In this document: one piece after another, positions 1-64,000 of the stretch | Layout: every line of letters starts with the position of its first letter | How positions within the stretch are numbered: position 1 is the stretch's first letter | DNA from: an uncultured Pseudomonadales bacterium | GTDB taxonomy: Bacteria > Pseudomonadota > Gammaproteobacteria > Pseudomonadales > UBA7434 | Assembly (NCBI GenBank): GCA_943788835.1 | Contig: CALSRU010000011.1 | Span: 1 to 64,000 of the forward strand | Direction of reading: 5' to 3' | DNA: 64,000 bases | Notes under the pieces: model-generated | What the model saw: the letters and a program-made list of their open reading frames with translations, nothing else | Told to the model about the DNA's origin: nothing | The model's database searches: none | Translations under genes and position numbers: made by a program

Positions 1-30
1 GTATTGATAACCTTCTAATAGTTTGATCGG

Positions 31-597
31 TTAGCTGCTGCGTGATTCAGGCCGTTTGACGTCGATAGCAGATTGATAGGTGATTGAAAAGTCATTTAAC
101 CCGTTCAGCGCCTCATCAACATTTCGATCGCTGCGAATGGCAAAGCTATTAAAGCCGCAGCGCTGATAAAAAAATAGTTGGTCTTGCAAAACGTCACCAA
201 TTGCTCGCAGTTCGCCAGTGTAGCCATAGTACTCGCGCAGTTGGCGCGCATAAGAATAGCCTCGGCCATCAGAAAAAACTGGAAAGTTAATTGCGATAAG
301 GGGCAGAGTGTTGCAGTCAAGCAGTGCACTGTCTGGCCCTGATGCTTGTTCGCCTTCATCCTGATTAGAGGAGTTAACTGTTGCTGAAGCAAACGCTGTC
401 GCGGGTTCTTCGTGGCTATCGAGCCAGAGTCCCACATTGGCCTTGTCGCGCAATATATCTTGATTTGTGAGCCACAAGTGAGCGGGTAAAATAACTAAAT
501 CGCCGGCCGCAATGGCTTGCAAGGGTAGTTCAGAACCTTGTTCTATTAACGTCCAATTGCTGTCGATTATTTCGCAGCCCTTAATCAGCTTTGACAT
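31..597 (-). CDS. DUF934 family protein, sulfite-reductase associated
   Basis: A 188-residue protein of the DUF934 type, which usually follows the sulfite/nitrite reductase hemoprotein gene and is thought to help sulfite reduction; its biochemical role is not known to me. The ATG at 597 is preferred over an upstream in-frame start at 648 because an AAGGAGAG ribosome site lies just before it and the protein then begins MSKLIKGCEI, the usual family start. The gene overlaps the last 17 bases of the reductase gene, implying translational coupling in a two-gene operon. A low-complexity Ser/Glu/Asp-rich stretch lies in the middle. The C-terminal half, with QLREYYGYTGELRAIGDV, carries the family core. 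No signal peptide or membrane segment is seen. Confidence 0.85.
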   Translation of the reverse strand: MSKLIKGCEIIDSNWTLIEQGSELPLQAIAAGDLVILPAHLWLTNQDILRDKANVGLWLDSHEEPATAFASATVNSSNQDEGEQASGPDSALLDCNTLPLIAINFPVFSDGRGYSYARQLREYYGYTGELRAIGDVLQDQLFFYQRCGFNSFAIRSDRNVDEALNGLNDFSITYQSAIDVKRPESRSS

Positions 598-2245
598 ATA
601 CTCTCTCCTTAAAAGGTCCAAGGCCGACGCGCTGGTAGGTGTCAACAAACATTTCCTCGGGTTGGCGAACTTCTATGTAGGTATCAAGAATGTTTTCGAT
701 GACATCGGGGATTTCTTCTTGTGAAAACGAGGGGCCGAGGATTTTTCCTATGGCTGCTGCACGCCCCATATTTCCGCCCAGAGATATTTGATAAAACTCA
801 CGGCCTTTTTTATCAACGCCTAGTATGCCGATGTGCCCAACATGGTGATGCCCACAGGCATTCATACACCCTGAAATATTTAAGTCGATGGGGCCTAAAT
901 CGTAAAGGTAATCCATGTCATCAAACTTGCGTTGTATGGCTTCGGCCACTGGAATTGATTTGGCGTTGGCCAGCGCGCAATAGTCACCGCCGGGGCAGCA
1001 GATAGGGTCTGATAAATAGCCAAGGTTTGGTGTGGCTAAGCCCAGAGCATCAATGGCACGCCATAAAGACCATAGGTCAGTTTTACACACGTCAGCCAAT
1101 ACAATATTTTGATGATGCGTGTTACGCAGCTGCCCATTGGAGTATTGGTCAGCTAGGTCGGCGATGGCATCCATTTGCACATCGGTAATGTCTCCAGGTG
1201 CAATGCCGGTTGGTTTGAGGGCTAAATTGACAATGGCATAGCCAGCTTGCTTATGGGCAAGCGTGTTTTTGTCTAGCCACCGTGCAAACTCGGGTGACTC
1301 TAGCCGCTGAGAGGCGAGCTCACGATTCATTGATGAGTCATCATGCTGAGGATAATCAATCGGCTGGAAGTGGTTTTTCACTTTTTCAACGGCTGCGCTG
1401 GATAAAGTATTACTGCCGCCTCGTATATGGGCCCACTCTTGCTCAACTTTTTCGCGAAAGGCGTCTACCCCCATTGCTTTGACCAATATTTTTATGCGCG
1501 CTTTGTATTTGTTATCTCGGCGACCATGCATATTGTAAACGCGCAAAATGGCTTCAAGGTAGGTTAATAAATGCTGCCAAGGCAGCTCAGAATGAATGAG
1601 CTGCGCTATAACGGGTGTGCGGCCCAAGCCCCCGCCAACATATACTTTAAATTGAGTTTGGCCTTTATCATCATGCGTCAGTTCAACGCCGATATCATGA
1701 AACTGAAACGCGGCTCGGTCATCGACCGTTGCACACATGGCGATTTTGAACTTGCGTGGTAGTAGCGCAAATTCGGGATGGAATGTTGACCACTGGCGCA
1801 AGAGTTCGCACCAGGGGCGAGGGTCTTCTACTTCATCAGCCGCGACGCCCGCATATTGGTCGGTGGTTATGTTGCGTATGCAGTTACCACTGGTTTGTAT
1901 TGCATGCATGTCAACATCAGCTAAGTCAGCAAGAATGTCGGGCACATCTTCAAGGCGTGGCCAATTGAATTGGAAGTTTTGTCGAGTGGATACATGCGTA
2001 TAGCCTTTATCATAGTGGCGGGCTATATAAGCAAGTTGGCGCATTTGGGCGCTGTCGTACAAACCATAGGGTACTGCTACACGTAACATAGGAGCTAGGC
2101 GTTGGATGTATAAGCCGTTTTGTAAGCGCAGAGGGAGAAATTCACTGTCGCTGAGTTCGCCCGCTAAATACCGCTGAGTTTGATCACGAAATTGAGCCAC
2201 GCGTTCACTCAATAGTTGCTTGTCAATCGAATCATATTGATACAT
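581..2245 (-). CDS. cysI: Sulfite/nitrite reductase hemoprotein (beta component)
   Basis: A 554-residue siroheme/4Fe-4S reductase that performs the six-electron reduction of sulfite to sulfide in cysteine synthesis (a nitrite reductase role cannot be excluded from sequence alone). The cluster and siroheme ligands are visible as C417-x5-C423 (CPGGDYC) and C460-x3-C464 (CMNAC). The two-fold repeat of ferredoxin-like and siroheme domains expected of the family spans the length. STRQNFQFNW near residue 90 is the substrate/siroheme-binding stretch. It is cytoplasmic. No flavoprotein cysJ is adjacent, as is usual for ferredoxin-type CysI of pseudomonads. It is followed, with overlap, by the DUF934 gene. 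Confidence 0.95.
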   Translation of the reverse strand: MYQYDSIDKQLLSERVAQFRDQTQRYLAGELSDSEFLPLRLQNGLYIQRLAPMLRVAVPYGLYDSAQMRQLAYIARHYDKGYTHVSTRQNFQFNWPRLEDVPDILADLADVDMHAIQTSGNCIRNITTDQYAGVAADEVEDPRPWCELLRQWSTFHPEFALLPRKFKIAMCATVDDRAAFQFHDIGVELTHDDKGQTQFKVYVGGGLGRTPVIAQLIHSELPWQHLLTYLEAILRVYNMHGRRDNKYKARIKILVKAMGVDAFREKVEQEWAHIRGGSNTLSSAAVEKVKNHFQPIDYPQHDDSSMNRELASQRLESPEFARWLDKNTLAHKQAGYAIVNLALKPTGIAPGDITDVQMDAIADLADQYSNGQLRNTHHQNIVLADVCKTDLWSLWRAIDALGLATPNLGYLSDPICCPGGDYCALANAKSIPVAEAIQRKFDDMDYLYDLGPIDLNISGCMNACGHHHVGHIGILGVDKKGREFYQISLGGNMGRAAAIGKILGPSFSQEEIPDVIENILDTYIEVRQPEEMFVDTYQRVGLGPFKERVYVKAD

Positions 2246-2667
2246 GTAAAACGAGTTTCCGTAAGTTTACTAGCTAGTTGTAATGCCTCTACGTCGCAAC
2301 CAGTGCGGCATGGGAATCGAAATCTAGGCAGTACCGTGTTTAATAGTGGTGACGACCAAAACAGCTGAACACTTTAGCAAAAAACGGCGCTAGGCGGCAG
2401 TAAAAAATCGACTTAGCAACCATAAAAGGCATGAATAATCACGCCGAGATGAGTGTCATATTGCCTGAGTGGGTGGCCTGCAGAGGCTCGGCAGATTGCT
2501 ATAATCCATGCAGTTATAGTGCGTTATCTGCCGCCAAGCTGTTTTTTTGCCTTGAGCGGTCATGGTCTGTTACTAGCCTTGAAAGCGATGCCCGTAGGCA
2601 AGTGCGCGGTTATTTCGCTTCGAAGCGTCTTTTGGGCCGTCGTTAGAATCATTGTCAGGAGTTTTTA
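2246..2667. other. Intergenic region, no gene seen
   Basis: This is the gap between the divergent cysI and the small membrane protein gene. I see no convincing coding frame. A perfect TATAAT at 2500-2505 reads toward the small gene, but no good -35 box lies at standard spacing. Confidence 0.4.
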
Positions 2668-2805
2668 ATGAGTAATCAAAGCGAAACACAAGCTGAGTTG
2701 TCACCCGAGGAGCGCGATGCGGACAGTCGTGTGGATATGTGGTGTTCGGTCGCGTTAGTTTTATTGGCGTGGGGAATTGCCATGTATTGGGTGAGCGGGC
2801 AGTAA
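2668..2805 (+). CDS. Small single-pass membrane protein, 45 aa
   Basis: The ATG at 2668 follows a CAGGAG ribosome site and opens a 45-residue protein. It has a hydrophilic acidic N-terminus (SETQAELSPEERDADSR), then one hydrophobic helix (about residues 24-41, WCSVALVLLAWGIAMYWV) and ends GQ. I do not recognise the family. The good ribosome site, the sensible soluble-then-membrane layout and an intrinsic terminator 15 bases after the stop all support a real gene. The likely topology is cytoplasmic N-terminus with the helix in the inner membrane. Confidence 0.6.
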   Translation: MSNQSETQAELSPEERDADSRVDMWCSVALVLLAWGIAMYWVSGQ

Positions 2806-2819
2806 GTATCGTCTGTTCA

Positions 2820-2852
2820 GCCTAAGAGGGTCGCTTAGGCGGCCTTTTTTAT
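2820..2852 (+). terminator. Intrinsic terminator of the small membrane protein gene
   Basis: Perfect 7-bp stem GCCTAAG/CTTAGGC with a 7-base loop, followed by GGCC and a run of six T. Confidence 0.75.
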
Positions 2853-3139
2853 TGCTCCTTATAAAATCTTCCCGCTACTGCGTGGGTGAATACCGCCGCA
2901 CGGAAGGGCATTATTGAATCATCAACCCCCATCTGAGAGGCCGGAAGTGGATTAAATAGCTGTAGATGAACGCCCAGAGGGCCCTTCGCAAGGCGCTATG
3001 TCGTCCCATCAGAGGTTAGCCCACTAGCTGCATAAGGGGCAAATGCGACTTGCTGGCATGACCTGAAAATGGAACCCGACTCCACTCCCTTATCGACGAA
3101 CTCTGCCGTCGATCTGAAATCCGCTGGTTTAGAGTACAT
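2849..3139 (-). pseudogene. Possible short gene interrupted by an in-frame TAG
   Basis: The minus strand holds a 97-codon frame with a single internal stop, TAG at 2998-2996. The ATG at 3139 is preceded at ideal spacing (9 bases) by AAGGAGC. The first part reads MYSKPADFRSTAEF... for 47 residues. After the TAG the same frame stays open for 48 more codons (begins RLAKGPLGVHLQLF) to a TAA inside the T-run of the neighbouring terminator. I do not recognise the product. It could be a decayed gene, a short real 47-aa gene, or chance. Confidence 0.3.
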
Positions 3140-3348
3140 TGGAAGTAGCTCCTTGTTTTTTTGGGTTATTTACAACGAATCATTATCGACACATCATTTT
3201 TTAACAAGTCGATAGTTGATGGTTGGGTGCCCGCCTCGTTATCCCATAAATTGTCTATTAATTAGTCAGCTAGGTCGGCATGCACTTAGATTTCGGTCTA
3301 TTATTGAGTCTCGGGTATCGATTATTGAGTTCATCAAGAAGTTAGCAT

Positions 3349-6156
3349 ATGAAGCGAGGGTCGTTAAAAAAACGCATAACCCTTTTTGTTATGCAGGCTG
3401 TGCTAGCAACGTTATTGCTCGCATTGATATTGGTTTTAGTCATAGAAAATGTCACAGCCCGAAAAGATTTAAAACGCGAGATTGATAACCTTATGTCAGT
3501 AGTGAGCCGAAGCGTGGTACCGGCTATGCTATTCAACGACAGGCGCGAAGCGAGCGCCACATTGGCAACGCTCAGTGGCGATTCGCGAATAATAAAAGCA
3601 CAGTTGTTAAATAATAATAACAGTATCTACGTCGAGTATGTCCGGCACCAAGAATTCTCACCAGAAAATAAAAATGAAACGTTTTTCGGTGGAGCAGTAG
3701 AGCGATTTAAACTCTCGATTGGGGGCGACACGCGACTGCTTGAGCGAGATGTTATTACGGCCAACGGCGAGAAAATTGGCGAGTTAAACCTTTGGTTAAA
3801 CCGGGCCGAGCACAACCAGCGAATATTAAGTATTATTTTTTCAATTGTGGGTGTAGGCATCTTTTGCTCAATAGCTGGAGTTGCTATGGGTAATCGTTTA
3901 CCCCGCACAATGATCAAATCTTTCCAAAATCTTGAAAATACCTTTTCTGACATATCAAAAAGCAATGATTACAGTCAGCGTGCGCCTGACACACAGATTA
4001 TTGAGCTAGATGGATTAGTCAGCAGCTTTAACATTCTTATTGACAAAGTTCGGCAGAGAGAAGTACAGATCGAGTCGCATCGATATAATCTTGCCCTAGC
4101 CTTAGATGGCAGTGGAGAAGGTATTTGGTCTTTCGATCCGGCGCAGAACATTTTTGAGCTGGATGGACGTAGTTGCGAGATTATTGGTTGCCAAGAACAA
4201 ATGACATTTACACAGCTATTGCGCTTTGGTGGCAGTGTTGCTCGAAAAAATATTACTGGCGCGCTAAGAGATTTTTATCAGAAGGGCAAAAATCAGTTTG
4301 AAATAGAGTGCCTTGTTCGGCGCGGGGACGGTCATGACCATTGGATAATTGTTCACGGTAAATTTTACGTCGATGCCCTTGGTGGAATGGCGCGTGCAAG
4401 TGGTACGCTAATAGATAATGACGCTCAGCGAAAATCAAACGAAGAAAGCCAGTTATTGGCCGCAGTATTTAGAAATACGCAAGAGCCGGTATTGGTTGTA
4501 GATGAGACACTGAAGATACAGATAAAAAATGAGGCCTTTGTTAATTCATATCGTTTGGCTAGAGCCTATGACTATTTGTCGGATCTAATGTCGGACAAAT
4601 ACACAGAAAATTTTACGACTCAAATAATTAGTGATTTAGAACAGCTTGGGTCTTGGGAGGGGCAGGTTGAGCTTAAGCTCAACCGGTACGAGACACAAAC
4701 AGTTTGGCTTTCTTTTAGCGCCATCAAATCAGGCGATCAAAATCAGCCTACAAGTCGCTATTTAGGTACGCTAATGCGTCTTGATGAGCGCGAAAGAATG
4801 GAGGATAAGCTACGCTATTTTGCGAATTATGATTCGCTAACTAACCTGCCAAATCGACGATTTTTTAATGAAAAGCTAACGGAAGCTTTAGGTTTGGCGA
4901 AAGAGAATTCGGCATCTCTTGGCCTGTTTTTCGTTGATATTAATGACTTCAAGATGGTCAATGATCAGTATGGTCATGCGATGGGCGATGAGTTATTAAA
5001 AATAGTTGCTGATCGTTTGCAGTCGAACACGCAAAATTCTGATGTTGTAGCGCGCTTGGGCGGTGATGAGTTTGTTATCTTGTTGGATGAATTTCGCCAT
5101 TCAAACGGTATTTCAAAGACTGCCGACAGAATAATTAGTTTGTTGGATCGACCGTTTTCAATCAATGGGTCTGAAATTCGTTCTAGTGCGAGTATTGGCA
5201 TAGCAGTATTTCCCAATGACGGTGATAACTCAGAAGATCTAATGCGGCATGCTGATATTGCTATGTATCGAGCAAAGGTTGCAGGCCGTAGCCAGTATTT
5301 ATTTTTTGATAAGAAAATGGCAGTTGAGATCCAACACTACAGTCGATTAAAAAGTGATTTGGCTTTTGCAATTGAGAGAGATGAGTTATCTATTCATTTG
5401 CAGCCTAAATTCAATTTGAAAACGTTTGAGATATCGTCAGCTGAAGTATTGCTGCGCTGGAAGCATCCAATACTTGGATTCGTGTCACCTGCTGACTTTA
5501 TTCCCATCGCTGAAGAATCTGGGCGAATATCGGAAATCGGTATGTGGGTTGTCGATAGAGCTATAGAAGTGCTTTGCCGATGGAAGAGTACCAATTTTTC
5601 AAACCTTGCTTTGGCCGTCAATGTCTCCGCTAAGCAGTTTTCTGATATCGATTTTATTGATCATATTTCCGAGTTGGTTGCGGAGCATGATATAGATTCT
5701 TCGCAGCTTGACGTTGAAATAACTGAGTCGTTGCTTGCGAGCTCGCGGGATATCGCTGACAAATTTTGCAAGAAAATAAAGAGTATTGGCTGTAGTTTGT
5801 CGATAGATGATTTTGGTACGGGCTATTCTTCATTTAAGTATTTGGCAGAGCTCCCTTTAGACATTTTAAAAATAGACCGTGATTTTGTTTCAGGTATTGG
5901 AAGCGCTGCACAAGAGGATCAAGTCGTGGAGGCCATGATTGGTATTGCGCACAGCCTAAATATGCAAGTGGTTGCAGAAGGTATTGAGACAGAAGATGAA
6001 TTGCGGTTTTTGCAGCGTGCAGGTTGTGAATATGGGCAAGGCTATTGGTGCTCTAAGCCTTTGCCCCTGATCGAATTCGAGGCTTTCCTTACCGGGTGGG
6101 TCGAAAAAGATTTATCCAGTGAGAAGATTTCTTTCACATTGTTAGAGAGGAAATAA
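3349..6156 (+). CDS. Inner-membrane sensor diguanylate cyclase/phosphodiesterase (CHASE8-like, HAMP, PAS, PAS, GGDEF, EAL)
   Basis: A 935-residue bifunctional cyclic-di-GMP enzyme. TM1 is about residues 8-34, a YfiN/CHASE8-like periplasmic sensor about 35-155, TM2 about 160-182, then HAMP, two PAS-like domains (about 245-365 and 370-495), GGDEF and EAL. The active site GGDEF is intact at 571-575. The inhibitory I-site RxxD is replaced by QNSD, so product inhibition may be lost. The EAL domain has EVL at 699-701 in place of EAL but keeps the other catalytic marks (NVSAKQF, EITES, DDFGTGYSS, KIDRDF, EGIE, QGYWCSKP), so hydrolysis is likely possible. It is first in a three-gene operon with an outer-membrane barrel and a YfiR-like protein, by analogy the probable inhibitor of this sensor. 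An AAGAAG site precedes the ATG. Confidence 0.93.
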   Translation: MKRGSLKKRITLFVMQAVLATLLLALILVLVIENVTARKDLKREIDNLMSVVSRSVVPAMLFNDRREASATLATLSGDSRIIKAQLLNNNNSIYVEYVRHQEFSPENKNETFFGGAVERFKLSIGGDTRLLERDVITANGEKIGELNLWLNRAEHNQRILSIIFSIVGVGIFCSIAGVAMGNRLPRTMIKSFQNLENTFSDISKSNDYSQRAPDTQIIELDGLVSSFNILIDKVRQREVQIESHRYNLALALDGSGEGIWSFDPAQNIFELDGRSCEIIGCQEQMTFTQLLRFGGSVARKNITGALRDFYQKGKNQFEIECLVRRGDGHDHWIIVHGKFYVDALGGMARASGTLIDNDAQRKSNEESQLLAAVFRNTQEPVLVVDETLKIQIKNEAFVNSYRLARAYDYLSDLMSDKYTENFTTQIISDLEQLGSWEGQVELKLNRYETQTVWLSFSAIKSGDQNQPTSRYLGTLMRLDERERMEDKLRYFANYDSLTNLPNRRFFNEKLTEALGLAKENSASLGLFFVDINDFKMVNDQYGHAMGDELLKIVADRLQSNTQNSDVVARLGGDEFVILLDEFRHSNGISKTADRIISLLDRPFSINGSEIRSSASIGIAVFPNDGDNSEDLMRHADIAMYRAKVAGRSQYLFFDKKMAVEIQHYSRLKSDLAFAIERDELSIHLQPKFNLKTFEISSAEVLLRWKHPILGFVSPADFIPIAEESGRISEIGMWVVDRAIEVLCRWKSTNFSNLALAVNVSAKQFSDIDFIDHISELVAEHDIDSSQLDVEITESLLASSRDIADKFCKKIKSIGCSLSIDDFGTGYSSFKYLAELPLDILKIDRDFVSGIGSAAQEDQVVEAMIGIAHSLNMQVVAEGIETEDELRFLQRAGCEYGQGYWCSKPLPLIEFEAFLTGWVEKDLSSEKISFTLLERK

Positions 6157-6158
6157 AA

Positions 6159-7184
6159 TTGAAGTGGTTCTTGCCTTTTTTTCTAGCGATTATCTCGCAT
6201 TATTCGTTCGCTGCCGAAAGAAATTACTTGGATTTTTCATTGGAGCAGCTTGTCGACTACGACATTTATTCGCCCCCTGTGCTGCAGTCTCATATCCATT
6301 GGGCAGGTGAGTTGATGGTTGCGTATCACTATTCACATACCCGCACGGATGGAATGGGGAGCGCTGAAACTGCGCTCAGTACCCATGATGTGTTTAATGA
6401 TTACACCTATATGGTTACACCCACGGCTATGAATATGGACATGCACATGCTCCATTTTATGTATGCGGTTAGTGATCAAACGACTTATATGCTGCGATTA
6501 CATCACATGGCTATGGAGATGGAGCATGAAACTCGAATGGGCGGTGAATTCACTACTCAAAGTAATGGGTTCGGTGACATTGCCATTTCAATGAATCATC
6601 AAGTTAATGAATGGAGTGACCACGAAGGTAATGTACGACAATTTGTGCATGCCAGTTTGCTGCTTCCAACGGGCGACATTGACGCTAAAGATACTACGCC
6701 TATGTCAGGAGGTGGCCAGGTTCAATTGCCTTATGGTATGCAATTGGGTTCAGGCAGTTATCAGGCTCGTTTCGGTTTGGGAGTTGATAAGTTAACCGCT
6801 AAGGATAGTTTTGGTGCATTTCTGATGGCAAAAGGCGCCCTTGACAAAAATGATGCAGGCTATCGCATTGCCCCCGAGGCAAGCTTAGATGCATGGTACC
6901 AGAGAAGTCTGAGTAACAACTTTAGTGCAGGGCTCTCCGGAAGTTTGACATGGAGGGGCGATATAAGCGGGCGGGATGATCGTCTTAACCCCAACCTAGT
7001 GCCGACGGCCGATAGGGATAATTATGGAGGTCAGTGGGCTGAGATGGGTGCAAGCGTGTCTTACTTGATAGATGGAACTTACCGTGTCGGCATGTCTGCG
7101 AGTTTGCCTGTTTGGCAAGATCTGAGCGGCCTGCAGTTGCGTAAGAAGTCAGTGATAGAGCTCATCCTGGAGCTAACTTTATGA
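6159..7184 (+). CDS. Outer-membrane beta-barrel protein, Met/His-rich, transporter-like
   Basis: A 341-residue exported protein starting at TTG two bases after the upstream stop, with GAGAGG as ribosome site. A signal peptide of about 18 residues ends at SFA/AE. The mature start contains FSLEQLVDYDIYS, resembling the LSLEELM-type segment common at the N-terminus of TonB-dependent receptors in this part of the gammaproteobacteria. The rest is alternating amphipathic strands ending in a hydrophobic-aromatic pattern, as in phenol-degradation/MetA-type transporters. Residues about 80-130 are strikingly rich in Met and His (MNMDMHMLHFMY, HHMAMEMEHETRM), a composition typical of copper-handling proteins. 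The ATGA overlap with the next gene indicates tight coupling. Function is inferred: a surface ligand sensor or metal/small-molecule channel. Confidence 0.75.
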   Translation: MKWFLPFFLAIISHYSFAAERNYLDFSLEQLVDYDIYSPPVLQSHIHWAGELMVAYHYSHTRTDGMGSAETALSTHDVFNDYTYMVTPTAMNMDMHMLHFMYAVSDQTTYMLRLHHMAMEMEHETRMGGEFTTQSNGFGDIAISMNHQVNEWSDHEGNVRQFVHASLLLPTGDIDAKDTTPMSGGGQVQLPYGMQLGSGSYQARFGLGVDKLTAKDSFGAFLMAKGALDKNDAGYRIAPEASLDAWYQRSLSNNFSAGLSGSLTWRGDISGRDDRLNPNLVPTADRDNYGGQWAEMGASVSYLIDGTYRVGMSASLPVWQDLSGLQLRKKSVIELILELTL

Positions 7185-7789
7185 AGAGGGACTTTATTTT
7201 TCAAAAAATATTCTCGTTAGCCGTGCTTTCCACCATGCTGTGCTTCATGCAACCGACATTGGCGAAGAACTCTGCTCTGAAGGCGGCTTATGTTTATCAA
7301 TTTTGCCAATATATTTGGTGGCCTGATGATAAGGAAGATCTAAACATTGCAGTGGTTGGCGGTCAGAATTCGGACTTTGAATCAATAGCAGGCAGCATTG
7401 TTGACGGTAAAAAGCTCAAAGTTAAATATTTGAATAGTCTTGGAGCATCGAATGGCGGTTTTGATGTTTACTTTTTCTTCAAGGGTAGTGAAGATATTTT
7501 TAATAAGATGGTTGAAGTAATTCCCAAGGGGGCACTTACCATTGCTGATGAGGGCTTTGCAGCAGATAAGAGCGATGCTGTTTTATATTTGGTGAGAGTT
7601 GGAACTAAATTGAAGTTTTCAATAAACCAAGATGTGGCAAAAACAAATTCAATTGGTTTTAATTCAAGGCTTTTGAAAGTTGCGCATCCAGTGGAAAAAA
7701 CAACTGTGAATAAAGGGCTGATAAAGAAGCAGGGGTTTAATAACCGGGTAAGTGATGATCGTGTTGACAGTTTTGTAGCGAAAAGGTAG
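7181..7789 (+). CDS. YfiR-like periplasmic regulator (DUF4154)
   Basis: A 202-residue secreted protein with a signal peptide (cleavage near TLA/KN, about residue 28). The mature start, LKAAYVYQFCQYIWWP, is the family hallmark (KAAxxYxFxxxxxWP). The later SINQDVAKTNSIGFNSRLLKVA matches the closing YfiR segment. In Pseudomonas, YfiR inhibits the diguanylate cyclase YfiN from the periplasm and is itself controlled by outer-membrane YfiB. Here the partner would be the CHASE8-like GGDEF/EAL protein two genes upstream. It overlaps the barrel gene by four bases. The C-terminal tail of about 30 residues is basic and looks disordered. Confidence 0.85.
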   Translation: MKRDFIFQKIFSLAVLSTMLCFMQPTLAKNSALKAAYVYQFCQYIWWPDDKEDLNIAVVGGQNSDFESIAGSIVDGKKLKVKYLNSLGASNGGFDVYFFFKGSEDIFNKMVEVIPKGALTIADEGFAADKSDAVLYLVRVGTKLKFSINQDVAKTNSIGFNSRLLKVAHPVEKTTVNKGLIKKQGFNNRVSDDRVDSFVAKR

Positions 7790-7806
7790 CCTCTATCAAA
7801 AGCAGC

Positions 7807-7935
7807 ATGGAACTTAGGCTTCGTAATGCGCTTGATTCAGGGGTGCCTGTGAGCTTTTTTGTTCATGTTTATATGCTTCTTACCTTAGTTGTTTTCCGGT
7901 GGTGGGCATGGGATTGCAAGCGGTTTTTTAAATAG
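7807..7935 (+). CDS. Possible 42-aa membrane microprotein
   Basis: An ATG at 7807 opens 42 codons. The peptide begins MELRLRNALDSGVPV and has one hydrophobic stretch (SFFVHVYMLLTLVVFRWW) and a basic end (CKRFFK). No ribosome site is seen. It would be last in the c-di-GMP operon and overlaps the tail of the convergent gene by eight bases. It may be chance. Confidence 0.2.
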   Translation: MELRLRNALDSGVPVSFFVHVYMLLTLVVFRWWAWDCKRFFK

Positions 7936-8181
7936 CACTGGCTAGAACTGTTTTGACAATAAAAACGACGGTTAGCACAAAGAGTATGGTGAACAAGACA
8001 CCAGAGAAGAGGTAAATATAGATGCTATTTTTGGCGCATTAAAATCTTTTTCTTGGTTCAGCTTGCTTTGTACGCCTATGGCGGCCGCCAAGTACACTAG
8101 TAATAATATGTAGAACGGATAGTTTTTTATCACCAGTGGCTCGGCGACGGCTCTAGCTCTACTTGTCAAACTCAGGATCAT
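7928..8181 (-). pseudogene. Small two-helix membrane protein, frameshifted
   Basis: Two frames together give a convincing small membrane protein. From the ATG at 8181 the first frame reads through a helix (FYILLLVYLAAAIGV) to DFNAPK, then degenerates and stops at 7972. Shifting frame at the A5 run (T5 at 8028-8032 on the plus strand) gives SIYIYLFSGVLFTILFV..., a second strong helix, ending ASAI at 7928. Adding one A to the run would give an 84-residue two-helix protein, N-terminus probably cytoplasmic. I do not recognise the family. The cause may be a homopolymer sequencing error, a real inactivating indel, or programmed slippage. Confidence 0.45.
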
Positions 8182-8254
8182 CTTGTTTTCTTCTGCCTGG
8201 CAAGGGGACTCTCCATTCAGTAGCTAATTCGCTGGATGTTTTTGTTTCGATGGC

Positions 8255-11200
8255 TTACTCAAGAACCGGTCGAAGCCAGCGAGCCATCTCTTCTTTGGTG
8301 AAACCTTTGCGTTGAGCAATGCTATCTAATTGATCTGAACCAATCTTGCCCGTACCAAAATATTGGCTTTCAGGATGGGAGAAATAAAACCCGCTTACAG
8401 AGGCTGCAGGAAACATAGCAAAGCTTTCGGTTAACTCTACCCCTATCTTATTGGTGGCGTCCAGCAACTCAAAGAGCGTGTTTTTTTCAGTATGGTCTGG
8501 ACAAGCAGGGTAGCCAGGGGCGGGGCGAATACCGCGATATTTTTCTTTGATGATTTCCTCGGGGCTGAGTTCTTCGGTTTCGTCATAGCCCCAGTATTCG
8601 GTGCGCACGCGCTGATGCAGATGCTCTGCAAAAGCCTCAGCTAGTCTATCGGCTAGTGCTTTGACCATAATGCTGTTGTAGTCATCCCCTGCTTGCTCAT
8701 AATCGTCGGCTATTTGATCAGCATTGATGCCGACGGTAACAACAAAACCTCCAATATAATCAGCCTTCTCACTGCTCAGTGGTGCCACAAAGTCAGCGAG
8801 TGAAAGGTTAGCTTTGCCCGACGGTTTGTCTGTTTGCTGGCGTAGGTGGTGTAACTCTTTGAGCGTTTTATTTCGTTTTTCATCAGCAAACACAACGATA
8901 TCGTCGTCATTGATCTGATTGGCGGGCCAAAAGCCAAAAACAGCACGGGCTTCGAGTAGTTTTTCGTTGACGATTTTCTCAAGCATAAGTTGGGCATCTG
9001 CAAATAGCTGTGTGGCGGCTTCGCCAACAACTTCATCGTCAAGTATGCGCGGGTATTTACCAGCAAGGTCCCAAGTGATAAAAAAAGGCGTCCAATCGAT
9101 GCTGGGCAATAAGTTTTGCAGTGGGTAGTCAAGTAATAAATGCGAGCCTAGCGTTCGAGGAATGGGCGGGATGTAACTTTCCCAGGCTATGCGGTGTTTG
9201 TTGGCTACCGCTTGTTGGTAGCTCAGTAGTGCTGCCTTCGGTTTACGTTTGGCGTGACGTTCCCGCACTTTTTCATAATCTGTATTTGTTTCGTTAACAA
9301 AGTCGGCTTTTAATTCATCGCTAATGAGTTTAGTGGCAACGGCAACACTGCGCGATGCATCAGGCACGTAGACAGCCTGATCATTTTGATACTGAGGCTC
9401 AATTTTTACTGCTGTATGGGCCTTGGATGTGGTGGCGCCGCCGATTAATAGCGGTATGTTAAAATTTAGACGTTGCATTTCACTGGCAACATGAATCATT
9501 TCGTCCAAAGATGGCGTGATTAAGCCGCTGAGGCCAATCATGTCGACAGCTTCTTCTTTGGCACGGGCAAGAATATCGGAGCAGGCTACCATGACACCCA
9601 TGTCGATCACTTCAAAGTTGTTGCACTGCAAGACAACCCCGACTATATTTTTCCCAATATCGTGTACATCTCCTTTAACCGTTGCCATGAGTATTTTGCC
9701 GTTGGCTTTTTGTCCCTCTTGTTTTTCGGCTTCTATATACGGTTGCAAGTAAGCGACCGCCTGTTTCATAACGCGCGCACTCTTGACCACTTGAGGCAAA
9801 AACATCTTACCCTCGCCGAATAAGTCACCCACCACATTCATGCCATCCATGAGAGGGCCTTCAATCACCTGAATAGGTCGATCAAACTGCTGTCGCGCTT
9901 CTTCGGCATCGGTTTCAATAAACGTGTTGATGCCTTTCACCAAGGAGTATTCAAGGCGTTTGCCAACGGCCTCGTCTCGCCATGCAGGGTCTACCGCTTT
10001 AGTTTGCTGACTGCCATCGCCCTTGTATTTATCGGCAATTTCTAGAAGGCGTTCGGTGCTATCGGCTCTGCGGTTGAGGATAACATCCTCAACTCGCTCG
10101 CGGAGCTCTTCGGGAAGATCATCGTAGATAGCGAGTTGACTTGCATTGACAATACCCATGTCCATACCGGCTTTAATGGCGTGGTATAGAAAGACCGAAT
10201 GGATGGCTTCGCGTACAGGGTTGTTGCCTCGAAATGAAAACGATACGTTGCTTACGCCGCCAGATATTTTGGCATGGGGTAGGTTGGCTTTAATCCACTG
10301 CGTGGCTTCTATAAAGTCGACAGCATAATTATTGTGTTCTTCTATGCCAGTGGCAACGGCAAAAATATTGGGGTCGAAGATAATATCTTGCGGTGCAAAA
10401 TCTATTTTATCAACCAATGTACGGTATGAGCGTTCGCATATTTCTATTTTACGCTTGACCGTGTCGGCCTGACCTTGCTCATCAAAGGCCATCACGACAA
10501 CTGCCGCGCCATATTGCTGGCATAGTCGTGCCTGTTGCAAAAATTTCTCTTCACCTTCCTTTAAGCTAATAGAGTTAACGATGGCTTTACCTTGAATGCA
10601 CTTCAGGCCCACTTCGATCACATCCCATTTGGATGAATCAACCATAATGGGTACGCGCGATATTTCCGGTTCTGAGGCAATCAGATTCATAAACGTTCTT
10701 ATAGCGGCATGTGCATCAAGCATGCCTTCGTCCATATTGATATCAATGATTTGCGCACCATTTTCGACTTGGTCGCGCGCGACATCTAATGCAGTGGCGT
10801 AATCGTCTTCAAGAATCAATTTTTTAAAACGTGCCGAGCCCGTAACATTGCACCGTTCGCCAACGTTAATAAATAAAGATGAATCGTCAATGTGAAAAGG
10901 CTCTAAGCCACTGAGTTGTAAATCGTGGCTTGGAGCAGGTAACGTTCGTGGTGTGCTCTGCGCGGCGGCATGAGCGATGGCTTCAATATGTGCCGGAGTG
11001 GTGCCGCAACAGCCGCCAACAGCATTAAGAAACCCGCGCTCGGCAAATTCTTGCAATTCTTGCTGCATGATGGCCGGCGTTTCATCATATTCGCCAAAAG
11101 CATTGGGCAGGCCCGCATTGAAATGGCCGCTAAAGAAGCAGTTGGCAGCATTGGCTAGCTCTTCAACAAAGGGCCTGACCTCAGAGAAACGACGGCCACA

Positions 11201-11965
11201 ATTTACGCCAACAATTAAGGGCTTGGCGTGGGCAATAGAGTTCCAAAAGGCGGAGGGCGTTTGGCCTGACAGGAGACGGCCACTCATGTCAGGGAAAGTC
11301 ACCGAGATCATGATTGGGAGGGCTGATGATGGATGTTCGGCAAAATAGGCCTGGATAGCAAAAATTGCCGCTTTGGCGTTGAGCGTGTCAAAGATAGTTT
11401 CGATGAGCAGCAAGTCAACGCCGCCTTCTACGAGTGCATCGACTGCTTCGGTATAGTCCGATACAAGGTCGTCGAAATAGATATTTCGCTCAGCAGGATC
11501 GTTCACGTTGGGGGAGATTGATGCGGTTCGTGGTGTTGGACCCAAAACTCCGGCTACAAAGCGAGGCTTGGTTGGGTCTTTAAGTGTGTATTCATCGGCT
11601 GCCAGGCGAGCGAGCTTGGCTCCGGCTACGTTAATCTCGCGGGCAGTATCCTCAAGCCCGTAGTCGCCCTGAGCCACGCGAGTGCCATTAAATGTGTTGG
11701 TTTCTAGAATATCGGTGCCAGCGTCGAGGTAGGCCCGATGAATCTGATCGATGACCGTAGGGTTAGTGATGTTGAGTAGGTCGTTATTGCCCTTTAGATC
11801 ACGATGATAGTCGGCAAAGCGCTTGCCTCGATAATCCGCCTCTTGTAAATCATAGGTTTGGATCATCGAGCCCATCGCGCCATCAATGACAAGAATTCGC
11901 TGCTCAAGAGCGCTGCGAAGCTTGCAGGGCGAATTATTGGCGTGGTCGTGTATTTTTGCGGTCAT
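8255..11965 (-). CDS. metH: Cobalamin-dependent methionine synthase
   Basis: About 1236 residues, cytoplasmic; transfers methyl from 5-methyltetrahydrofolate via cob(I)alamin to homocysteine. The order is homocysteine domain (about 15-335, zinc ligands in GVNC and GGCCGT), pterin domain ([11 protein letters not shown] to about 630), cobalamin domain with DVHDIGKN (axial His about residue 768) and the C-terminal AdoMet reactivation domain ([15 protein letters not shown]). The ATG at 11965 is preferred to 11998 because the N-terminal length then fits the family; neither has a clear ribosome site. Several homocysteine-domain motifs are unusual: NCGRR for [13 protein letters not shown] for [17 protein letters not shown] for GTITDASGR. 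It is divergent from nfuA. I saw no riboswitch-like structure in the 290-base leader region. Confidence 0.95.
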
Positions 11966-12255
11966 TAAGTATTGGTTTCGGTGGTTGGGTCTAGACATGA
12001 CGTGGCCCGAACGCTTATTCGTCCACTGCCCGACTTATCTCGCTATTTTATCAAACTCTTGGGTCGCTGCTGCGTATTCATTAGTGTTTCGTAACTATTA
12101 AGTCTCAACAAGGTCTGAATAGGTCGAGGTTTGATGCTTTATCCTTTAAAATAAGTCCCGAGGGTGTTGCGTCAGTACAAGCGCAAGGGCGGGGCAGATT
12201 GGCGCGCCAGCGCGGCCGTCCAATTGAACATACGCAATTTAGCAAGAGTAAGACT

Positions 12256-12891
12256 ATGACTGAATCAACTTTTAGCTCCGGTGACCATGACCCCAGCAGC
12301 GAAAATTTTACTGAAATTGTGTTGACTGACTCAGCGCAGGAATATCTGTGTGGCCTGTTAGAGTCGCAAGACGAGGACGTTATCGGTATTCGCGTTTTCA
12401 TTAATGACCCCGGCACACCCAAAGCTGAAACGTGCATTGCTTATTGCCGCGAGGAGGATACCAGCGACAATGCACTGATTCGGCAATATACAGGCTTCAA
12501 GGCCTACTTTGATTCTAATAGTTGGAGCTATCTCGACGGCGCAAAAATTGATTATGCCAGCGATCGCATGGGCGGGCAGTTAACTATTAAAGCGCCCAAT
12601 TCGAAAATGCCACAGGTCAGGAGCGATAGCCCGCTGGCCGATCGTATCAAGTATCTGCTCTATACTGAAATCAACCCTTCGCTTGCGGCGCACGGTGGTG
12701 AAGTTTCGTTGATGACGATCGATGACGAAAACTATGCGGTTTTGCAGTTTGGCGGGGGTTGCCAAGGCTGCAGTGCGGTGGATGCGACCTTAAAAGATGG
12801 CGTAGAAAAAACTCTCAAAGAGCACTTGCCCGATCTGGCTGGTGTGCGTGATGTCACCGACCATACCGATCGCAGTAACGCCTACTACTAG
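12256..12891 (+). CDS. nfuA: Fe-S biogenesis protein NfuA
   Basis: A 211-residue iron-sulfur carrier that delivers 4Fe-4S clusters to apo-proteins. The N-terminal half is an A-type-like domain. The C-terminal half is the Nfu domain with the cluster-binding C169-x2-C172 in GGGCQGCS, preceded by the typical [14 protein letters not shown]. The ATG at 12256 is chosen over an upstream in-frame start at 12199 because it matches the family N-terminus, though the ribosome site is weak. There is an N-terminal extension of about 15 acidic residues before [11 protein letters not shown]. Confidence 0.93.
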
Positions 12892-12964
12892 TCGAACCAT
12901 TAACAATGCTGAGTAGCAATATTGTTGTGGCTACTGTTTGTCCTCTTATGAAATTATCTCTGTA

Positions 12965-15172
12965 ATGAAGTCACATATCGTTCAACCAGCCACCGCTTCT
13001 CCGTTATTCGGTCACACGCCTTATTGGGCTGAGTGCTATGGCACTGCGCCTTACTTGCCGATGTCTCGTGCAGAGATGGATGTCTTGGGCTGGGATAGCT
13101 GCGACATTATTATTGTGTCGGGTGATGCGTATGTGGATCACCCCAGTTTTGGTATGGCGGTTATCGGCCGCATGCTCGAAGCGCAAGGATTCCGTGTTGG
13201 CATGATTAGTCAGCCCGACTGGAAAAGCGCCGACCCTTTCAAATCCTTAGGTAAGCCCAACCTGTTTTATGGCGTAACCGGCGGCAACATGGATTCCATG
13301 ATAAACCGCTATACGGCCGATCTGCGTACGCGCAGCGATGACGCTTATACCGCTGGAGGTGAAGGGGGTAAACGCCCAGATCGTTGCGTCATCGTATACA
13401 GCCAGCGTTGCAAAGAAGCTTACCCTGATGTGCCAGTGGTGATTGGCGGCATTGAAGCTAGCTTGCGGCGTATTGCGCAATACGATTACTGGAGCGATCA
13501 GGTGCGTCGTTCAGTACTAATCGACGCCACGGCTGATGTGTTGCTTTATGGTAATGCCGAGCGCGCTATTGTTGAAGTAGCTCATGCCTATGCGCAGGGG
13601 CGTGGTCCAGCCGATATGTATGATATTCGAGGCGCCACTTACATCAGGTCGCAAGTACCCGAAGGATGGCTTGAGGTTGATTCGGGCCGCATTGATTGGC
13701 CTAACAAAATAGATAAGCTGCCCAATCCCTATGAGTATGTGAACGAGCAAAGTAGCTGCGATCAGTCAGGCGATGATGCCGTGGGGGGGGCTGCGACGGC
13801 CGCCAGTCAGGTTGAGCCCATTAAAATTATACCGATGCCTCTGGCTACGCGAGAGCTGGCCAAAGAGGGTGTTGATAAAGAGAAGGTTTATATTCGGTTG
13901 CCATCTTTTGAAAAGGTGAGCAAAGATCCCGTGCTCTATGCACATGCATCTAGAGTTTTGCATCAAGAGAGTAACCCGCACAACGCCCGTGTTTTGGTGC
14001 AAAAGCATGGTCATCGTGAAGTGTGGGTTACACGTCCACCTATTCCATTGAGTACCCAAGAGCTCGATGCTGTTTTTGATTTGCCCTACCAGCGTCGCCC
14101 GCATCCTGTTTATGGCGATGCCAACATTCCTGCCTACGAGATGATTAAAACCTCAGTAAACATTATGCGCGGCTGTTTTGGCGGTTGTACGTTTTGTTCT
14201 ATAACCGAGCATGAAGGCAGAGTTATACAAAGCCGATCGGAAGATTCCATATTGCGAGAGGTTGAAAAAATTCGCGATCAGGTGCCAGGTTTCACCGGCT
14301 CAATATCAGATTTAGGTGGCCCTACGGCTAATATGTACCAGCTTAACTGTAATGATGATGTGATTCAGGCCAATTGCCGTCGTCTGTCATGCGTGTATCC
14401 AACTATCTGCAAAAATCTTGAAACCGATCATAGTCCTACAACGCAACTTTATCGCAAGGCGCGAGCAATCCCTGGCATTAAACGTATTTTAATTGCCTCT
14501 GGCCTACGTTACGACTTGGCGATACTCGATGAAGAGTACGTTAAAGAACTAGTGACCCATCACGTGGGTGGCTATTTAAAGATAGCGCCCGAGCACAGTG
14601 AAGACTCAACGCTGAGTAAAATGATGAAGCCGGGCATGGGTAGTTATCAAGCATTTAAGAAAATGTTTGAAAAATATTCTAAGCAGGCTGGAAAGAAGCA
14701 GTATTTAATCCCTTATTTTATAGCAGCGCATCCGGGTTGTACCGATGAAGACATGATGAATTTATCGTTGTGGCTGAAGAAAAATGACTTTCGTATTGAC
14801 CAAGTGCAAACGTTTTACCCCTCGCCCATGGCCTTGGCGACAGCGATGTATCACTCGGGCCGCAACCCGCTTAAAAAGTTGAATTATAAGCGCGGAGAGA
14901 AAGTGTTTTCGGCGAAAAAAATGGATCAGCGCCGTTTGCAAAAATCTTTTTTGCGCTATCACGATGAAAAAAATTGGGCTTATTTGCGAGAATCTCTACT
15001 GCGTATGAATCGTCGTGATTTAATCGGTTCGGGCGATCATCAGTTGGTGCCTGAAGAGGGGCACTCTGCACGAAGCTCTCATTCAAAGAAGCGAGAGGGT
15101 GGTAGTAATGTTCGCAATCGTAAAGCGAGCAAGCGACACAATAAAGCCCGCGGCGGTCAATGGAGTAAATGA
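12965..15172 (+). CDS. ygiQ: YgiQ family radical SAM protein
   Basis: A 735-residue member of the UPF0313/YgiQ family. The radical SAM cluster motif is C404-x3-C408-x2-C411 (CFGGCTFC). The N-terminal region shows the family signatures PLPMSR-like [12 protein letters not shown] and [12 protein letters not shown], and a cobalamin-binding-like fold is expected there. The C-terminus ends in a Lys/Arg/Gly-rich disordered tail. The physiological substrate is unknown to me. The ATG at 12965 gives a start like other members. A TTG at 12938 in the same frame adds nine unconserved residues. Neither has a strong ribosome site. Confidence 0.93.
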
Positions 15173-15274
15173 TTGTTGGCGGCGCGCGTAAAAACATGCT
15201 TCTGCGAGACCGAAGACCCAAGACATCAGCGTGTAATGTGCTGAAAGAGCAATGATCAACAGTGAGATGGACCA

Positions 15275-15586
15275 ATGAGCGAATTTAATCAAGTATCGAT
15301 AGTGAAGGCAGCTAATATTTATTTTGATGGCAATGTCATTAGCCGCACCGTTAATTTTGAAGATGGTAGTCGAAAAACTCTGGGCTTTATGCAGGCGGGC
15401 GAGTATCAGTTTGGTACCGAGCAGGCTGAAATTATGGAGGTTTTAGGCGGTAGTGCTAGGGTGTTGCTTGCCGGTCAAGACGATTGGCAGACCTATGCTA
15501 CCGGCAGTAGCTTTGATGTGCCGGCTAACTCGACCTTCGAATTGAAAGTTGATGAGTATATGGATTATTGCTGTTCGTATATTTGA
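15275..15586 (+). CDS. ppnP: Pyrimidine/purine nucleoside phosphorylase PpnP
   Basis: A 103-residue single-domain cupin of the DUF1255 (YaiE) family, which phosphorolyses various nucleosides to base and ribose-1-phosphate. Family features present are [16 protein letters not shown] at the start, [14 protein letters not shown], and the closing [12 protein letters not shown]...YCCSYI. It is the usual full length. It is convergent with mdh, the two sharing a bidirectional terminator. Confidence 0.93.
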
Positions 15587-15615
15587 TGTTTCTCTGCGGT
15601 ATTAATATTTTAATG

Positions 15616-15641
15616 AAAAAGGCGCCTGAGGGCGCCTTTTT
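15616..15641. terminator. Bidirectional terminator between ppnP and mdh
   Basis: Perfect 11-bp stem AAAAAGGCGCC/GGCGCCTTTTT with loop TGAG, with A and T tracts on both sides suited to both converging genes. Confidence 0.9.
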
Positions 15642-15663
15642 CAAAGTTTTACTGAGCCAGTAT

Positions 15664-16644
15664 TTAAGGCAGTAAATGAGCTACTGCGTCGCGCTCTTCA
15701 CAAAGTTCAGTTTCCGTTGCGCTCATTTTTGCTCGGCTGAAGTCGTTAACATCCACATTTTGCACAATACTCCAATCACCATCACTGCAAGTCACCGGAA
15801 AGGAATAAATTAAACCTTCCTCGATGCCATAACTGCCATCACTGTATACGCCCATGCTTACCCAGTCACCCTGTGCTGAGCCGAGTGCCCAAGTGCGCAT
15901 ATGGTCGATGGCGGCATTGGCAGCCGAGGCTGCCGAAGAAGCACCACGCGCCTTAATGATGGCTGCACCGCGCTGCTGCACCGTAGGAATGAATTCATCT
16001 TCAAGCCAGCTTTGTTCAACGAGCTCCATTGCCGGCTTGTCGCCCACTTTGGCGTTGTATAAGTCGGGGTATTGCGTGGCTGAATGATTGCCCCAAATGG
16101 TCATATGGGTGACATCTGTAATAGTGACGCCGGTTTTTTTCGCCAACTGAGTCAATGAGCGATTGTGGTCTAGGCGTGTCATGGCAGTAAAGTTGCGCGG
16201 ATCGATCGACGGCGCATTGCGCTGGGCAATGAGTGCATTAGTGTTGGCGGGGTTGCCGACAACGAGCACTTTAATATCGCGGCTGGCGACACTATCGATG
16301 GCTTTGCCCTGCGCTGAAAATATTGCGGCGTTAGCTTCGAGTAAGTCTTTACGCTCCATGCCAGGACCGCGTGGCCTTGCTCCCACTAAAAGTGCATAGT
16401 CAGCGTCTTTAAACGCTACGGCGGCATCGTCGGTGCAAATGACATCGTTCAATAATGGAAATGCACAATCGTCAAGCTCCATAGCGACACCGTGTAGGGC
16501 ATCTAGTGCTGGCGTTATTTCAAGCATTTGTAAAATCACGGGCTGATCCTCGCCTAGCATAGCGCCAGAGGCGATGCGGAACAACAAGCCGTAACTGATT
16601 TGGCCGGCGGCGCCGGTAACGGTGACTCTCACAGCTGGTTTCAT
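15664..16644 (-). CDS. mdh: Malate dehydrogenase (NAD)
   Basis: A 326-residue cytosolic malate dehydrogenase of the LDH-like (type 2) group, interconverting malate and oxaloacetate in the TCA cycle. It has the Rossmann motif TGAAGQI near the N-terminus, substrate arginines in [24 protein letters not shown], and the catalytic His in TIWGNHSA. The ATG at 16644 has an AGGA site and gives the expected [15 protein letters not shown] start. An upstream in-frame ATG at 16671 is not needed. It is divergent from ttcA. Confidence 0.96.
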
Positions 16645-16920
16645 AAGTGTGTCCTGATGGTGGCCCTGCAAAGGGTTAAAAACGCATAAATTAATGCGCT
16701 AGGGTCAAAATTTCGCGCTGTATTGTAAGTGCGCGAGCCAATAAAAACCAGAAAAACACCGGTTCTGGTGAAAAACCGGCTTATTTGTTGGCCTGATCTA
16801 CCTTAAACTAGCCCACTCGCTTTTATGATTATGTAGTGTAATCAAGATAAGCCCATAGGCAGGCTAAGCAGCAATTACAGGCATGCCATACAGTTACTAA
16901 AAAAAGGTATTCACCGCACT

Positions 16921-17922
16921 ATGTCATTCAAGTACAACCACAAAACGGACGCCACAGCTGCCAATGAATGGGTTAGTCAGGCTGCTGGAGTGCTTACTCC
17001 CTCAAAATATGCTGGGTCAGAGCGCCTAGCTGGCCTGTCGAAGAGGCAGCGCACGGAGTTTAATAAGTTGCAAAAAAGATTGCGCCGCAATGTGGGTAGT
17101 GCCATTGAAGATTACGCGATGATTGAAGAGGGCGATAAAATTATGGTGTGCTTGTCTGGCGGCAAAGACTCCTATGCCATGCTTGATGTTTTATGCAACC
17201 TGCAAAAAAGCGCGCCGGTTAATTTTGAGCTCATTGCAGTCAACCTTGATCAAAAGCAGCCGGATTTTCCCGAGCATATATTGCCAGAGTATTTAGAACA
17301 GCAGGGGGTGGCGTTTCATATTTTAGAAAAAGACACCTACGCCATTGTGAAGTCAGTGATTCCCGAGGGGAAAACCACTTGTGGTTTGTGCTCTCGATTG
17401 CGTCGCGGTAGTTTATATGGCTTTGCCGAAGAAATTGGCGCCACTAAAATCGCACTTGGTCATCATCGCGAAGATATTATTGAAACGCTATTTTTGAATA
17501 TGTTTTATGGCGGCAAGCTCAAAGCCATGCCGCCAAAGCTACTCAGCGACGACAAGCGCAATGTGGTCATTCGCCCTTTAGCCTATTGTAAAGAGCGAGA
17601 CTTGCAAGCCTATGCAGATTACAAAGCATTTCCAATCATTCCCTGTAATCTTTGCGGTGCACAAGAAAACCTTCAGCGTCAGGCTATTAAAGGCATGCTC
17701 AGCGATTGGGGTAAGCGGTTTCCGGGTAGAGTGGAAAATATATTTGCCGCCATTAGTAATGTAGCGCCATCTCAACTGGCCGATGGCGATTTGTTCGATT
17801 TTCGCAATCTGCAAATCGATCGCTCACTGGGTAAAATTGACGCGCTTAATATTGATACGCCGCACGTGGATGCTGATCAGTTCGCGCCCGTTACGGTCAT
17901 TGATCCTTTGCCGCAATCATGA
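16921..17922 (+). CDS. ttcA: tRNA 2-thiocytidine(32) synthetase
   Basis: A 333-residue ATP-dependent, Fe-S dependent enzyme that thiolates C32 of certain tRNAs. It has the PP-loop SGGKDS at 79-84, cluster-ligand pair C154-x2-C157 (CGLC) and a second pair C242-x2-C245 (CNLC) with the third ligand. It is somewhat longer than the Escherichia coli protein, owing to an N-terminal extension before [16 protein letters not shown] and a C-terminal tail after the conserved FDFRNLQ. It overlaps the next gene by four bases (ATGA), so the two are co-translated. Confidence 0.95.
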
Positions 17923-18371
17923 ATGATAGCGAGCGGCCTTTTTGGCAGCGTAAAACCCTGACTCAAATGAACTCTGAGGAGTGGGAGCAGCTATGCGACG
18001 GGTGCGGACTGTGCTGCCTAGTCCGCATACAAGATGACGATACCGACGAAATCTATGATACCAACGTCATTTGCAAACACTACGATTGCAGCAAGGCTCA
18101 GTGCTCAAAATTTAATACACGAACAAGCATAAAAGAGGGTTGCGTTCAGCTCACACCGGCCCTGGTGGAGGAGTTTGATTGGCTACCCGACAGTTGCGCT
18201 TACCGCACGCTTTTGCGTGGTGATGCGTTGCCGGACTCGCATCCGTTAATTGCTCGCGAGCCGCCTATACCTAATGTAGTGCAAATTTTTGCCGGCCCAA
18301 GCTTGGTTAAAAATTCTAAAAAAATCGACCCTGCCAATCATTTAATTGCCCGAGAAGATTTTGATTATTAA
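17919..18371 (+). CDS. YcgN family cysteine-cluster protein
   Basis: A 150-residue member of the UPF0260/YcgN family, proteins with a zinc- or iron-chelating cysteine cluster and no settled function. It shows FWQRKTL, then [23 protein letters not shown] and KEGCVQL in the typical order, ending LIAREDFDY. It is translationally coupled to ttcA, a pairing consistent with, but not proving, a role connected to tRNA thiolation or metal supply. Confidence 0.9.
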
Positions 18372-18736
18372 ATAGTAAAAGGGGGACTAAGCGTGTCTGA
18401 GCGCGCATGTTGTCGAGAGGCGCTGTGTTAATGAGCTTGGTGTCAGGATGGATAGCCGTCTTTTCATTTTCGGTTAAGCCATCAATAATTTTTGCTGCTA
18501 GCCCGTCGCACGTACCTACGCTGATTGGGGTGAGCTTGATACGCAGAGCATAGCCGGAGGCGGGGCTATCTGCAGTAACCTTAATCGCTAACTGAGCGAG
18601 TGACAAAGCATAAGCTAGCGGAAGGATAAACGGGGAGCATGTGCTCCCCGTTTACAGGTGTTTTACAGCGCATCTACGGGATGGATGAAACCCGTATGGT
18701 GCAGTAGTCAGCTAGTGGCGGTGTTGCCTGCTGAAG
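18372..18736. other. Intergenic region between YcgN gene and icd
   Basis: The gap between converging genes holds the hairpin at 18628-18653. A minus-strand frame from about 18606 to 18373 is open and starts with a signal-peptide-like run (PFILPLAYALSLAQLA), but it lacks ATG or GTG at the start and its tail runs into the YcgN gene. I do not call it a gene. Confidence 0.35.
18628..18653 (-). terminator. Hairpin downstream of icd, probable terminator
   Basis: Perfect 12-bp inverted repeat AAACGGGGAGCA/TGCTCCCCGTTT with a two-base centre, 84 bases after the icd stop, followed on the minus strand by TTTATCCTT. The T-tract is short, so efficiency is uncertain. Confidence 0.6.
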
Positions 18737-20968
18737 TTAAGCATTAGCTGAGCCTAGCAGTTGGTTGAACGTTTCGCTCGGGCACATAATTTTGGCAAGT
18801 TTTTCAAGATCGGGGTGATAGTAACCACCAATATCGGTTGGTTGCCCCTGTACCTTTTTGAACTCATCAATAATTTGCGCCTCTTTCTCCGCTAATGCTT
18901 TAGCCAGTGGCGCAAACTGTGCGGCTAATTCAGTGTCGCTTGTTTGCTCGGCTAATTTTCTTGCCCAGTACATACTGAGATAAAAATGGCTGCCGCGGTT
19001 ATCGAGCTCACCTGTTTTGCGTGATGGTGATTTGTTATTTCCCAGCATTTCTTCTGTGGCATCATCGAGCGTTTGCGCCAATATTTTAGCGCGTCCGTTG
19101 TTTTGTTTATTGCCATAGTCTTCCAGCGACACCGCTAGGGCCAAAAATTCACCGAGCGAATCCCAGCGCAAATGATTTTCTTCAATGATTTGTTGCACAT
19201 GCTTGGGTGCTGAGCCACCGGCTCCTGTTTCGTACATGCCGCCGCCATTGAGCATTGGCACAATAGAAAGCATTTTGGCCGACGTGCCCAGTTCCATAAT
19301 AGGGAATAAATCGGTGAGGTAGTCGCGCAATACATTGCCCGTTACCGAAATTGTATCTAGCCCACGGGTCTGGCGTTCCATTGATTCGCGGATGGCTTTT
19401 AAATAGTTCATAACGCGAATATCAAGCCCCTCAGTGTCATGCTCTTTCAGGTAGTGGCGAACTTTTTTGGCGAGATTCATATCGTGCTCGCGCTCCTCGT
19501 CCAGCCAAAATATTGCAGGCGTATCGGAACTGCGCGCTCGATTTACAGCTAGCTTGACCCAGTCTCGCACGGCATTATCTTTTGTCTGGCATGCGCGCCA
19601 GATATCGCCGCAGTCGACTTCATGTTCGATGAGCACATTACCTGCTTCGTCTAGCACCCGCATCGTGCCCGGTTCAGTGATTTCAAAAGTTTTGTCGTGC
19701 GAGCCATATTCTTCAGCTTTGCGCGCCATCAATCCTACGTTAGATACCGAGCCCATAGTCGTGGGATCGAATGCGCCGTTAGTCTTGCAAAAATTAATAA
19801 CTTCTTGATAGATGCGTGCGTAAGTGCTCTCGGGCATGACTGCTTTGGTATCTTTCGCGCGTCCATCAGGGCCCCACATCTTTCCTGAGTTGCGGATCAT
19901 GGCTGGCATTGATGCATCGACAATAATGTCACTGGGTACGTGCAAGTTAGAAATGCCTTTAACTGAATCCACCATTGCCAATTCGGGGCGCGTGGCATAA
20001 CAAGCCTGAATATCTTCAATAATTTCGTCGTGCAAGGAACGAGGAAGGTTGGCTATTTTTTCATAGACACTGCCCAAGCCATTGTTCGGTTCTACGCCAA
20101 GCTCTTCAAATAATGTACCGTGCTTGTCCCAGAGATCTTTGTAGAAAACAGTAACAGCGTGACCAAATACAATGGGGTGAGAGACCTTCATCATGGTGGC
20201 TTTCACATGGAGTGACCACATAACCCCAGTATTTTTTGCATCTTCGAGCGATTTTTCAAAAAAATCACGTAGTCGCTCGCAGCTCATGAACATGCCGTCA
20301 AGCACTTCGCCGGCTTCAAGAGGTAATTCTTTTTTGATTTCCGCCTGGCCTTTTTTATTGACAAATTCCAGGCGCACGGTCATAGCTTTCTGGGCTGTAA
20401 ATGATTTTTCGCTGCAGAAAAAGTCTCCGCCGTGCATATAGTCGGCATGGGTGCGTGATGCTTTGCTCCAAGCTCCCATAGAGTGCGGGAATTTGCGGAC
20501 AAAGTTTTTCACGGCTTTAGGGGCTCGGCGATCAGAGTTGCCTTCGCGTAAGACAGGGTTGACTGCGCTCCCTAAGGTTTTGCCGTAACGTGCACTAATA
20601 GCTTGATCTTCATCGCTTTGCGGATTTTCGGGGAGTTCAGGTACCGCATAGCCCTGCGTCTGTAACTCTTTTATACACATTTTGAGTTGAGGGATTGATG
20701 CGCTGATATTAGGCAGTTTGATAAAGTTAGCGTTGGGGTCTTGAGTCAGTTGACCCAAAAAAGCCAATCCATCTTCAACCTGCTGGTCGTCTTTGAGGTA
20801 TTCTGGGAACTGCGAGAGCACGCGACTAGCCAGTGAAATATCAGTGACTTTCACATCGATATCAGCAGCCGAGGCAAATGTTCGGATTACCGGCAGCAGC
20901 GAGCAAGTGGCCAAAAAAGGTGCTTCATCGGTCAGTGTGTAATAGATGGTTTTTTCAGTTTCAGACAT
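18737..20968 (-). CDS. icd: Isocitrate dehydrogenase (NADP), monomeric type
   Basis: A 743-residue monomeric NADP-dependent isocitrate dehydrogenase (IDH2/Vibrio-Azotobacter type) converting isocitrate to 2-oxoglutarate and CO2. The length and landmarks are diagnostic: [14 protein letters not shown] at the start, [16 protein letters not shown]-like [57 protein letters not shown]-type stretch and [20 protein letters not shown]. It is unrelated in sequence to the dimeric Icd of Escherichia coli. It is cytoplasmic and followed by a strong hairpin. Confidence 0.97.
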
Positions 20969-21229
20969 TGGGGATCCTGCAGGCGTTGATAATATGGAGG
21001 AGGTGATTGTTCAAAAAAAGCGCGATTGTTGCTACATCGAATATGTTTCCATTATACGCCATTTTTTGAACTATCCGCATGTTCGTGCGGCAGCTGGTCG
21101 CTACAATTGTTCAGGCGAACGTTTTATCGTGATTCGCCTTCGTCAGTTGTGGCTCAACGCCAAATAAGCGCATGCTTGGAGTGGTGAGTACTCGTAATAA
21201 TTCTAACGTCACATAGGCCGATTTAAATT

Positions 21230-21517
21230 ATGTCGCAATCACGTAACAAAAAGCATCTAACCAGTCGGCAGCGGCTAGCGCTTTATTTTGATGATTTGGG
21301 CTCTAATGGAGGCGTTGCTCCTGCTCACAGATTTCGTTTAGAGGGCTATCTGCAGGCGCAGCTCGACGGCGGTTATTGGCTGGAAGCTGATTTGCGTGAA
21401 GTGATACAAACGCTCATCAACACGTTTAATACCAATCACAGTCAGCAACTCAAAGCCCAGCCCGAGGCTTGGCGACTACCGCATGTAGCTCCGATCGCCC
21501 CGGTCCAAGGTGAGTGA
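21230..21517 (+). CDS. Small hypothetical protein, 95 aa
   Basis: A soluble 95-residue protein. It has a basic N-terminus (SRNKKHLTSRQRLALYFDDLG), a middle rich in charged helices (RLEGYLQAQLDGGYWLEADLREVIQTLI) and a Pro-rich end. I do not recognise the family. It has no signal peptide or membrane segment. The ribosome site is weak (AGGCC, about 12 bases before the ATG). It lies 72 bases ahead of the SRPBCC-SDR gene on the same strand and may share its transcript. Confidence 0.6.
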   Translation: MSQSRNKKHLTSRQRLALYFDDLGSNGGVAPAHRFRLEGYLQAQLDGGYWLEADLREVIQTLINTFNTNHSQQLKAQPEAWRLPHVAPIAPVQGE

Positions 21518-21589
21518 GGTATAAAGGTGAGTGAGCTATAACTGCTGTGTGGCCGTAACTACACGAATTATTATTGAGGGAGCTAGCCG

Positions 21590-22996
21590 GTGAGCCAAAG
21601 TATTACGCTTGATGAAACTATTCAAATAGATCGGCCCTTGCAAGAGGTTTTCGATTATGTGGCTGAGTTTTCTCGTATTGAAGAGTGGGACCCAGCCGTC
21701 AAGACAGCGCGCAAATTAACGTTGGGGGCTCCGTCGCGAGGCAGTGAATATCAGGTTGATATGAAAGGAGGGACATCTCTCCATTACACCGTGACTGAAT
21801 TTGAGTTGAACAAGCGACTACTGATGAGTGTTGACGCGCGTATGTTTAGCGCAGTGGAAGAAATTCAGTTTGCTGAAAGTTCTGCAGGCACAACATTACG
21901 CTACATCGCGACCTTTAAATTTGCAGTGCCTCTGGCAGTATTTAATCGATTGTTTCCGGCGGTATTGCAGCGGATGGGCAAAGCCTCTATGCGAGGGTTA
22001 CAGCGCGCGTTAGAGGATAATGTAGCGACGCCGCAGGTATCTAAGTACTTGGCCTTAGCGGACCAGTTAGTGTTGCCAGGTGTTTGGCGCTTTACGCGGC
22101 TTGGGTACGGTGCCGCGCGCAAGCGATGGCAGCCGCAATCGGCCTACTTAGCCGGACGTCATGCAGTGATTACCGGAGCAACATCGGGTATCGGCCTGGC
22201 TGCGGCTAAGCAACTGGCTGGCAGGGGAGCACACCTGACTCTTGTTGCGCGCAACACTGAAAAAGCCGAACAAGTGGCCCAGATGCTGAGTGAAGAAACT
22301 GGTAACGCCTCTATTAACGTAGTCACCGCAGACATGAGCATCATGGCTGATGTACATGCCTTGGTTGCGCGCTTTGTTGAGGCGGGAGAGCCCATTGATA
22401 TCCTCATTAACAACGCCGGAGCTTTGTTTAATCCTCGAGAGGAAACGTCCGAGGGCTTGGAGAAGAGCTTTGCACTGCTGCTGTTAGGGCCCTATATTCT
22501 CACCGAGGGCGTGCAGCCACTGTTGGCAAAATCTAGTCTAGCGCGAGTGGTTAATGTGCTTTCTGGCGGCATGTATACGCAAAAAATTAAGGTTAACGAT
22601 TTGCAAACCAGTCGGGGAGTCTACTCAGGTTCTGTGGCCTATGCGCGAGCTAAACGTGGCTTGATGATACTAACCCAGGAGTGGGCGCGGGGCTGGAGTG
22701 ATGCGGGAATCATCGTCAATGCCATGCATCCGGGCTGGGTGAATACGCCGGGCGTGGTCAGCGCATTGCCAGAATTTTATCGCGTTACACGCTCTGTTTT
22801 GCGCACGCCTGAGCAAGGTGCCGACACAATTACGTGGTTGGCAACGGCTACCGAGGCGGCTAAAGTATCGGGCAAGTTTTGGTTGGATCGGGAGCAACAT
22901 CCTAGCCACTTGAGTAAAAAAACGCGTGAAACGCCGCAACAGCGCGAACAACTGTTACAGGCACTGCAGAGCCTTAGCCAGAGCACTCGCCTATAG
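21590..22996 (+). CDS. SRPBCC-SDR fusion oxidoreductase
   Basis: A 468-residue two-domain protein starting at GTG with GAGGGAG upstream. Residues about 1-145 form an SRPBCC (polyketide-cyclase/START-like) ligand-binding domain (TIQIDRPLQEVFDYVAEF). After a linker, residues about 185-450 form a short-chain dehydrogenase. The nucleotide motif TGATSGIG is at 195-202, NNAG follows about 80 residues later, and the catalytic Y351-x3-K355 (YARAK) is preceded by LSGGMYT providing the Ser. The SDR part resembles vertebrate DHRS12-type reductases. The substrate is probably hydrophobic (lipid or steroid-like), inferred from the SRPBCC domain. It stands apart from its neighbours, which are unrelated housekeeping genes. 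Confidence 0.88.
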   Translation: MSQSITLDETIQIDRPLQEVFDYVAEFSRIEEWDPAVKTARKLTLGAPSRGSEYQVDMKGGTSLHYTVTEFELNKRLLMSVDARMFSAVEEIQFAESSAGTTLRYIATFKFAVPLAVFNRLFPAVLQRMGKASMRGLQRALEDNVATPQVSKYLALADQLVLPGVWRFTRLGYGAARKRWQPQSAYLAGRHAVITGATSGIGLAAAKQLAGRGAHLTLVARNTEKAEQVAQMLSEETGNASINVVTADMSIMADVHALVARFVEAGEPIDILINNAGALFNPREETSEGLEKSFALLLLGPYILTEGVQPLLAKSSLARVVNVLSGGMYTQKIKVNDLQTSRGVYSGSVAYARAKRGLMILTQEWARGWSDAGIIVNAMHPGWVNTPGVVSALPEFYRVTRSVLRTPEQGADTITWLATATEAAKVSGKFWLDREQHPSHLSKKTRETPQQREQLLQALQSLSQSTRL

Positions 22997-23052
22997 TCCG
23001 CCGCTAAAACTCGCCCGTGTTAAGTGAGATGCTTTGTCTCAGCGGTTGGTTG

Positions 23053-25932
23053 TTATAAAACGGCTAGTTGGGCGCGCTGCGCCTCTAGCTTTTTACTAGC
23101 TTGTTGATACTGAGCCAGTTTTTGGCGTTCTTTTTCTACCACCTCCGGCGGTGCATTGCCCATAAACTTTTCGTTACTTAGCTTGCCCTGTAGGCGGCCG
23201 GTTTCTTTTTGCAGTTTAGCCAGTTCTTTTTCTAGTCGCGCGATCTCAGCATTTTTATCAATCAATCCTGCTAAAGGCACCATGATTTCCATCTCCCCCA
23301 GAAGCTGCGTGGCAGCCGGTGGGGCCTCTTGTGCGGCGTCTAACCATGTCACACTCTGAATTTTAGCAAGGGCTTCAATCAACACTTGGTTGGTGTCGAA
23401 CAGGTTTCGATCGCGTTTTGAGGCGTTCTTGAAAATAATGGGTAATGGTTTGCCTGGCGCTATATTCATTTCGCCGCGAATAGTGCGCAGAGCAACGACC
23501 ACAGCTTTGAGCCAATCGATAGCATCTAGGGCCTCTTGATCAATCAAATCCACGTTAGCTTGAGGGTAAGCTTGTAGCATGATCGTGTTGGCACTCGCCG
23601 GTAGCCCCGCTAGATCCTTGACTGATTGCCATATTTCTTCAGTGATATAGGGCATGATTGGGTGCGCGAGTCGTAGCGTAGCCTCTAACACTCTAACTAA
23701 AGTTTGGCGCGTGCCGCGCTTGGCCTCTAACGATGCGTCGGCATCGGCCAGGGCGGGTTTAGACAGCTCTAAATACCAATCGCAATATTCGTTCCAGATG
23801 AATTCATACAAAGCTTGGCTGGCCAAATCAAATCGATAGTTCTCAAAATGCTTTTCCAGATCAGCCTCGAGTTGCTGAAGTCGGCTAATTATCCATTTGT
23901 CGGCAATGGATAGCTGCACTTCATCATCCTTTTGTCCGCAATCCTCACCTTCAATATTCATCAACACATAGCGAGCCGCGTTCCAGAGTTTATTGCAAAA
24001 GTTGCGATAGCCCTCAAGGCGATGCATGTCCCAGTTGATATCTCGTCCGGTTGAGGCTAATGCCGCCAGCGTGAAGCGCAGTGCATCAGTGCCATGAGCA
24101 TTAATACCGTCGGGGAATTCTTTTTTCGTTTGTTTTGCAATTTTTTCTCGGAGTTGTGGCTGCATCATATTGCCGGTGCGTTTAGCCAAAAGGTCTTCGA
24201 GAGAAATGCCGTCGATCATATCCAATGGATCGAGTACATTGCCTTTAGACTTAGACATTTTGTGTCCGTGCTCATCACGAATGAGCCCCGTTACATAGAC
24301 TGTGTTGAACGGCACTTGCGGTTTGCCGTCATCATCTTTTATTAAGTGCAGGGTCATCATCATCATTCTGGCAACCCAAAAGAAGATAATGTCAAAGCCG
24401 GTAACTAGTACGCTACTAGGGTGGAAAGTGTTGAGTCGTTCGGTTTTTTCGGGCCAGCCTTGAGTGGCGAAGGTCCATAGCGCTGAACTAAACCAAGTAT
24501 CGAGGACATCTTCGTCTTGCGTTAAGATAATGTCTGCGCCGAGTTGATGCTGTTCGCGCACGGCCGCTTCATTTAGACCTACATAGACTTGCCCATCACT
24601 GTCATACCATGCAGGAATACGATGTCCCCACCATAGTTGGCGTGAAATACACCAGTCTTGTACATCGCGCATCCAGGCAAAGTACATATTTTCATATTGT
24701 TTAGGAACAAAGTTAACATCGCCGTTTTCAACAGCTTCGATGGCAGGCTTAGCTAACGTTTTGGCGTCCACATACCACTGATCGGTGAGCATGGGCTCAA
24801 TAACTACACCGCCACGATCGCCGTAAGGCACGGCTAATGTGTGATCTTCAACGCGTTCTAGTAACCCTTGCTCATCGAGCGCAGCGACAATGGCTCTGCG
24901 CGCGGCAAAACGATCGAGGCCAGCAAATTCGCTAGGCATTTCGGGCTCGTAGGCAGTGGACGGCTTGCCATCGGCATCAAACACTTCGGCTGTGCCGCGA
25001 ATAAAACCACTGCTGTTGAAAATGTTGATCATGGCTAGCGCGTTGCGTTTGCCAACGGCATAGTCGTTGAAGTCGTGGGCCGGCGTGATCTTCACGCAGC
25101 CCGAGCCTTTGTCTATATCCGCATGGTCATCACCAACAATGGGAATGCGTCGATGAGTCAGCGGAAGCTCGATCATCTTGCCTATTAAGTTGTTAAAGCG
25201 CTCGTCGCGCGCATTAACAGCAATACCCGTATCGCCCAGCATGGTTTCCGGGCGCGTGGTAGCAACCACTAAATACGGCTTGCCATCGCGTGTGGTCACG
25301 CCATCGGCTAGAGGGTAGCGAAGATGCCACATGTGGCCTTTGCTCTCGCGATTTTCAACTTCTAAGTCCGAAATGGCAGTTTGTAGTTTTGGGTCCCAGT
25401 TAACCAAGCGTTTGCCGCGATAAATAAGCCCTTGCTCATGCAGGCGCACGAAGACTTCCTGAACAGCTGCATTAAAGCCTTCGTCCATCGTGAAGCGTTC
25501 GCTATCCCAGTCGACGGAATTACCTAATCGGCGCATTTGTGAAGTAATAGTGCCGCCCGATTCGTGCTTCCAATCCCATATCTTTTCAATAAATGCTTCG
25601 CGCCCTAGGGCATGGCGGTCGGGTAAGTCTTCGGCCGCTAGTTTTCTTTCTACCACCATTTGCGTAGCGATACCCGCATGGTCGGTGCCAATTTGCCACA
25701 GCGTATTTTTGCCGCGCATGCGCTCGTAGCGAATCAGAGCATCCATAATAGTGTGCTGAAACGCATGGCCCATATGTAGACTGCCGGTGACATTGGGCGG
25801 CGGAATCATAATGCTATAGGCGCCTTCGGCAGGACTGGATTCTGCCGTGGGTTTGAAATAACCCCGAGTTTCCCAGGTTTGGTACCAGCGTTGCTCGACC
25901 GCTTGCGGTTGAAAGGTTTTTTCCATGGTCAT
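23053..25932 (-). CDS. valS: Valyl-tRNA synthetase
   Basis: A 959-residue class I synthetase. It has the HIGH-type motif HMGH in [11 protein letters not shown] near residue 52, KMSKS at 558-562, the editing domain between them, the anticodon-binding domain, and a C-terminal tRNA-binding coiled coil (about residues 890-955, Lys/Glu/Leu heptads). Two in-frame ATGs six bases apart (25932 and 25926) are equally plausible starts. It is downstream of holC and pepA on the same strand, the usual gammaproteobacterial order, with a small ORF between. Confidence 0.97.
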
Positions 25933-26030
25933 TATCGTTCTATGCGTGATTGAAAAAGGTGTTGAGATGAGTCGCTGAATTGATGACTTGCCATTGAGTT
26001 AAGGCGATTGGTACGCGTAAGATTGACTCA

Positions 26031-26246
26031 TTAAGTGAGTGGCAGTACACATTGGTCAGACTCAGTAAGATGTGGAGTGGCCATGGTAGCAGGCTGGGTA
26101 GTGTTCGATGCTTTTGCGCACGCAGCATGATGGCTTCTTGCCACCGAGTCCGACTGGGGCTTTTGAGGGCAGCTTGGAATTGGGGCCAGTTCATCACAAA
26201 GATGCGCTAGATCATCGATCAATTGTTTTTGAACATCGTTTTGCAT
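26031..26246 (-). CDS. Possible small hypothetical protein between holC and valS
   Basis: A 71-residue frame from the ATG at 26246. The start MQNDVQKQLIDDLAHLCDEL looks like a real helical N-terminus and resembles in style the small acidic proteins often found between holC and valS. The remainder is Ser/Thr/His/Ala-rich and unstructured. No good ribosome site is seen. A different frame overlapping it (from 26197) is also open, so part of this region may be frame-damaged. Confidence 0.35.
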   Translation of the reverse strand: MQNDVQKQLIDDLAHLCDELAPIPSCPQKPQSDSVARSHHAACAKASNTTQPATMATPHLTESDQCVLPLT

Positions 26247-26308
26247 ATTTCTAACCTACTAAAAATGTTGTGCTGCTTCGTGGAATTTTATGGTAACTAA
26301 TGCTGCGG

Positions 26309-26743
26309 TTAAAGCGAGTGCACATTCAATGGATAGCCTCTTTTTCGATAGTATTTATAGCGTTCTCTTGAACGGGCTTTAGAGGGCTCATCTCCGCGCA
26401 CTACTTCGGCAATTCGGGCAAAGCGGCCAAAGAATTCGGGTGTATTTTCAGTGAGATTGATTAAAACATCATGGTGCTCGCCGGGTTCGCCGCTGCAGGC
26501 GACCATAACATCGGGGGTGTTATCCGGCGCGCTATGATCACTGTTTTCATGCCTATGTGGAATGAAGCTGTTGGGCCTAAATGACCACAGGAGCTCATCG
26601 AGCATATGCATGGCTTGTGGGTCGGCGGTGTGCACATAAACATGGTGCTTTTTGCGCCACGCCTTTTCGACTAAGCGGCAAGCGATAGTTAAACACTCGG
26701 AAAATTCGCTGCCAGGAGCGATATAAAAATCCACTTTAGTCAT
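26309..26743 (-). CDS. holC: DNA polymerase III chi subunit
   Basis: A 144-residue HolC, the clamp-loader accessory subunit that binds SSB and the psi subunit. The family pattern is present: DFYI at the start, ACRLVEKAWRKKHHVYVHTAD, LLWSFRPNSFIPH, then VLINLT and the closing RYKYYRKRGYPLNVH. An acidic insertion of about 15 residues follows FIPHRHE. It lies between pepA and valS, its customary place. Confidence 0.93.
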   Translation of the reverse strand: MTKVDFYIAPGSEFSECLTIACRLVEKAWRKKHHVYVHTADPQAMHMLDELLWSFRPNSFIPHRHENSDHSAPDNTPDVMVACSGEPGEHHDVLINLTENTPEFFGRFARIAEVVRGDEPSKARSRERYKYYRKRGYPLNVHSL

Positions 26744-26841
26744 GGTGCTTGTGCAATCGGAGTCTGTAAATGAATTTCTCTGGCCGATGGGATCTATTGG
26801 CCATTCAGGCTAACAATTCTATCCTGTTAGCCGATGTGCGG

Positions 26842-28329
26842 CTAGCTGCCAATGGTTTGCAAATATTGGCAAAGCAGAGCAACCGGTCGTCCGCTGGCGC
26901 CTTTGGGGCCCGGTTGGTTCCATGCGGTGCCGGCAATGTCGAGATGTGCCCAGCGGTAGTCTTCAGCGAACTGCGATAAAAAGCAGGCAGCGGTAATGGT
27001 TCCTGCGCCACCTGCGCCAATGTTAGCGAGGTCGGCATAGGGTGTTTTGAGCTGTTCTTGATATTCGTCCCAGATGGGCAGGCGCCAAGCACGATCGCCG
27101 CTGGCGATACCGGCCGCTAGTAATTCTTCAGCCAGTGAATCATCATTGCTCAATAGGCCGCTAGCGTGATGCCCTAATGCGACGATGCAGGCGCCGGTTA
27201 AGGTTGCCATATCGACCACGCTAGCAGGCTTAAAGCGTTTTACATAATGGAGGGCGTCGCATAACACAAGCCGGCCTTCGGCATCTGTATTGAGTACTTC
27301 AATAGTTTTACCGGCCATGCTCGTGACCACATCACCGGGTTTGGTGGCATTGCCTGCCGGCATGTTTTCTGCGGCGGCGATTACACCGATTACGTTGATG
27401 GGTAAGTTCATGGTTGCCAGCGCATGCATCGTGCCCAGCACGCTGGCTGCACCACACATATCAAACTTCATTTCATCCATTTTTGCGCCAGGTTTCAGGC
27501 TGATGCCGCCAGTATCGAAGGTAATGCCTTTTCCCACTAATACGTGCGGCTGAGCAGATTTTTTACCACCTTTATATTCCATGATAATAAATTGAGACTC
27601 TTCTTTGCTGCCGTGACCTACCGACAACAATGAGCCCATGCCCAGTTCCCCCATTTGCTTTTCGCCCAGCACCTTCGTGCTGATGCGCTCAAATTTACGT
27701 CCTAGCTTGCGCGCTTCACTGGATAAATACTTTGGTGTGCAGATATTGCCAGGCAAGTCGCCGAGGTCGCGGGCAATATTAATGCCGTCGCCAATGGCGA
27801 TACCTTGTGCGATGGCATGCTTGCTATTAGCAGCGTCGCTAGCGCCCAAAAAGCTAATTTTTTCAATAGGGCAGAGGCCTTTTGCGGCCGATTTTTTCGT
27901 TGTTGTGTAGCGGTAGTTGCCGCGTGTGAGCTGCGTAGAAATTTGCTGTAACGCCCAGCTGTTGGGCATTGTTTTAGGCATTTTAAAATCGGCAGCGATG
28001 GCGATATGTTTTGCTTTGGTGGTGTTCAGTGCACGACTCAATAGGTGGCACGCGCTAACCCAATGCTGGCGTTGAAGATAGGCTTTGTCGCCGCAACCCC
28101 ATAGCATTACATGCTTGGCACTTAAGTTCTGCACGCCCGGTAAAAGCAGCGTTTCGCCTTTTTTACCATTGAAATCGCCGGCATCAAGCAAGCGGCTGAT
28201 TTGTTTCTTGAGGGCTCGATCGGTGTCCCGCGAGGCTTTGCTGAGCTTCTTGTCAGCAAAAATCGGTACGATTAACAAGTCGGCAGAAAACTCGGTGATA
28301 GAGCCCGGATTTTTTAAAAAAGCGCGCAT
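26842..28329 (-). CDS. pepA: Leucyl aminopeptidase (cytosol aminopeptidase)
   Basis: A 495-residue M17 metallo-aminopeptidase, which in related bacteria can also act as a DNA-binding accessory factor in XerCD recombination. The C-terminal catalytic domain has VGKGITFDTGGISLKP, the metal/active-site signature NTDAEGR at 347-353, and the final GTAWNQPGPKGASGRPV. The N-terminal domain is divergent and Lys-rich. A GGAATG ribosome site precedes the ATG. lptF/lptG, which are often divergent from pepA, are absent here; prfB lies upstream instead. Confidence 0.96.
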   Translation of the reverse strand: MRAFLKNPGSITEFSADLLIVPIFADKKLSKASRDTDRALKKQISRLLDAGDFNGKKGETLLLPGVQNLSAKHVMLWGCGDKAYLQRQHWVSACHLLSRALNTTKAKHIAIAADFKMPKTMPNSWALQQISTQLTRGNYRYTTTKKSAAKGLCPIEKISFLGASDAANSKHAIAQGIAIGDGINIARDLGDLPGNICTPKYLSSEARKLGRKFERISTKVLGEKQMGELGMGSLLSVGHGSKEESQFIIMEYKGGKKSAQPHVLVGKGITFDTGGISLKPGAKMDEMKFDMCGAASVLGTMHALATMNLPINVIGVIAAAENMPAGNATKPGDVVTSMAGKTIEVLNTDAEGRLVLCDALHYVKRFKPASVVDMATLTGACIVALGHHASGLLSNDDSLAEELLAAGIASGDRAWRLPIWDEYQEQLKTPYADLANIGAGGAGTITAACFLSQFAEDYRWAHLDIAGTAWNQPGPKGASGRPVALLCQYLQTIGS

Positions 28330-28800
28330 GTTGATACATTCCTTTAATAAGATAAGTGGTGCGTGTCAGAGTAATTCTAATGGTCAGGGTTCGTGGCTGA
28401 TCGTCTTCAACGGGAAGCACTTTTTTCGCAAGACTGTGGTGGCTCTCGCAATGCTGCCCCATCTCCTAACTTTAGCAGGTCGGGCGGCAAGTTGGCCGCT
28501 GCACTCTGCACTTTATAACTTGCGGCAGGTTATTTTTTGCAGCTAGGAAGCGCGTTGAAAAGTTCTTGAAACGCGTATCTATTCTGGATATCGAGTGCTC
28601 AGTGTCAAGTAATTTGTGCCGCACTAGTGCGGCGTGCGGCTGGCTTTGCTCGTAGCTATGTGTGATTTTGGTTATTACGTGTGGTTTTGGTTATACTGCC
28701 GCGCCTTGAGCCAGACCAGTATTTATCGCGGCACCATGATCGCCAAACGACGAATGCTGTGCAGTCTCTCTAGCCAAAAATTGTAACAGTGAATTCGGCA
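28330..28800. other. Intergenic region between pepA and prfB
   Basis: A 471-base gap between divergent genes. No coding frame is convincing. It contains the 19-base tandem repeat at 28661-28698 overlapping a promoter-like sequence for prfB. Confidence 0.4.
28661..28698 (+). repeat. Imperfect 19-bp tandem repeat at the probable prfB promoter
   Basis: TGTGATTTTGGTTATTACG is followed directly by TGTGGTTTTGGTTATACTG. The second copy supplies TATACT (28692-28697) as -10, and the first supplies TTGGTT (28668-28673) as a weak -35 with an 18-base spacer. It could also be a protein-binding site. Confidence 0.5.
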
Positions 28801-29899
28801 ATGCTTGAAACAAACCAGCAGCTCACCTCCCTCAAAGATTTACGCAGCCGTGTGGATGTGCTCCGGGGGTATCTTTGACTACGATCTTAAAAAAGAGCAA
28901 TTAGCTGAGGTCGAACTCGAGTTGGCAGAGCCCTCGGTATGGGATAAGCCTGAAATCGCACAGCAGTTAGGCCGTCAGCGGGCAAGCTTAGAAGGCGTCG
29001 TGTTGTGTATTGATGATCTTGAGCGAGGAATTACTGACACCCTTGAGCTGCTAGAGATGGTTGTTGAGGAAAATGATGCTGACACTTTGCAAGAAGTCGA
29101 AAGTGAAATAGCTAGCCTGTCCGAGGTTTTAGCGCAGCTTGAATTTAGGCGAATGTTCGCCGGCCCCATGGACCCGAATCATGCCTTTCTTGATATTCAA
29201 GCCGGCTCAGGTGGCACTGAGGCTCAAGATTGGGCGGAAATGCTACTGCGCATGTATTTGCGCTGGGGTGAGGCTCGAGGCTTTGCGACCGATTTAATCG
29301 AGGTGTCGGCGGGTGATGTGGCTGGAATAAAAAGCGCTACGATACATTTCAGGGGTGAATATGCTTTTGGCTGGCTGCGTACCGAAACAGGCGTGCACCG
29401 GCTCGTGCGAAAATCGCCATTTGATTCTGGCAGTCGGCGTCATACATCTTTTGCCTCGGTTTTTGTGTCGCCTGAAGTAGACGACAATATTGAGGTTGAA
29501 ATCAATCCTTCTGACGTGCGCACCGATACCTATCGAGCGTCGGGGGCGGGTGGCCAGCATGTTAATAAAACCGATTCGGCCGTGCGACTCACTCATGAGC
29601 CTACGGGGGTCGTGGCGCAATGCCAGAGCGAGCGTTCGCAGCATCAAAATCGTGATAAAGCTTGGAAAATTCTTAAGGCTCGATTGTATGAGCTTGAAAT
29701 GCAAAAGCTCAATGAGGCAAAGCAGTCAGTGGAAGATAACAAGTCTGATATTGGTTGGGGCAGTCAAATTCGCTCCTATGTGCTTGACGATCAGCGCATT
29801 AAAGATTTGCGCACCGGTGAGCAAACGAGTAACTGTCAAAGTGTGCTTGATGGTGGTATCGACAAGTTCATTGAAGCCTCGCTGAAACAAGGTTTGTAA
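28801..29899 (+). CDS. prfB: Peptide chain release factor 2, with programmed +1 frameshift
   Basis: RF2 recognises UGA and UAA and releases the finished peptide. The true start is the ATG at 28801 ([19 protein letters not shown]...), giving 25 codons up to CTT TGA C at 28873-28879. Translation then slips +1 and continues [16 protein letters not shown] in the second frame. The product is 365 residues, the same as in Escherichia coli. It has the stop-codon reading SPF motif in VRKSPFDSG and the catalytic GGQ in [17 protein letters not shown]. lysS follows, as in many gammaproteobacteria. Confidence 0.97.
28864..28879 (+). promoter_or_regulatory. RF2 autoregulatory frameshift site
   Basis: CGGGGGT ATCTTTGAC: an internal Shine-Dalgarno-like GGGGG sits just before CTT TGA C. 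Low RF2 leaves the UGA unread and promotes the +1 slip, giving autoregulation. Confidence 0.97.
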
Positions 29900-30081
29900 G
29901 CCTTGTTTGTAATGTGAGTAGGGGGCTCTAGTTAGTAGCTGTGTTTGGCTACAGGACGCGGCTGTAAAGAGTTGTTGTAGAAGTATTGGCGTAGTGCGAC
30001 CATTGCATGCAGTATTAGTCGTGTGTAGTAACTGTAAGCTACTAAATTTTAGATTTTATTTTGATTCAGAGATCGCTAACG

Positions 30082-31602
30082 ATGAGCAAGCAAACACCCA
30101 CAGATTCAAATGAGCCGGCCGAAGATATACAGGTTGATCACAAGTTGGTGGCTGAAAGGCGCGCTAAGCTCGATGAGTTGCGAGAGCTAAAGATGGCTTT
30201 TCCGAATGACTTTCGTCGTGATGCACTAGCGGCCGAGTTGCAAAGAGAGCTGGGTGATCATGATAAACAAGCTCTGGAAGTGCTTGACCGTCATGCTTCA
30301 GTAGCAGGTCGAGTGATGGCTAAGCGCGGGCCATTTTTAGTATTGCAAGACATGTCGGCTCGCATACAGTTGTACGTGGATAAAAAGTCGTTATCTGAAG
30401 AGCATGCTAGCGCGATTAAATCGTGGGATATTGGCGATATTGTCGGTGTCCATGGGCCTGTACATAAATCGGGTAAAGGCGATTTATATGTTTATATTAA
30501 GGAAGCCGTGTTACTGACAAAGTCTCTGCGCCCACTGCCAGACAAATTTCATGGTCTAGCCGATACGGAATTACGTTACCGGCAGCGTTATATAGACCTC
30601 ATCATGAATGCCGACGTACGCGATGTTTTTTTGCTGCGTTCGCGTATTGTAGAAAAAATCCGACAGTTTTTGGTGGAGCGCTCTTTTATCGAAGTGGAAA
30701 CGCCGATGCTGCAAGCGATTCCAGGTGGCGCCACTGCGCGCCCATTTGTCACGCATCACAATGCACTCGATATCGAAATGTTTTTGCGCATTGCCCCCGA
30801 GCTGTATTTAAAGAGATTGGTCGTGGGTGGATTCGAGCGTGTGTTTGAAATTAACCGCAATTTTCGCAATGAAGGCTTGTCCACTCGGCATAATCCTGAA
30901 TTTACAATGTTAGAGTTTTATCAGGCCTACGCTGATTATCGTGATCTAATGGATTTGACCGAAGCTATGCTCAGTGAAGTTGTGGCCGATGTGCACGGTA
31001 GCTCGAGCGTTGATTACCAAGGGGCAACCATAGATTTCACAGCGCCATTTGAGCGCCTTACCGTATTTGAGTCGATACTTTCACACAACCCCGATCTTAC
31101 CGCGACAGATATAGATACGCGTGAGGCGGCAGCTGAAGTGGCGCAGCGTTTAGGTATCCCGATAAAAGATAGCTATGGCTTGGGCAAGATTCAAATCGAG
31201 ATTTTTGAAAAGACGGTCGAAGATCGCCTTTTTGCGCCGACATTCATCACCGAATATCCGACCGAGGTTTCGCCATTAGCGAGGCGCAGTGACAGTAATC
31301 CGTTTGTAACTGATCGCTTTGAGTTTTTTGTTGCAGGGCGCGAAATTGCTAACGGGTTTTCAGAATTAAATGATGCAGAAGACCAAGCAGAGCGTTTTAA
31401 GCAGCAAGTCGCCGATAAAGATGCTGGGGATCTTGAAGCGATGCATTTTGATGCGGATTATATTGAAGCGCTGGAATATGGTATGCCACCAACGGCAGGC
31501 GAGGGTATTGGTATCGATCGCTTAGTAATGCTGTTGACTGATTCTCCTTCTATTCGCGATGTGCTTTTATTTCCAGCGATGCGGCCTATTCGCAGTAATT
31601 AA
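30082..31602 (+). CDS. lysS: Lysyl-tRNA synthetase, class II
   Basis: A 506-residue class II synthetase. It has an N-terminal OB-fold anticodon domain ([25 protein letters not shown]), motif 2 in [18 protein letters not shown] and motif 3 in [13 protein letters not shown]. The ATG at 30082 gives [10 protein letters not shown]; an upstream TTG at 30061 in frame is less likely. It is downstream of prfB on the same strand with a 180-base gap, so it may be co-transcribed or have its own promoter. Confidence 0.96.
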
Positions 31603-31719
31603 GTAGCAGTTTATAAGTATCAGTTTAGTGGCAGCTAGCTTGTTGGATTTATGTGGCGGATGATTTGCGCCGGCTGCTTTTTAAAAGTTCGTAAAGTGCT
31701 TGATCTTTTGCCGTGTACG

Positions 31720-31748
31720 TTGGCAGGCGAAAAAAAAGATTGTATCAT
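31720..31748 (+). promoter_or_regulatory. Sigma-70 type promoter upstream of the lipoprotein gene
   Basis: TTGGCA, 17 bases including an A-rich stretch, then TATCAT. Initiation near 31755 would leave a leader of about 185 bases before the ATG at 31940. The rest of 31603-31939 shows no other feature. Confidence 0.55.
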
Positions 31749-31939
31749 TGCGCTATTGCTGTGACTGTCGCGCAAAGGTAAGCAGCAAGCCTGATACGCA
31801 AGCGAGTCGGTATTAACGCTTGCATAATTTTAATAGGAAGTTCAAAACCATCAAGATTGTGGCCCACACCTCAACTGTTATTGACTGTACTGAGCAGAAC
31901 TGGGTGCACGTGCGGCGTCCGCCCATAGAAACAAAAGAA

Positions 31940-32560
31940 ATGCGCCAGCAGTCTTCATTTTTTAAACGTAAAGCTCTGCGACTATGGCGCTCCACTCGGT
32001 TCTCGCACCTCTTATTATGCGTAGCGCTCCTACAGGTGGGAGCCTGCGCGTCAACTAGCCCATCAGCACAGCAGCAATGTGAGGCTCAGGTTCCGCTTGT
32101 CGCAGCGGTGCAAGAAGCGGCTCTAGCTTGTGAGCCTGAAATTGATTTAGCTTCGGAGGCGGCCGTACGCAAGCTTTCTTTAGGCAATGAATGGCATGGT
32201 GAAGGTCGCTATCAAGCAGCCTTTGATGCCTACGAAGCGGTGCTTGCCGAGCATGCTAGTTTGTTGACCGATGCCTACGCACTATGGGGCATGGTGGCTT
32301 TGCGTTTGGATCGTGACAATCCCGATTACAGTCGTGACGCTGCGCAAACAGTGGCCTATGTGCTCGATCAAAGAGCAGGAGACGCTATTAATAGTGAGGC
32401 CGCTGCAGAGGCTCGCTTACTTTGGTTTGCAGTCAAGATAATGATAGAGGCCGATGCTGACAAAGATAAGGTGATGGTGGAAAATCGCAAATTAGAAGGT
32501 GAGCTTGAGCAGCGTGACGAAGCTATCCAACGTCTGCGCGAACTCACCGTGGGCCGCTGA
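31940..32560 (+). CDS. Predicted lipoprotein with TPR-like helices
   Basis: A 206-residue protein with a long basic n-region, hydrophobic core (SHLLLCVALLQ) and lipobox VGAC with Cys at residue 36. It is therefore likely lipidated and outer-membrane anchored (no Asp follows the Cys). After a short Ser/Gln-rich spacer it is mainly helical, including a TPR-like pair (EWHGEGRYQAAFDAYEAVLA / ALWGMVALRL) and a C-terminal coiled coil (ENRKLEGELEQRDEAIQRLREL). An in-frame TTG at 31820 would add 40 residues before the signal peptide and is rejected. The overall layout recalls QseG/YfhG-type lipoproteins, but no kinase or regulator pair is adjacent and I would not name it so. Confidence 0.75.
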   Translation: MRQQSSFFKRKALRLWRSTRFSHLLLCVALLQVGACASTSPSAQQQCEAQVPLVAAVQEAALACEPEIDLASEAAVRKLSLGNEWHGEGRYQAAFDAYEAVLAEHASLLTDAYALWGMVALRLDRDNPDYSRDAAQTVAYVLDQRAGDAINSEAAAEARLLWFAVKIMIEADADKDKVMVENRKLEGELEQRDEAIQRLRELTVGR

Positions 32561-32697
32561 GCTGGCTGTCAGTCAGCAGCGTAAAAGCCTCGCAGGACAT
32601 CGTTTGGCGTAGGTCTGTAACGAGCACGGTGGCTTGCTGAAAAGTGCCTTACTAGAGCCAGTTTAATGGGCTCTGATTAACACTGACCGTTCGTTAA

Positions 32698-33201
32698 TTA
32701 GCGGCAGTACCGCCCGATAGCAACTTCTGCCTTGTTTATCTCAGCTTGGCGCTCTTCTTCCGATAGAATAGTCACCTCATTGTTGGCATCGCGGCGCCGA
32801 ATGAGTGCTTTGCTGTTGAGCGACTCTAGGTTCGCCTTTGCAGTCGTGCAGTAGTCATGACTTCGCTGCTTCGACAATTTTTGTTTTTGCTCAAATTCTG
32901 CTTCTAGCGAGCCCGGTGCCTGGAACGGTGCTTGATCAGGAGATGGTGCAGCGGTTGAGCTCTTCGGGCGTTCTTTATTAGCGCTGGTTTTAATTTTAAT
33001 GGCCGGTGTGTTGACAGGTGGATGCGTACCATACTCCCAAGTACCGCGTTCATTTTGCCATTTATAATATGTCTCGGCATGGCTAATAGCGCTGACGAGC
33101 AGCAGTACGAGCAACAGTAATGGTAGAGTGCCACATGCGAGGTAATTAGCTATTGACGTGGCTCCGCTGCGCTTTGATAGGGTACTCAACAGTTTCAGCA
33201 T
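32698..33201 (-). CDS. DUF4124 domain-containing protein
   Basis: A 167-residue membrane-anchored or secreted protein. The hydrophobic segment about residues 23-41 (CGTLPLLLLVLLLVSAISHA) could be a signal peptide ending at SHA/ET or an uncleaved anchor. Directly after it comes the DUF4124 core YYKWQNERGTWEYGTHPP, a short domain common in gammaproteobacterial envelope proteins. Then follow a Pro/Ser/Lys-rich linker and a helical C-terminus with two Cys (YCTTAK, RYCR) that may form a disulfide. The function is unknown. It is convergent with the upstream lipoprotein gene. Confidence 0.85.
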   Translation of the reverse strand: MLKLLSTLSKRSGATSIANYLACGTLPLLLLVLLLVSAISHAETYYKWQNERGTWEYGTHPPVNTPAIKIKTSANKERPKSSTAAPSPDQAPFQAPGSLEAEFEQKQKLSKQRSHDYCTTAKANLESLNSKALIRRRDANNEVTILSEEERQAEINKAEVAIGRYCR

Positions 33202-33557
33202 AGTTCCAGATACCTCTAGTGTTGGCGATCGCTTTTATCCCCAGAGGGGCAAGTTTCACGACCCAATAAGGAGATTTTTCGTCATTAAAACTCATATTAA
33301 GCGATATTTGAGCCTAAAGTTAAAAGATTATGTCACATTGGCAGTCATACTATTGACACCGGCGAGCTGAAAACGAAGAATTGAGGGCTTGCGTCTTTTT
33401 ATTCAGTCGATGCGTGAGGTCGGTAGCAATAATTACCGGCTTACTGAGCGTGGCGGCGGTGCACAGCACCCAACAAATGAACGATTCATGAAAGCGCGGT
33501 CAATATTTAGTGCGCTCAGTTCGCCCTTAAACCCGTAAAAAAGCAGAGAAAGTAGTC
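33202..33557. other. Intergenic region upstream of ilvI
   Basis: A 356-base gap between divergent genes. I looked for a leader peptide rich in Ile, Leu or Val codons followed by a terminator/antiterminator, as precedes some ilv operons, and found none. Confidence 0.4.
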
Positions 33558-35399
33558 ATGCTAGACAAAGATAGCGAAAAACCAGACCAGCCTGCCCCAA
33601 GCAAGGGTCTTGCTGAGGTGAGCCCCGATGCTGAAATGCTCTCAGGTGGCGAAATGTTAGTGCGCGCGCTGGAGGAAGAGGGTGTCGAATTTATTTTTGG
33701 TTATCCCGGCGGTGCCGTGCTGCACATCTATGACGCGCTGCATAAGCACAGCAAGATACCGCATATTTTGGTACGACATGAGCAGGCCGCCACCCACGCT
33801 GCAGATGGTTATAGCCGCTCTACTGGCAAAACGGGTGTAGCTTTAGTGACGTCCGGACCAGGCGCGACGAATGCTATAACGGGCATTGCCACGGCTTATA
33901 TGGATTCAATACCCATGGTAGTAATATCGGGGCAAGTGCAAAGCCACCTCATTGGCGAAGATGCTTTTCAAGAAACCGACATGATTGGCATTTCGCGTCC
34001 AGTAGTGAAGCACAGTTATTTGGTGCAGCGCACTGAGGATATTCCGGGAATTTTAAAAAAGGCCTTTTACCTGGCTAACAGTGGCAGGCCTGGGCCGGTC
34101 GTTGTCGATATCCCTAAAGATATTTCAGCGCCGTGGGAAAAGCGGCCCTTCCATTACCCTAAAACAGTCAAGATGCGCTCTTATACACCGAGCACTAAAG
34201 GGCATAGCGGCCAAATTAAGCGTGCTGTGGAGGAATTGTTGCGCGCCAAGCGGCCCATTATTTATAGCGGCGGTGGCGTTATCCAGGGTAAGGCCAGCGA
34301 AGCTTTGCGTGCGCTGGCTAAGCATTTGAATTTTCCAGTCACAAGTACTTTGATGGGGCTGGGTGCTTACCCTGGCAGTGATCGACAGTTCTTGGGTATG
34401 CTGGGTATGCACGGCACCTACGAAGCTAACAACACGATGCATGGCAGTGACCTCATCTTGGCAGTGGGTGCGCGTTTTGACGATAGGGTTACTAACACCG
34501 TGGCTAAGTTTTGCCCTGATGCGACGATTATTCATATCGATGTTGATCCAACCAGTATTTCAAAAACAGTGTCTGCGCATTTGCCGATTGTTGGGCCGGC
34601 GCGGGAGACGCTTGAAGAAATGTTGGAGCAGATTCAGGCGATTGAGGCCCGTGATGGCATTGCCAACAAGGTTGATCAAGCAGCACTGGCACTGTGGTGG
34701 AAACAAATTGATGCTTGGCGTGCAGAGCAAGGTATCTATGCGAGTAATCGCTTTGACGACACGACCGATGCCATCAAGCCACAAGAGGTCATACAGTTAC
34801 TTCATGAGCTGACTGAGGGTAAGGCGTTTGTGACCTCCGATGTGGGTCAGCATCAGATGTTTGCAGCGCAGTATTATGTATTTGATGAGCCTCATCAGTG
34901 GATTAATTCAGGCGGGCTTGGCACCATGGGCTTTGGTCTGCCCTCAGCGATGGGTGTGAAATTAGCGCACCCTGATAGCGCAGTGGTGTGTGTGACCGGT
35001 GAAGGCAGTATTCAAATGTGCATCCAAGAGCTCTCTACCTGTACGCAATACAAAATCCCGGTGCTCATTCTCAATCTGAATAATGGTTATTTGGGAATGG
35101 TTAAGCAGTGGCAAGACATGCAGTACGAAGGCCGCTATGCGCAATCGACCTACCAAGATTCGTTGCCCGATTTTATTAAGCTGGCTGAAGCATATGGTCA
35201 TGTCGGCATGAAAGTTACCGACAAGTCTACGCTTCGAGAAAAAATGCAGGAAGCCTTAGAGCAAAGTAAAACTCAGCTGGTATTTATGGATGTTTATGTT
35301 GATCCACACGAACATGTTTACCCGATGCACATTGCCCCCAACGGTGCGATGAATGATATGTGGTTGAGCAAAGGGGAGCGCACTGAAAATGGAAAGTAG
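33558..35399 (+). CDS. ilvI: Acetolactate synthase large subunit
   Basis: A 613-residue ThDP/FAD enzyme that condenses pyruvate into acetolactate (or with 2-ketobutyrate) in Val/Leu/Ile synthesis. It has [11 protein letters not shown], the catalytic Glu in [13 protein letters not shown], and the ThDP-binding stretch TGEGSIQM...NLNNGYLGM, in which GEG replaces the commoner GDG. The protein has about 26 extra N-terminal residues (acidic, disordered) compared with the Escherichia coli form. An internal ATG before [11 protein letters not shown] is the alternative start, but GAGAAAG precedes the ATG at 33558. It overlaps ilvH by 11 bases. Confidence 0.96.
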
Positions 35400-35889
35400 T
35401 CGTAGAATTTTATCGCTTTTAATGGAAAACGAAGCGGGCGCGTTATCCCGTGTAGTAGGTCTTTTTTCGCAGCGTGGCTATAATATCGAAACGTTGAACG
35501 TAGCACCGACCAATGATAAGTCGTTGTCGCGTTTAACCCTTACGACCATTGGTGATGAGCGTAAAATCGAACAAATCACTAAACAGCTTAATAAGCTTAT
35601 TGATGTTATTAAGTTGGTTGATTTGACCGAGGGTTCGCACATTGAGCGGGAGTCGATGTTGATCAAAGTGCGTGCCACGGGTGCTATGCGTGAAGAGATT
35701 AAGCGTACGACCGATATTTTTCGTGGGCAGATTGTTGATGTGAACAGCACGCTTTACACTATTCAATTAATAGGTACTCAGCAAAAGCTTGATGCTTTTA
35801 TTGAGGCAGTTAAAGACGCGAACATTTTAGAAGTGGTTCGCAGTGGTGTTTCTGGTATTGCGCGCGGTGAAAAAATCTTGTCTTTGTAG
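35389..35889 (+). CDS. ilvH: Acetolactate synthase small (regulatory) subunit
   Basis: A 166-residue regulatory subunit that activates IlvI and confers valine feedback inhibition. The N-terminal ACT domain is clear ([20 protein letters not shown]), with the Gly and Asn positions used for valine binding. The C-terminal ALS_ss domain follows ([20 protein letters not shown]). It is translationally coupled to ilvI by overlap and ends at a strong bidirectional terminator. Confidence 0.96.
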
Positions 35890-35900
35890 AATGCTAATGA

Positions 35901-35936
35901 ATATAAAAAAACCGGCTAATGCCGGTTTTTTTATAT
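35901..35936. terminator. Bidirectional terminator between ilvH and ilvC
   Basis: Perfect 16-bp inverted repeat ATATAAAAAAACCGGC/GCCGGTTTTTTTATAT with loop TAAT. The A7 and T7 tracts serve both converging genes. Confidence 0.93.
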
Positions 35937-35958
35937 TTGAACAATTGAAAGATGCAGA

Positions 35959-37431
35959 TCAGACGATCTTTTTCATATCCGTCATATAAGAGCGTAAACG
36001 ATGTCCCACAACTTCTACCGGATGGTTACGGATCTGTTCATTAACGGACACTAGCTGTTGGTTATCTACGCCGTAATCAGCAAGGTTCAGGCCTTTGCCA
36101 ATCACATCCGTGTCGATTTTTTTCATAAAGTCAGCCAGTAACGGCTTGCAGGCGTGATCGAATAAGTAGCAGCCATATTCGGCAGTGTCCGAAATGACAC
36201 AGTTCATTTCATACAGTTTTTTGCGTGCAATCGTGTTGGCGATGAGTGGCGTTTCATGTAGCGACTCATAGTAAGCTGATTCGTCAATGATGCCTGCAGC
36301 CACCATGGTTTCGAAGGCCAGCTCCACGCCAGCTTTCACCATAGCTACCATCAAGATGCCATGATCGTAAAATTCTTGCTCGCTAATATCCATTGAGCCG
36401 TTGGCCGATGTTTCGAAAGCAGTTTCGCCAGTGGCCGCGCGCCATTTGAGCAGGTTAGCATCATCATTATTCCAGTCTTCCATCATGGTTTTAGAAAAGT
36501 GACCGGTCATGATGTCGTCTTGATGCTTTTCATACAGTGAGCGCATAATGTCTTTGAGTTCTTGCGCTAATTCAAAGGCCTCGATTTTTGCTGGGTTAGA
36601 CAAGCGATCCATCATGTTAGTGATGCCGCCCAATTTTAGCCCTTCGGTTACTACTTCCCAGCCGTACTGAATTAATTTTGACGCATAGCCGGCATCCAGT
36701 CCTTTTTCGATCATTTTATCAAAGCACAAAATAGAACCAGTTTGCAGCATGCCGCAAAGAATAGTTTGCTCGCCCATTAAATCCGATTTCACTTCAGCAA
36801 TAAATGATGATTCAAGGCAGCCAGCTCGATCACCGCCAGTCGCTGAGGCGTAAGCCTTTGCAATATCAAGCCCGTTACCTTGTGGGTCATTTTCAGTATG
36901 TACCGCAATCAATGTAGGCACGCCAAACCCGCGTTTGTATTCCTCGCGCACTTCGGTTCCGGGACATTTAGGTGCAACCATTACAACCGTTAAATCATCA
37001 CGAACCTGCATGCCTTCTTCAACAATGTTAAAACCGTGTGAGTACGAAAGCGTGGCGCCTTTTTTCATTAGTGGCATGATGCTTCCAACCACATCGGTAT
37101 GCTGCTTATCGGGGGTTAGGTTACACACCAAGTCGGCCTCTGGGATTAACTCGGAATAGCTGCCTACAGTGAAGCCATTATCGGTCGCATTTTTCCAAGA
37201 GGCGCGTTTTTCGGCGATGGCCGAATCACGTAATGCGTAAGCGATATTCAAGCCGCTGTCGCGCATATTTAAACCTTGGTTTAAGCCTTGCGCGCCACAG
37301 CCCACAATAACGACCTTCTTACCCTTGAGGAGCTCACAGCCATGTGCAAATTCATCGCGTCCCATGAAGCGGCATTTACCCAGCTGTTTAAGTTGCAGGC
37401 GAAGAGGGAGAGTATTGAAATAGTTGGCCAT
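35959..37431 (-). CDS. ilvC: Ketol-acid reductoisomerase, class II (long form)
   Basis: A 490-residue NADPH- and Mg-dependent enzyme converting acetolactate to dihydroxyisovalerate. The length and sequence ([40 protein letters not shown], two knotted C-terminal domains) are those of the enterobacterial long form rather than the short class I form. The metal-binding Glu/Asp lie in the [15 protein letters not shown] segment. It is divergent from ilvY, with a palindromic operator between, so it is very probably activated by IlvY with its substrate as inducer, as in Escherichia coli. Confidence 0.97.
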
Positions 37432-37502
37432 GGTGATTCCTATGAGTTCGAGTTTACAAAGGCTGCGAGTGTACGCTCTACTTTATGTTGCGTAAAATGA
37501 TA

Positions 37503-37527
37503 TATATGAAATAATGTATTTCATATA
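37503..37527. promoter_or_regulatory. Probable IlvY operator
   Basis: Perfect inverted repeat TATATGAAAT-aatgt-ATTTCATATA centred between ilvC and ilvY, the expected place and style (LysR-type, AT-rich dyad). A TTGCG-containing half-site lies just to the left at about 37488. Confidence 0.75.
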
Positions 37528-37630
37528 GTGAAATCGAGTAACTGCCTGTCTGGGCAGCAGCTCTAATATTTTCGTTGGTTAAGCTGCCCCTTCCGCCCTA
37601 GAAAAGACGTCAATAGAAGTAGAATTTAAT

Positions 37631-38539
37631 ATGAATATCAGAGACTTGAGTGTCTTTATTGATCTAGCAAATAGCTTGCATTTTGGCCGTACGGCCGAAA
37701 AGCACTACATGAGCCCATCGACGCTTTCACGGGTGGTCCAGCGCCTCGAGCTACAGGCAGGCGTATCACTTTTGCAGCGCAATAATCGAAGTGTCAGCTT
37801 AACCAAGGCCGGCGAGCGCTATCGACAATATGCGCGCCAGAGCCTAAGTGCATGGCAGGCCTTCCAAGATGACATGGGTATTGGCAGTGACAAGTTACAA
37901 GGTCTCGTCAGCTTATATTGTTCGGTTACTGCCAGTCACAGCTTGCTGAGTGGGATTTTGGCGGATTTGCGTGAACGGCAGCCAAGTATAGAGATTAAGT
38001 TACATACGGGTGACCAAGCCTTGTCGATAAACCGTGTGAAAGAGGGCGGCGATGATTTTGCTATCGGGGTCAAGCCAGACGTACTCGATCGACAGATTGC
38101 ATTTCGCTCACTGACGACCTCTCGCTTGCTTTTCATCGCTCCGCGGCGTCCCTGTGCGGTTAGCGAGACGTTATCGCGTTGGCAGGACAGTGCCTTTGAT
38201 TGGGCCGCGTTACCCTGGATAGTGGCTGATAGAGGTGAAAGTAGGCAGCGTTTGGATCGCTGGTTTCGCGAGCAAAAAATTAAACCGTCAATTTATGCTC
38301 AGGTTTCGGGACACGAAGCCATCGTGAGTATGGTGGCATTGGGGTTTGGTGTGGGTTTAGTGCCGGAGTTGGTTCTTACAAGCAGCCCCGTTTTTGATAG
38401 CATACAGATCATTCGCAGCAGCTTTACGGATTCCTTCAGTGCCTATGCTGAATTTGAAATAGGGCTGTGTGCTCTGCAACAAAGGCTCAGTGAACCGCTG
38501 ATGCAGGCAGTTTGGAATGATGTTCAGTTGGACGCTTAG
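37631..38539 (+). CDS. ilvY: LysR-type activator IlvY
   Basis: A 302-residue LysR regulator. It has an N-terminal winged helix (MNIRDLSVFIDLANSLHFGRTAEKHYMSPSTLSRVVQRLE) and a C-terminal inducer domain with IlvY-specific stretches (LYCSVTASHS, IEIKLHTGDQALSI, YAQVSGHEAIVSMVALGFGVGLVPE). It controls divergent ilvC, and the operator lies in the 199-base gap. The last codons and stop are followed by two further copies of the same 12-base unit. Confidence 0.95.
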   Translation: MNIRDLSVFIDLANSLHFGRTAEKHYMSPSTLSRVVQRLELQAGVSLLQRNNRSVSLTKAGERYRQYARQSLSAWQAFQDDMGIGSDKLQGLVSLYCSVTASHSLLSGILADLRERQPSIEIKLHTGDQALSINRVKEGGDDFAIGVKPDVLDRQIAFRSLTTSRLLFIAPRRPCAVSETLSRWQDSAFDWAALPWIVADRGESRQRLDRWFREQKIKPSIYAQVSGHEAIVSMVALGFGVGLVPELVLTSSPVFDSIQIIRSSFTDSFSAYAEFEIGLCALQQRLSEPLMQAVWNDVQLDA

Positions 38540-38563
38540 TTGGATGTTTAGTTGGATGCTTAG
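38528..38563 (+). repeat. Three tandem 12-bp units over the ilvY stop codon
   Basis: TTGGACGCTTAG, TTGGATGTTTAG, TTGGATGCTTAG: the first unit contains the ilvY stop, and the next two repeat the Leu-Asp-Ala/Val-stop codons in frame. This is a recent-looking local duplication. Confidence 0.85.
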
Positions 38564-38770
38564 TAGGTTGCTGGCAAGAATTTGCGGGTCACTCTTTCAG
38601 TGCTTTCCCGCTCCAGCCTGGGCAAGACGTAACTTAACATCAACAGCCATAGCTATTGTTTTGTAAGCTATGAAGGCTTTTACATGGTTTGGTGGTAGAG
38701 CATAGCTATTTTGAATAACTAATTAAACAGCATAGTGGCTGTAAACCTAGCGTAAACGCCGAGAAATCTC

Positions 38771-39649
38771 ATGAAAAAGAATGACAAAGTGACACCGTTA
38801 GATACGAAAAAGACTGGCTCTTCGCCGGCTGAAGAAGCGGCCGCACAAGAAAAGTCGGTCTCGGCTCTGGAAGATTATTTACCGATTGACGAGCATGTCG
38901 AAGAAATCTCGGTGGGTGGCAAAAAAGAGCGCCATAAAGGTATTTTCTTGTTGCCCAATCTGTTTACATCGGCTGCCTTGTTTGCCGGTTTTTACGCCAT
39001 CATTGCGGCAATTCGTGGCGATTTTGCAGCGGCAGGGTTCGCGATATTCTTTGGTCAGTTGCTCGACGGAGTCGATGGTCGAGTAGCCCGGCTTACTAAC
39101 ACGCAGAGTAAGTTTGGCCAAGAATTTGACTCGCTTTCGGATATGGTGACGTTTGGCTTGGCGCCAGCGATCATTATGTTCATGTGGTGTCTATCCGACA
39201 TGGGTAAATTGGGCTGGGCAGTAGCATTCATTTATGTGGCAAGCGCGGCTGTACGGCTGGCGCGCTTTAATGCTCAAGCTGATACTGCCGATAGCCGTTA
39301 TTTTATTGGCTTGGCTAGTCCTCCAGCAGCCACGCTGATAGCCAGTACGGTATGGCTTGGCTATGAGTACGGCTATACCGCGGCTACGCTGCCGGCTTGG
39401 TTGGTGACACTTATGGCTATACAAACGGCATTAGTAGGGTTTTTGATGGTGATCAATGTCCGCTATAGCAGTTTCAAGGGCATTGACTTAACTTCTCGAG
39501 TACCGGTTATTGCACTGCTGTTCTTCCTATTATTGCTGGTATTGATTGCAGCTTATCCGCCAATTACGTTGTTTCTTATCGCTGTGACCTATGCGCTATC
39601 GGGGCCATTAATTGCCGGCTTTAAATCGCTGCGCGCGGCGATGCGATGA
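38771..39649 (+). CDS. pssA: CDP-diacylglycerol-serine O-phosphatidyltransferase
   Basis: A 292-residue integral membrane enzyme making phosphatidylserine, the precursor of phosphatidylethanolamine. The CDP-alcohol phosphatidyltransferase signature DGVDGRVARLTNTQSKFGQE then FDSLSD gives the DGxxAR...G...D...D metal site. It has about seven to eight membrane helices and an N-terminal acidic extension of about 55 residues. It is the type II (membrane, Bacillus-like) enzyme rather than the Escherichia coli type. Its place after the ilv cluster matches pseudomonads. Confidence 0.95.
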   Translation: MKKNDKVTPLDTKKTGSSPAEEAAAQEKSVSALEDYLPIDEHVEEISVGGKKERHKGIFLLPNLFTSAALFAGFYAIIAAIRGDFAAAGFAIFFGQLLDGVDGRVARLTNTQSKFGQEFDSLSDMVTFGLAPAIIMFMWCLSDMGKLGWAVAFIYVASAAVRLARFNAQADTADSRYFIGLASPPAATLIASTVWLGYEYGYTAATLPAWLVTLMAIQTALVGFLMVINVRYSSFKGIDLTSRVPVIALLFFLLLLVLIAAYPPITLFLIAVTYALSGPLIAGFKSLRAAMR

Positions 39650-39794
39650 GATGAGTATATGTTTTTGTAAGCATTGTATTTATAAAACCGATGCATCAAA
39701 CGAGCGCGCGGAATTATCGCGCTGAGTTAGGGTCTGTAACTAAGCGCCGCTATATTTCAATGCACCCTTTTCGACTCCTCGATGCTGGATTGTT

Positions 39795-40814
39795 ATGTTA
39801 ATTAAACGCCCCTCCGATATACGTAGCTCCGAAATCACTTCTGAATCCCATTACTTGAGTCGGCGCAAATTTATGCAGGCTTTTGCCGGTGCTGCGGCTG
39901 TTGCGGCGGGAGGCTCCGTGCTGTCTTCATGTGCCGATGCACAGTCTCCACCATTGCCTAGACAAGCCGCAGCATTACCTGGTCGGTCACTCGATTTTGT
40001 AGCAGCGCAGCCAGCCAGTAGTGACAATGGTTTTTCAACGAGTGAAAAATTAACTCCCTACGAGGCGGTGACCTCACACAATAATTTTTATGAATTTGGT
40101 ACTGATAAAAGAGATCCCAAACGTTACGCAGGAGAATTACAAACTGATCCTTGGAGCGTTGCTATTGAGGGCGAAGCCGATAATACGGGGACATTCTTTT
40201 TAGAAGACTTGTTGAAGAATCAGCCATTGGAAGAGCGCATTTATCGTCTGCGCTGTGTCGAAGCCTGGTCGATGGTGATTCCGTGGGTGGGCTTTTCACT
40301 ATCTAGTCTCATAAAACGAGCGCAACCTAACTCCAGTGCCCGATATGTTGTTTTCGAAACACTGTATAGGCCTGAGCAAATGCGAGGCCAGAGGAGTCGT
40401 TTTAATACGCTTGATTGGCCGTATGTTGAAGGGTTGACGATGGCAGAGGCGATGCATCCGCTAACCATGATTGCGACAGGGCTGTACGGTAAATCACTGC
40501 CGGTGCAAAATGGCGCGCCGCTGCGTTTAGTCGTGCCGTGGAAATATGGCTTTAAGAGCATTAAGTCGATAGTCAAAATAAAGTTCGTAAAGTCTCGCCC
40601 CAGCACATCGTGGAATGTCAGCGCACCGCGAGAATACGGATTTTTCGCCAATGTTAACCCCACGGTCGATCACCCGCGCTGGAGTCAGGCAAGTGAGCGA
40701 CGCTTGCCGACTAGCTTATTTGATTCAAAGCGTATTGCGACACTGCCGTTTAACGGTTATGCCGAGCAGGTAGCGAATTTGTATACAGGAATGGATTTAA
40801 AACGATATTTTTAG
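39795..40814 (+). CDS. msrP: Periplasmic methionine sulfoxide reductase, Mo-cofactor subunit
   Basis: A 339-residue molybdopterin enzyme that repairs oxidised methionine in envelope proteins. It has a twin-arginine signal (S22-RRKF) and a Mo-ligand Cys at 154 in LRCVEAWSMVIPW. YVEGLTMAEAMHPLTM, QNGAPLRLVVPWKYGFKSIKS and FANVNPTVDHPRWSQ are typical. Unlike the Escherichia coli form, the end of the signal contains VLSSC (Cys46), a possible lipobox. It is followed 48 bases later by msrQ. The neighbouring DoxX-like gene may be related. Confidence 0.95.
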   Translation: MLIKRPSDIRSSEITSESHYLSRRKFMQAFAGAAAVAAGGSVLSSCADAQSPPLPRQAAALPGRSLDFVAAQPASSDNGFSTSEKLTPYEAVTSHNNFYEFGTDKRDPKRYAGELQTDPWSVAIEGEADNTGTFFLEDLLKNQPLEERIYRLRCVEAWSMVIPWVGFSLSSLIKRAQPNSSARYVVFETLYRPEQMRGQRSRFNTLDWPYVEGLTMAEAMHPLTMIATGLYGKSLPVQNGAPLRLVVPWKYGFKSIKSIVKIKFVKSRPSTSWNVSAPREYGFFANVNPTVDHPRWSQASERRLPTSLFDSKRIATLPFNGYAEQVANLYTGMDLKRYF

Positions 40815-40862
40815 TGGGTACGTTGGGTAGCAATATTTAAAATAATAGCGAGAGTTTTTATA

Positions 40863-41450
40863 GTGTTAAACAGGCAACGCAAGCTAACTAAAATAGCCCT
40901 GTTGTTATTGGCACTGACTCCTCTTGCGTTGATGATTGATGCCGCCATTGGTCAAGCGCTCGGCCCCGATCCAGCTGAAGCGCTGGCTGATCAAACCGGT
41001 GAGTGGGCCTTGCGCCTGCTCTGCGCTTGCTTGGCTATCACACCGTTGCGCATTCTCACCGGCAAAGTAGAGTGGCTGCGCTATCGACGGATGTTGGGAC
41101 TGTTGGCATTCTTTTATGCTTGCTTGCATCTTGGGGTTTACTGGGTATTTATATTGCGCCTGCAATGGGCAGATTTCTTTTATGAGTTTGCGCAGCGCCC
41201 GTATATAGCTGCCGGCATGGTTGCATTACTTTTGTTGGTACCGCTGGCAATCACTTCCACCAAAAAATGGCAAAAAAAGTTAGGCCGACAGTGGCCGAAA
41301 TTACATCGCCTCGTGTATTTGGCTGCAGCACTGGCATTGACGCATGTATGGTGGCAAACTCGCGGAGACTATACCGAAGCGTTGATCTACACATTAATAC
41401 TACTAGCCCTAGGAATGATTCGATATAGGCGCAAGTCGTGGTTTAAATGA
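40863..41450 (+). CDS. msrQ: Heme-binding membrane subunit MsrQ
   Basis: A 195-residue inner-membrane b-type cytochrome that passes quinone-pool or flavin-derived electrons to MsrP. It starts at GTG (40863) with GAGAG upstream. There are about five to six helices. Heme-ligand histidines are expected in FYACLHLGVYWVF, WPKLHRLVYLAA and ALTHVWW. LRLLCACLAITPLR and YRRMLGL are family marks. It forms an operon with msrP. Confidence 0.93.
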   Translation: MLNRQRKLTKIALLLLALTPLALMIDAAIGQALGPDPAEALADQTGEWALRLLCACLAITPLRILTGKVEWLRYRRMLGLLAFFYACLHLGVYWVFILRLQWADFFYEFAQRPYIAAGMVALLLLVPLAITSTKKWQKKLGRQWPKLHRLVYLAAALALTHVWWQTRGDYTEALIYTLILLALGMIRYRRKSWFK

Positions 41451-41574
41451 GCGCGGTTGGATTTGTGTTGCAGTCGGCTAAAATGACTGCCTGAAATGCT
41501 TAGATGCACTCGCCAATAAATACCTGGGTATTACCGAGCGATCTTGATTAAAATAACGCTATTACACTAATCCT

Positions 41575-42048
41575 ATGAGACCTTTAAGCATGTCCAGACA
41601 TATCAACACACTGTTAGCTCTTTTCGTAGCGTTTGTTTTTTTTCAATCGCTATTTTTTAAATTTGCCGAGTTATTGGGTAGCCCAGCTGATATTACGGTT
41701 TATATTTTTCAAACTATAGGTCGTTGGATGACCGATATAGGGCTGGGTCAAGTAGGGGTATTGTTTAGTCAATATGGTGGGATAGTCATTGGGCTTGTCG
41801 AGCTTTTAGCCGGCGCGATGATTTTGTATTCACCTACCCGTTGGTTTGGGGCGCTGCTAGGCCTAGGCGTTATTTCAGGTGCCATTTTCTTTCATTTATT
41901 TACGCCATTGGGTTTGTTTCCCTATACCGATTTGGCTTGCACACAGGTGGGCTGCCCAACCGAAAAAGCACTGTTTTTTATGGCGCTGGGTGTTTGGTTG
42001 TGTTGCGCTACTTTGCTGCTTAGATTACGTTCAACAACGGTAGGGTAG
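41575..42048 (+). CDS. DoxX-like small membrane protein
   Basis: A 157-residue protein with four predicted helices, resembling DoxX/DoxD-type proteins (FKFAELLG early, GLVELLAGAMILYSPTRWFGALLGLGVISGAIFFHL in the core). Between helices 3 and 4 it carries CTQVGC (C-x4-C), a possible periplasmic disulfide or redox pair. The function is not known. DoxX-like proteins are often redox associated, and the gene lies 124 bases after msrQ. An ATG at 41590 is an alternative start. No strong ribosome site is seen. Confidence 0.75.
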   Translation: MRPLSMSRHINTLLALFVAFVFFQSLFFKFAELLGSPADITVYIFQTIGRWMTDIGLGQVGVLFSQYGGIVIGLVELLAGAMILYSPTRWFGALLGLGVISGAIFFHLFTPLGLFPYTDLACTQVGCPTEKALFFMALGVWLCCATLLLRLRSTTVG

Positions 42049-42258
42049 CTAAATTTGGCAAGTGGATTATGGCAAAGGATTTTGATGAGACCATTCTTTG
42101 GGCAGCCCTAAGTGCGCAGTGACATCTGATGGCGGCTAAATATTGCTCAGCAATGCTGGCGCTCTAGCGATCAAATAGCGCTCAATTAGCAGTATTTTTT
42201 TACAAAGCTATACTTAGTCTAAGTGATGTTTCTTATAAGCCACTATCAGGAAGAGCCG

Positions 42259-42612
42259 ATGACCGCGCCCATTGTAGATGATGACCCAGCTTACCAATTA
42301 CTGCGTCAAGAGAGAGTCGACTTATTTAATGAGCAAAAAGATACTTTAGACCTTGGAGGCTTGGCGGCTAAAGATTACCGAGGCATTGATTTGCGTAATC
42401 TCAACGCCGATGGGCTAGATTTTAGCGATAGCTATTTTCGTAATGCTGATTTGAGAGGCATTGATTTCAGAAAGGCAAAACTTGAGGGCAGTAGTTTTGC
42501 TGACGCTAAAATATCGGGGTGCTATTTTGATGATGGTCTATCAGCTTCAGAGATGGCCATGAGTATTGCACAAGGTACTCGAGTGAGACGGGACTCAGCG
42601 GCAGACAAATAA
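42259..42612 (+). CDS. Pentapeptide repeat protein
   Basis: A 117-residue soluble protein. The ATG at 42259 has AGGAAGAG upstream and is preferred over an in-frame start at 42223. After about 40 helical residues it carries about nine pentapeptide repeats of the A(D/N)LXX type (DLRNLNADGLDFSDSYFRN, ADLRGIDFRKAKLEGSSFAD), forming a short right-handed beta-helix, then a helical tail. No function can be assigned; it is too short for a gyrase-mimic such as Qnr. Confidence 0.8.
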   Translation: MTAPIVDDDPAYQLLRQERVDLFNEQKDTLDLGGLAAKDYRGIDLRNLNADGLDFSDSYFRNADLRGIDFRKAKLEGSSFADAKISGCYFDDGLSASEMAMSIAQGTRVRRDSAADK

Positions 42613-42642
42613 AAATATACCGCGTAACTCTTTTTCAGCGAT

Positions 42643-42677
42643 AAAAAAACCCGTTAACGTGTTTAACGGGTTTTTTT
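42643..42677. terminator. Bidirectional terminator
   Basis: AAAAAAACCCGTTAA/TTAACGGGTTTTTTT, an almost perfect 15-bp stem with a five-base loop between the pentapeptide gene and the convergent SbmA/BacA-like gene. Confidence 0.92.
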
Positions 42678-42732
42678 ATTTCTATCGGTTTCTAGGTGAG
42701 CGAGCCTGATTGTTTAAAGCTTGCTATTGCCA

Positions 42733-43737
42733 CTATGCATCCGCGGGATAGTGTTCGACAATGGGCTCACCTTTTATGGTTAGCTCGAATGCTTTGAGTC
42801 GTTTATAAATCGATAGCAGTTCAACTATGGTGCCCCATGAGTTGACCAAAAACTGGAATGACTCTTCAACTTTCCCAAAGGCTCTCAAAATCTGCTGAAG
42901 TACGCCCAATGTAATGGCGCCTGCCACTATGGTGGGGCCTAGCATGATGTAGGGAATGATCACCGTGAACTGCAAGTAAGACCACTTAGCAATATCAAAG
43001 TAAAGGTAGTGTTTATACAAATTAAAATAATTTTTGCGTATGTTGACGAAGAGTTCTCTCAGTGTTGGCGGCTCGGCGCGTTCGGCTTGGTCTTCACCAA
43101 ATACTAACTCTTTGCGGTAAGCTGCTTCCACACGTTGATTTTTAAACTCTAAGCCCGGCAGCTTAATGCCAACAATAGCAAGTAGGGCGGTGCCGAATGT
43201 GGCAGAGATAATAGCCATGTATACCAGTGCATGATCTACTGGGCCGATCCAAGGTAGTTCGGTGACTTGCTCACTTAAGGTCCAGAGGATGGGTAGAAAG
43301 GCGATGAGGGTCATAATCGAGCGCAAAAAAGCGACACCAAGGGCTTCGACGATGCGTGCAAAGCGCATGGTATCTTCTTGCACGCGCTGAGCGGCACCTT
43401 CTATGTGGCGCAGCTTAGGCCAGTGTGCCGTGTAAAAGTCATTCATGGCTGTGCGCCAGCGAAAGATATAGTGCCTAACAAAAAATTCGAGGATGACTGC
43501 CACTAAAATGTAAATGCCAGCAATTTTGGCAAAGGTCATACATTTGGCAAGAAAGGAATCAAGCTCTACCGAGTTGGGTGTGGCCAGAGCTTCTTGCACT
43601 GTATTATAAAAGTCGCCAAACCATTCGTTGATTTGCACATCTAAGTGCACTTTGTACCAAGTGGCTAATAGGATAATGAGCGAGCCGAGGACCGACCATG
43701 CAAACCATTGTCGGTTGAGAAAAAAGGATCGAAACAT
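42733..43737 (-). CDS. SbmA/BacA-family peptide transporter, short form
   Basis: A 334-residue inner-membrane protein very close to SbmA/BacA in its core (FRWRTAMNDFY, LRHIEGAAQRVQEDTMRFAR, GIKLPGLEFKNQRVEAAYRK, LVNSWGTIVELLSIYKRL). SbmA-type proteins import peptides such as microcins and proline-rich antimicrobial peptides using the proton gradient. Compared with the roughly 406-residue Escherichia coli SbmA, about 70 residues covering the first helices are missing, while the start MFRSFF resembles SbmA's own start. No ATP-binding domain is present. The upstream 45 bases contain no extra coding frame that I can join. Confidence 0.88.
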   Translation of the reverse strand: MFRSFFLNRQWFAWSVLGSLIILLATWYKVHLDVQINEWFGDFYNTVQEALATPNSVELDSFLAKCMTFAKIAGIYILVAVILEFFVRHYIFRWRTAMNDFYTAHWPKLRHIEGAAQRVQEDTMRFARIVEALGVAFLRSIMTLIAFLPILWTLSEQVTELPWIGPVDHALVYMAIISATFGTALLAIVGIKLPGLEFKNQRVEAAYRKELVFGEDQAERAEPPTLRELFVNIRKNYFNLYKHYLYFDIAKWSYLQFTVIIPYIMLGPTIVAGAITLGVLQQILRAFGKVEESFQFLVNSWGTIVELLSIYKRLKAFELTIKGEPIVEHYPADA

Positions 43738-43983
43738 AATAAGCCTGCGAATTGATTAATAGGTTAACAGTGGCTTTTTATAAGGCCAGCTATTGACGAC
43801 ATGCCTGTGCCGAGTTGCATCGAGCAATGTAAAAAAGGCATTCGATAAGTTTGCGCTTGGCAAATCCAAGCGCGCAGCTGTCGGAGCTCATTGAGCCTAT
43901 AGTTTAGTACGAATGTTGGGTATTTCATTGCTTTGGTATTTTGTTATGCCGGTGCGGTGACTATCCTCCTGTGGTGTGAAAGG

Positions 43984-44211
43984 ATGACCGCTATCGGTGG
44001 CATGGCTAGCGGCAGCGTCATTGCCATGATGCGCATCTTTAGTGCCGATCTTGCTTCTATTAGTCAAGCGTTTATTGCTTATGATGGGTCGAGTACTGCT
44101 GAGAATTGCAAAAAGATTATTGCCGAGAATGAAGGCGATGACGTTGTGTATTTAATCTTTTTTAACGGTGTTCATAGCAACTATTTTGCTCCTGCTATAA
44201 CCTCAGTATGA
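43984..44211 (+). CDS. Small hypothetical protein, uncertain
   Basis: A frame of 75 codons from the ATG at 43984. The peptide starts MTAIGGMASGSVIAMM and is mildly hydrophobic at first, then polar (AENCKKIIAENEGDDVVYLIFF). An earlier in-frame TTG at 43933 also exists. The ribosome site abuts the ATG. I do not recognise it. The rest of 43738-44533 holds nothing else I can support. Confidence 0.35.
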   Translation: MTAIGGMASGSVIAMMRIFSADLASISQAFIAYDGSSTAENCKKIIAENEGDDVVYLIFFNGVHSNYFAPAITSV

Positions 44212-44533
44212 GTTGTTCCCAGTAAGTTGCCAAAGAGTCATCCTTCAGTAATTCGCTGAGATGCGGATGGTAAGAGTGATGCTGGAGTGAAGAAAGATAT
44301 TTCTGCTAGAGGGCGGGGCACAGGCCCGATCAAAGTGCGAATGACTACTGCTAGCTGTATTGATTGTCTGGAGGTGCGGGTAGATGAGGGAACTGGCGAA
44401 ATTGCGACGATAAGCGCGTGAAGCATAAGGCGGGCCGATAGGCTGATAGATTGGCATCATCCCTTGCAGAGCGCGGGTTTATATTTGGAGTTATCGCTTG
44501 CGCATAAGCCGTCAACCGCAATATATTTAAAGA

Positions 44534-44620
44534 TGGTGCCGGGAGGGGGACTTGAACCCCCACTCTGTTGCCAGAACCGGATTTTGAATCCGGCGCGTCT
44601 ACCAATTTCGCCATCCCGGC
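44534..44620 (-). tRNA. tRNA-Leu(CAA)
   Basis: Class II tRNA with encoded CCA (44536-44534). Acceptor GCCGGGA/TCCCGGC, anticodon stem CCGGA-TTCAAAA-TCCGG with anticodon CAA, a long variable arm, and T-arm GGGGG-TTCAAGT-CCCCC. It decodes UUG. Confidence 0.98.
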
Positions 44621-44665
44621 ATAGGTTGGCTGCTCAACATGTGCTACAAGTGTTGGGCGGGCGCG

Positions 44666-44693
44666 ATTATAACAATGCGAACCGCTTGCGCAA
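44666..44693 (-). promoter_or_regulatory. Promoter of tRNA-Leu with GC-rich discriminator
   Basis: On the minus strand TTGCGC, 16 bases, then TATAAT, followed by CGCGCCCGCCC. A GC-rich discriminator is the usual mark of stringently controlled stable-RNA promoters. Confidence 0.75.
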
Positions 44694-44972
44694 GCATAAG
44701 TTGGTTATTGATCCAGAAAATTTTTTGCTTACCTAATCGTTGTTAGTCATCGATATATTTTTTTTTGAGAGCCCTTTAGATTTGCTTTAGTTATATAATG
44801 TCGACAGTTAGAAGCAGTCGAGACATTGATTAGGCCATGAATACTGTCAGGAATCCGATTTTTGGCGACTATCGCGATAATTTTCACCGCATTGCTTCAT
44901 AGCTGCTTGTTCCGCACTTAATATTTACGTTGAGTTGCGGCCATCTGAATTTTCTTTTTCGTAGAATCTACA

Positions 44973-45995
44973 ATGAACCGTCAGGACTTTGATTACCAGC
45001 TTCCCGCTGAATTAATTGCGCAGCATCCGGCGCAGCAGCGTAGCTCGTCTAGGCTACTGCAGCTTGGCCGAGTGAGTGGGGAAATATCACATCGGCAATT
45101 TACCGATCTACTCGAGCTTGTTGAGAGCAACGATTTACTGGTTTTTAATGATACGAGAGTTATTCCGGCGCGGCTGTTCGGCGAAAAAGACACAGGCGGC
45201 AAGGTCGAAGTACTAATCGAGCGCCTCACTGGAGGCACTCGCGGTATGGCGCAAATCCGTGCCAGTAAATCGCCAAAAGCAGGCGCTGAAATTCGTTTGC
45301 CTGAGGGCTTGGCGTTAAAGGTGGTTGATCGTATTGACGATATGTATTTGATCGAAAGCGTGGGTGAGATGTCATTACCCATGATTCTGCAGGCTGTTGG
45401 CCATATACCGCTGCCTCCGTATATCGACCGCGGCGACGAACAAGAAGATCGCGAGCGCTACCAAACGGTTTATTCAAAGCGCGAAGGGGCTGTAGCAGCG
45501 CCAACTGCAGGCTTACACTTCGATGAGGTTTTACTCGAGAAGTTGGCGAGTAAGGGCGCACAATTTGCTTTTGTGACATTGCACGTGGGGGCGGGTACTT
45601 TTCAGCCTGTGCGCGTTGATGATTTAGCCGAGCATGTCATGCATTCAGAGTATGCCGAGGTAAGCTCGCAGGTATGCAATCAAGTTCGTGAGACAAAAGC
45701 GCGCGGCGGGCGTGTTATCGCGATTGGCACTACCGCTGTTCGTTGTCTTGAAACGGCGAGCCCTGCGCCAGGCTGGATAGAACCTTACTACGGCGACACT
45801 GAGTTATTTATAACGCCGGGGTATCGCTTTAAAAATGTTGATGCGATGCTCACCAATTTTCATTTGCCTGAGTCAACCTTATTGATGTTGGTGAGTGCGT
45901 TTGCAGGCGTTGATAATACTAAAGCAGCATACAGCGCCGCTATTGCCGAGCAATATCGATTTTACTCGTATGGCGATGCAACGTTCATCAGCTAG
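44973..45995 (+). CDS. queA: S-adenosylmethionine:tRNA ribosyltransferase-isomerase
   Basis: A 340-residue enzyme that adds the epoxycyclopentane ring to preQ1 in tRNA, the penultimate queuosine step. Family marks are [24 protein letters not shown] at the start, [38 protein letters not shown] and [16 protein letters not shown]. It is cytoplasmic. It is followed 56 bases later by tgt. The 352 bases upstream, after the tRNA, contain a TATAAT at 44794-44799 but no clear -35. Confidence 0.96.
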
Positions 45996-46027
45996 GCACT
46001 TTTTTAGTTAAGCGCCCAATCAGCTAA

Positions 46028-47167
<1,140 letters not shown>

Positions 47168-47274
47168 CTCATAGTAGCGCCCATATTGAGATGAATTAAT
47201 GTTTAGTGTGTCACCTCGTTCTGCTAATAGTCAGCTACCCCGCCAATATAATCGGCGGCAAGAGACTTGAATTG

Positions 47275-47592
47275 ATGTACAAGGTTTGCGTATACATTCC
47301 GGAATCATCGCTAGAGCGAGTTAAGCAAGCCATGTTTGCAGCAGGAGCAGGCGAGTTTGGCAATTACGACAGTTGTGCTTGGCAGGTAGCAGGAGACGGC
47401 CAGTTTAGGCCGTTGGGGCAAAGTAACCCCGTGTTAGGCGAGCAGAATGTATTGGCGCATGTGCCTGAATATAAAGTTGAAATGGTTTGTGGCGACGCGG
47501 TTATTACTGAGGTTATTTCTGCTTTAATCAACGCGCATCCTTACGAAGAGCCCGCTTATCAATACTGGTTGGTGAATCCACCGCTGGCCTAA
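47275..47592 (+). CDS. YqfO/NIF3-associated PII-like domain protein
   Basis: A 105-residue single-domain protein. It matches the PII-like domain found inserted in DUF34/NIF3 proteins and also free-standing: MYKVCVYIPESSLERVKQAMFAAGAGEFGNYDSCAW, then RPLGQSNPVLG, YKVEMVC, and closing INAHPYEEPAYQYW. The ATG at 47275 is chosen over an in-frame 47206 because it matches this start and has AAGAG upstream. The biochemical role is not known; it may bind metal or a small ligand. Confidence 0.88.
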   Translation: MYKVCVYIPESSLERVKQAMFAAGAGEFGNYDSCAWQVAGDGQFRPLGQSNPVLGEQNVLAHVPEYKVEMVCGDAVITEVISALINAHPYEEPAYQYWLVNPPLA

Positions 47593-47611
47593 CCTGTCGC
47601 TGGCTTAGCGC

Positions 47612-48061
47612 CTAAATGCTGCACGTAAAAGGAATAATTTTTGCCGATGTTTTACGAGTTCCGTGAGTGGCCGCATTGGGGTGGGAAGGCAATGAAGTTT
47701 CCGATAATGCGATGCAATTAGATTGCATCGTACGCAAATCTTTAAATAACAACTGCATACGTGAAAGTGATTCATGCATCATGTGAGAGATACTCTCGCA
47801 AGCCTGAAGGTTGTCTTTTGCGAGGCTTCGCCTCATCTCAATCTGAAACATCAAGCCTCTCAACCTCCGTTGAGTCCTTTGCGGCGCGCTGTCAATAACC
47901 TGTTGGCATAGAGTTTGGCGCAAATGCTCAAGGCTAGCAGGGTCGTGCATAGACATTCTGCGTAAGGTGTCAAAATCAGGTAGCTGGACTTTTCCCTCCA
48001 TGCTTTTCAGCGGGGCTTTATTAATCATTCGGCTTTGTTCATTGAAGTTGTCGTTTGGCAT
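47612..48061 (-). CDS. DUF3135 family protein
   Basis: A 149-residue soluble helical protein. The core LPDFDTLRRMSMHDPASLEHLRQTLCQ followed by RRLRGLMFQIEMRRSLAKDNLQAC and ISHMMHESLSRMQ is the DUF3135 pattern. The function is unknown. A longer disordered N-terminus and a basic, Ser/Thr-rich C-terminus flank the core. It is convergent with the YqfO-like gene and divergent from the RNA candidate at 48.2 kb. Confidence 0.85.
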   Translation of the reverse strand: MPNDNFNEQSRMINKAPLKSMEGKVQLPDFDTLRRMSMHDPASLEHLRQTLCQQVIDSAPQRTQRRLRGLMFQIEMRRSLAKDNLQACESISHMMHESLSRMQLLFKDLRTMQSNCIALSETSLPSHPNAATHGTRKTSAKIIPFTCSI

Positions 48062-48212
48062 GAGTTTTCTTCCTGCTTAATCGAGGTTGATCAACAACGT
48101 GTGTTCGCAATATTAAAAACCTTGCCGGCAAGCGCATATCGAGAGGGCTAGTGTAGTGACCGGATGTAAAAACACCTTGTTTTTTGCGGCTCGCCGGGGC
48201 GATGTGTCGTTG

Positions 48213-48240
48213 TTGCTGATTTTTTCCGACCCATTATTTA
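48213..48240 (+). promoter_or_regulatory. Promoter-like sequence for the RNA candidate
   Basis: TTGCTG, 16 bases, TATTTA. Initiation is expected near 48247, which is right at the start of the hairpin array. Confidence 0.4.
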
Positions 48241-48246
48241 TTTTAG

Positions 48247-48346
48247 GAGTCTTGTGAACGCACAAGCGACTGCTATGTTAGCAAATATGCTTTGGTTGTG
48301 CATTAAATAACCACCAGCTTCTGGTTGGGTTTTGGTCGCTTTTTTT
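48247..48346 (+). ncRNA. Candidate structured small RNA or riboregulator
   Basis: About 100 bases packed with pairing. Hairpin 1 is CTTGTG-aacg-CACAAG (48251-48266); hairpin 2 is TGCTA-tgt-TAGCA (48271-48283); hairpin 3 is ATGC/GCAT (about 48287-48303); hairpin 4 is AACCACCAG-ctt-CTGGTtGGgTT (48309-48331). AAGCGAC (48264-48270) can pair with GTCGCTT (48335-48341), enclosing hairpins 2-4 and ending in T7 at 48340-48346, but this competes with hairpin 1. The same stretch also contains an 18-codon frame (GTG 48254 to TAA 48310) behind AGGAG. I favour an RNA over a peptide because the promoter places the transcript start about at the ribosome site. Confidence 0.4.
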
Positions 48347-48408
48347 ATATTTAAATCAGTGACTTATGTATTTTTAATGATTTTTTTCCGGTGGCTTAGT
48401 TTCCTATT

Positions 48409-48540
48409 ATGACTACGAGTGCAGAGAGCCTGTATTTTGTGGGGTATTATCTGGTGTGCGGCGTCGCATTAATCGCTCTTATCTGCTGTGTGATTACTGC
48501 TCCGACATTAGAGAATGCTGTATTATTCGGTCGCGCTTGA
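48409..48540 (+). CDS. Possible 43-aa membrane microprotein
   Basis: The ATG at 48409 opens 43 codons with one hydrophobic helix (YYLVCGVALIALICCVITA). No ribosome site is seen. It lies just ahead of the carbonic anhydrase-like gene. It could be chance in a low-complexity gap. Confidence 0.22.
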   Translation: MTTSAESLYFVGYYLVCGVALIALICCVITAPTLENAVLFGRA

Positions 48541-48587
48541 GGGCGCAGCGCTTTTTCAATCACTCACCACCCAGAAGAATTTAACTT

Positions 48588-49115
48588 ATGTTGTATGCAC
48601 TCGATGGCACTGCGCCAAAACTTATTGGTGAGGGTCATTTTATCGCCCCTAATGCGAGTGTTATTGGCGATGTCACCTTGCAAACTCATGCCAGCGTTTG
48701 GTTCGGCGTAGTTATTCGTGGTGATGCTGAACGCATTGAGATCGGCGCGCGTAGCAATATACAAGATGGCTCTGTTTTACATGCCGACCCAGGGCTACCG
48801 CTGCAGATTGGCGCGGCAGTCACTGTAGGGCACAAGGTAATGCTGCATGGCTGCAATATTGGCGATGGTAGTTTGATTGGCATTAACGCGGTTGTGCTCA
48901 ATGGCGCTAAAGTGGGCAAAAACTGCCTCATCGGTGCAGGCGCTCTAGTGACTGAAAATACAGAAATACCCGATGGTTCGGTCGTTATGGGCTGTCCAGG
49001 TAAGGTGGTTAAGCATCTATCTGAAGAATATCAGCAGTCCTTAGCGCTCGGCGCCGAACATTATGTTGAAAATGCGCAGCGTTATTTGCTCGGTCTTGAA
49101 CCGGTCGAGCAATGA
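48588..49115 (+). CDS. Gamma carbonic anhydrase-like hexapeptide protein
   Basis: A 175-residue left-handed beta-helix protein of the YrdA/PaaY group. Hexapeptide repeats run from [12 protein letters not shown] to about residue 145. The metal-binding histidines fall in SVLHADPG and in [10 protein letters not shown], the gamma-carbonic anhydrase arrangement. A C-terminal helix (YVENAQRYL) packs on the trimer. Whether it hydrates CO2 cannot be said from sequence. It is followed by a DUF1289 gene, a frequent neighbour. Confidence 0.92.
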
Positions 49116-49174
49116 ACTCGATGCGGCGCTTTTAAAAAGGGTTGGTCGTTTTTTCCGATTTCAGGTTAACCACA

Positions 49175-49408
49175 ATGCCAGACGATTTTAACTTTGCTAA
49201 CAATAAGGGCCCGGGTCAGCAGGGGGCTATGGGGCCAATCAAATCGCCGTGTATTGGTGTTTGCGCCTTGAACATACAAAATGTTTGTGAGGGCTGCTAT
49301 CGCACGGCTGATGAAATTACGGCTTGGGTTAGTCTGACGCATCAGCAGCAAGTTGAGGTCGTAGCATTGAGCTGGCAGCGAGCGCGCGCCAGCGGTAAAG
49401 TACTTTAG
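49175..49408 (+). CDS. DUF1289 family cysteine-motif protein
   Basis: A 77-residue protein. The core SPCIGVCALNIQNVCEGCYRT gives C-x3-C-x7-C-x2-C, a probable metal or Fe-S site, followed by the TADEITAW helix of the family. The ATG at 49175 is preferred to an in-frame start at 49142 by fit to the family. Only a weak AGG lies upstream. It lies 59 bases after the carbonic anhydrase-like gene and is probably co-transcribed. Confidence 0.85.
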   Translation: MPDDFNFANNKGPGQQGAMGPIKSPCIGVCALNIQNVCEGCYRTADEITAWVSLTHQQQVEVVALSWQRARASGKVL

Positions 49409-49434
49409 CGCGTTTCATCAAGGGCTCTATTTTT

Positions 49435-50763
49435 TTAGGTATCGAGTGGGCGGCTCTTGGTTACTACGCTAGTTTTGATATTGGCGGGAAATGCCTTCAC
49501 CATGCTAATGCGATTGTCACTTAAGTTGAGCACTTCAAAATGGTAGTTGGCCACCGATAAGCTTACGCCACTAGCGTCTGGGAATGACTCGAGCTCTTCT
49601 AGCAGAAGCCCATTGAGCGTTTTCGGGCCTTCGGTCGGCAGTGTCCAGCCGAGTTGTCGATTAATGTCCCGTACGGTTGCCGAACCGTTAATTACAAAGG
49701 TGCCGTCACCCGCGTCGGTGACATCGGCGAATTGCTCGGCGAAATTGGTGGTGTAGTTCCCTACAATTTCTTCGAGAATATCATCAATAGTAATTAAGCC
49801 AAGCACCACGCCATACTCGTCGACCACTAAACCTATGCGACGCTTTTCATGTTGAAAGTTAAACAGCTGTGTGTGTAGCGGCGTGCCTTCGGGCACGAAG
49901 TAAGGTTCCGAAGTGGCCTCAATCATTGCCCGTTTATCAATGTGTGGCGTGTTGCCTTGAGAGTCATCCGCACGTTGAGTGATAAAGCGAGAGGTGTTGC
50001 GCAAATGCAGCAGGCCGACCATGTCGTCAAGCTCATCACGATATAGCAGTACGCGAGTATATTCGCTGGCGCGTAATTGCTCATAGATCGTTTGCTGGCT
50101 AGCATTGATGTCAATTGCGTAAATTTCATTACGTGGAATCATAATGTCATCCACTTCAACATTCTCTAGATCAAGAATGTTCATGAGCATGGTGCGGCGC
50201 TTGGTTTGAAAAATACTGCCAGATTCTTGCACCAATAGTTTTAATTCATCGAACGATAGCGGCTTTTCTAACTGTGCGTGAGGGTTGCCGCCTAGCCACT
50301 TTATAATTCCGTTAGAGATGTGGTTAGTGATCCACACTAGCGGAAAAAACAGAACTCCCAATGGCTGCAATACATAAGAGGCCGGGAAGGCTATTTTTTC
50401 AGGATGCAACGCTGCATATGTTTTGGGCGTAACTTCAGCAAACACTAGAATAATAATAGTTAATGCGCCAGTGGCAATGAAATAGCCGGCATCGCCATAG
50501 AGTCGGACGCATATGGCAGTGGCCAGCGATGCAGCCGCAATGTTGACCAAATTATTACCGATTAGAATTAAACCAATTAAGCGATCGGTGCGGCTCAGCA
50601 TTCTTGAGGCCTTGCGAGCGCCGCGATGCCCAATAGCCTTGAGGTGTTTTAAACGATAGCGATTGAGCGCCATCATGCTGGTTTCTGAGCTGGAGAAAAA
50701 TGCTGAACACAGTATCAGAAGAGCAAGAACTGTGAACAGCCAGCTTAACGGTATGTCATCCAA
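49435..50763 (-). CDS. CNNM/CorB-family transporter (DUF21-CBS-CorC_HlyC)
   Basis: A 442-residue membrane protein. It has an N-terminal DUF21 domain with about four helices and the SSSETSMMALNRYRLKHL signature, two CBS domains (about 205-325, with MIPRNEIYAID and GLVVDEYGVVLGLITIDDILEEIVG), then a C-terminal CorC_HlyC domain (GTFVINGSATVRDINRQLGW). The family is implicated in Mg2+ (or Co2+) efflux. It is upstream of, and divergent in role from, the YpjD gene on the same strand; in pseudomonads the pair ypjD-corB commonly sits beside ffh, as here. Confidence 0.93.
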   Translation of the reverse strand: MDDIPLSWLFTVLALLILCSAFFSSSETSMMALNRYRLKHLKAIGHRGARKASRMLSRTDRLIGLILIGNNLVNIAAASLATAICVRLYGDAGYFIATGALTIIILVFAEVTPKTYAALHPEKIAFPASYVLQPLGVLFFPLVWITNHISNGIIKWLGGNPHAQLEKPLSFDELKLLVQESGSIFQTKRRTMLMNILDLENVEVDDIMIPRNEIYAIDINASQQTIYEQLRASEYTRVLLYRDELDDMVGLLHLRNTSRFITQRADDSQGNTPHIDKRAMIEATSEPYFVPEGTPLHTQLFNFQHEKRRIGLVVDEYGVVLGLITIDDILEEIVGNYTTNFAEQFADVTDAGDGTFVINGSATVRDINRQLGWTLPTEGPKTLNGLLLEELESFPDASGVSLSVANYHFEVLNLSDNRISMVKAFPANIKTSVVTKSRPLDT

Positions 50764-50858
50764 GGAGAGGTCGAACCTTTAGTGTGGGATTTAAAAGTGA
50801 ATATTGAGCCACGCCAAGCGATTTGGCAAGTACCAATTAGTCGCCAAAGTATGTTGGG

Positions 50859-51671
50859 TTAGAGTCGCTGCAATACAATATCAAGCATGAATTTAGAGCC
50901 AAAATAAGCGAGCGCCAGTGCGGCAAACGCTCCAACAGTCCAGCGGGCAGCCGTGCGGCCACGCCAGCCATGCAAGCGCCGACCCAATAGGAGCGCCGAT
51001 AATAAGCCCCACGATATAAGTGTGAACACGGTTTTGTGCACGAGATGCTGTTCAAATACGTTGTCGATTGATAAGCCGCCAGAAATAATTGCTAGGCTCA
51101 TGATCGCCCACGAAAGGGTAATCAGGTGGAAGAGGTGATTTTCTAAAGACTCGAGCGGAGGCAGCGCCTGGAGCCAGATGCCTGATGTGCCAGAGCGCAG
51201 ACTTTTATCGGCGGCAAATAACACCAAGGCATACAGAGCGGCTAAGCACAAGATGCTGTAGGCTACGATCGAGCTGATTATGTGCAAAAGCAAGCCTGCC
51301 GAGCTGGCATTGATGGGAGAGTGGTGCCCAAAGAGAGCGGCGAAGATTACGCACAGGCCTGCAAATATATAGACTGGAATAAGCAGCGTCAGCCATCGCT
51401 GCGATGCCTGCGAAGCAACGGTCGCAGCAACCACAATAAGTGCCGTTAGCGATACGGCATCAAAAAAACTGCTGCTGAGCCCGCCTGAGTCGAGTCCCGT
51501 GATAAGAAGCGCACCAGAATGCAGCAGTATCGCCGCAAAGCCGATGGTGATGGGCGCGTTGCTCGGTGGTGCTTGCTTAGCGAGGCTGTTGATCAGCCAA
51601 AGCGCGGCTAGGCTGTAGGTTGCGGCTGCAGCCAAGGCGAAAATAATTATGGTGGTAGTAAATTGTGGCAT
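50859..51671 (-). CDS. CcsA-like cytochrome c assembly protein, YpjD type
   Basis: A 270-residue membrane protein with about eight helices. The CcsA/CcmC-like core has GLLLHIISSIVAYSILCLAALYA, LESLENHLFHLITLSWAIMSLAIISGG and HKTVFTLISWGLLSALLLGR, whose histidines could bind heme. Its role in this family is uncertain despite the name. It is divergent from ffh. Confidence 0.9.
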   Translation of the reverse strand: MPQFTTTIIIFALAAAATYSLAALWLINSLAKQAPPSNAPITIGFAAILLHSGALLITGLDSGGLSSSFFDAVSLTALIVVAATVASQASQRWLTLLIPVYIFAGLCVIFAALFGHHSPINASSAGLLLHIISSIVAYSILCLAALYALVLFAADKSLRSGTSGIWLQALPPLESLENHLFHLITLSWAIMSLAIISGGLSIDNVFEQHLVHKTVFTLISWGLLSALLLGRRLHGWRGRTAARWTVGAFAALALAYFGSKFMLDIVLQRL

Positions 51672-51947
51672 TTGATTGAGTGTCTTAAATCCTTTGGCCG
51701 CTGTTCGGCGCTCATTGGAACCGACGAGCGATTGTTGGCTAGTCAGCTGCAGAGTGTGTCACAAGCGCCGGTGCGGGTGAAGTCCTCTTTGGTACATAAA
51801 TCGGCTTTGTGCAGGTCTGTTGGCGCTTAGTTTAAACGAGAGCGGGCAAATAGCGGCATAGTTTAACCAAAGTTACCGTTTAAATAGTGGAGTGAGGTAA
51901 AACGCCTGCGATATACTAATCCCAATATTTAATCATGGTATCTCTTT

Positions 51948-53336
51948 ATGTTTGAAAACCTCAGTGATCGTCTTTCCCAAACGTTGCGACAAGTGGGCGG
52001 TAAGGCGCATTTAAGTGAAGATAATATTAAGGCGGCGTTGCGCGACGTGCGCATGGCACTGCTCGAGGCAGATGTTGCTCTGTCTGTAGTTAAGGAGTTT
52101 ACCGATGCGGTTAGGCAGCGTGCTATGGGGCAAGAGGTCTCGGCGGCACTGTCTCCAGGTCAAGCGTTTCTTAAAGTGGTCCAGGCTGAACTTCAGGGAG
52201 CTTTAGGCGATCAAAATTCTGCGCTGAATCTAGCTGTTAAGCCGCCTGCCATTATTTTGATGGCGGGCTTGCAAGGTGCGGGTAAGACGACCACCGTGGC
52301 TAAGTTAGCCAAGTACCTCAAAGAGCGTGAAAAAAAATCAGTTCTTGTTGTAAGTGCTGATATCTATCGACCTGCGGCGATCAAGCAGCTTGAAACGCTA
52401 GCCGCTGAAGTGGATGTGAGTTTTCAGCCTAGCGATATCAGCCAAAAACCATTGGCTATTGTTCAGGCCGCACTTAAAACCGCTGCTGCAAGCATGCATG
52501 ATGTCTTAATTGTAGATACTGCTGGGCGCCTAGCCATCGATGACGCAATGATGGGGGAGATTGGTGACTTACACAAAGCGTTAGACCCTGCGGAAACATT
52601 GTTTGTGGTTGATGCCATGACTGGGCAAGACGCGGCTAACACAGCTAAAGCGTTTGGCGAGGTCTTGCCATTAACCGGAGTAGTGCTAACTAAAATTGAT
52701 GCCGATACTCGTGGTGGTGCAGCGCTCTCTGTGCGGCAGGTGACGGGTAAGCCGATTAAATTCATGGGAGTTGGAGAAAAAGTTGCTGCATTAGAGCCCT
52801 TTCATCCTGATCGTATTGCGTCGCGAATTTTAGGTATGGGCGACATGATGTCGCTGATTGAAGAAGCCGAGCAAAACATTGATAAGCGTAAAGCCGAGCG
52901 GCTCGCGCGCAAAATGAAGCGTGGCAAAAGCTTTGACTTAGAAGACTTTCGCGATCAGTTACAGCAGATGAAAAACATGGGTGGTTTGGGGAGCATGCTG
53001 GAGAAAATGCCAGGCATGTCCGGTATGGCTGAAATGGCGGAGCAGCAAGTTGCGCAAAAGCAATTTGGGCAGATGGAGGCGATTATCAATTCAATGACTC
53101 CCCAAGAGCGTAAGCACCCCGAGTCGCTCAACGGCTCGCGAAAACGACGTATCACTGCAGGCTCCGGCACTCAGTTGCAAGACCTCAATCGCCTTATGAA
53201 GCAGCATAAGCAAATGCAAAAAATGATGAAAAAAATGAAAAAAGGTGGCATGGCCAATATGATGCGCGGCCTCGGCGGTATGTCGGGGCAGGGTGGCCCT
53301 GCGGGTATGGGGGGGCTTCCCCCAGGATTCAAGTAG
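51948..53336 (+). CDS. ffh: Signal recognition particle protein Ffh
   Basis: A 462-residue GTPase that binds 4.5S RNA and targets membrane proteins. It has the N domain (LSDRLSQTLRQVGGKAHL), a G domain with GLQGAGKTTTVAKLAKYL, DTAGRL and TKIDADTRGGAALS, and a Met-rich M domain from about residue 325 (LQQMKNMGGLGSMLEKMPGM, KQMQKMMKKMKKGG) ending in a Gly/Met-rich tail. It is divergent from the YpjD gene and ahead of the rpsP operon. Confidence 0.97.
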   Translation: MFENLSDRLSQTLRQVGGKAHLSEDNIKAALRDVRMALLEADVALSVVKEFTDAVRQRAMGQEVSAALSPGQAFLKVVQAELQGALGDQNSALNLAVKPPAIILMAGLQGAGKTTTVAKLAKYLKEREKKSVLVVSADIYRPAAIKQLETLAAEVDVSFQPSDISQKPLAIVQAALKTAAASMHDVLIVDTAGRLAIDDAMMGEIGDLHKALDPAETLFVVDAMTGQDAANTAKAFGEVLPLTGVVLTKIDADTRGGAALSVRQVTGKPIKFMGVGEKVAALEPFHPDRIASRILGMGDMMSLIEEAEQNIDKRKAERLARKMKRGKSFDLEDFRDQLQQMKNMGGLGSMLEKMPGMSGMAEMAEQQVAQKQFGQMEAIINSMTPQERKHPESLNGSRKRRITAGSGTQLQDLNRLMKQHKQMQKMMKKMKKGGMANMMRGLGGMSGQGGPAGMGGLPPGFK

Positions 53337-53699
53337 CCGCCTCGAACCGCTCGCCTGCATTGCGGCGTCACTTGGTTGCGGCAACCTTGAGGCCTTACAA
53401 TGAGGTGGCAGAGCGCCAAGAAAATGGTGGCGGTCCGGTCATTTGAGCCTAAAACTTACCGGATTACCCCGTTCTGGTCGAAATACCTCAAATCTTCCGT
53501 ATTTTGCTAGGTATTAACGTGTTTGCGTTGTTTTCATTCGTCCTTCAATAACGTACAATGCGCGCCTTTTTTCGGGTCTGGTAAAGGGTTTAGACGCCAT
53601 TTTTGCCGACCAACCCCTTGGCTAAGCTTTAGTCTTAGTGGCTAATTACTCAAGCTGGGGGCGGAATTCATTGAAAGTTAACTTTGGCAAGGTGTTTAC
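53337..53699. other. Intergenic region between ffh and rpsP
   Basis: It contains a TACAAT -10-like sequence (53554-53559) with a weak TTTTCA at 17-base spacing, a likely promoter for the rpsP operon. A plus-strand frame from 53638 overlaps rpsP in another frame and is not a gene. Confidence 0.45.
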
Positions 53700-53969
53700 A
53701 TGGTCACAATTCGTTTATCTAGAGGCGGTTCTAAGAAGCGGCCGTTCTATCGTGTCGTTGTTGCCGATAGCCGCATGCGCAGAGATGGCCGATTTATCGA
53801 ACAAATCGGATTTTTCAACCCTATCGCCCGCGGTCAAGAGGAAGGCTTACGTATTCAGCTGGATCGTGTTGAGCATTGGACTGGCCTAGGTGCGCAAGTA
53901 TCTGAGCGAGTACAAGCGTTAGTTAAGCAAGCGAGTAAAGCAGCAGTAGCAGGTGGTGCAGCTGCCTGA
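53700..53969 (+). CDS. rpsP: 30S ribosomal protein S16
   Basis: An 89-residue S16: [25 protein letters not shown] is the family signature, [12 protein letters not shown] follows, and the tail is Ala-rich. It is first in the rpsP-rimM-trmD-rplS operon. It overlaps the start of rimM by 17 bases. Confidence 0.97.
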
Positions 53970-54576
53970 TTCGAGCCCGGTGGTGCACGAGCAGGCGGAC
54001 AATAGCGCTGACTGGATAACGGTCGGGCGAATCAAGACAGTTCATGGCGTGCACGGTTGGCTCAAAGTTGAGTCCTTTACCCAGCCGCCCGAAAATATTT
54101 TGACTTATAGTGGCTGGCATTTGCTGGCCGAAGAGCGGTCGGCCAGCGCGATAAGTAGTAGCGTTGGTCAACCGGTTAGCTTTGATGATGTGAAGATTCG
54201 CGATAAAGATATTTTGGTTCATTTAAAGGGACTGTGTGATCGCGACGAGGCTCAACAATTAAGCAGACACTTTATTCGAGTGCCGCGCAGCGATATACCA
54301 CCGCCGCCCGAAGGTGATTATTATTGGCATCAGCTTGAGGGGTTGCAGGTTTATCAGGCGGCCAGAGATGGCCAAGAGGCCTATCTGCTAGGTTGCGTTG
54401 ACCACATGTTAGAGACGGGTGCTAATGATGTATTGGTGGTGAGAGCCGCTGATACCGAGTTGAGCGCTGAAGATACGGAGATTCGCGAGATATTAATTCC
54501 GTATCGTCCGGATGAAGTGGTGAAGACGGTGGATATTGCCTCTGGTCAGATCATTGTTGACTGGTATTACGATTAA
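53953..54576 (+). CDS. rimM: Ribosome maturation factor RimM
   Basis: A 207-residue 30S assembly factor that binds S19. The N-terminal RimM beta-barrel has [20 protein letters not shown]; the C-terminal PRC-barrel has [12 protein letters not shown] and ends [27 protein letters not shown]. The start is uncertain. GTG at 53953 (or 53956) overlaps rpsP, and a later GTG near 53980 is also possible. None has a strong ribosome site, consistent with coupling to rpsP. There is an acidic insertion near SAEDTEIR. Confidence 0.93.
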
Positions 54577-54589
54577 GGCTGAAGCAGCG

Positions 54590-55375
54590 ATGCGCGTGTC
54601 GGTAGTAACACTTTTCCCCGAGATGTTTACAGCATTAACCGACAGTGGGATTACGCGCCGGGCAGTTGAGAGACATCTGCTGAGTTTGGCGCTGGTTAAC
54701 CCCCGCGATTACGCAGGGAATAAACACGGCAGTGTTGATGATAAGCCGTATGGGGGTGGTCCCGGCATGGTAATGTCCGTGGCGCCATTGCGCAGTGCTC
54801 TGCAAGTGGCTGGTGCAGCGGCAGCGGGCTCAGACAAGGTAAAAGGTAAAAAGCCAAAGGTGGTTTATTTGACGCCTCAAGGCCAGCCGCTAAAGCAGCC
54901 GTTGGTTGAAAGTTTGGCCAGGGAAGAGTCTTTAGTATTACTCTGTGGGCGTTACGAAGGAATCGATGAGAGAGTAGTTGAGTCTGATGTCGATTTAGAA
55001 GTGTCGTTAGGTGATTACGTTATTAGTGGTGGTGAGCTTGCGGCAATGGTGCTGCTTGATGGCATTATCCGGTTGCAACCGGGTGCGCTGGGTGATGAAG
55101 ACTCGGCAGGACAAGATTCTTTTTCTGGGCGTGGCTGGCTTGACTACCCGCACTTTACTCGACCAGAAACGATAGACGGGCAAGATGTTCCCGCGGTATT
55201 GTTAAGTGGCAATCATGCAGCGATAGCTAGTTGGCGACTTGAGCAGGCACTAAAAAAGACCTTATTGAAGCGGCCTGATTTGCTTGAGCCGCAAGTGTTA
55301 AAAAATAGTGGCGTTGAGCTTAGCAAGCAAGAAGTTGAGATAGTTGCGAGATTGCAAGCTGATTTAAACGACTGA
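54590..55375 (+). CDS. trmD: tRNA (guanine-N1)-methyltransferase
   Basis: A 261-residue SPOUT methyltransferase making m1G37. It starts [16 protein letters not shown] at 54590, with AAGG upstream; an in-frame start at 54536 inside rimM is rejected. It shows [25 protein letters not shown] and the knot loop [22 protein letters not shown] short Lys/Ala-rich insertion (residues about 82-92) precedes VVYLTPQGQ. Confidence 0.96.
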
Positions 55376-55568
55376 ATTATTTGGCGCAGCTGCGGAAATT
55401 AGCGAGAAGTCGATAGAGAGCCTGCATAGGCAAAAGAGCAAGACCCATAATTTAGAGATGTGCGCCATATGTGGTGTGCTGTATTTTGAACCGTAAAGTT
55501 ATTCGCAGTGTTTTAACACCACCTAGTGTTGAGGGCTGTAGCAATTAGGATTTAACCGGAGCTAGGCA

Positions 55569-55925
55569 ATGAGCAGCAATAAAATTATCCAGCAAATTGA
55601 AAGTGAGCAGATGGAATCAAAAACGATTCCTGATTTTTCGCCTGGCGATACCGTAGTTGTGCAAGTGCGCGTAAAAGATGGCGAGCGTGAGCGGTTGCAG
55701 GCCTTTGAAGGCGTTGTGATTGCTAAGCGTAATCGTGCAATTAATTCGGCGTTTACTGTGCGAAAAATCTCGCATGGCGTGGGCGTAGAGCGAACTTTTC
55801 AAACGTTTAGCTCGTTGATAGCTGAGATCACAGTGAAGCGCCGCGGCGATGTGCGTCGAGCTAAGCTTTATTATCTTCGCGAGCTATCAGGTCGCGCAGC
55901 GCGTATCAAAGAAAAGTTGGGCTAG
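55569..55925 (+). CDS. rplS: 50S ribosomal protein L19
   Basis: A 118-residue L19. It has [26 protein letters not shown], then [11 protein letters not shown] and [20 protein letters not shown]. It is last in the rpsP operon, separated from trmD by 193 bases, so it may also have its own promoter. A terminator follows at 56.03 kb. Confidence 0.97.
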
Positions 55926-56032
55926 TACATTTTTTGCGCGTAGGTCAGCCCTATGGCGCATAAAATTATTCAGCTTGTAGTTCGTGAGCCGGTAATTGCA
56001 TAGGTTTTGTGGCAAGCTGGTCCGGCCATGGT

Positions 56033-56067
56033 AAAAAAAGCGACGCTTTGGCGTTCGCTTTTTTTTT
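56033..56067 (+). terminator. Terminator after rplS
   Basis: AAAAAAAGCGACGC-tttg-GCGTTCGCTTTTTTT, a 14-bp stem with one bulged T and a run of nine T. Confidence 0.88.
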
Positions 56068-56166
56068 GTCTGAAATATTTTGCTATGCTTGCTTGGCTTG
56101 AATGGAGCTTTAGCTAAAGTGAGTTGGAGCATTGCCCGAGCATACTGCACGGAATGACGCTGTCAG

Positions 56167-57102
56167 ATGAGCAATACGACGAATAAACAACCGATAGACC
56201 CAGGTGCTGAAAAGCGTATTGATAGTTATATCGATACACTTTGGCTTGAGCGAGGTTTGAGTAACAATACTCTTGAAGCCTATCGGCGCGACCTCAGGGC
56301 TTTAGCGGTCTATCTCACAGCGCACAATAGTGGGCTGTTAACTGCCAGCTATGCTGATTTGGTTGATCGTTTGGGCGCTTTGGCACTGGCTCGTGTGAGT
56401 CCTCGCTCGCAGGCACGCTTGGTTTCCAGCATCAAAGGTTTTTATCGCTATTGTGTTCGTGAAAATCTTCTAGTGGTCGATCCATCGGCGCAACTTTCAC
56501 CGCCAACCTTAGGCCGCGTGCTGCCAAAAGTACTCAGCGAGGCACAAGTCGAACAACTATTGGCAGAGCCTGGCACAAGCCCCTTGGAATTGCGCGACAA
56601 AGCAATGCTTGAATTAATGTATGCCTCGGGCTTGCGCGTATCAGAGTTAGTCAATTTGAGCATGCCTCAGCTCAATTTACGGCAAGGGGCAGTGCGGGTT
56701 ATGGGTAAGGGCAGTAAGGAGCGCGTGGTGCCTGTGGGCGAAGAAGCGTTGCACTACTTGCAAATGTATTTGAGCCAGGCTCGGCAGGCTCTGCTGGGCG
56801 ATAGCGTGGCTACAGCAACACAAAGCAATGTGCTGTTTCCTGGTCGCGCAGGCAAGGCCCTGAGTCGTCAGGCTTTTTGGTACCGCGTTAAATTCTATGC
56901 CAATCGAGCCGGCGTACAGAGTGCTATTTCCCCCCACGTTTTGCGCCATGCGTTTGCTACGCATCTACTCAATCATGGCGCCAATTTACGTGTTGTTCAG
57001 CTTCTGCTAGGGCACAGTGACTTGTCTACCACGCAGATTTACACGCATGTGGCGAGTCAGCGGCTCCAAGAATTGCATGCCAAACACCATCCTCGTTCGT
57101 GA
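56167..57102 (+). CDS. xerD: Site-specific tyrosine recombinase XerD
   Basis: A 311-residue recombinase resolving chromosome dimers at dif with XerC. The N-terminal SAM-like core-binding domain (IDSYIDTLWLERGLSNNTLEAYRRDL) is followed by the catalytic domain with R157 (SGLRVSEL), HxLR in SPHVLRHAFATHLL, and nucleophile Y292 (TTQIYTHV). Assignment as XerD rather than XerC rests on the following dsbC-hom-thrC-recJ order, which is the pseudomonad xerD neighbourhood. Confidence 0.93.
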   Translation: MSNTTNKQPIDPGAEKRIDSYIDTLWLERGLSNNTLEAYRRDLRALAVYLTAHNSGLLTASYADLVDRLGALALARVSPRSQARLVSSIKGFYRYCVRENLLVVDPSAQLSPPTLGRVLPKVLSEAQVEQLLAEPGTSPLELRDKAMLELMYASGLRVSELVNLSMPQLNLRQGAVRVMGKGSKERVVPVGEEALHYLQMYLSQARQALLGDSVATATQSNVLFPGRAGKALSRQAFWYRVKFYANRAGVQSAISPHVLRHAFATHLLNHGANLRVVQLLLGHSDLSTTQIYTHVASQRLQELHAKHHPRS

Positions 57103-57400
57103 TTTTTGCTGAGAACGTCGCGGTAGCCATTTTAAGAACCTACATTCCTGCTGGAACTAAGCACAATAACCATGCTCTTAATTTGGGTGTCTGTGTAGAG
57201 TGCGATACACTTCGCATCGGCCAGGTTAGGGTGTTGGGTATTGGTGCTTCTGATCCAGGCTAGTCGCTGTGGTACCTATGTTTTGCTGGCAGCTAAAAAC
57301 GGCTAAGCTCTGAAGAGGTTTATTCAAAATTGAGCCCTGTTCAAATGCCAATGTAGGCTGATTCTTTGGCGGCTATTTTAGAATTATTATTGAGGTTTTT

Positions 57401-58141
57401 ATGAAACTAACCCGTTGTATACATCTTTCAGTTATCGCCTTAGTCACCACTTATTTGTTTGGAGCCATCGCTGTTCAAGCTGAAGAGGTTAGCGACAAAA
57501 TCCTCGAGCCGTTGAAGCAGGCGCGGCCTGATTTTCGCTTTGAATCGCTGCAAAAAACGCCTGTAAACGGTATGTACCGTACGACGGTTGTGGGTGGTCC
57601 AACGATTTATATTAGCGAAGATGGCAAGCATTTTTTTACCGGTGATGTTTTTGCTGTGGGCGAAAACGGCATTACTAATATAGCGGAGCAAGAGTTAGAA
57701 GGCGATCGTAAAGCGGCCATTGAAGCGCTCAAAACTGACGATATGATTGTCTTTAGTCCAAGCGAAACTAAGGCCTATGTTTACGTCTTTACCGACGTTG
57801 ATTGCTATTACTGTCAAAAACTGCATAAAGAGGTGCCTGCGCTAAAAGACCTAGGCGTTGAGGTGCGCTATTTGGCCTATCCGCGAGCAGGTGTTGGTTC
57901 ACCGGCCTTTCGCAAAATGGCCTCGGCCTGGTGTGCGGATGATGCTCAGGATGCGTTAACACGCTTGAAGCTGGGTAAAGACATTCCAGATAATGTTTGT
58001 GATGGTAATCCGATCACTGATCAATATAAGTTAGGTGGTCGCTTAGGTGTGACCGGGACTCCGGCGTTAATTACGGCCGAGGGTGAATTGATACCGGGTT
58101 ACTTGCCTGCGGATAAGTTAGCTAAGCGTTTAGGCTTGTAG
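57401..58141 (+). CDS. dsbC: Periplasmic disulfide isomerase DsbC
   Basis: A 246-residue protein with a signal peptide ending VQA/EE (about residue 27), an N-terminal dimerisation domain, and a thioredoxin-fold catalytic domain with C135-Y-Y-C138 in FTDVDCYYCQKLHKE (the usual form is CGYC). LGVTGTPALIT gives the cis-Pro loop. It isomerises wrong disulfides in the periplasm and is kept reduced by DsbD. A strong hairpin follows the gene. The 299 bases upstream show no feature I can name. Confidence 0.95.
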   Translation: MKLTRCIHLSVIALVTTYLFGAIAVQAEEVSDKILEPLKQARPDFRFESLQKTPVNGMYRTTVVGGPTIYISEDGKHFFTGDVFAVGENGITNIAEQELEGDRKAAIEALKTDDMIVFSPSETKAYVYVFTDVDCYYCQKLHKEVPALKDLGVEVRYLAYPRAGVGSPAFRKMASAWCADDAQDALTRLKLGKDIPDNVCDGNPITDQYKLGGRLGVTGTPALITAEGELIPGYLPADKLAKRLGL

Positions 58142-58201
58142 GGTTTGGCTAAGCTATATTTTTCAGCTTGAGCGTTATGGTCTTGGGCGCACCAAGCTCT
58201 A

Positions 58202-58228
58202 ACAAGCGCAGCACAATGCTGCGCTTGT
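58202..58228 (+). terminator. Hairpin after dsbC
   Basis: Perfect 12-bp stem ACAAGCGCAGCA/TGCTGCGCTTGT with loop CAA. The tract after it is only GCGTTGTTGTATT, so it may be a weak terminator or an mRNA 3' stabiliser. Confidence 0.55.
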
Positions 58229-58338
58229 GCGTTGTTGTATTACTTAACGTTTTTGTTGTCTGGCCAAGTGTCAGGGGCGCGAATTGGCAATACTGACTGC
58301 GTGATGGTGTTGTTGTTTAATCAAAGTGAGAAGTTTTA

Positions 58339-59673
58339 GTGCAAAGAATGAATATTGGTATTTGTGGTTTAGGCACTGTCGCCTGTGGCGTGATCAACGT
58401 ATGGCAGCGTAATCAATCGTTACTCACCAGCCGTGCTGGGCAAAATAGCGTTATTACGCATATTGGTGCGCGGCGAGATAATCCTGCATGTGATACCCAT
58501 GCTTATACGGTCAGTCGTGATATTTTTGCTGTGGTTAACGATCCATCAGTCGATGTGGTGGTCGAGCTTATTGGTGGTATAGAGCCTGCACGCCAATTGG
58601 TGATGGAGGCCATTGCGGCGGGTAAACATGTTGTAACCGCTAACAAAGCGTTAATTGCCGAGCATGGTGATGAGATTCTGGCTGCTGCAGCATTGGCCGA
58701 TGTTGAAGTTCGTTTCGAGGCGGCTGTGGCCGGCGGGATTCCCGTTATTAAAGCGCTAACAGAAGGATTGAGCGGCAACGCTATTGAATCGATCGTTGGT
58801 ATTATTAATGGAACTGGCAATTATATTCTCACCGAAATGCGCGAGAAGAATCGATCTTTTGAAGACGCATTAGCCGACGCGCAGCGCCTGGGCTATGCAG
58901 AGGCAGATCCTACTTATGACGTTGAAGGCATAGATGCGGCACAAAAACTGACTATTTTGGCAGCGCTAGCCTATGGTACGCCGTTAGACGCGAGCCGCTG
59001 TTACACCGAAGGCATTTCAGCGGTGTCAGTTGCAGATATGACTTATGCCAATGAGTTAGGCTATTGCATTAAACATCTTGGAATAGCGCGTGCCACCAAG
59101 CAAGGTCTTGAGATGCGTGTGCATCCGGCGCTTATACCTAAAAGCCGCTTGATCGCTAACGTCAATGGCGTTTTAAATGCAGTGGCTATTCATGGCGATG
59201 CGGTTGGTCCCACATTGTTTTGTGGTGCTGGTGCTGGAGCAGAGCCGACAGCTTCGGCCGTGATTGCCGATATTGTCGATATTAGTCGTAAAATGGCCTG
59301 TGGTTCTAAGGTAAGCTCTGACGTCAGCGCGGCTCCCTCAGAACCGCAAGCAAGTGTACAGGCCGCCTTGCACCGAGTTGTTCCTATCACCGATATCCAT
59401 TGTGCATATTATTTGCGTATTGCTGCGGCCAATCGTCCAGGCGTGCTGTCGCAAATTACCCAGGTGCTCAGCGATGCAGATATTAGTGTCGAAGGGGTTC
59501 GTCAGCATGAGCACACGGTGGGCGCGCATACTCACACTAATGAGCCGGTGCCAATTGTTTTGACCACGAACGTCACGCTAGAGTCGAATTTTCGAGCAGC
59601 GGTTGCGCAAATAGAAATGCTCGATACGGTATTACAGCCTGTGTCGATTATACGTATTGAGTCGGTTGATTAG
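58339..59673 (+). CDS. hom: Homoserine dehydrogenase
   Basis: A 444-residue NAD(P)H enzyme reducing aspartate semialdehyde to homoserine. It has the Rossmann motif GICGLGTVACG, NKALIAEHGDE, the catalytic stretch GIINGTGNYIL...YAEADPTYDVEGIDAAQK, and a C-terminal ACT domain (YYLRIAAANRPGVLSQITQVL) for threonine feedback. GTG at 58339 is chosen because the N-terminus then matches pseudomonad Hom in length. An ATG three codons later is the alternative. It is followed by thrC. Confidence 0.96.
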   Translation: MQRMNIGICGLGTVACGVINVWQRNQSLLTSRAGQNSVITHIGARRDNPACDTHAYTVSRDIFAVVNDPSVDVVVELIGGIEPARQLVMEAIAAGKHVVTANKALIAEHGDEILAAAALADVEVRFEAAVAGGIPVIKALTEGLSGNAIESIVGIINGTGNYILTEMREKNRSFEDALADAQRLGYAEADPTYDVEGIDAAQKLTILAALAYGTPLDASRCYTEGISAVSVADMTYANELGYCIKHLGIARATKQGLEMRVHPALIPKSRLIANVNGVLNAVAIHGDAVGPTLFCGAGAGAEPTASAVIADIVDISRKMACGSKVSSDVSAAPSEPQASVQAALHRVVPITDIHCAYYLRIAAANRPGVLSQITQVLSDADISVEGVRQHEHTVGAHTHTNEPVPIVLTTNVTLESNFRAAVAQIEMLDTVLQPVSIIRIESVD

Positions 59674-59709
59674 CCCAAAAAATAAACCGTTAGAGAGAAG
59701 AGATAAGCT

Positions 59710-61117
59710 TTGAAATATATCAGCACCCGGGGTCAGGCTCCGGCATTAAACTTTGAAGAAGTAGTGCTAGCGGGATTGGCTAGTGATGGTGGCTTGTATG
59801 TTCCTGAAAAGTTGCCCGAATTTTCGCAGGAAGAAATTCAGCAGTGGGCGGGCTTGCGTTACGATGAGCTGGCATTCAAAATTATTTCGCCCTTCGTTGC
59901 AGGTGCTATTCCTGATGAAGGATTTGCGTAAGATACTAGGCGAAACGTATGCGACGTTTCGCCATCCTGCCATAGCACCATTGGTGCAAATCGATAAAAA
60001 CGAATGGATATTAGAGTTGTTTCATGGCCCAACACTAGCCTTTAAAGATTTTGCCCTGCAGATGCTTGGGCGCGTGCTCGATTACATTTTAGAGCGACGC
60101 AACGAGCGTGTTGTGATCATGGGCGCCACTTCTGGCGACACCGGCTCAGCTGCTATAGAAGGTTGCCGGCATTGTAAGTTTGTTGATATTTTCATTTTGC
60201 ACCCGCATCAGCGCGTATCTGATGTTCAGCGTCGCCAAATGACAACAGTGTTAGAAGATAATGTTTGGAATATTGCTATAGAAGGCAATTTTGATGATTG
60301 TCAAAATATTGTTAAGGCTAGTTTTCGCGATCAATCTTTCTTGCCCGATGGGCGCAAGCTAGTGGCGGTGAACTCGATCAACTGGGCTAGAATTATGGCG
60401 CAGATTGTCTATTACTTTTATTCGGCACTGGCAATTGGTGGGCCGCAAAAGCCCATTACTTATTCGGTGCCCACGGGTAACTTCGGTGATATTTTTGCCG
60501 GTTATCTTGCAGTTAAAATGGGCTTACCGGTTGAGCAATTAATTATTGCCACCAATAAAAATGATGTGCTGCATCGTATTATGTCTAGCGGTATTTATGA
60601 TCGAACCAATTTACATCACACGCTCTCGCCGAGTATGGATATTAGTATCTCCAGTAATTTTGAGCGCCTTATGTTTGATATGTATCAGCGCGATGGGAGC
60701 AAAATTGCTGCATTAATGGCGCAGTTTGAAGACCAGCCAATCACAATAAGCAGTGAGGCGATGGAGTCTGCCCGCAGCCTGTTTAGTAGTGCAGCAGTTG
60801 ATGATGCGACTACCTGCGAGGTCATTGCCAATACCTTTGCGCGCACGGGCTATCTACTCGATCCGCACTCAGCCACTGGCGTCGGCGCTAGTGTGCAATG
60901 TCGCACCAGCGCTGAACAAACTATTGTGACTTTGGCCACAGCGCACCCTGCGAAATTTCCCGATGCCATTGCCGAGGCAGATGTGGGTGTATCGCCCTCT
61001 GTGCCGCCGCACATGGAACATATTTTTACCAGTGAAGAGCGCTTTACGGTGCTCGATAATAATAAATCTACCGTCAATCAATTCATGGTAGAGCAGCTAG
61101 CTGCACAACGCACTTAG
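59710..61117 (+). CDS. thrC: Threonine synthase, split by a +1 frameshift as sequenced
   Basis: A PLP enzyme converting O-phosphohomoserine to threonine. From TTG at 59710 the protein reads MKYISTRGQAPALNFEEVVLAGL... to IPDEGF and stops at TAA 59929-59931. The rest (LRKILGETYATFRHPAIAPLVQ..., PLP Lys in TLAFKDFALQ, GATSGDTGSAAIEG) continues in the next frame to 61117. Dropping one T from TTT at 59923-59925 gives IPDEGLRKILGETY, which aligns without gap to pseudomonad ThrC and yields 468 residues, the normal size. Everything else looks intact, so this is either a sequencing/assembly error or a very recent mutation. It is downstream of hom. Confidence 0.93.
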
Positions 61118-61162
61118 CTTGGTCAATGACAGCCTTATAATTAGCGCAGGAGTTCGATTCAT

Positions 61163-62983
61163 TTGGCCGCGGTAATCAAGCGCAGAATATTACCCAACTC
61201 AGCGTCCGCAGTGAATGTTGATGAATTACCCAGCGATATGCCTGATTTGCTGCGACGTATTTTTCACGCGCGCGGTTTGCATTCATCGGCCGATGTCGAT
61301 TTATCGATGTCTGGACTGCTGCCTCCGGCGCAACTAGCGGGCATGGAGGCTGCTACCGAGTTGTTAGTGGGGGCTATCCAGCAGCAAGCCCGTATATTGG
61401 TGGTCGGCGATTATGATGCCGACGGCGCTACTAGCAGTGCGTTGGCCCTGCGTGCGATGGCGCGATTTGGCCACAGTGATGTTAGTTTTTTGGTGCCTAA
61501 TCGCTTTGAATACGGCTACGGACTATCACCCGAAATTGTCGAACTGGCTAAGCATCAAAAGCCCGCGCTTATTGTGACGGTCGATAACGGTATTTCCAGT
61601 ATCGAGGGTGTGCAAGCCGCGCGCGATTTAGGTATCGATGTGCTCATTACCGATCACCACTTGCCAGGGCGCGAATTGCCGGCGGCTAATGCAATCGTCA
61701 ATCCTAACCAGCATGGCTGTAAATTCCCCAGCAAAATGCTGGCAGGGGTGGGCGTGATTTTTTATGTGATGCTGGCCTTGCGCGCGCGTCTTGATGAGTT
61801 GGGTTGGTTTAGTGACGCTCGGCCAAAACCCAACATGGCAGAATTTCTTGATTTGGTCGCGCTGGGAACCGTGGCCGATGTCGTACCCTTGGATCGCAAT
61901 AATCGTATTTTGGTAGAGCAGGGCCTGCGCCGAATTCGCCGCGGTCAAGCTTGCGCGGGCATTTTGGCCATTATCGAATGTGCAGGACGAAGTCGTGCCG
62001 GTTTGACGGCGTCTGATTTGGGTTTTGCGGTTGGGCCGCGGCTTAATGCTGCGGGCCGACTCGATGATATTTCTATTGGCATTGGCTGTTTACTCACCGA
62101 TGATGCTAATTTGGCGCGCGAAATGGCCAGCGAACTTGATGGTTTGAATCGAGATCGCCAACAAATTGAAAAGTCGATGCAGGTACTCGCAACCCAGCAG
62201 CTCGCGCGCATTCAGCTAGATTTTGATGCACAGCAGGACAAAAATAGTGCCGACAACGATTTACCTGTAGGTATTTGTTTGCAGGATGATGAGTGGCATC
62301 AAGGCGTGGTGGGTATTTTGGCCTCGCGCATTAAAGAGCAATATCATCGGCCCGTAGTGTGCTTTGCATTAGCCAATGATGATCCTGACTGTGGCATGCT
62401 CAAGGGGTCGGCGCGTTCTATTCCCGGCTTTCATATTCGCGATGCGTTAGATGCCATTGCTACGGCTAACCCCGGTTTGATTGAAAAATTTGGTGGTCAT
62501 GCCATGGCGGCAGGGTTGAGTTTGGAGCGCTCTAATTTCGAAGCATTTGCCGCTGAGTTTAATCGTCAGGCATGCGGGGGTTTAGAAGAGCAGGATTTGC
62601 AAGCGGTGCTGCTTACAGATGGTATGTTGCAAGCGAGCGAAATAACACTGCCTAACGCACATTTGCTTCGTTCGGCATTACCGTGGGGTCAAAAGTTACC
62701 CGAGCCTTTATTTGACGGCGAGTTTTTTGTGGTCAGTCAACGTATTGTGGGTGAGCGCCATTTAAAGATGGTCCTCAGTCAGTTGTTACCCGAAGAGAAT
62801 GTGGAAGGCAATAATAAAACCACGGCAGAAAACTTTGATGCTATAGCCTTTAACATTGACCCTGCTGAGTGGCCTGACTCAGCGATAAAAAGTATTAAGA
62901 TAGGCTACTTACTCGATGTAAATGCCTACCGCGGCCGAGAAACCGTTCAATTTATTGTACGGCACATAGAAAAGATTCATTAA
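61163..62983 (+). CDS. recJ: Single-stranded-DNA exonuclease RecJ
   Basis: A 606-residue 5'-3' ssDNA exonuclease of the DHH superfamily acting in recombination and mismatch repair. The start is TTG at 61163 with CAGGAG upstream. It has motif I VVGDYDADGATSSAL, motif III with DHH in ITDHHLPG, ALGTVADVVPL, and the DHHA1 motif FGGHAMAAGLSL. The C-terminal OB domain (LKMVLSQ) is present with a short Asn/Glu insertion. It is downstream of thrC. Confidence 0.96.
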   Translation: MAAVIKRRILPNSASAVNVDELPSDMPDLLRRIFHARGLHSSADVDLSMSGLLPPAQLAGMEAATELLVGAIQQQARILVVGDYDADGATSSALALRAMARFGHSDVSFLVPNRFEYGYGLSPEIVELAKHQKPALIVTVDNGISSIEGVQAARDLGIDVLITDHHLPGRELPAANAIVNPNQHGCKFPSKMLAGVGVIFYVMLALRARLDELGWFSDARPKPNMAEFLDLVALGTVADVVPLDRNNRILVEQGLRRIRRGQACAGILAIIECAGRSRAGLTASDLGFAVGPRLNAAGRLDDISIGIGCLLTDDANLAREMASELDGLNRDRQQIEKSMQVLATQQLARIQLDFDAQQDKNSADNDLPVGICLQDDEWHQGVVGILASRIKEQYHRPVVCFALANDDPDCGMLKGSARSIPGFHIRDALDAIATANPGLIEKFGGHAMAAGLSLERSNFEAFAAEFNRQACGGLEEQDLQAVLLTDGMLQASEITLPNAHLLRSALPWGQKLPEPLFDGEFFVVSQRIVGERHLKMVLSQLLPEENVEGNNKTTAENFDAIAFNIDPAEWPDSAIKSIKIGYLLDVNAYRGRETVQFIVRHIEKIH

Positions 62984-63018
62984 ATCAGGCCAGCTACAAA
63001 AATATAGGAAACAAGTTT

Positions 63019-63237
63019 ATGCGCGTAACGCCAGGGTTATACCAGCATTATAAAGGTGGTCGCTATGAGGTGATAGGTGAGGCGAGGCATACTGAAACCG
63101 AAGAGGATTTAGTATTGTACCGAGCGCTTTATGGTGAGCGAGGCTTATGGGTTAGGCCGCTCGAGATGTTTTGTGAAACGGTTGATGTGGAGGGCGAGCA
63201 AGTGCCGCGCTTCGCTCTATTATCAGCAGCGGACTAG
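63019..63237 (+). CDS. DUF1653 family protein
   Basis: A 72-residue soluble protein: PGLYQHYKGGRYEVIGEARHTETEEDLVLYRALYG is the family core, followed by LWVRPLEMFCETV. Members are small SH3-like proteins of unknown role. AGGAAAC lies before the ATG. It lies 35 bases after recJ, so it is probably co-transcribed. Confidence 0.9.
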   Translation: MRVTPGLYQHYKGGRYEVIGEARHTETEEDLVLYRALYGERGLWVRPLEMFCETVDVEGEQVPRFALLSAAD

Positions 63238-63405
63238 TAAGGCGTGCTGTGCATGACGTTAGACAGGATAGGACGGAACAAGTGGGCTGAGGGGTGTCGT
63301 CCTTTATTTTACAGTTTTGAGCGCTGGTTGAGTGGGGGCAGCTTTGGGCTGTTACCACCGTGATGTCGGCCCGGTTGTTTCTCATCAAGCCACTAATGCG
63401 AAAAT

Positions 63406-63436
63406 AAAAAAGGCCCACCTAATGGTGAGCCTTTTT
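63406..63436 (-). terminator. Terminator after tRNA-fMet
   Basis: AAAAAAGGCcCACC-taat-GGTGaGCCTTTTT with one bulge on each arm. On the minus strand it lies six bases after the tRNA CCA. It could also end plus-strand transcription from recJ. Confidence 0.8.
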
Positions 63437-63441
63437 CAATT

Positions 63442-63518
<77 letters not shown>

Positions 63519-63609
63519 TCAATACTGTTTTGCACTGGCTTTCGCAAGCGCTTTATCGGCTCTGGATTGCCGGTCAGGGCGCGCATAGTAAGGAGAACGG
63601 CCGCACTCG

Positions 63610-64000
63610 TCAAGCGCTGCAGCACTTCTTGTACTTTTTACCGCTTCCGCAGCTGCATGGGTCATTGCGGCCCACTTTATTGAGGTTGATACTTTGGCCA
63701 TCGCAAAAGTACCACTGGTCGTCTACTTTTTTGAATTGAGAGCGTTCGCTGTGGTTATGGGTTTTACCATCGCCATCAACATATTGGGCGGTAAATTCCA
63801 CACTGCCCACTTTGTCATCAATTGTTCCGGCTTTGCTACTCAAAATACGAAGTCCTTGCCATGTCGAACCCTCGGCCCAGCTTTTTGTTGACTCAAAGTC
63901 GAATTCGGCACGGCCATCGGGGTGCAGCGAGTCGTGTAAAAAATCAATTTCAGCACTGGCATACGCACTGTATCGTGCCCGCATTAGCTGCTCGGCGGTT
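63610..64000 (-). CDS. YchJ-like protein with SEC-C motif, N-terminus beyond window
   Basis: The last 129 residues of a UPF0225/YchJ-type protein. The frame runs off the window edge ([14 protein letters not shown] is the usual internal segment, so the true start lies outside). The centre has a cystatin/NTF2-like fold ([11 protein letters not shown]... SVEFTAQYV). The C-terminus is a SEC-C zinc motif, [19 protein letters not shown] second SEC-C-like Cys cluster usually at the N-terminus cannot be seen here. The function is unknown. The tRNA-fMet gene follows on the same strand. Confidence 0.88.

Follow-up and report, generated by a model that had tools for sequence, protein, structure and literature searches.

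A putative Yfi-kind envelope relay with an outer-membrane channel and a shared N-terminal motif in an uncultured Pseudomonadales bacterium

Three adjoining genes of an uncultured Pseudomonadales bacterium encode an inner-membrane sensor enzyme, an outer-membrane channel and a YfiR-like protein. On balance, we favor the reading that they make up a Yfi-kind relay across the envelope, with a ligand-gated channel as the outer-membrane member and a motif in its N-terminal tail as the handle for the YfiR-like protein. This reading is supported by the gene order, the domains, the modelled barrel fold, the conserved neighbourhood and the association of the motif with linkage to DUF4154. To our knowledge, there are few systems in which it is understood how a signal passes from the outer membrane to a cytoplasmic kinase or c-di-GMP enzyme. 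Should YfiR bind the tail motif, sequence alone would suffice to recognise a large group of outer-membrane receptors and channels as sensors.

The analysed DNA, referred to as the window, is 64,000 nucleotides long. Its ORF list placed three ORFs at exactly 3349-7789, all on the + strand. The sensor gene (3349..6156; 935 aa, ATG start) is separated by 2 bases from the channel gene (6159..7184; 341 aa), which has a TTG start with GAGAGG upstream and overlaps the YfiR-like gene (7181..7789; 202 aa, ATG start) by 4 bases (ATGA). The three-gene set and its spacing, as described in the first-pass annotation, were thus confirmed by the ORFs and Pfam. The sensor consists of a periplasmic CHASE8 domain, a weak HAMP, a PAS-like linker, GGDEF and EAL. 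CHASE8 at residues 38-148 (3460..3792, +) was above the Pfam cut-off (PF17152, E=2e-9) and was found at the same place by a genome profile search, and HAMP was below it (E=0.011, 16.5 bits against a cut-off of 25). The GGDEF domain (residues 492-648; 4822..5292, +; E=1.7e-51) has the GGDEF motif, and the EAL domain (residues 671-904; 5359..6060, +; E=4.6e-69) has its motif in the E-V-L form at 699 and DDFGTG at 820. Two PAS domains had also been proposed. One was weakly recovered at residues about 247-366 (4087..4446, +), which matched the sensory-box histidine kinase chain 3mr0 in a phmmer search (E=0.0021), a region that we take to be a PAS domain. The second stretch gave nothing PAS-like with phmmer, and Pfam listed no PAS in the sensor.

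The channel matched Phenol_MetA_deg (PF13557, E=5.1e-6, 27.1 bits against a cut-off of 22). AlphaFold2 modelled it as a barrel of about 12 long strands with a mean pLDDT of 88.9. The best Foldseek matches of this model were FapF (5o67, E=2.0e-14; solved as 5o65-5o68) and a COG4313 channel (4rl8, E=6.8e-14), the latter belonging with Pput2725 to the COG4313/Phenol_MetA_deg kind, with which the window channel shares the ~12-stranded barrel. Unlike these channels and FapF, the window channel has an N-terminal segment bearing a DUF4154-linked motif, and its gene lies in a signalling operon. A signal peptide was read by eye at residues 1 to about 18 (6159..6212, +), where the model has a helix at 5-13. 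The motif RNYLDFSLEQLVDYDIYS follows at residues 21-38 (6219..6272, +) and is the proposed contact for YfiR. It scored 11.8 bits with a profile from TonB-dependent receptors only, and a short helix of low confidence was modelled over it at 28-34. The channel is rich in Met and His (6.0/4.1 per cent, compared with a median of 1.2/1.5 in 75 channels of the named-genome set). A sequence search of the genome contig collection with the channel found no relatives.

The YfiR-like protein, periplasmic by prediction, contains a DUF4154 domain (7274..7684, +; PF13689, E=3.9e-22). The window protein alone found no match among solved chains, and a profile of 41 relatives, the window protein included, matched the solved YfiR with E=3.6e-17. 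When the YfiB-binding pocket, as given in PMC4887326, was mapped by hand on this profile alignment, it was partly kept, with L166/I169/V176/P178/L181 becoming Q/A/F/S/L. YfiR has cysteine pairs 71-110 and 145-152 (PMC4655355). The mature window protein holds one cysteine, and both pairs are missing by reading of the sequence. Weak matches were found to two NCBIfam families, namely NF053592 (sensor histidine kinase, YfiR-like protein-associated) for the sensor, with 87.5 of the 194 bits of its cut-off, and NF053591 (TOL_0243 family YfiR-like) for the YfiR-like protein, with 59.7 bits against a curated cut-off of 125. The names of these families show that curators had noted histidine kinases beside YfiR-like proteins; they name no outer-membrane partner. 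In two genomes, DUF4154 was fused to histidine kinase-receiver proteins, which supports an action of YfiR on the sensor. Viral contigs searched with YfiR contained no relatives.

The window locus is apparently a variant of the Yfi system that occurs widely. As in YfiBNR of Pseudomonas aeruginosa (yfiR-dgcN-yfiB in E. coli), a DUF4154 periplasmic protein, a CHASE8 inner-membrane enzyme and an outer-membrane partner are encoded in one operon. However, the outer-membrane partner is a channel instead of an OmpA-type lipoprotein, the enzyme carries EAL besides GGDEF, and the YfiR-like protein is without the two cysteine pairs. The output of YfiN-like enzymes is GGDEF only. In YfiBNR, YfiR keeps the enzyme repressed until the outer-membrane partner lifts this repression. 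A YfiB-like OmpA protein had been reported as missing, and indeed none of the genome's 9 OmpA-domain matches lay on the window's contig (C11). Yersinia HmsCDE is listed as a related system.

A second channel-DUF4154-CHASE8/GGDEF/EAL locus occurs in this genome on another contig (C12). With this locus counted, the order-level set contained 10 linked channel genes besides the window's, spread over 10 genomes. Among channel loci of named genomes, DUF4154 was present at 75/80, with 73 on the same strand as the channel and within two ORFs, and CHASE8 was also present at 69 by Pfam. These loci range over Pseudomonadota and also Verrucomicrobiota and Nitrospinota metagenome bins, and the genomes include Paraglaciecola, Alteromonas and Colwellia strains and HTCC2143 (L295). 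The CHASE8 labels were checked with Pfam because the profile seed comprised CHASE8 plus HAMP and also labelled an apparent chemotaxis protein in locus L232. Covering the N-terminal 240 aa of the first labelled protein per locus, the check confirmed DUF4154 in 75/75 and CHASE8 in 69/72. Because of the second locus in the same genome and the wide recurrence, the arrangement is above chance. Therefore, the channel, the YfiR-like protein and the CHASE8 sensor very likely form a working partnership, and the conserved neighbourhood expected by the first-pass annotation was found.

The surveys also modified two earlier claims. A c-di-GMP output fits the GGDEF and EAL domains of the window sensor, but it is not the sole output of such loci, as the 75 named DUF4154 loci included 32 with GGDEF and 37 with a histidine kinase. 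The barrel had been regarded as a replacement of YfiB, but it is not a one-off stand-in. The order set had 67 DUF4154 loci; the outer-membrane neighbour recognised most often at them was a TonB-dependent receptor (21 directly upstream), and channels formed a second class (7, window included). Like the window channel, these receptors carry the N-terminal motif and adjoin DUF4154 and usually CHASE8; they differ from it in being large and having a plug domain (Pfam for L077, L090, L104 and L100).

The motif, FSLEQLVDYDIYS in the window, stands just after the signal peptide of DUF4154-linked channels and also heads the TonB-dependent receptors beside DUF4154. A profile was built solely from 21 DUF4154-linked TonB receptors. 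It found the motif in 11/11 linked channels (5.5-26.3 bits) and in 0/43 unlinked channels (at most 2.5 bits). Both groups are the channels retrieved from larger sets of profile matches, so there are at least 11 and at least 43; they span 300-420 aa only, leaving out fragments in L170 and proteins of 845-955 aa in L235, L242 and L243. At 70/75 named DUF4154 loci, the motif reached 5 bits or more. DUF4154 was present in 34/35 genomes with motif-covering receptor matches versus 48/145, the 34/35 including the 20 training rows of the receptor profile, which are linked by construction. A separate phylum-wide draw gave 40/42 against a baseline of 50/200, and 39 of its 50 strongest motif-covering receptor matches lay within 5 kb of DUF4154, a count that left out a few weak DUF4154 rows. 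Among 30 unlinked receptors, a sample biased to the best Plug scorers, the top motif score was 6.0, slightly higher than the lowest score among linked channels (5.5). This shared motif, which we judge the most informative part of the locus, was missed by the earlier annotation.

The motif might have another job, since many motif-covering receptor matches are far from any DUF4154 gene and no DUF4154 was detected in 1/35 and 2/42 of the genomes with such matches. It could be a general outer-membrane element, serving for instance TonB, plug gating or the assembly machinery, with the link to DUF4154 arising from shared ancestry or lifestyle. In receptors, it lies just ahead of the plug, the position expected for a TonB box, and among 20 retrieved receptor loci away from DUF4154 it was seen by eye in 17, with one cut and two without it; because of these two, the genome counts are approximate. 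However, plugless channels bear the motif when linked, it is absent from the 43 unlinked members of their family, and nearly all genomes with motif-covering receptor matches also have DUF4154 (40/42). We therefore consider a general element unlikely, although it is the strongest of the alternatives. YfiB was also considered as a carrier. P. aeruginosa YfiB has a stretch similar by eye (LSAEQIAVLQ), but the motif profile gave E. coli YfiB no score better than -7.2, and YfiB is not claimed as a carrier.

In the favored relay, the channel's periplasmic tail, directly after the signal peptide, would bear a short motif of helical form (SLEQL), and through this tail the channel would hold or release the YfiR-like protein. 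A ligand in the lumen, perhaps a metal such as copper for the Met/His-rich barrel, would shift the place of the tail. The balance of YfiR between the channel tail and the CHASE8 domain would then shift, and the sensor would alter its balance of GGDEF and EAL activity. In the solved COG4313 channel Pput2725, residues ahead of strand 1 occlude the lumen (PMC4493636); the window motif sits in the segment ahead of strand 1. A segment before the domain of YfiB rearranges upon clasping YfiR, according to PMC4655355 and PMC4887326. An envelope-to-cytoplasm relay had been proposed before; the partnership in it stands through the conserved neighbourhood, but we infer the touch between motif and YfiR, the ligand-moved tail, the direction of the effect and the ligand. 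Barrel-YfiR modelling had been suggested, and it was performed with AlphaFold2 on a single chain, made by translating the gene of the paralogous C12 channel past its TAG stop and on into its YfiR gene. The barrel and YfiR folded, and the motif had a pLDDT of about 33-35. Since the C12 motif was of low pLDDT, this model does not support docking, and no sign of the motif docking on YfiR was seen with pLDDT of about 30-39 in the read-through chain and the window channel alone. Also counting against the relay are the only partly kept YfiB-binding pocket and the missing cysteine pairs of the window YfiR-like protein, the failure of E. coli YfiB to score with the motif profile, and the GGDEF-EAL protein lacking a Pfam CHASE8 match beside the other Met-rich linked channel.

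The low confidence of the tail in both models would also fit a sensor of envelope quality, in which the tail is exposed only in a mis-assembled or unoccupied channel and the relay reports outer-membrane damage instead of a ligand. YfiBNR is described as cell-stress-responsive in PMC4887326. We consider this improbable, as the varied receptor and channel barrels, with the window's Met/His content well apart from the median, suggest ligand-specific inputs. Slightly less probable still is control from the inside, with the sensor and YfiR gating the channel via the tail and c-di-GMP as the input. LapD-type proteins employ GGDEF-EAL domains as such inside-out receptors, but the window sensor holds the GGDEF and EVL/DDFGTG motifs, and the histidine kinases at 37/75 named loci fit signalling from the outside in. 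That an uptake channel is simply co-transcribed with a c-di-GMP pair unrelated to it is very improbable, because the neighbourhood is kept across distant lineages and the motif is associated with linkage, even though gene order differs among lineages and channel and CHASE8 genes are divergently oriented in several loci (for example L301, L302, L305 and L306).

Returning to the relay with the tail as handle, we tentatively extend it, at somewhat less than even confidence, to other outer-membrane proteins. The short N-terminal motif may allow outer-membrane proteins of unrelated fold, both 12-stranded channels and TonB-dependent receptors, to signal to YfiR-CHASE8 receptors in cis or in trans. 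The output would be c-di-GMP or a histidine kinase, in more than one phylum, and movement of the tail by a ligand would be the switch shared by all. The window channel may have been recruited separately and later, from a channel lineage that is rich in Met and His and possibly handles copper. The only other Met-rich linked channel was in genome G157 (L232), beside DUF4154 and a GGDEF-EAL protein that gave no CHASE8 match in Pfam. The best trees grouped these two channels with unlinked Met-rich channels. However, trees uniting every linked channel in one clade were not rejected in two tests (p-AU 0.337 and 0.254) and the window channel is on a long branch; therefore, an independent origin of its linkage is not claimed. 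A small protein beside an unlinked Met-rich channel in L137 matched no family. PepSY proteins and a histidine kinase/response regulator pair (L145) also lie next to unlinked Met-rich channels; they hint at a copper role, which is suggestive only.

The plus-strand trio described in the first-pass annotation was found where it had been placed, with ORF 1 at 3349-6156, ORF 2 at 6159-7184 and ORF 3 at 7181-7789, and the proposed 2-base gap (ORF 1/2) and 4-base overlap (ORF 2/3) were borne out. Using Pfam, CHASE8, GGDEF and EAL were identified in ORF 1, the sensor (HAMP was sub-threshold), Phenol_MetA_deg in ORF 2, the channel, and DUF4154 in ORF 3, the YfiR-like protein. Two PAS domains had also been assigned to the sensor; one PAS-like stretch was weakly supported and the second was unsupported. 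Since a GGDEF motif and EVL/DDFGTG motifs were seen in the sensor sequence, both GGDEF and EAL activities are possible. The operon is isolated: about 1.1 kb upstream contains no long ORF, and a cobalamin-dependent methionine synthase gene lies downstream on the opposite strand. A promoter consensus scan gave 12 matches against a mean of 12.0 in shuffles, showing no excess. A 45-aa ORF at 2668-2805 resembles a small single-span membrane protein, and a terminator-like hairpin (2820-2840) comes after it.

We investigated the conservation of this neighbourhood. A second locus in the same genome, on contig C12, has the order channel-DUF4154-CHASE8/GGDEF/EAL. Among 145 genomes sampled as relatives (the order set), DUF4154 was found in 48, a channel match in 39 and CHASE8 in 69; a draw of 390 genomes from the order gave a channel match in 70. 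Of 54 full-length channel genes fetched, 11 had a same-strand DUF4154 gene at most two ORFs away. These linked channels are the window channel, its C12 paralogue and nine from other genomes, including G157 (L232), whose channel is Met-rich like that of the window and adjoins a GGDEF-EAL protein in which Pfam did not find CHASE8. In a named-genome set, made up of the 80 top-ranking channel loci out of 552 (eight from genomes already in the order set), our own profiles detected DUF4154 anywhere in the locus in 75, and in 73 of these it was encoded on the channel's strand, at most two ORFs away. A CHASE8-type protein was also present, on either strand, in 72 of the 75. Pfam upheld these labels in 75/75 loci for DUF4154 and 69/72 for CHASE8. 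The outputs of the CHASE8-labelled proteins in the 75 loci were GGDEF plus EAL (31), GGDEF alone (1) and histidine kinase (37); no output was assigned in six loci, three of them without a CHASE8 label. The named channel loci include Pseudomonadales and Alteromonadales, and also a Parvularculaceae, Verrucomicrobiota and Nitrospinota. These latter three are represented only by metagenome-assembled genomes, in which mis-binning is possible.

DUF4154-linked TonB-dependent receptors carry the consensus DDLFDLSLEELMNIEVTS just after the signal peptide. Linked channels begin alike: the C12 paralogue has SEFAEMSLQELFNTNIYE, the window channel RNYLDFSLEQLVDYDIYS and the G157 channel NDYAEMDLSELVNLDIYA. 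Most unlinked channels instead open with residues rich in His and Met, SHAPIGVMGDHMHKAGEWM being one example. With a position profile of this motif trained on 21 linked receptors and no channels, all 11 linked channels scored 5.5 to 26.3 (window, 11.8) and all 43 unlinked channels at most 2.5. Among 740 other N-termini, one scored 12.2 and five matched or exceeded the weakest linked channel. The motif reached at least 5 bits in 70 of the 75 named DUF4154 loci (62/67 without the eight repeats). Below 5 bits, L296 and L300 have variant motifs by eye, the N-termini of L318 and L369 are cut or mis-started, and the scanned stretch of L329 stopped within an apparent motif. Among the five named loci without detected DUF4154, L327 and L334 bear the motif beside CHASE8, L358 is truncated, and L370 and L371 are of the unlinked kind and lack it. 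By eye, the motif was not seen in thirty unlinked receptors picked as best Plug matches; most have a VVTA-like TonB box, and their top profile score was 6.0.

A motif-plus-plug profile built from 20 linked receptors was searched against the order set. DUF4154 was found in 34 of the 35 genomes with a motif-covering match, training rows included, compared with 48/145 overall. The corresponding figures for 200 genomes drawn separately from across the phylum were 40/42 and 50/200; such co-occurrence counts track relatedness and are not independent events. In this draw, 39 of the 50 strongest receptor matches lay within 5 kb of DUF4154, and the motif or a variant was seen by eye in 19 of 20 fetched matches; in the remaining one, L278, the printed stretch was too far upstream to judge. 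Among 20 receptor loci fetched from the order set (19 without DUF4154 in the stretch, 19 from DUF4154-positive genomes), the motif was seen by eye in 17, cut in one and absent in two. The motif-bearing TonB receptors of L252-L271 lie distant from DUF4154 genes in mostly DUF4154-positive genomes, and are possible trans inputs. G117 (L087, L252) and G038 (L105, L253) each have a DUF4154-CHASE8 pair without an adjoining receptor and a motif-bearing receptor elsewhere in the genome.

An AlphaFold2 model of the window channel, using an alignment of 49 channels, has about twelve long strands; from residue 51 onward, each ten-residue block has a pLDDT of 89-98. Its N-terminal tail is of low confidence and includes a short helix (residues 28-34). 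The top solved structures by Foldseek were FapF and the COG4313 channel Pput2725. According to PMC4493636, residues ahead of strand 1 of a solved COG4313 channel fold into the lumen, almost blocking it. According to PMC4655355 and PMC4887326, the YfiB segment ahead of the OmpA domain rearranges on YfiR binding, and activating mutations fall within residues 35-55. The motif of linked channels occupies the equivalent position. A ligand within the channel would shift the N-terminal tail, the shifted tail would hold or release the YfiR-like protein, and the held or free state of that protein would set the CHASE8 enzyme. Such a relay is the simplest reading; we infer its contact, direction and ligand. 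Structure models gave no sign of the motif docking on the YfiR-like protein.

The window system shares YfiR and CHASE8 with the Yfi system (YfiBNR). Unlike that system, it has no YfiB, its output is not GGDEF-only, and its YfiR-like protein lacks the YfiR cysteines. It was therefore filed as a new variant form within the Yfi kind. In open-licence papers on YfiR, DUF4154, CHASE8, TonB-dependent receptors and YfiN, mostly titles and abstract starts, the architecture was not found described; NCBIfam family names indicate that curators have already recorded kinases adjoining YfiR-like proteins.

In the best trees, the window and G157 channels grouped with the Met-rich channels that are unlinked and stood away from the remaining linked ones (100/100 split in one tree). 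This placement would mean two recruitments of linked channels if these trees hold; a single clade of all linked channels was not rejected (p-AU 0.337 and 0.254 in two analyses). The Met and His contents of the window channel are 6.0 and 4.1 per cent, with medians of 7.05 and 3.6 per cent in 28 unlinked relatives and 1.2 and 1.5 per cent in 75 channels of the named set. Unlinked channels, including G000:C4:642754-643671 (L137), form a Met/His-rich family, mostly with a SHAPIGVMGDHMH-like N-terminal stretch, and that of L145 adjoins PepSY proteins and a histidine kinase/response regulator pair. These unlinked channels are candidate metal channels.

Other partners were found at the 67 loci with DUF4154 in the order set. 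A TonB-dependent receptor lies directly upstream in 21 (Pfam found Plug in the four examined), and a channel is the partner in 7. A ShlB/FhaC-type gene is directly upstream in three (L081, L083 and L088; Pfam). Two-partner secretion genes also lie beside DUF4154 as a TPS-domain protein in L103 and a very large ORF in L084. The genes of these five loci make up a third class of outer-membrane gene found next to YfiR-like proteins. In many of the 67 loci, none of the genes adjoining DUF4154 was recognised as coding for an outer-membrane protein. DUF4154 is fused to a histidine kinase and receiver in two genomes (L125:3835-6594 and L139:4237-6678), and L350 has DUF4154 and a kinase in one protein, as labelled by our own profiles only.
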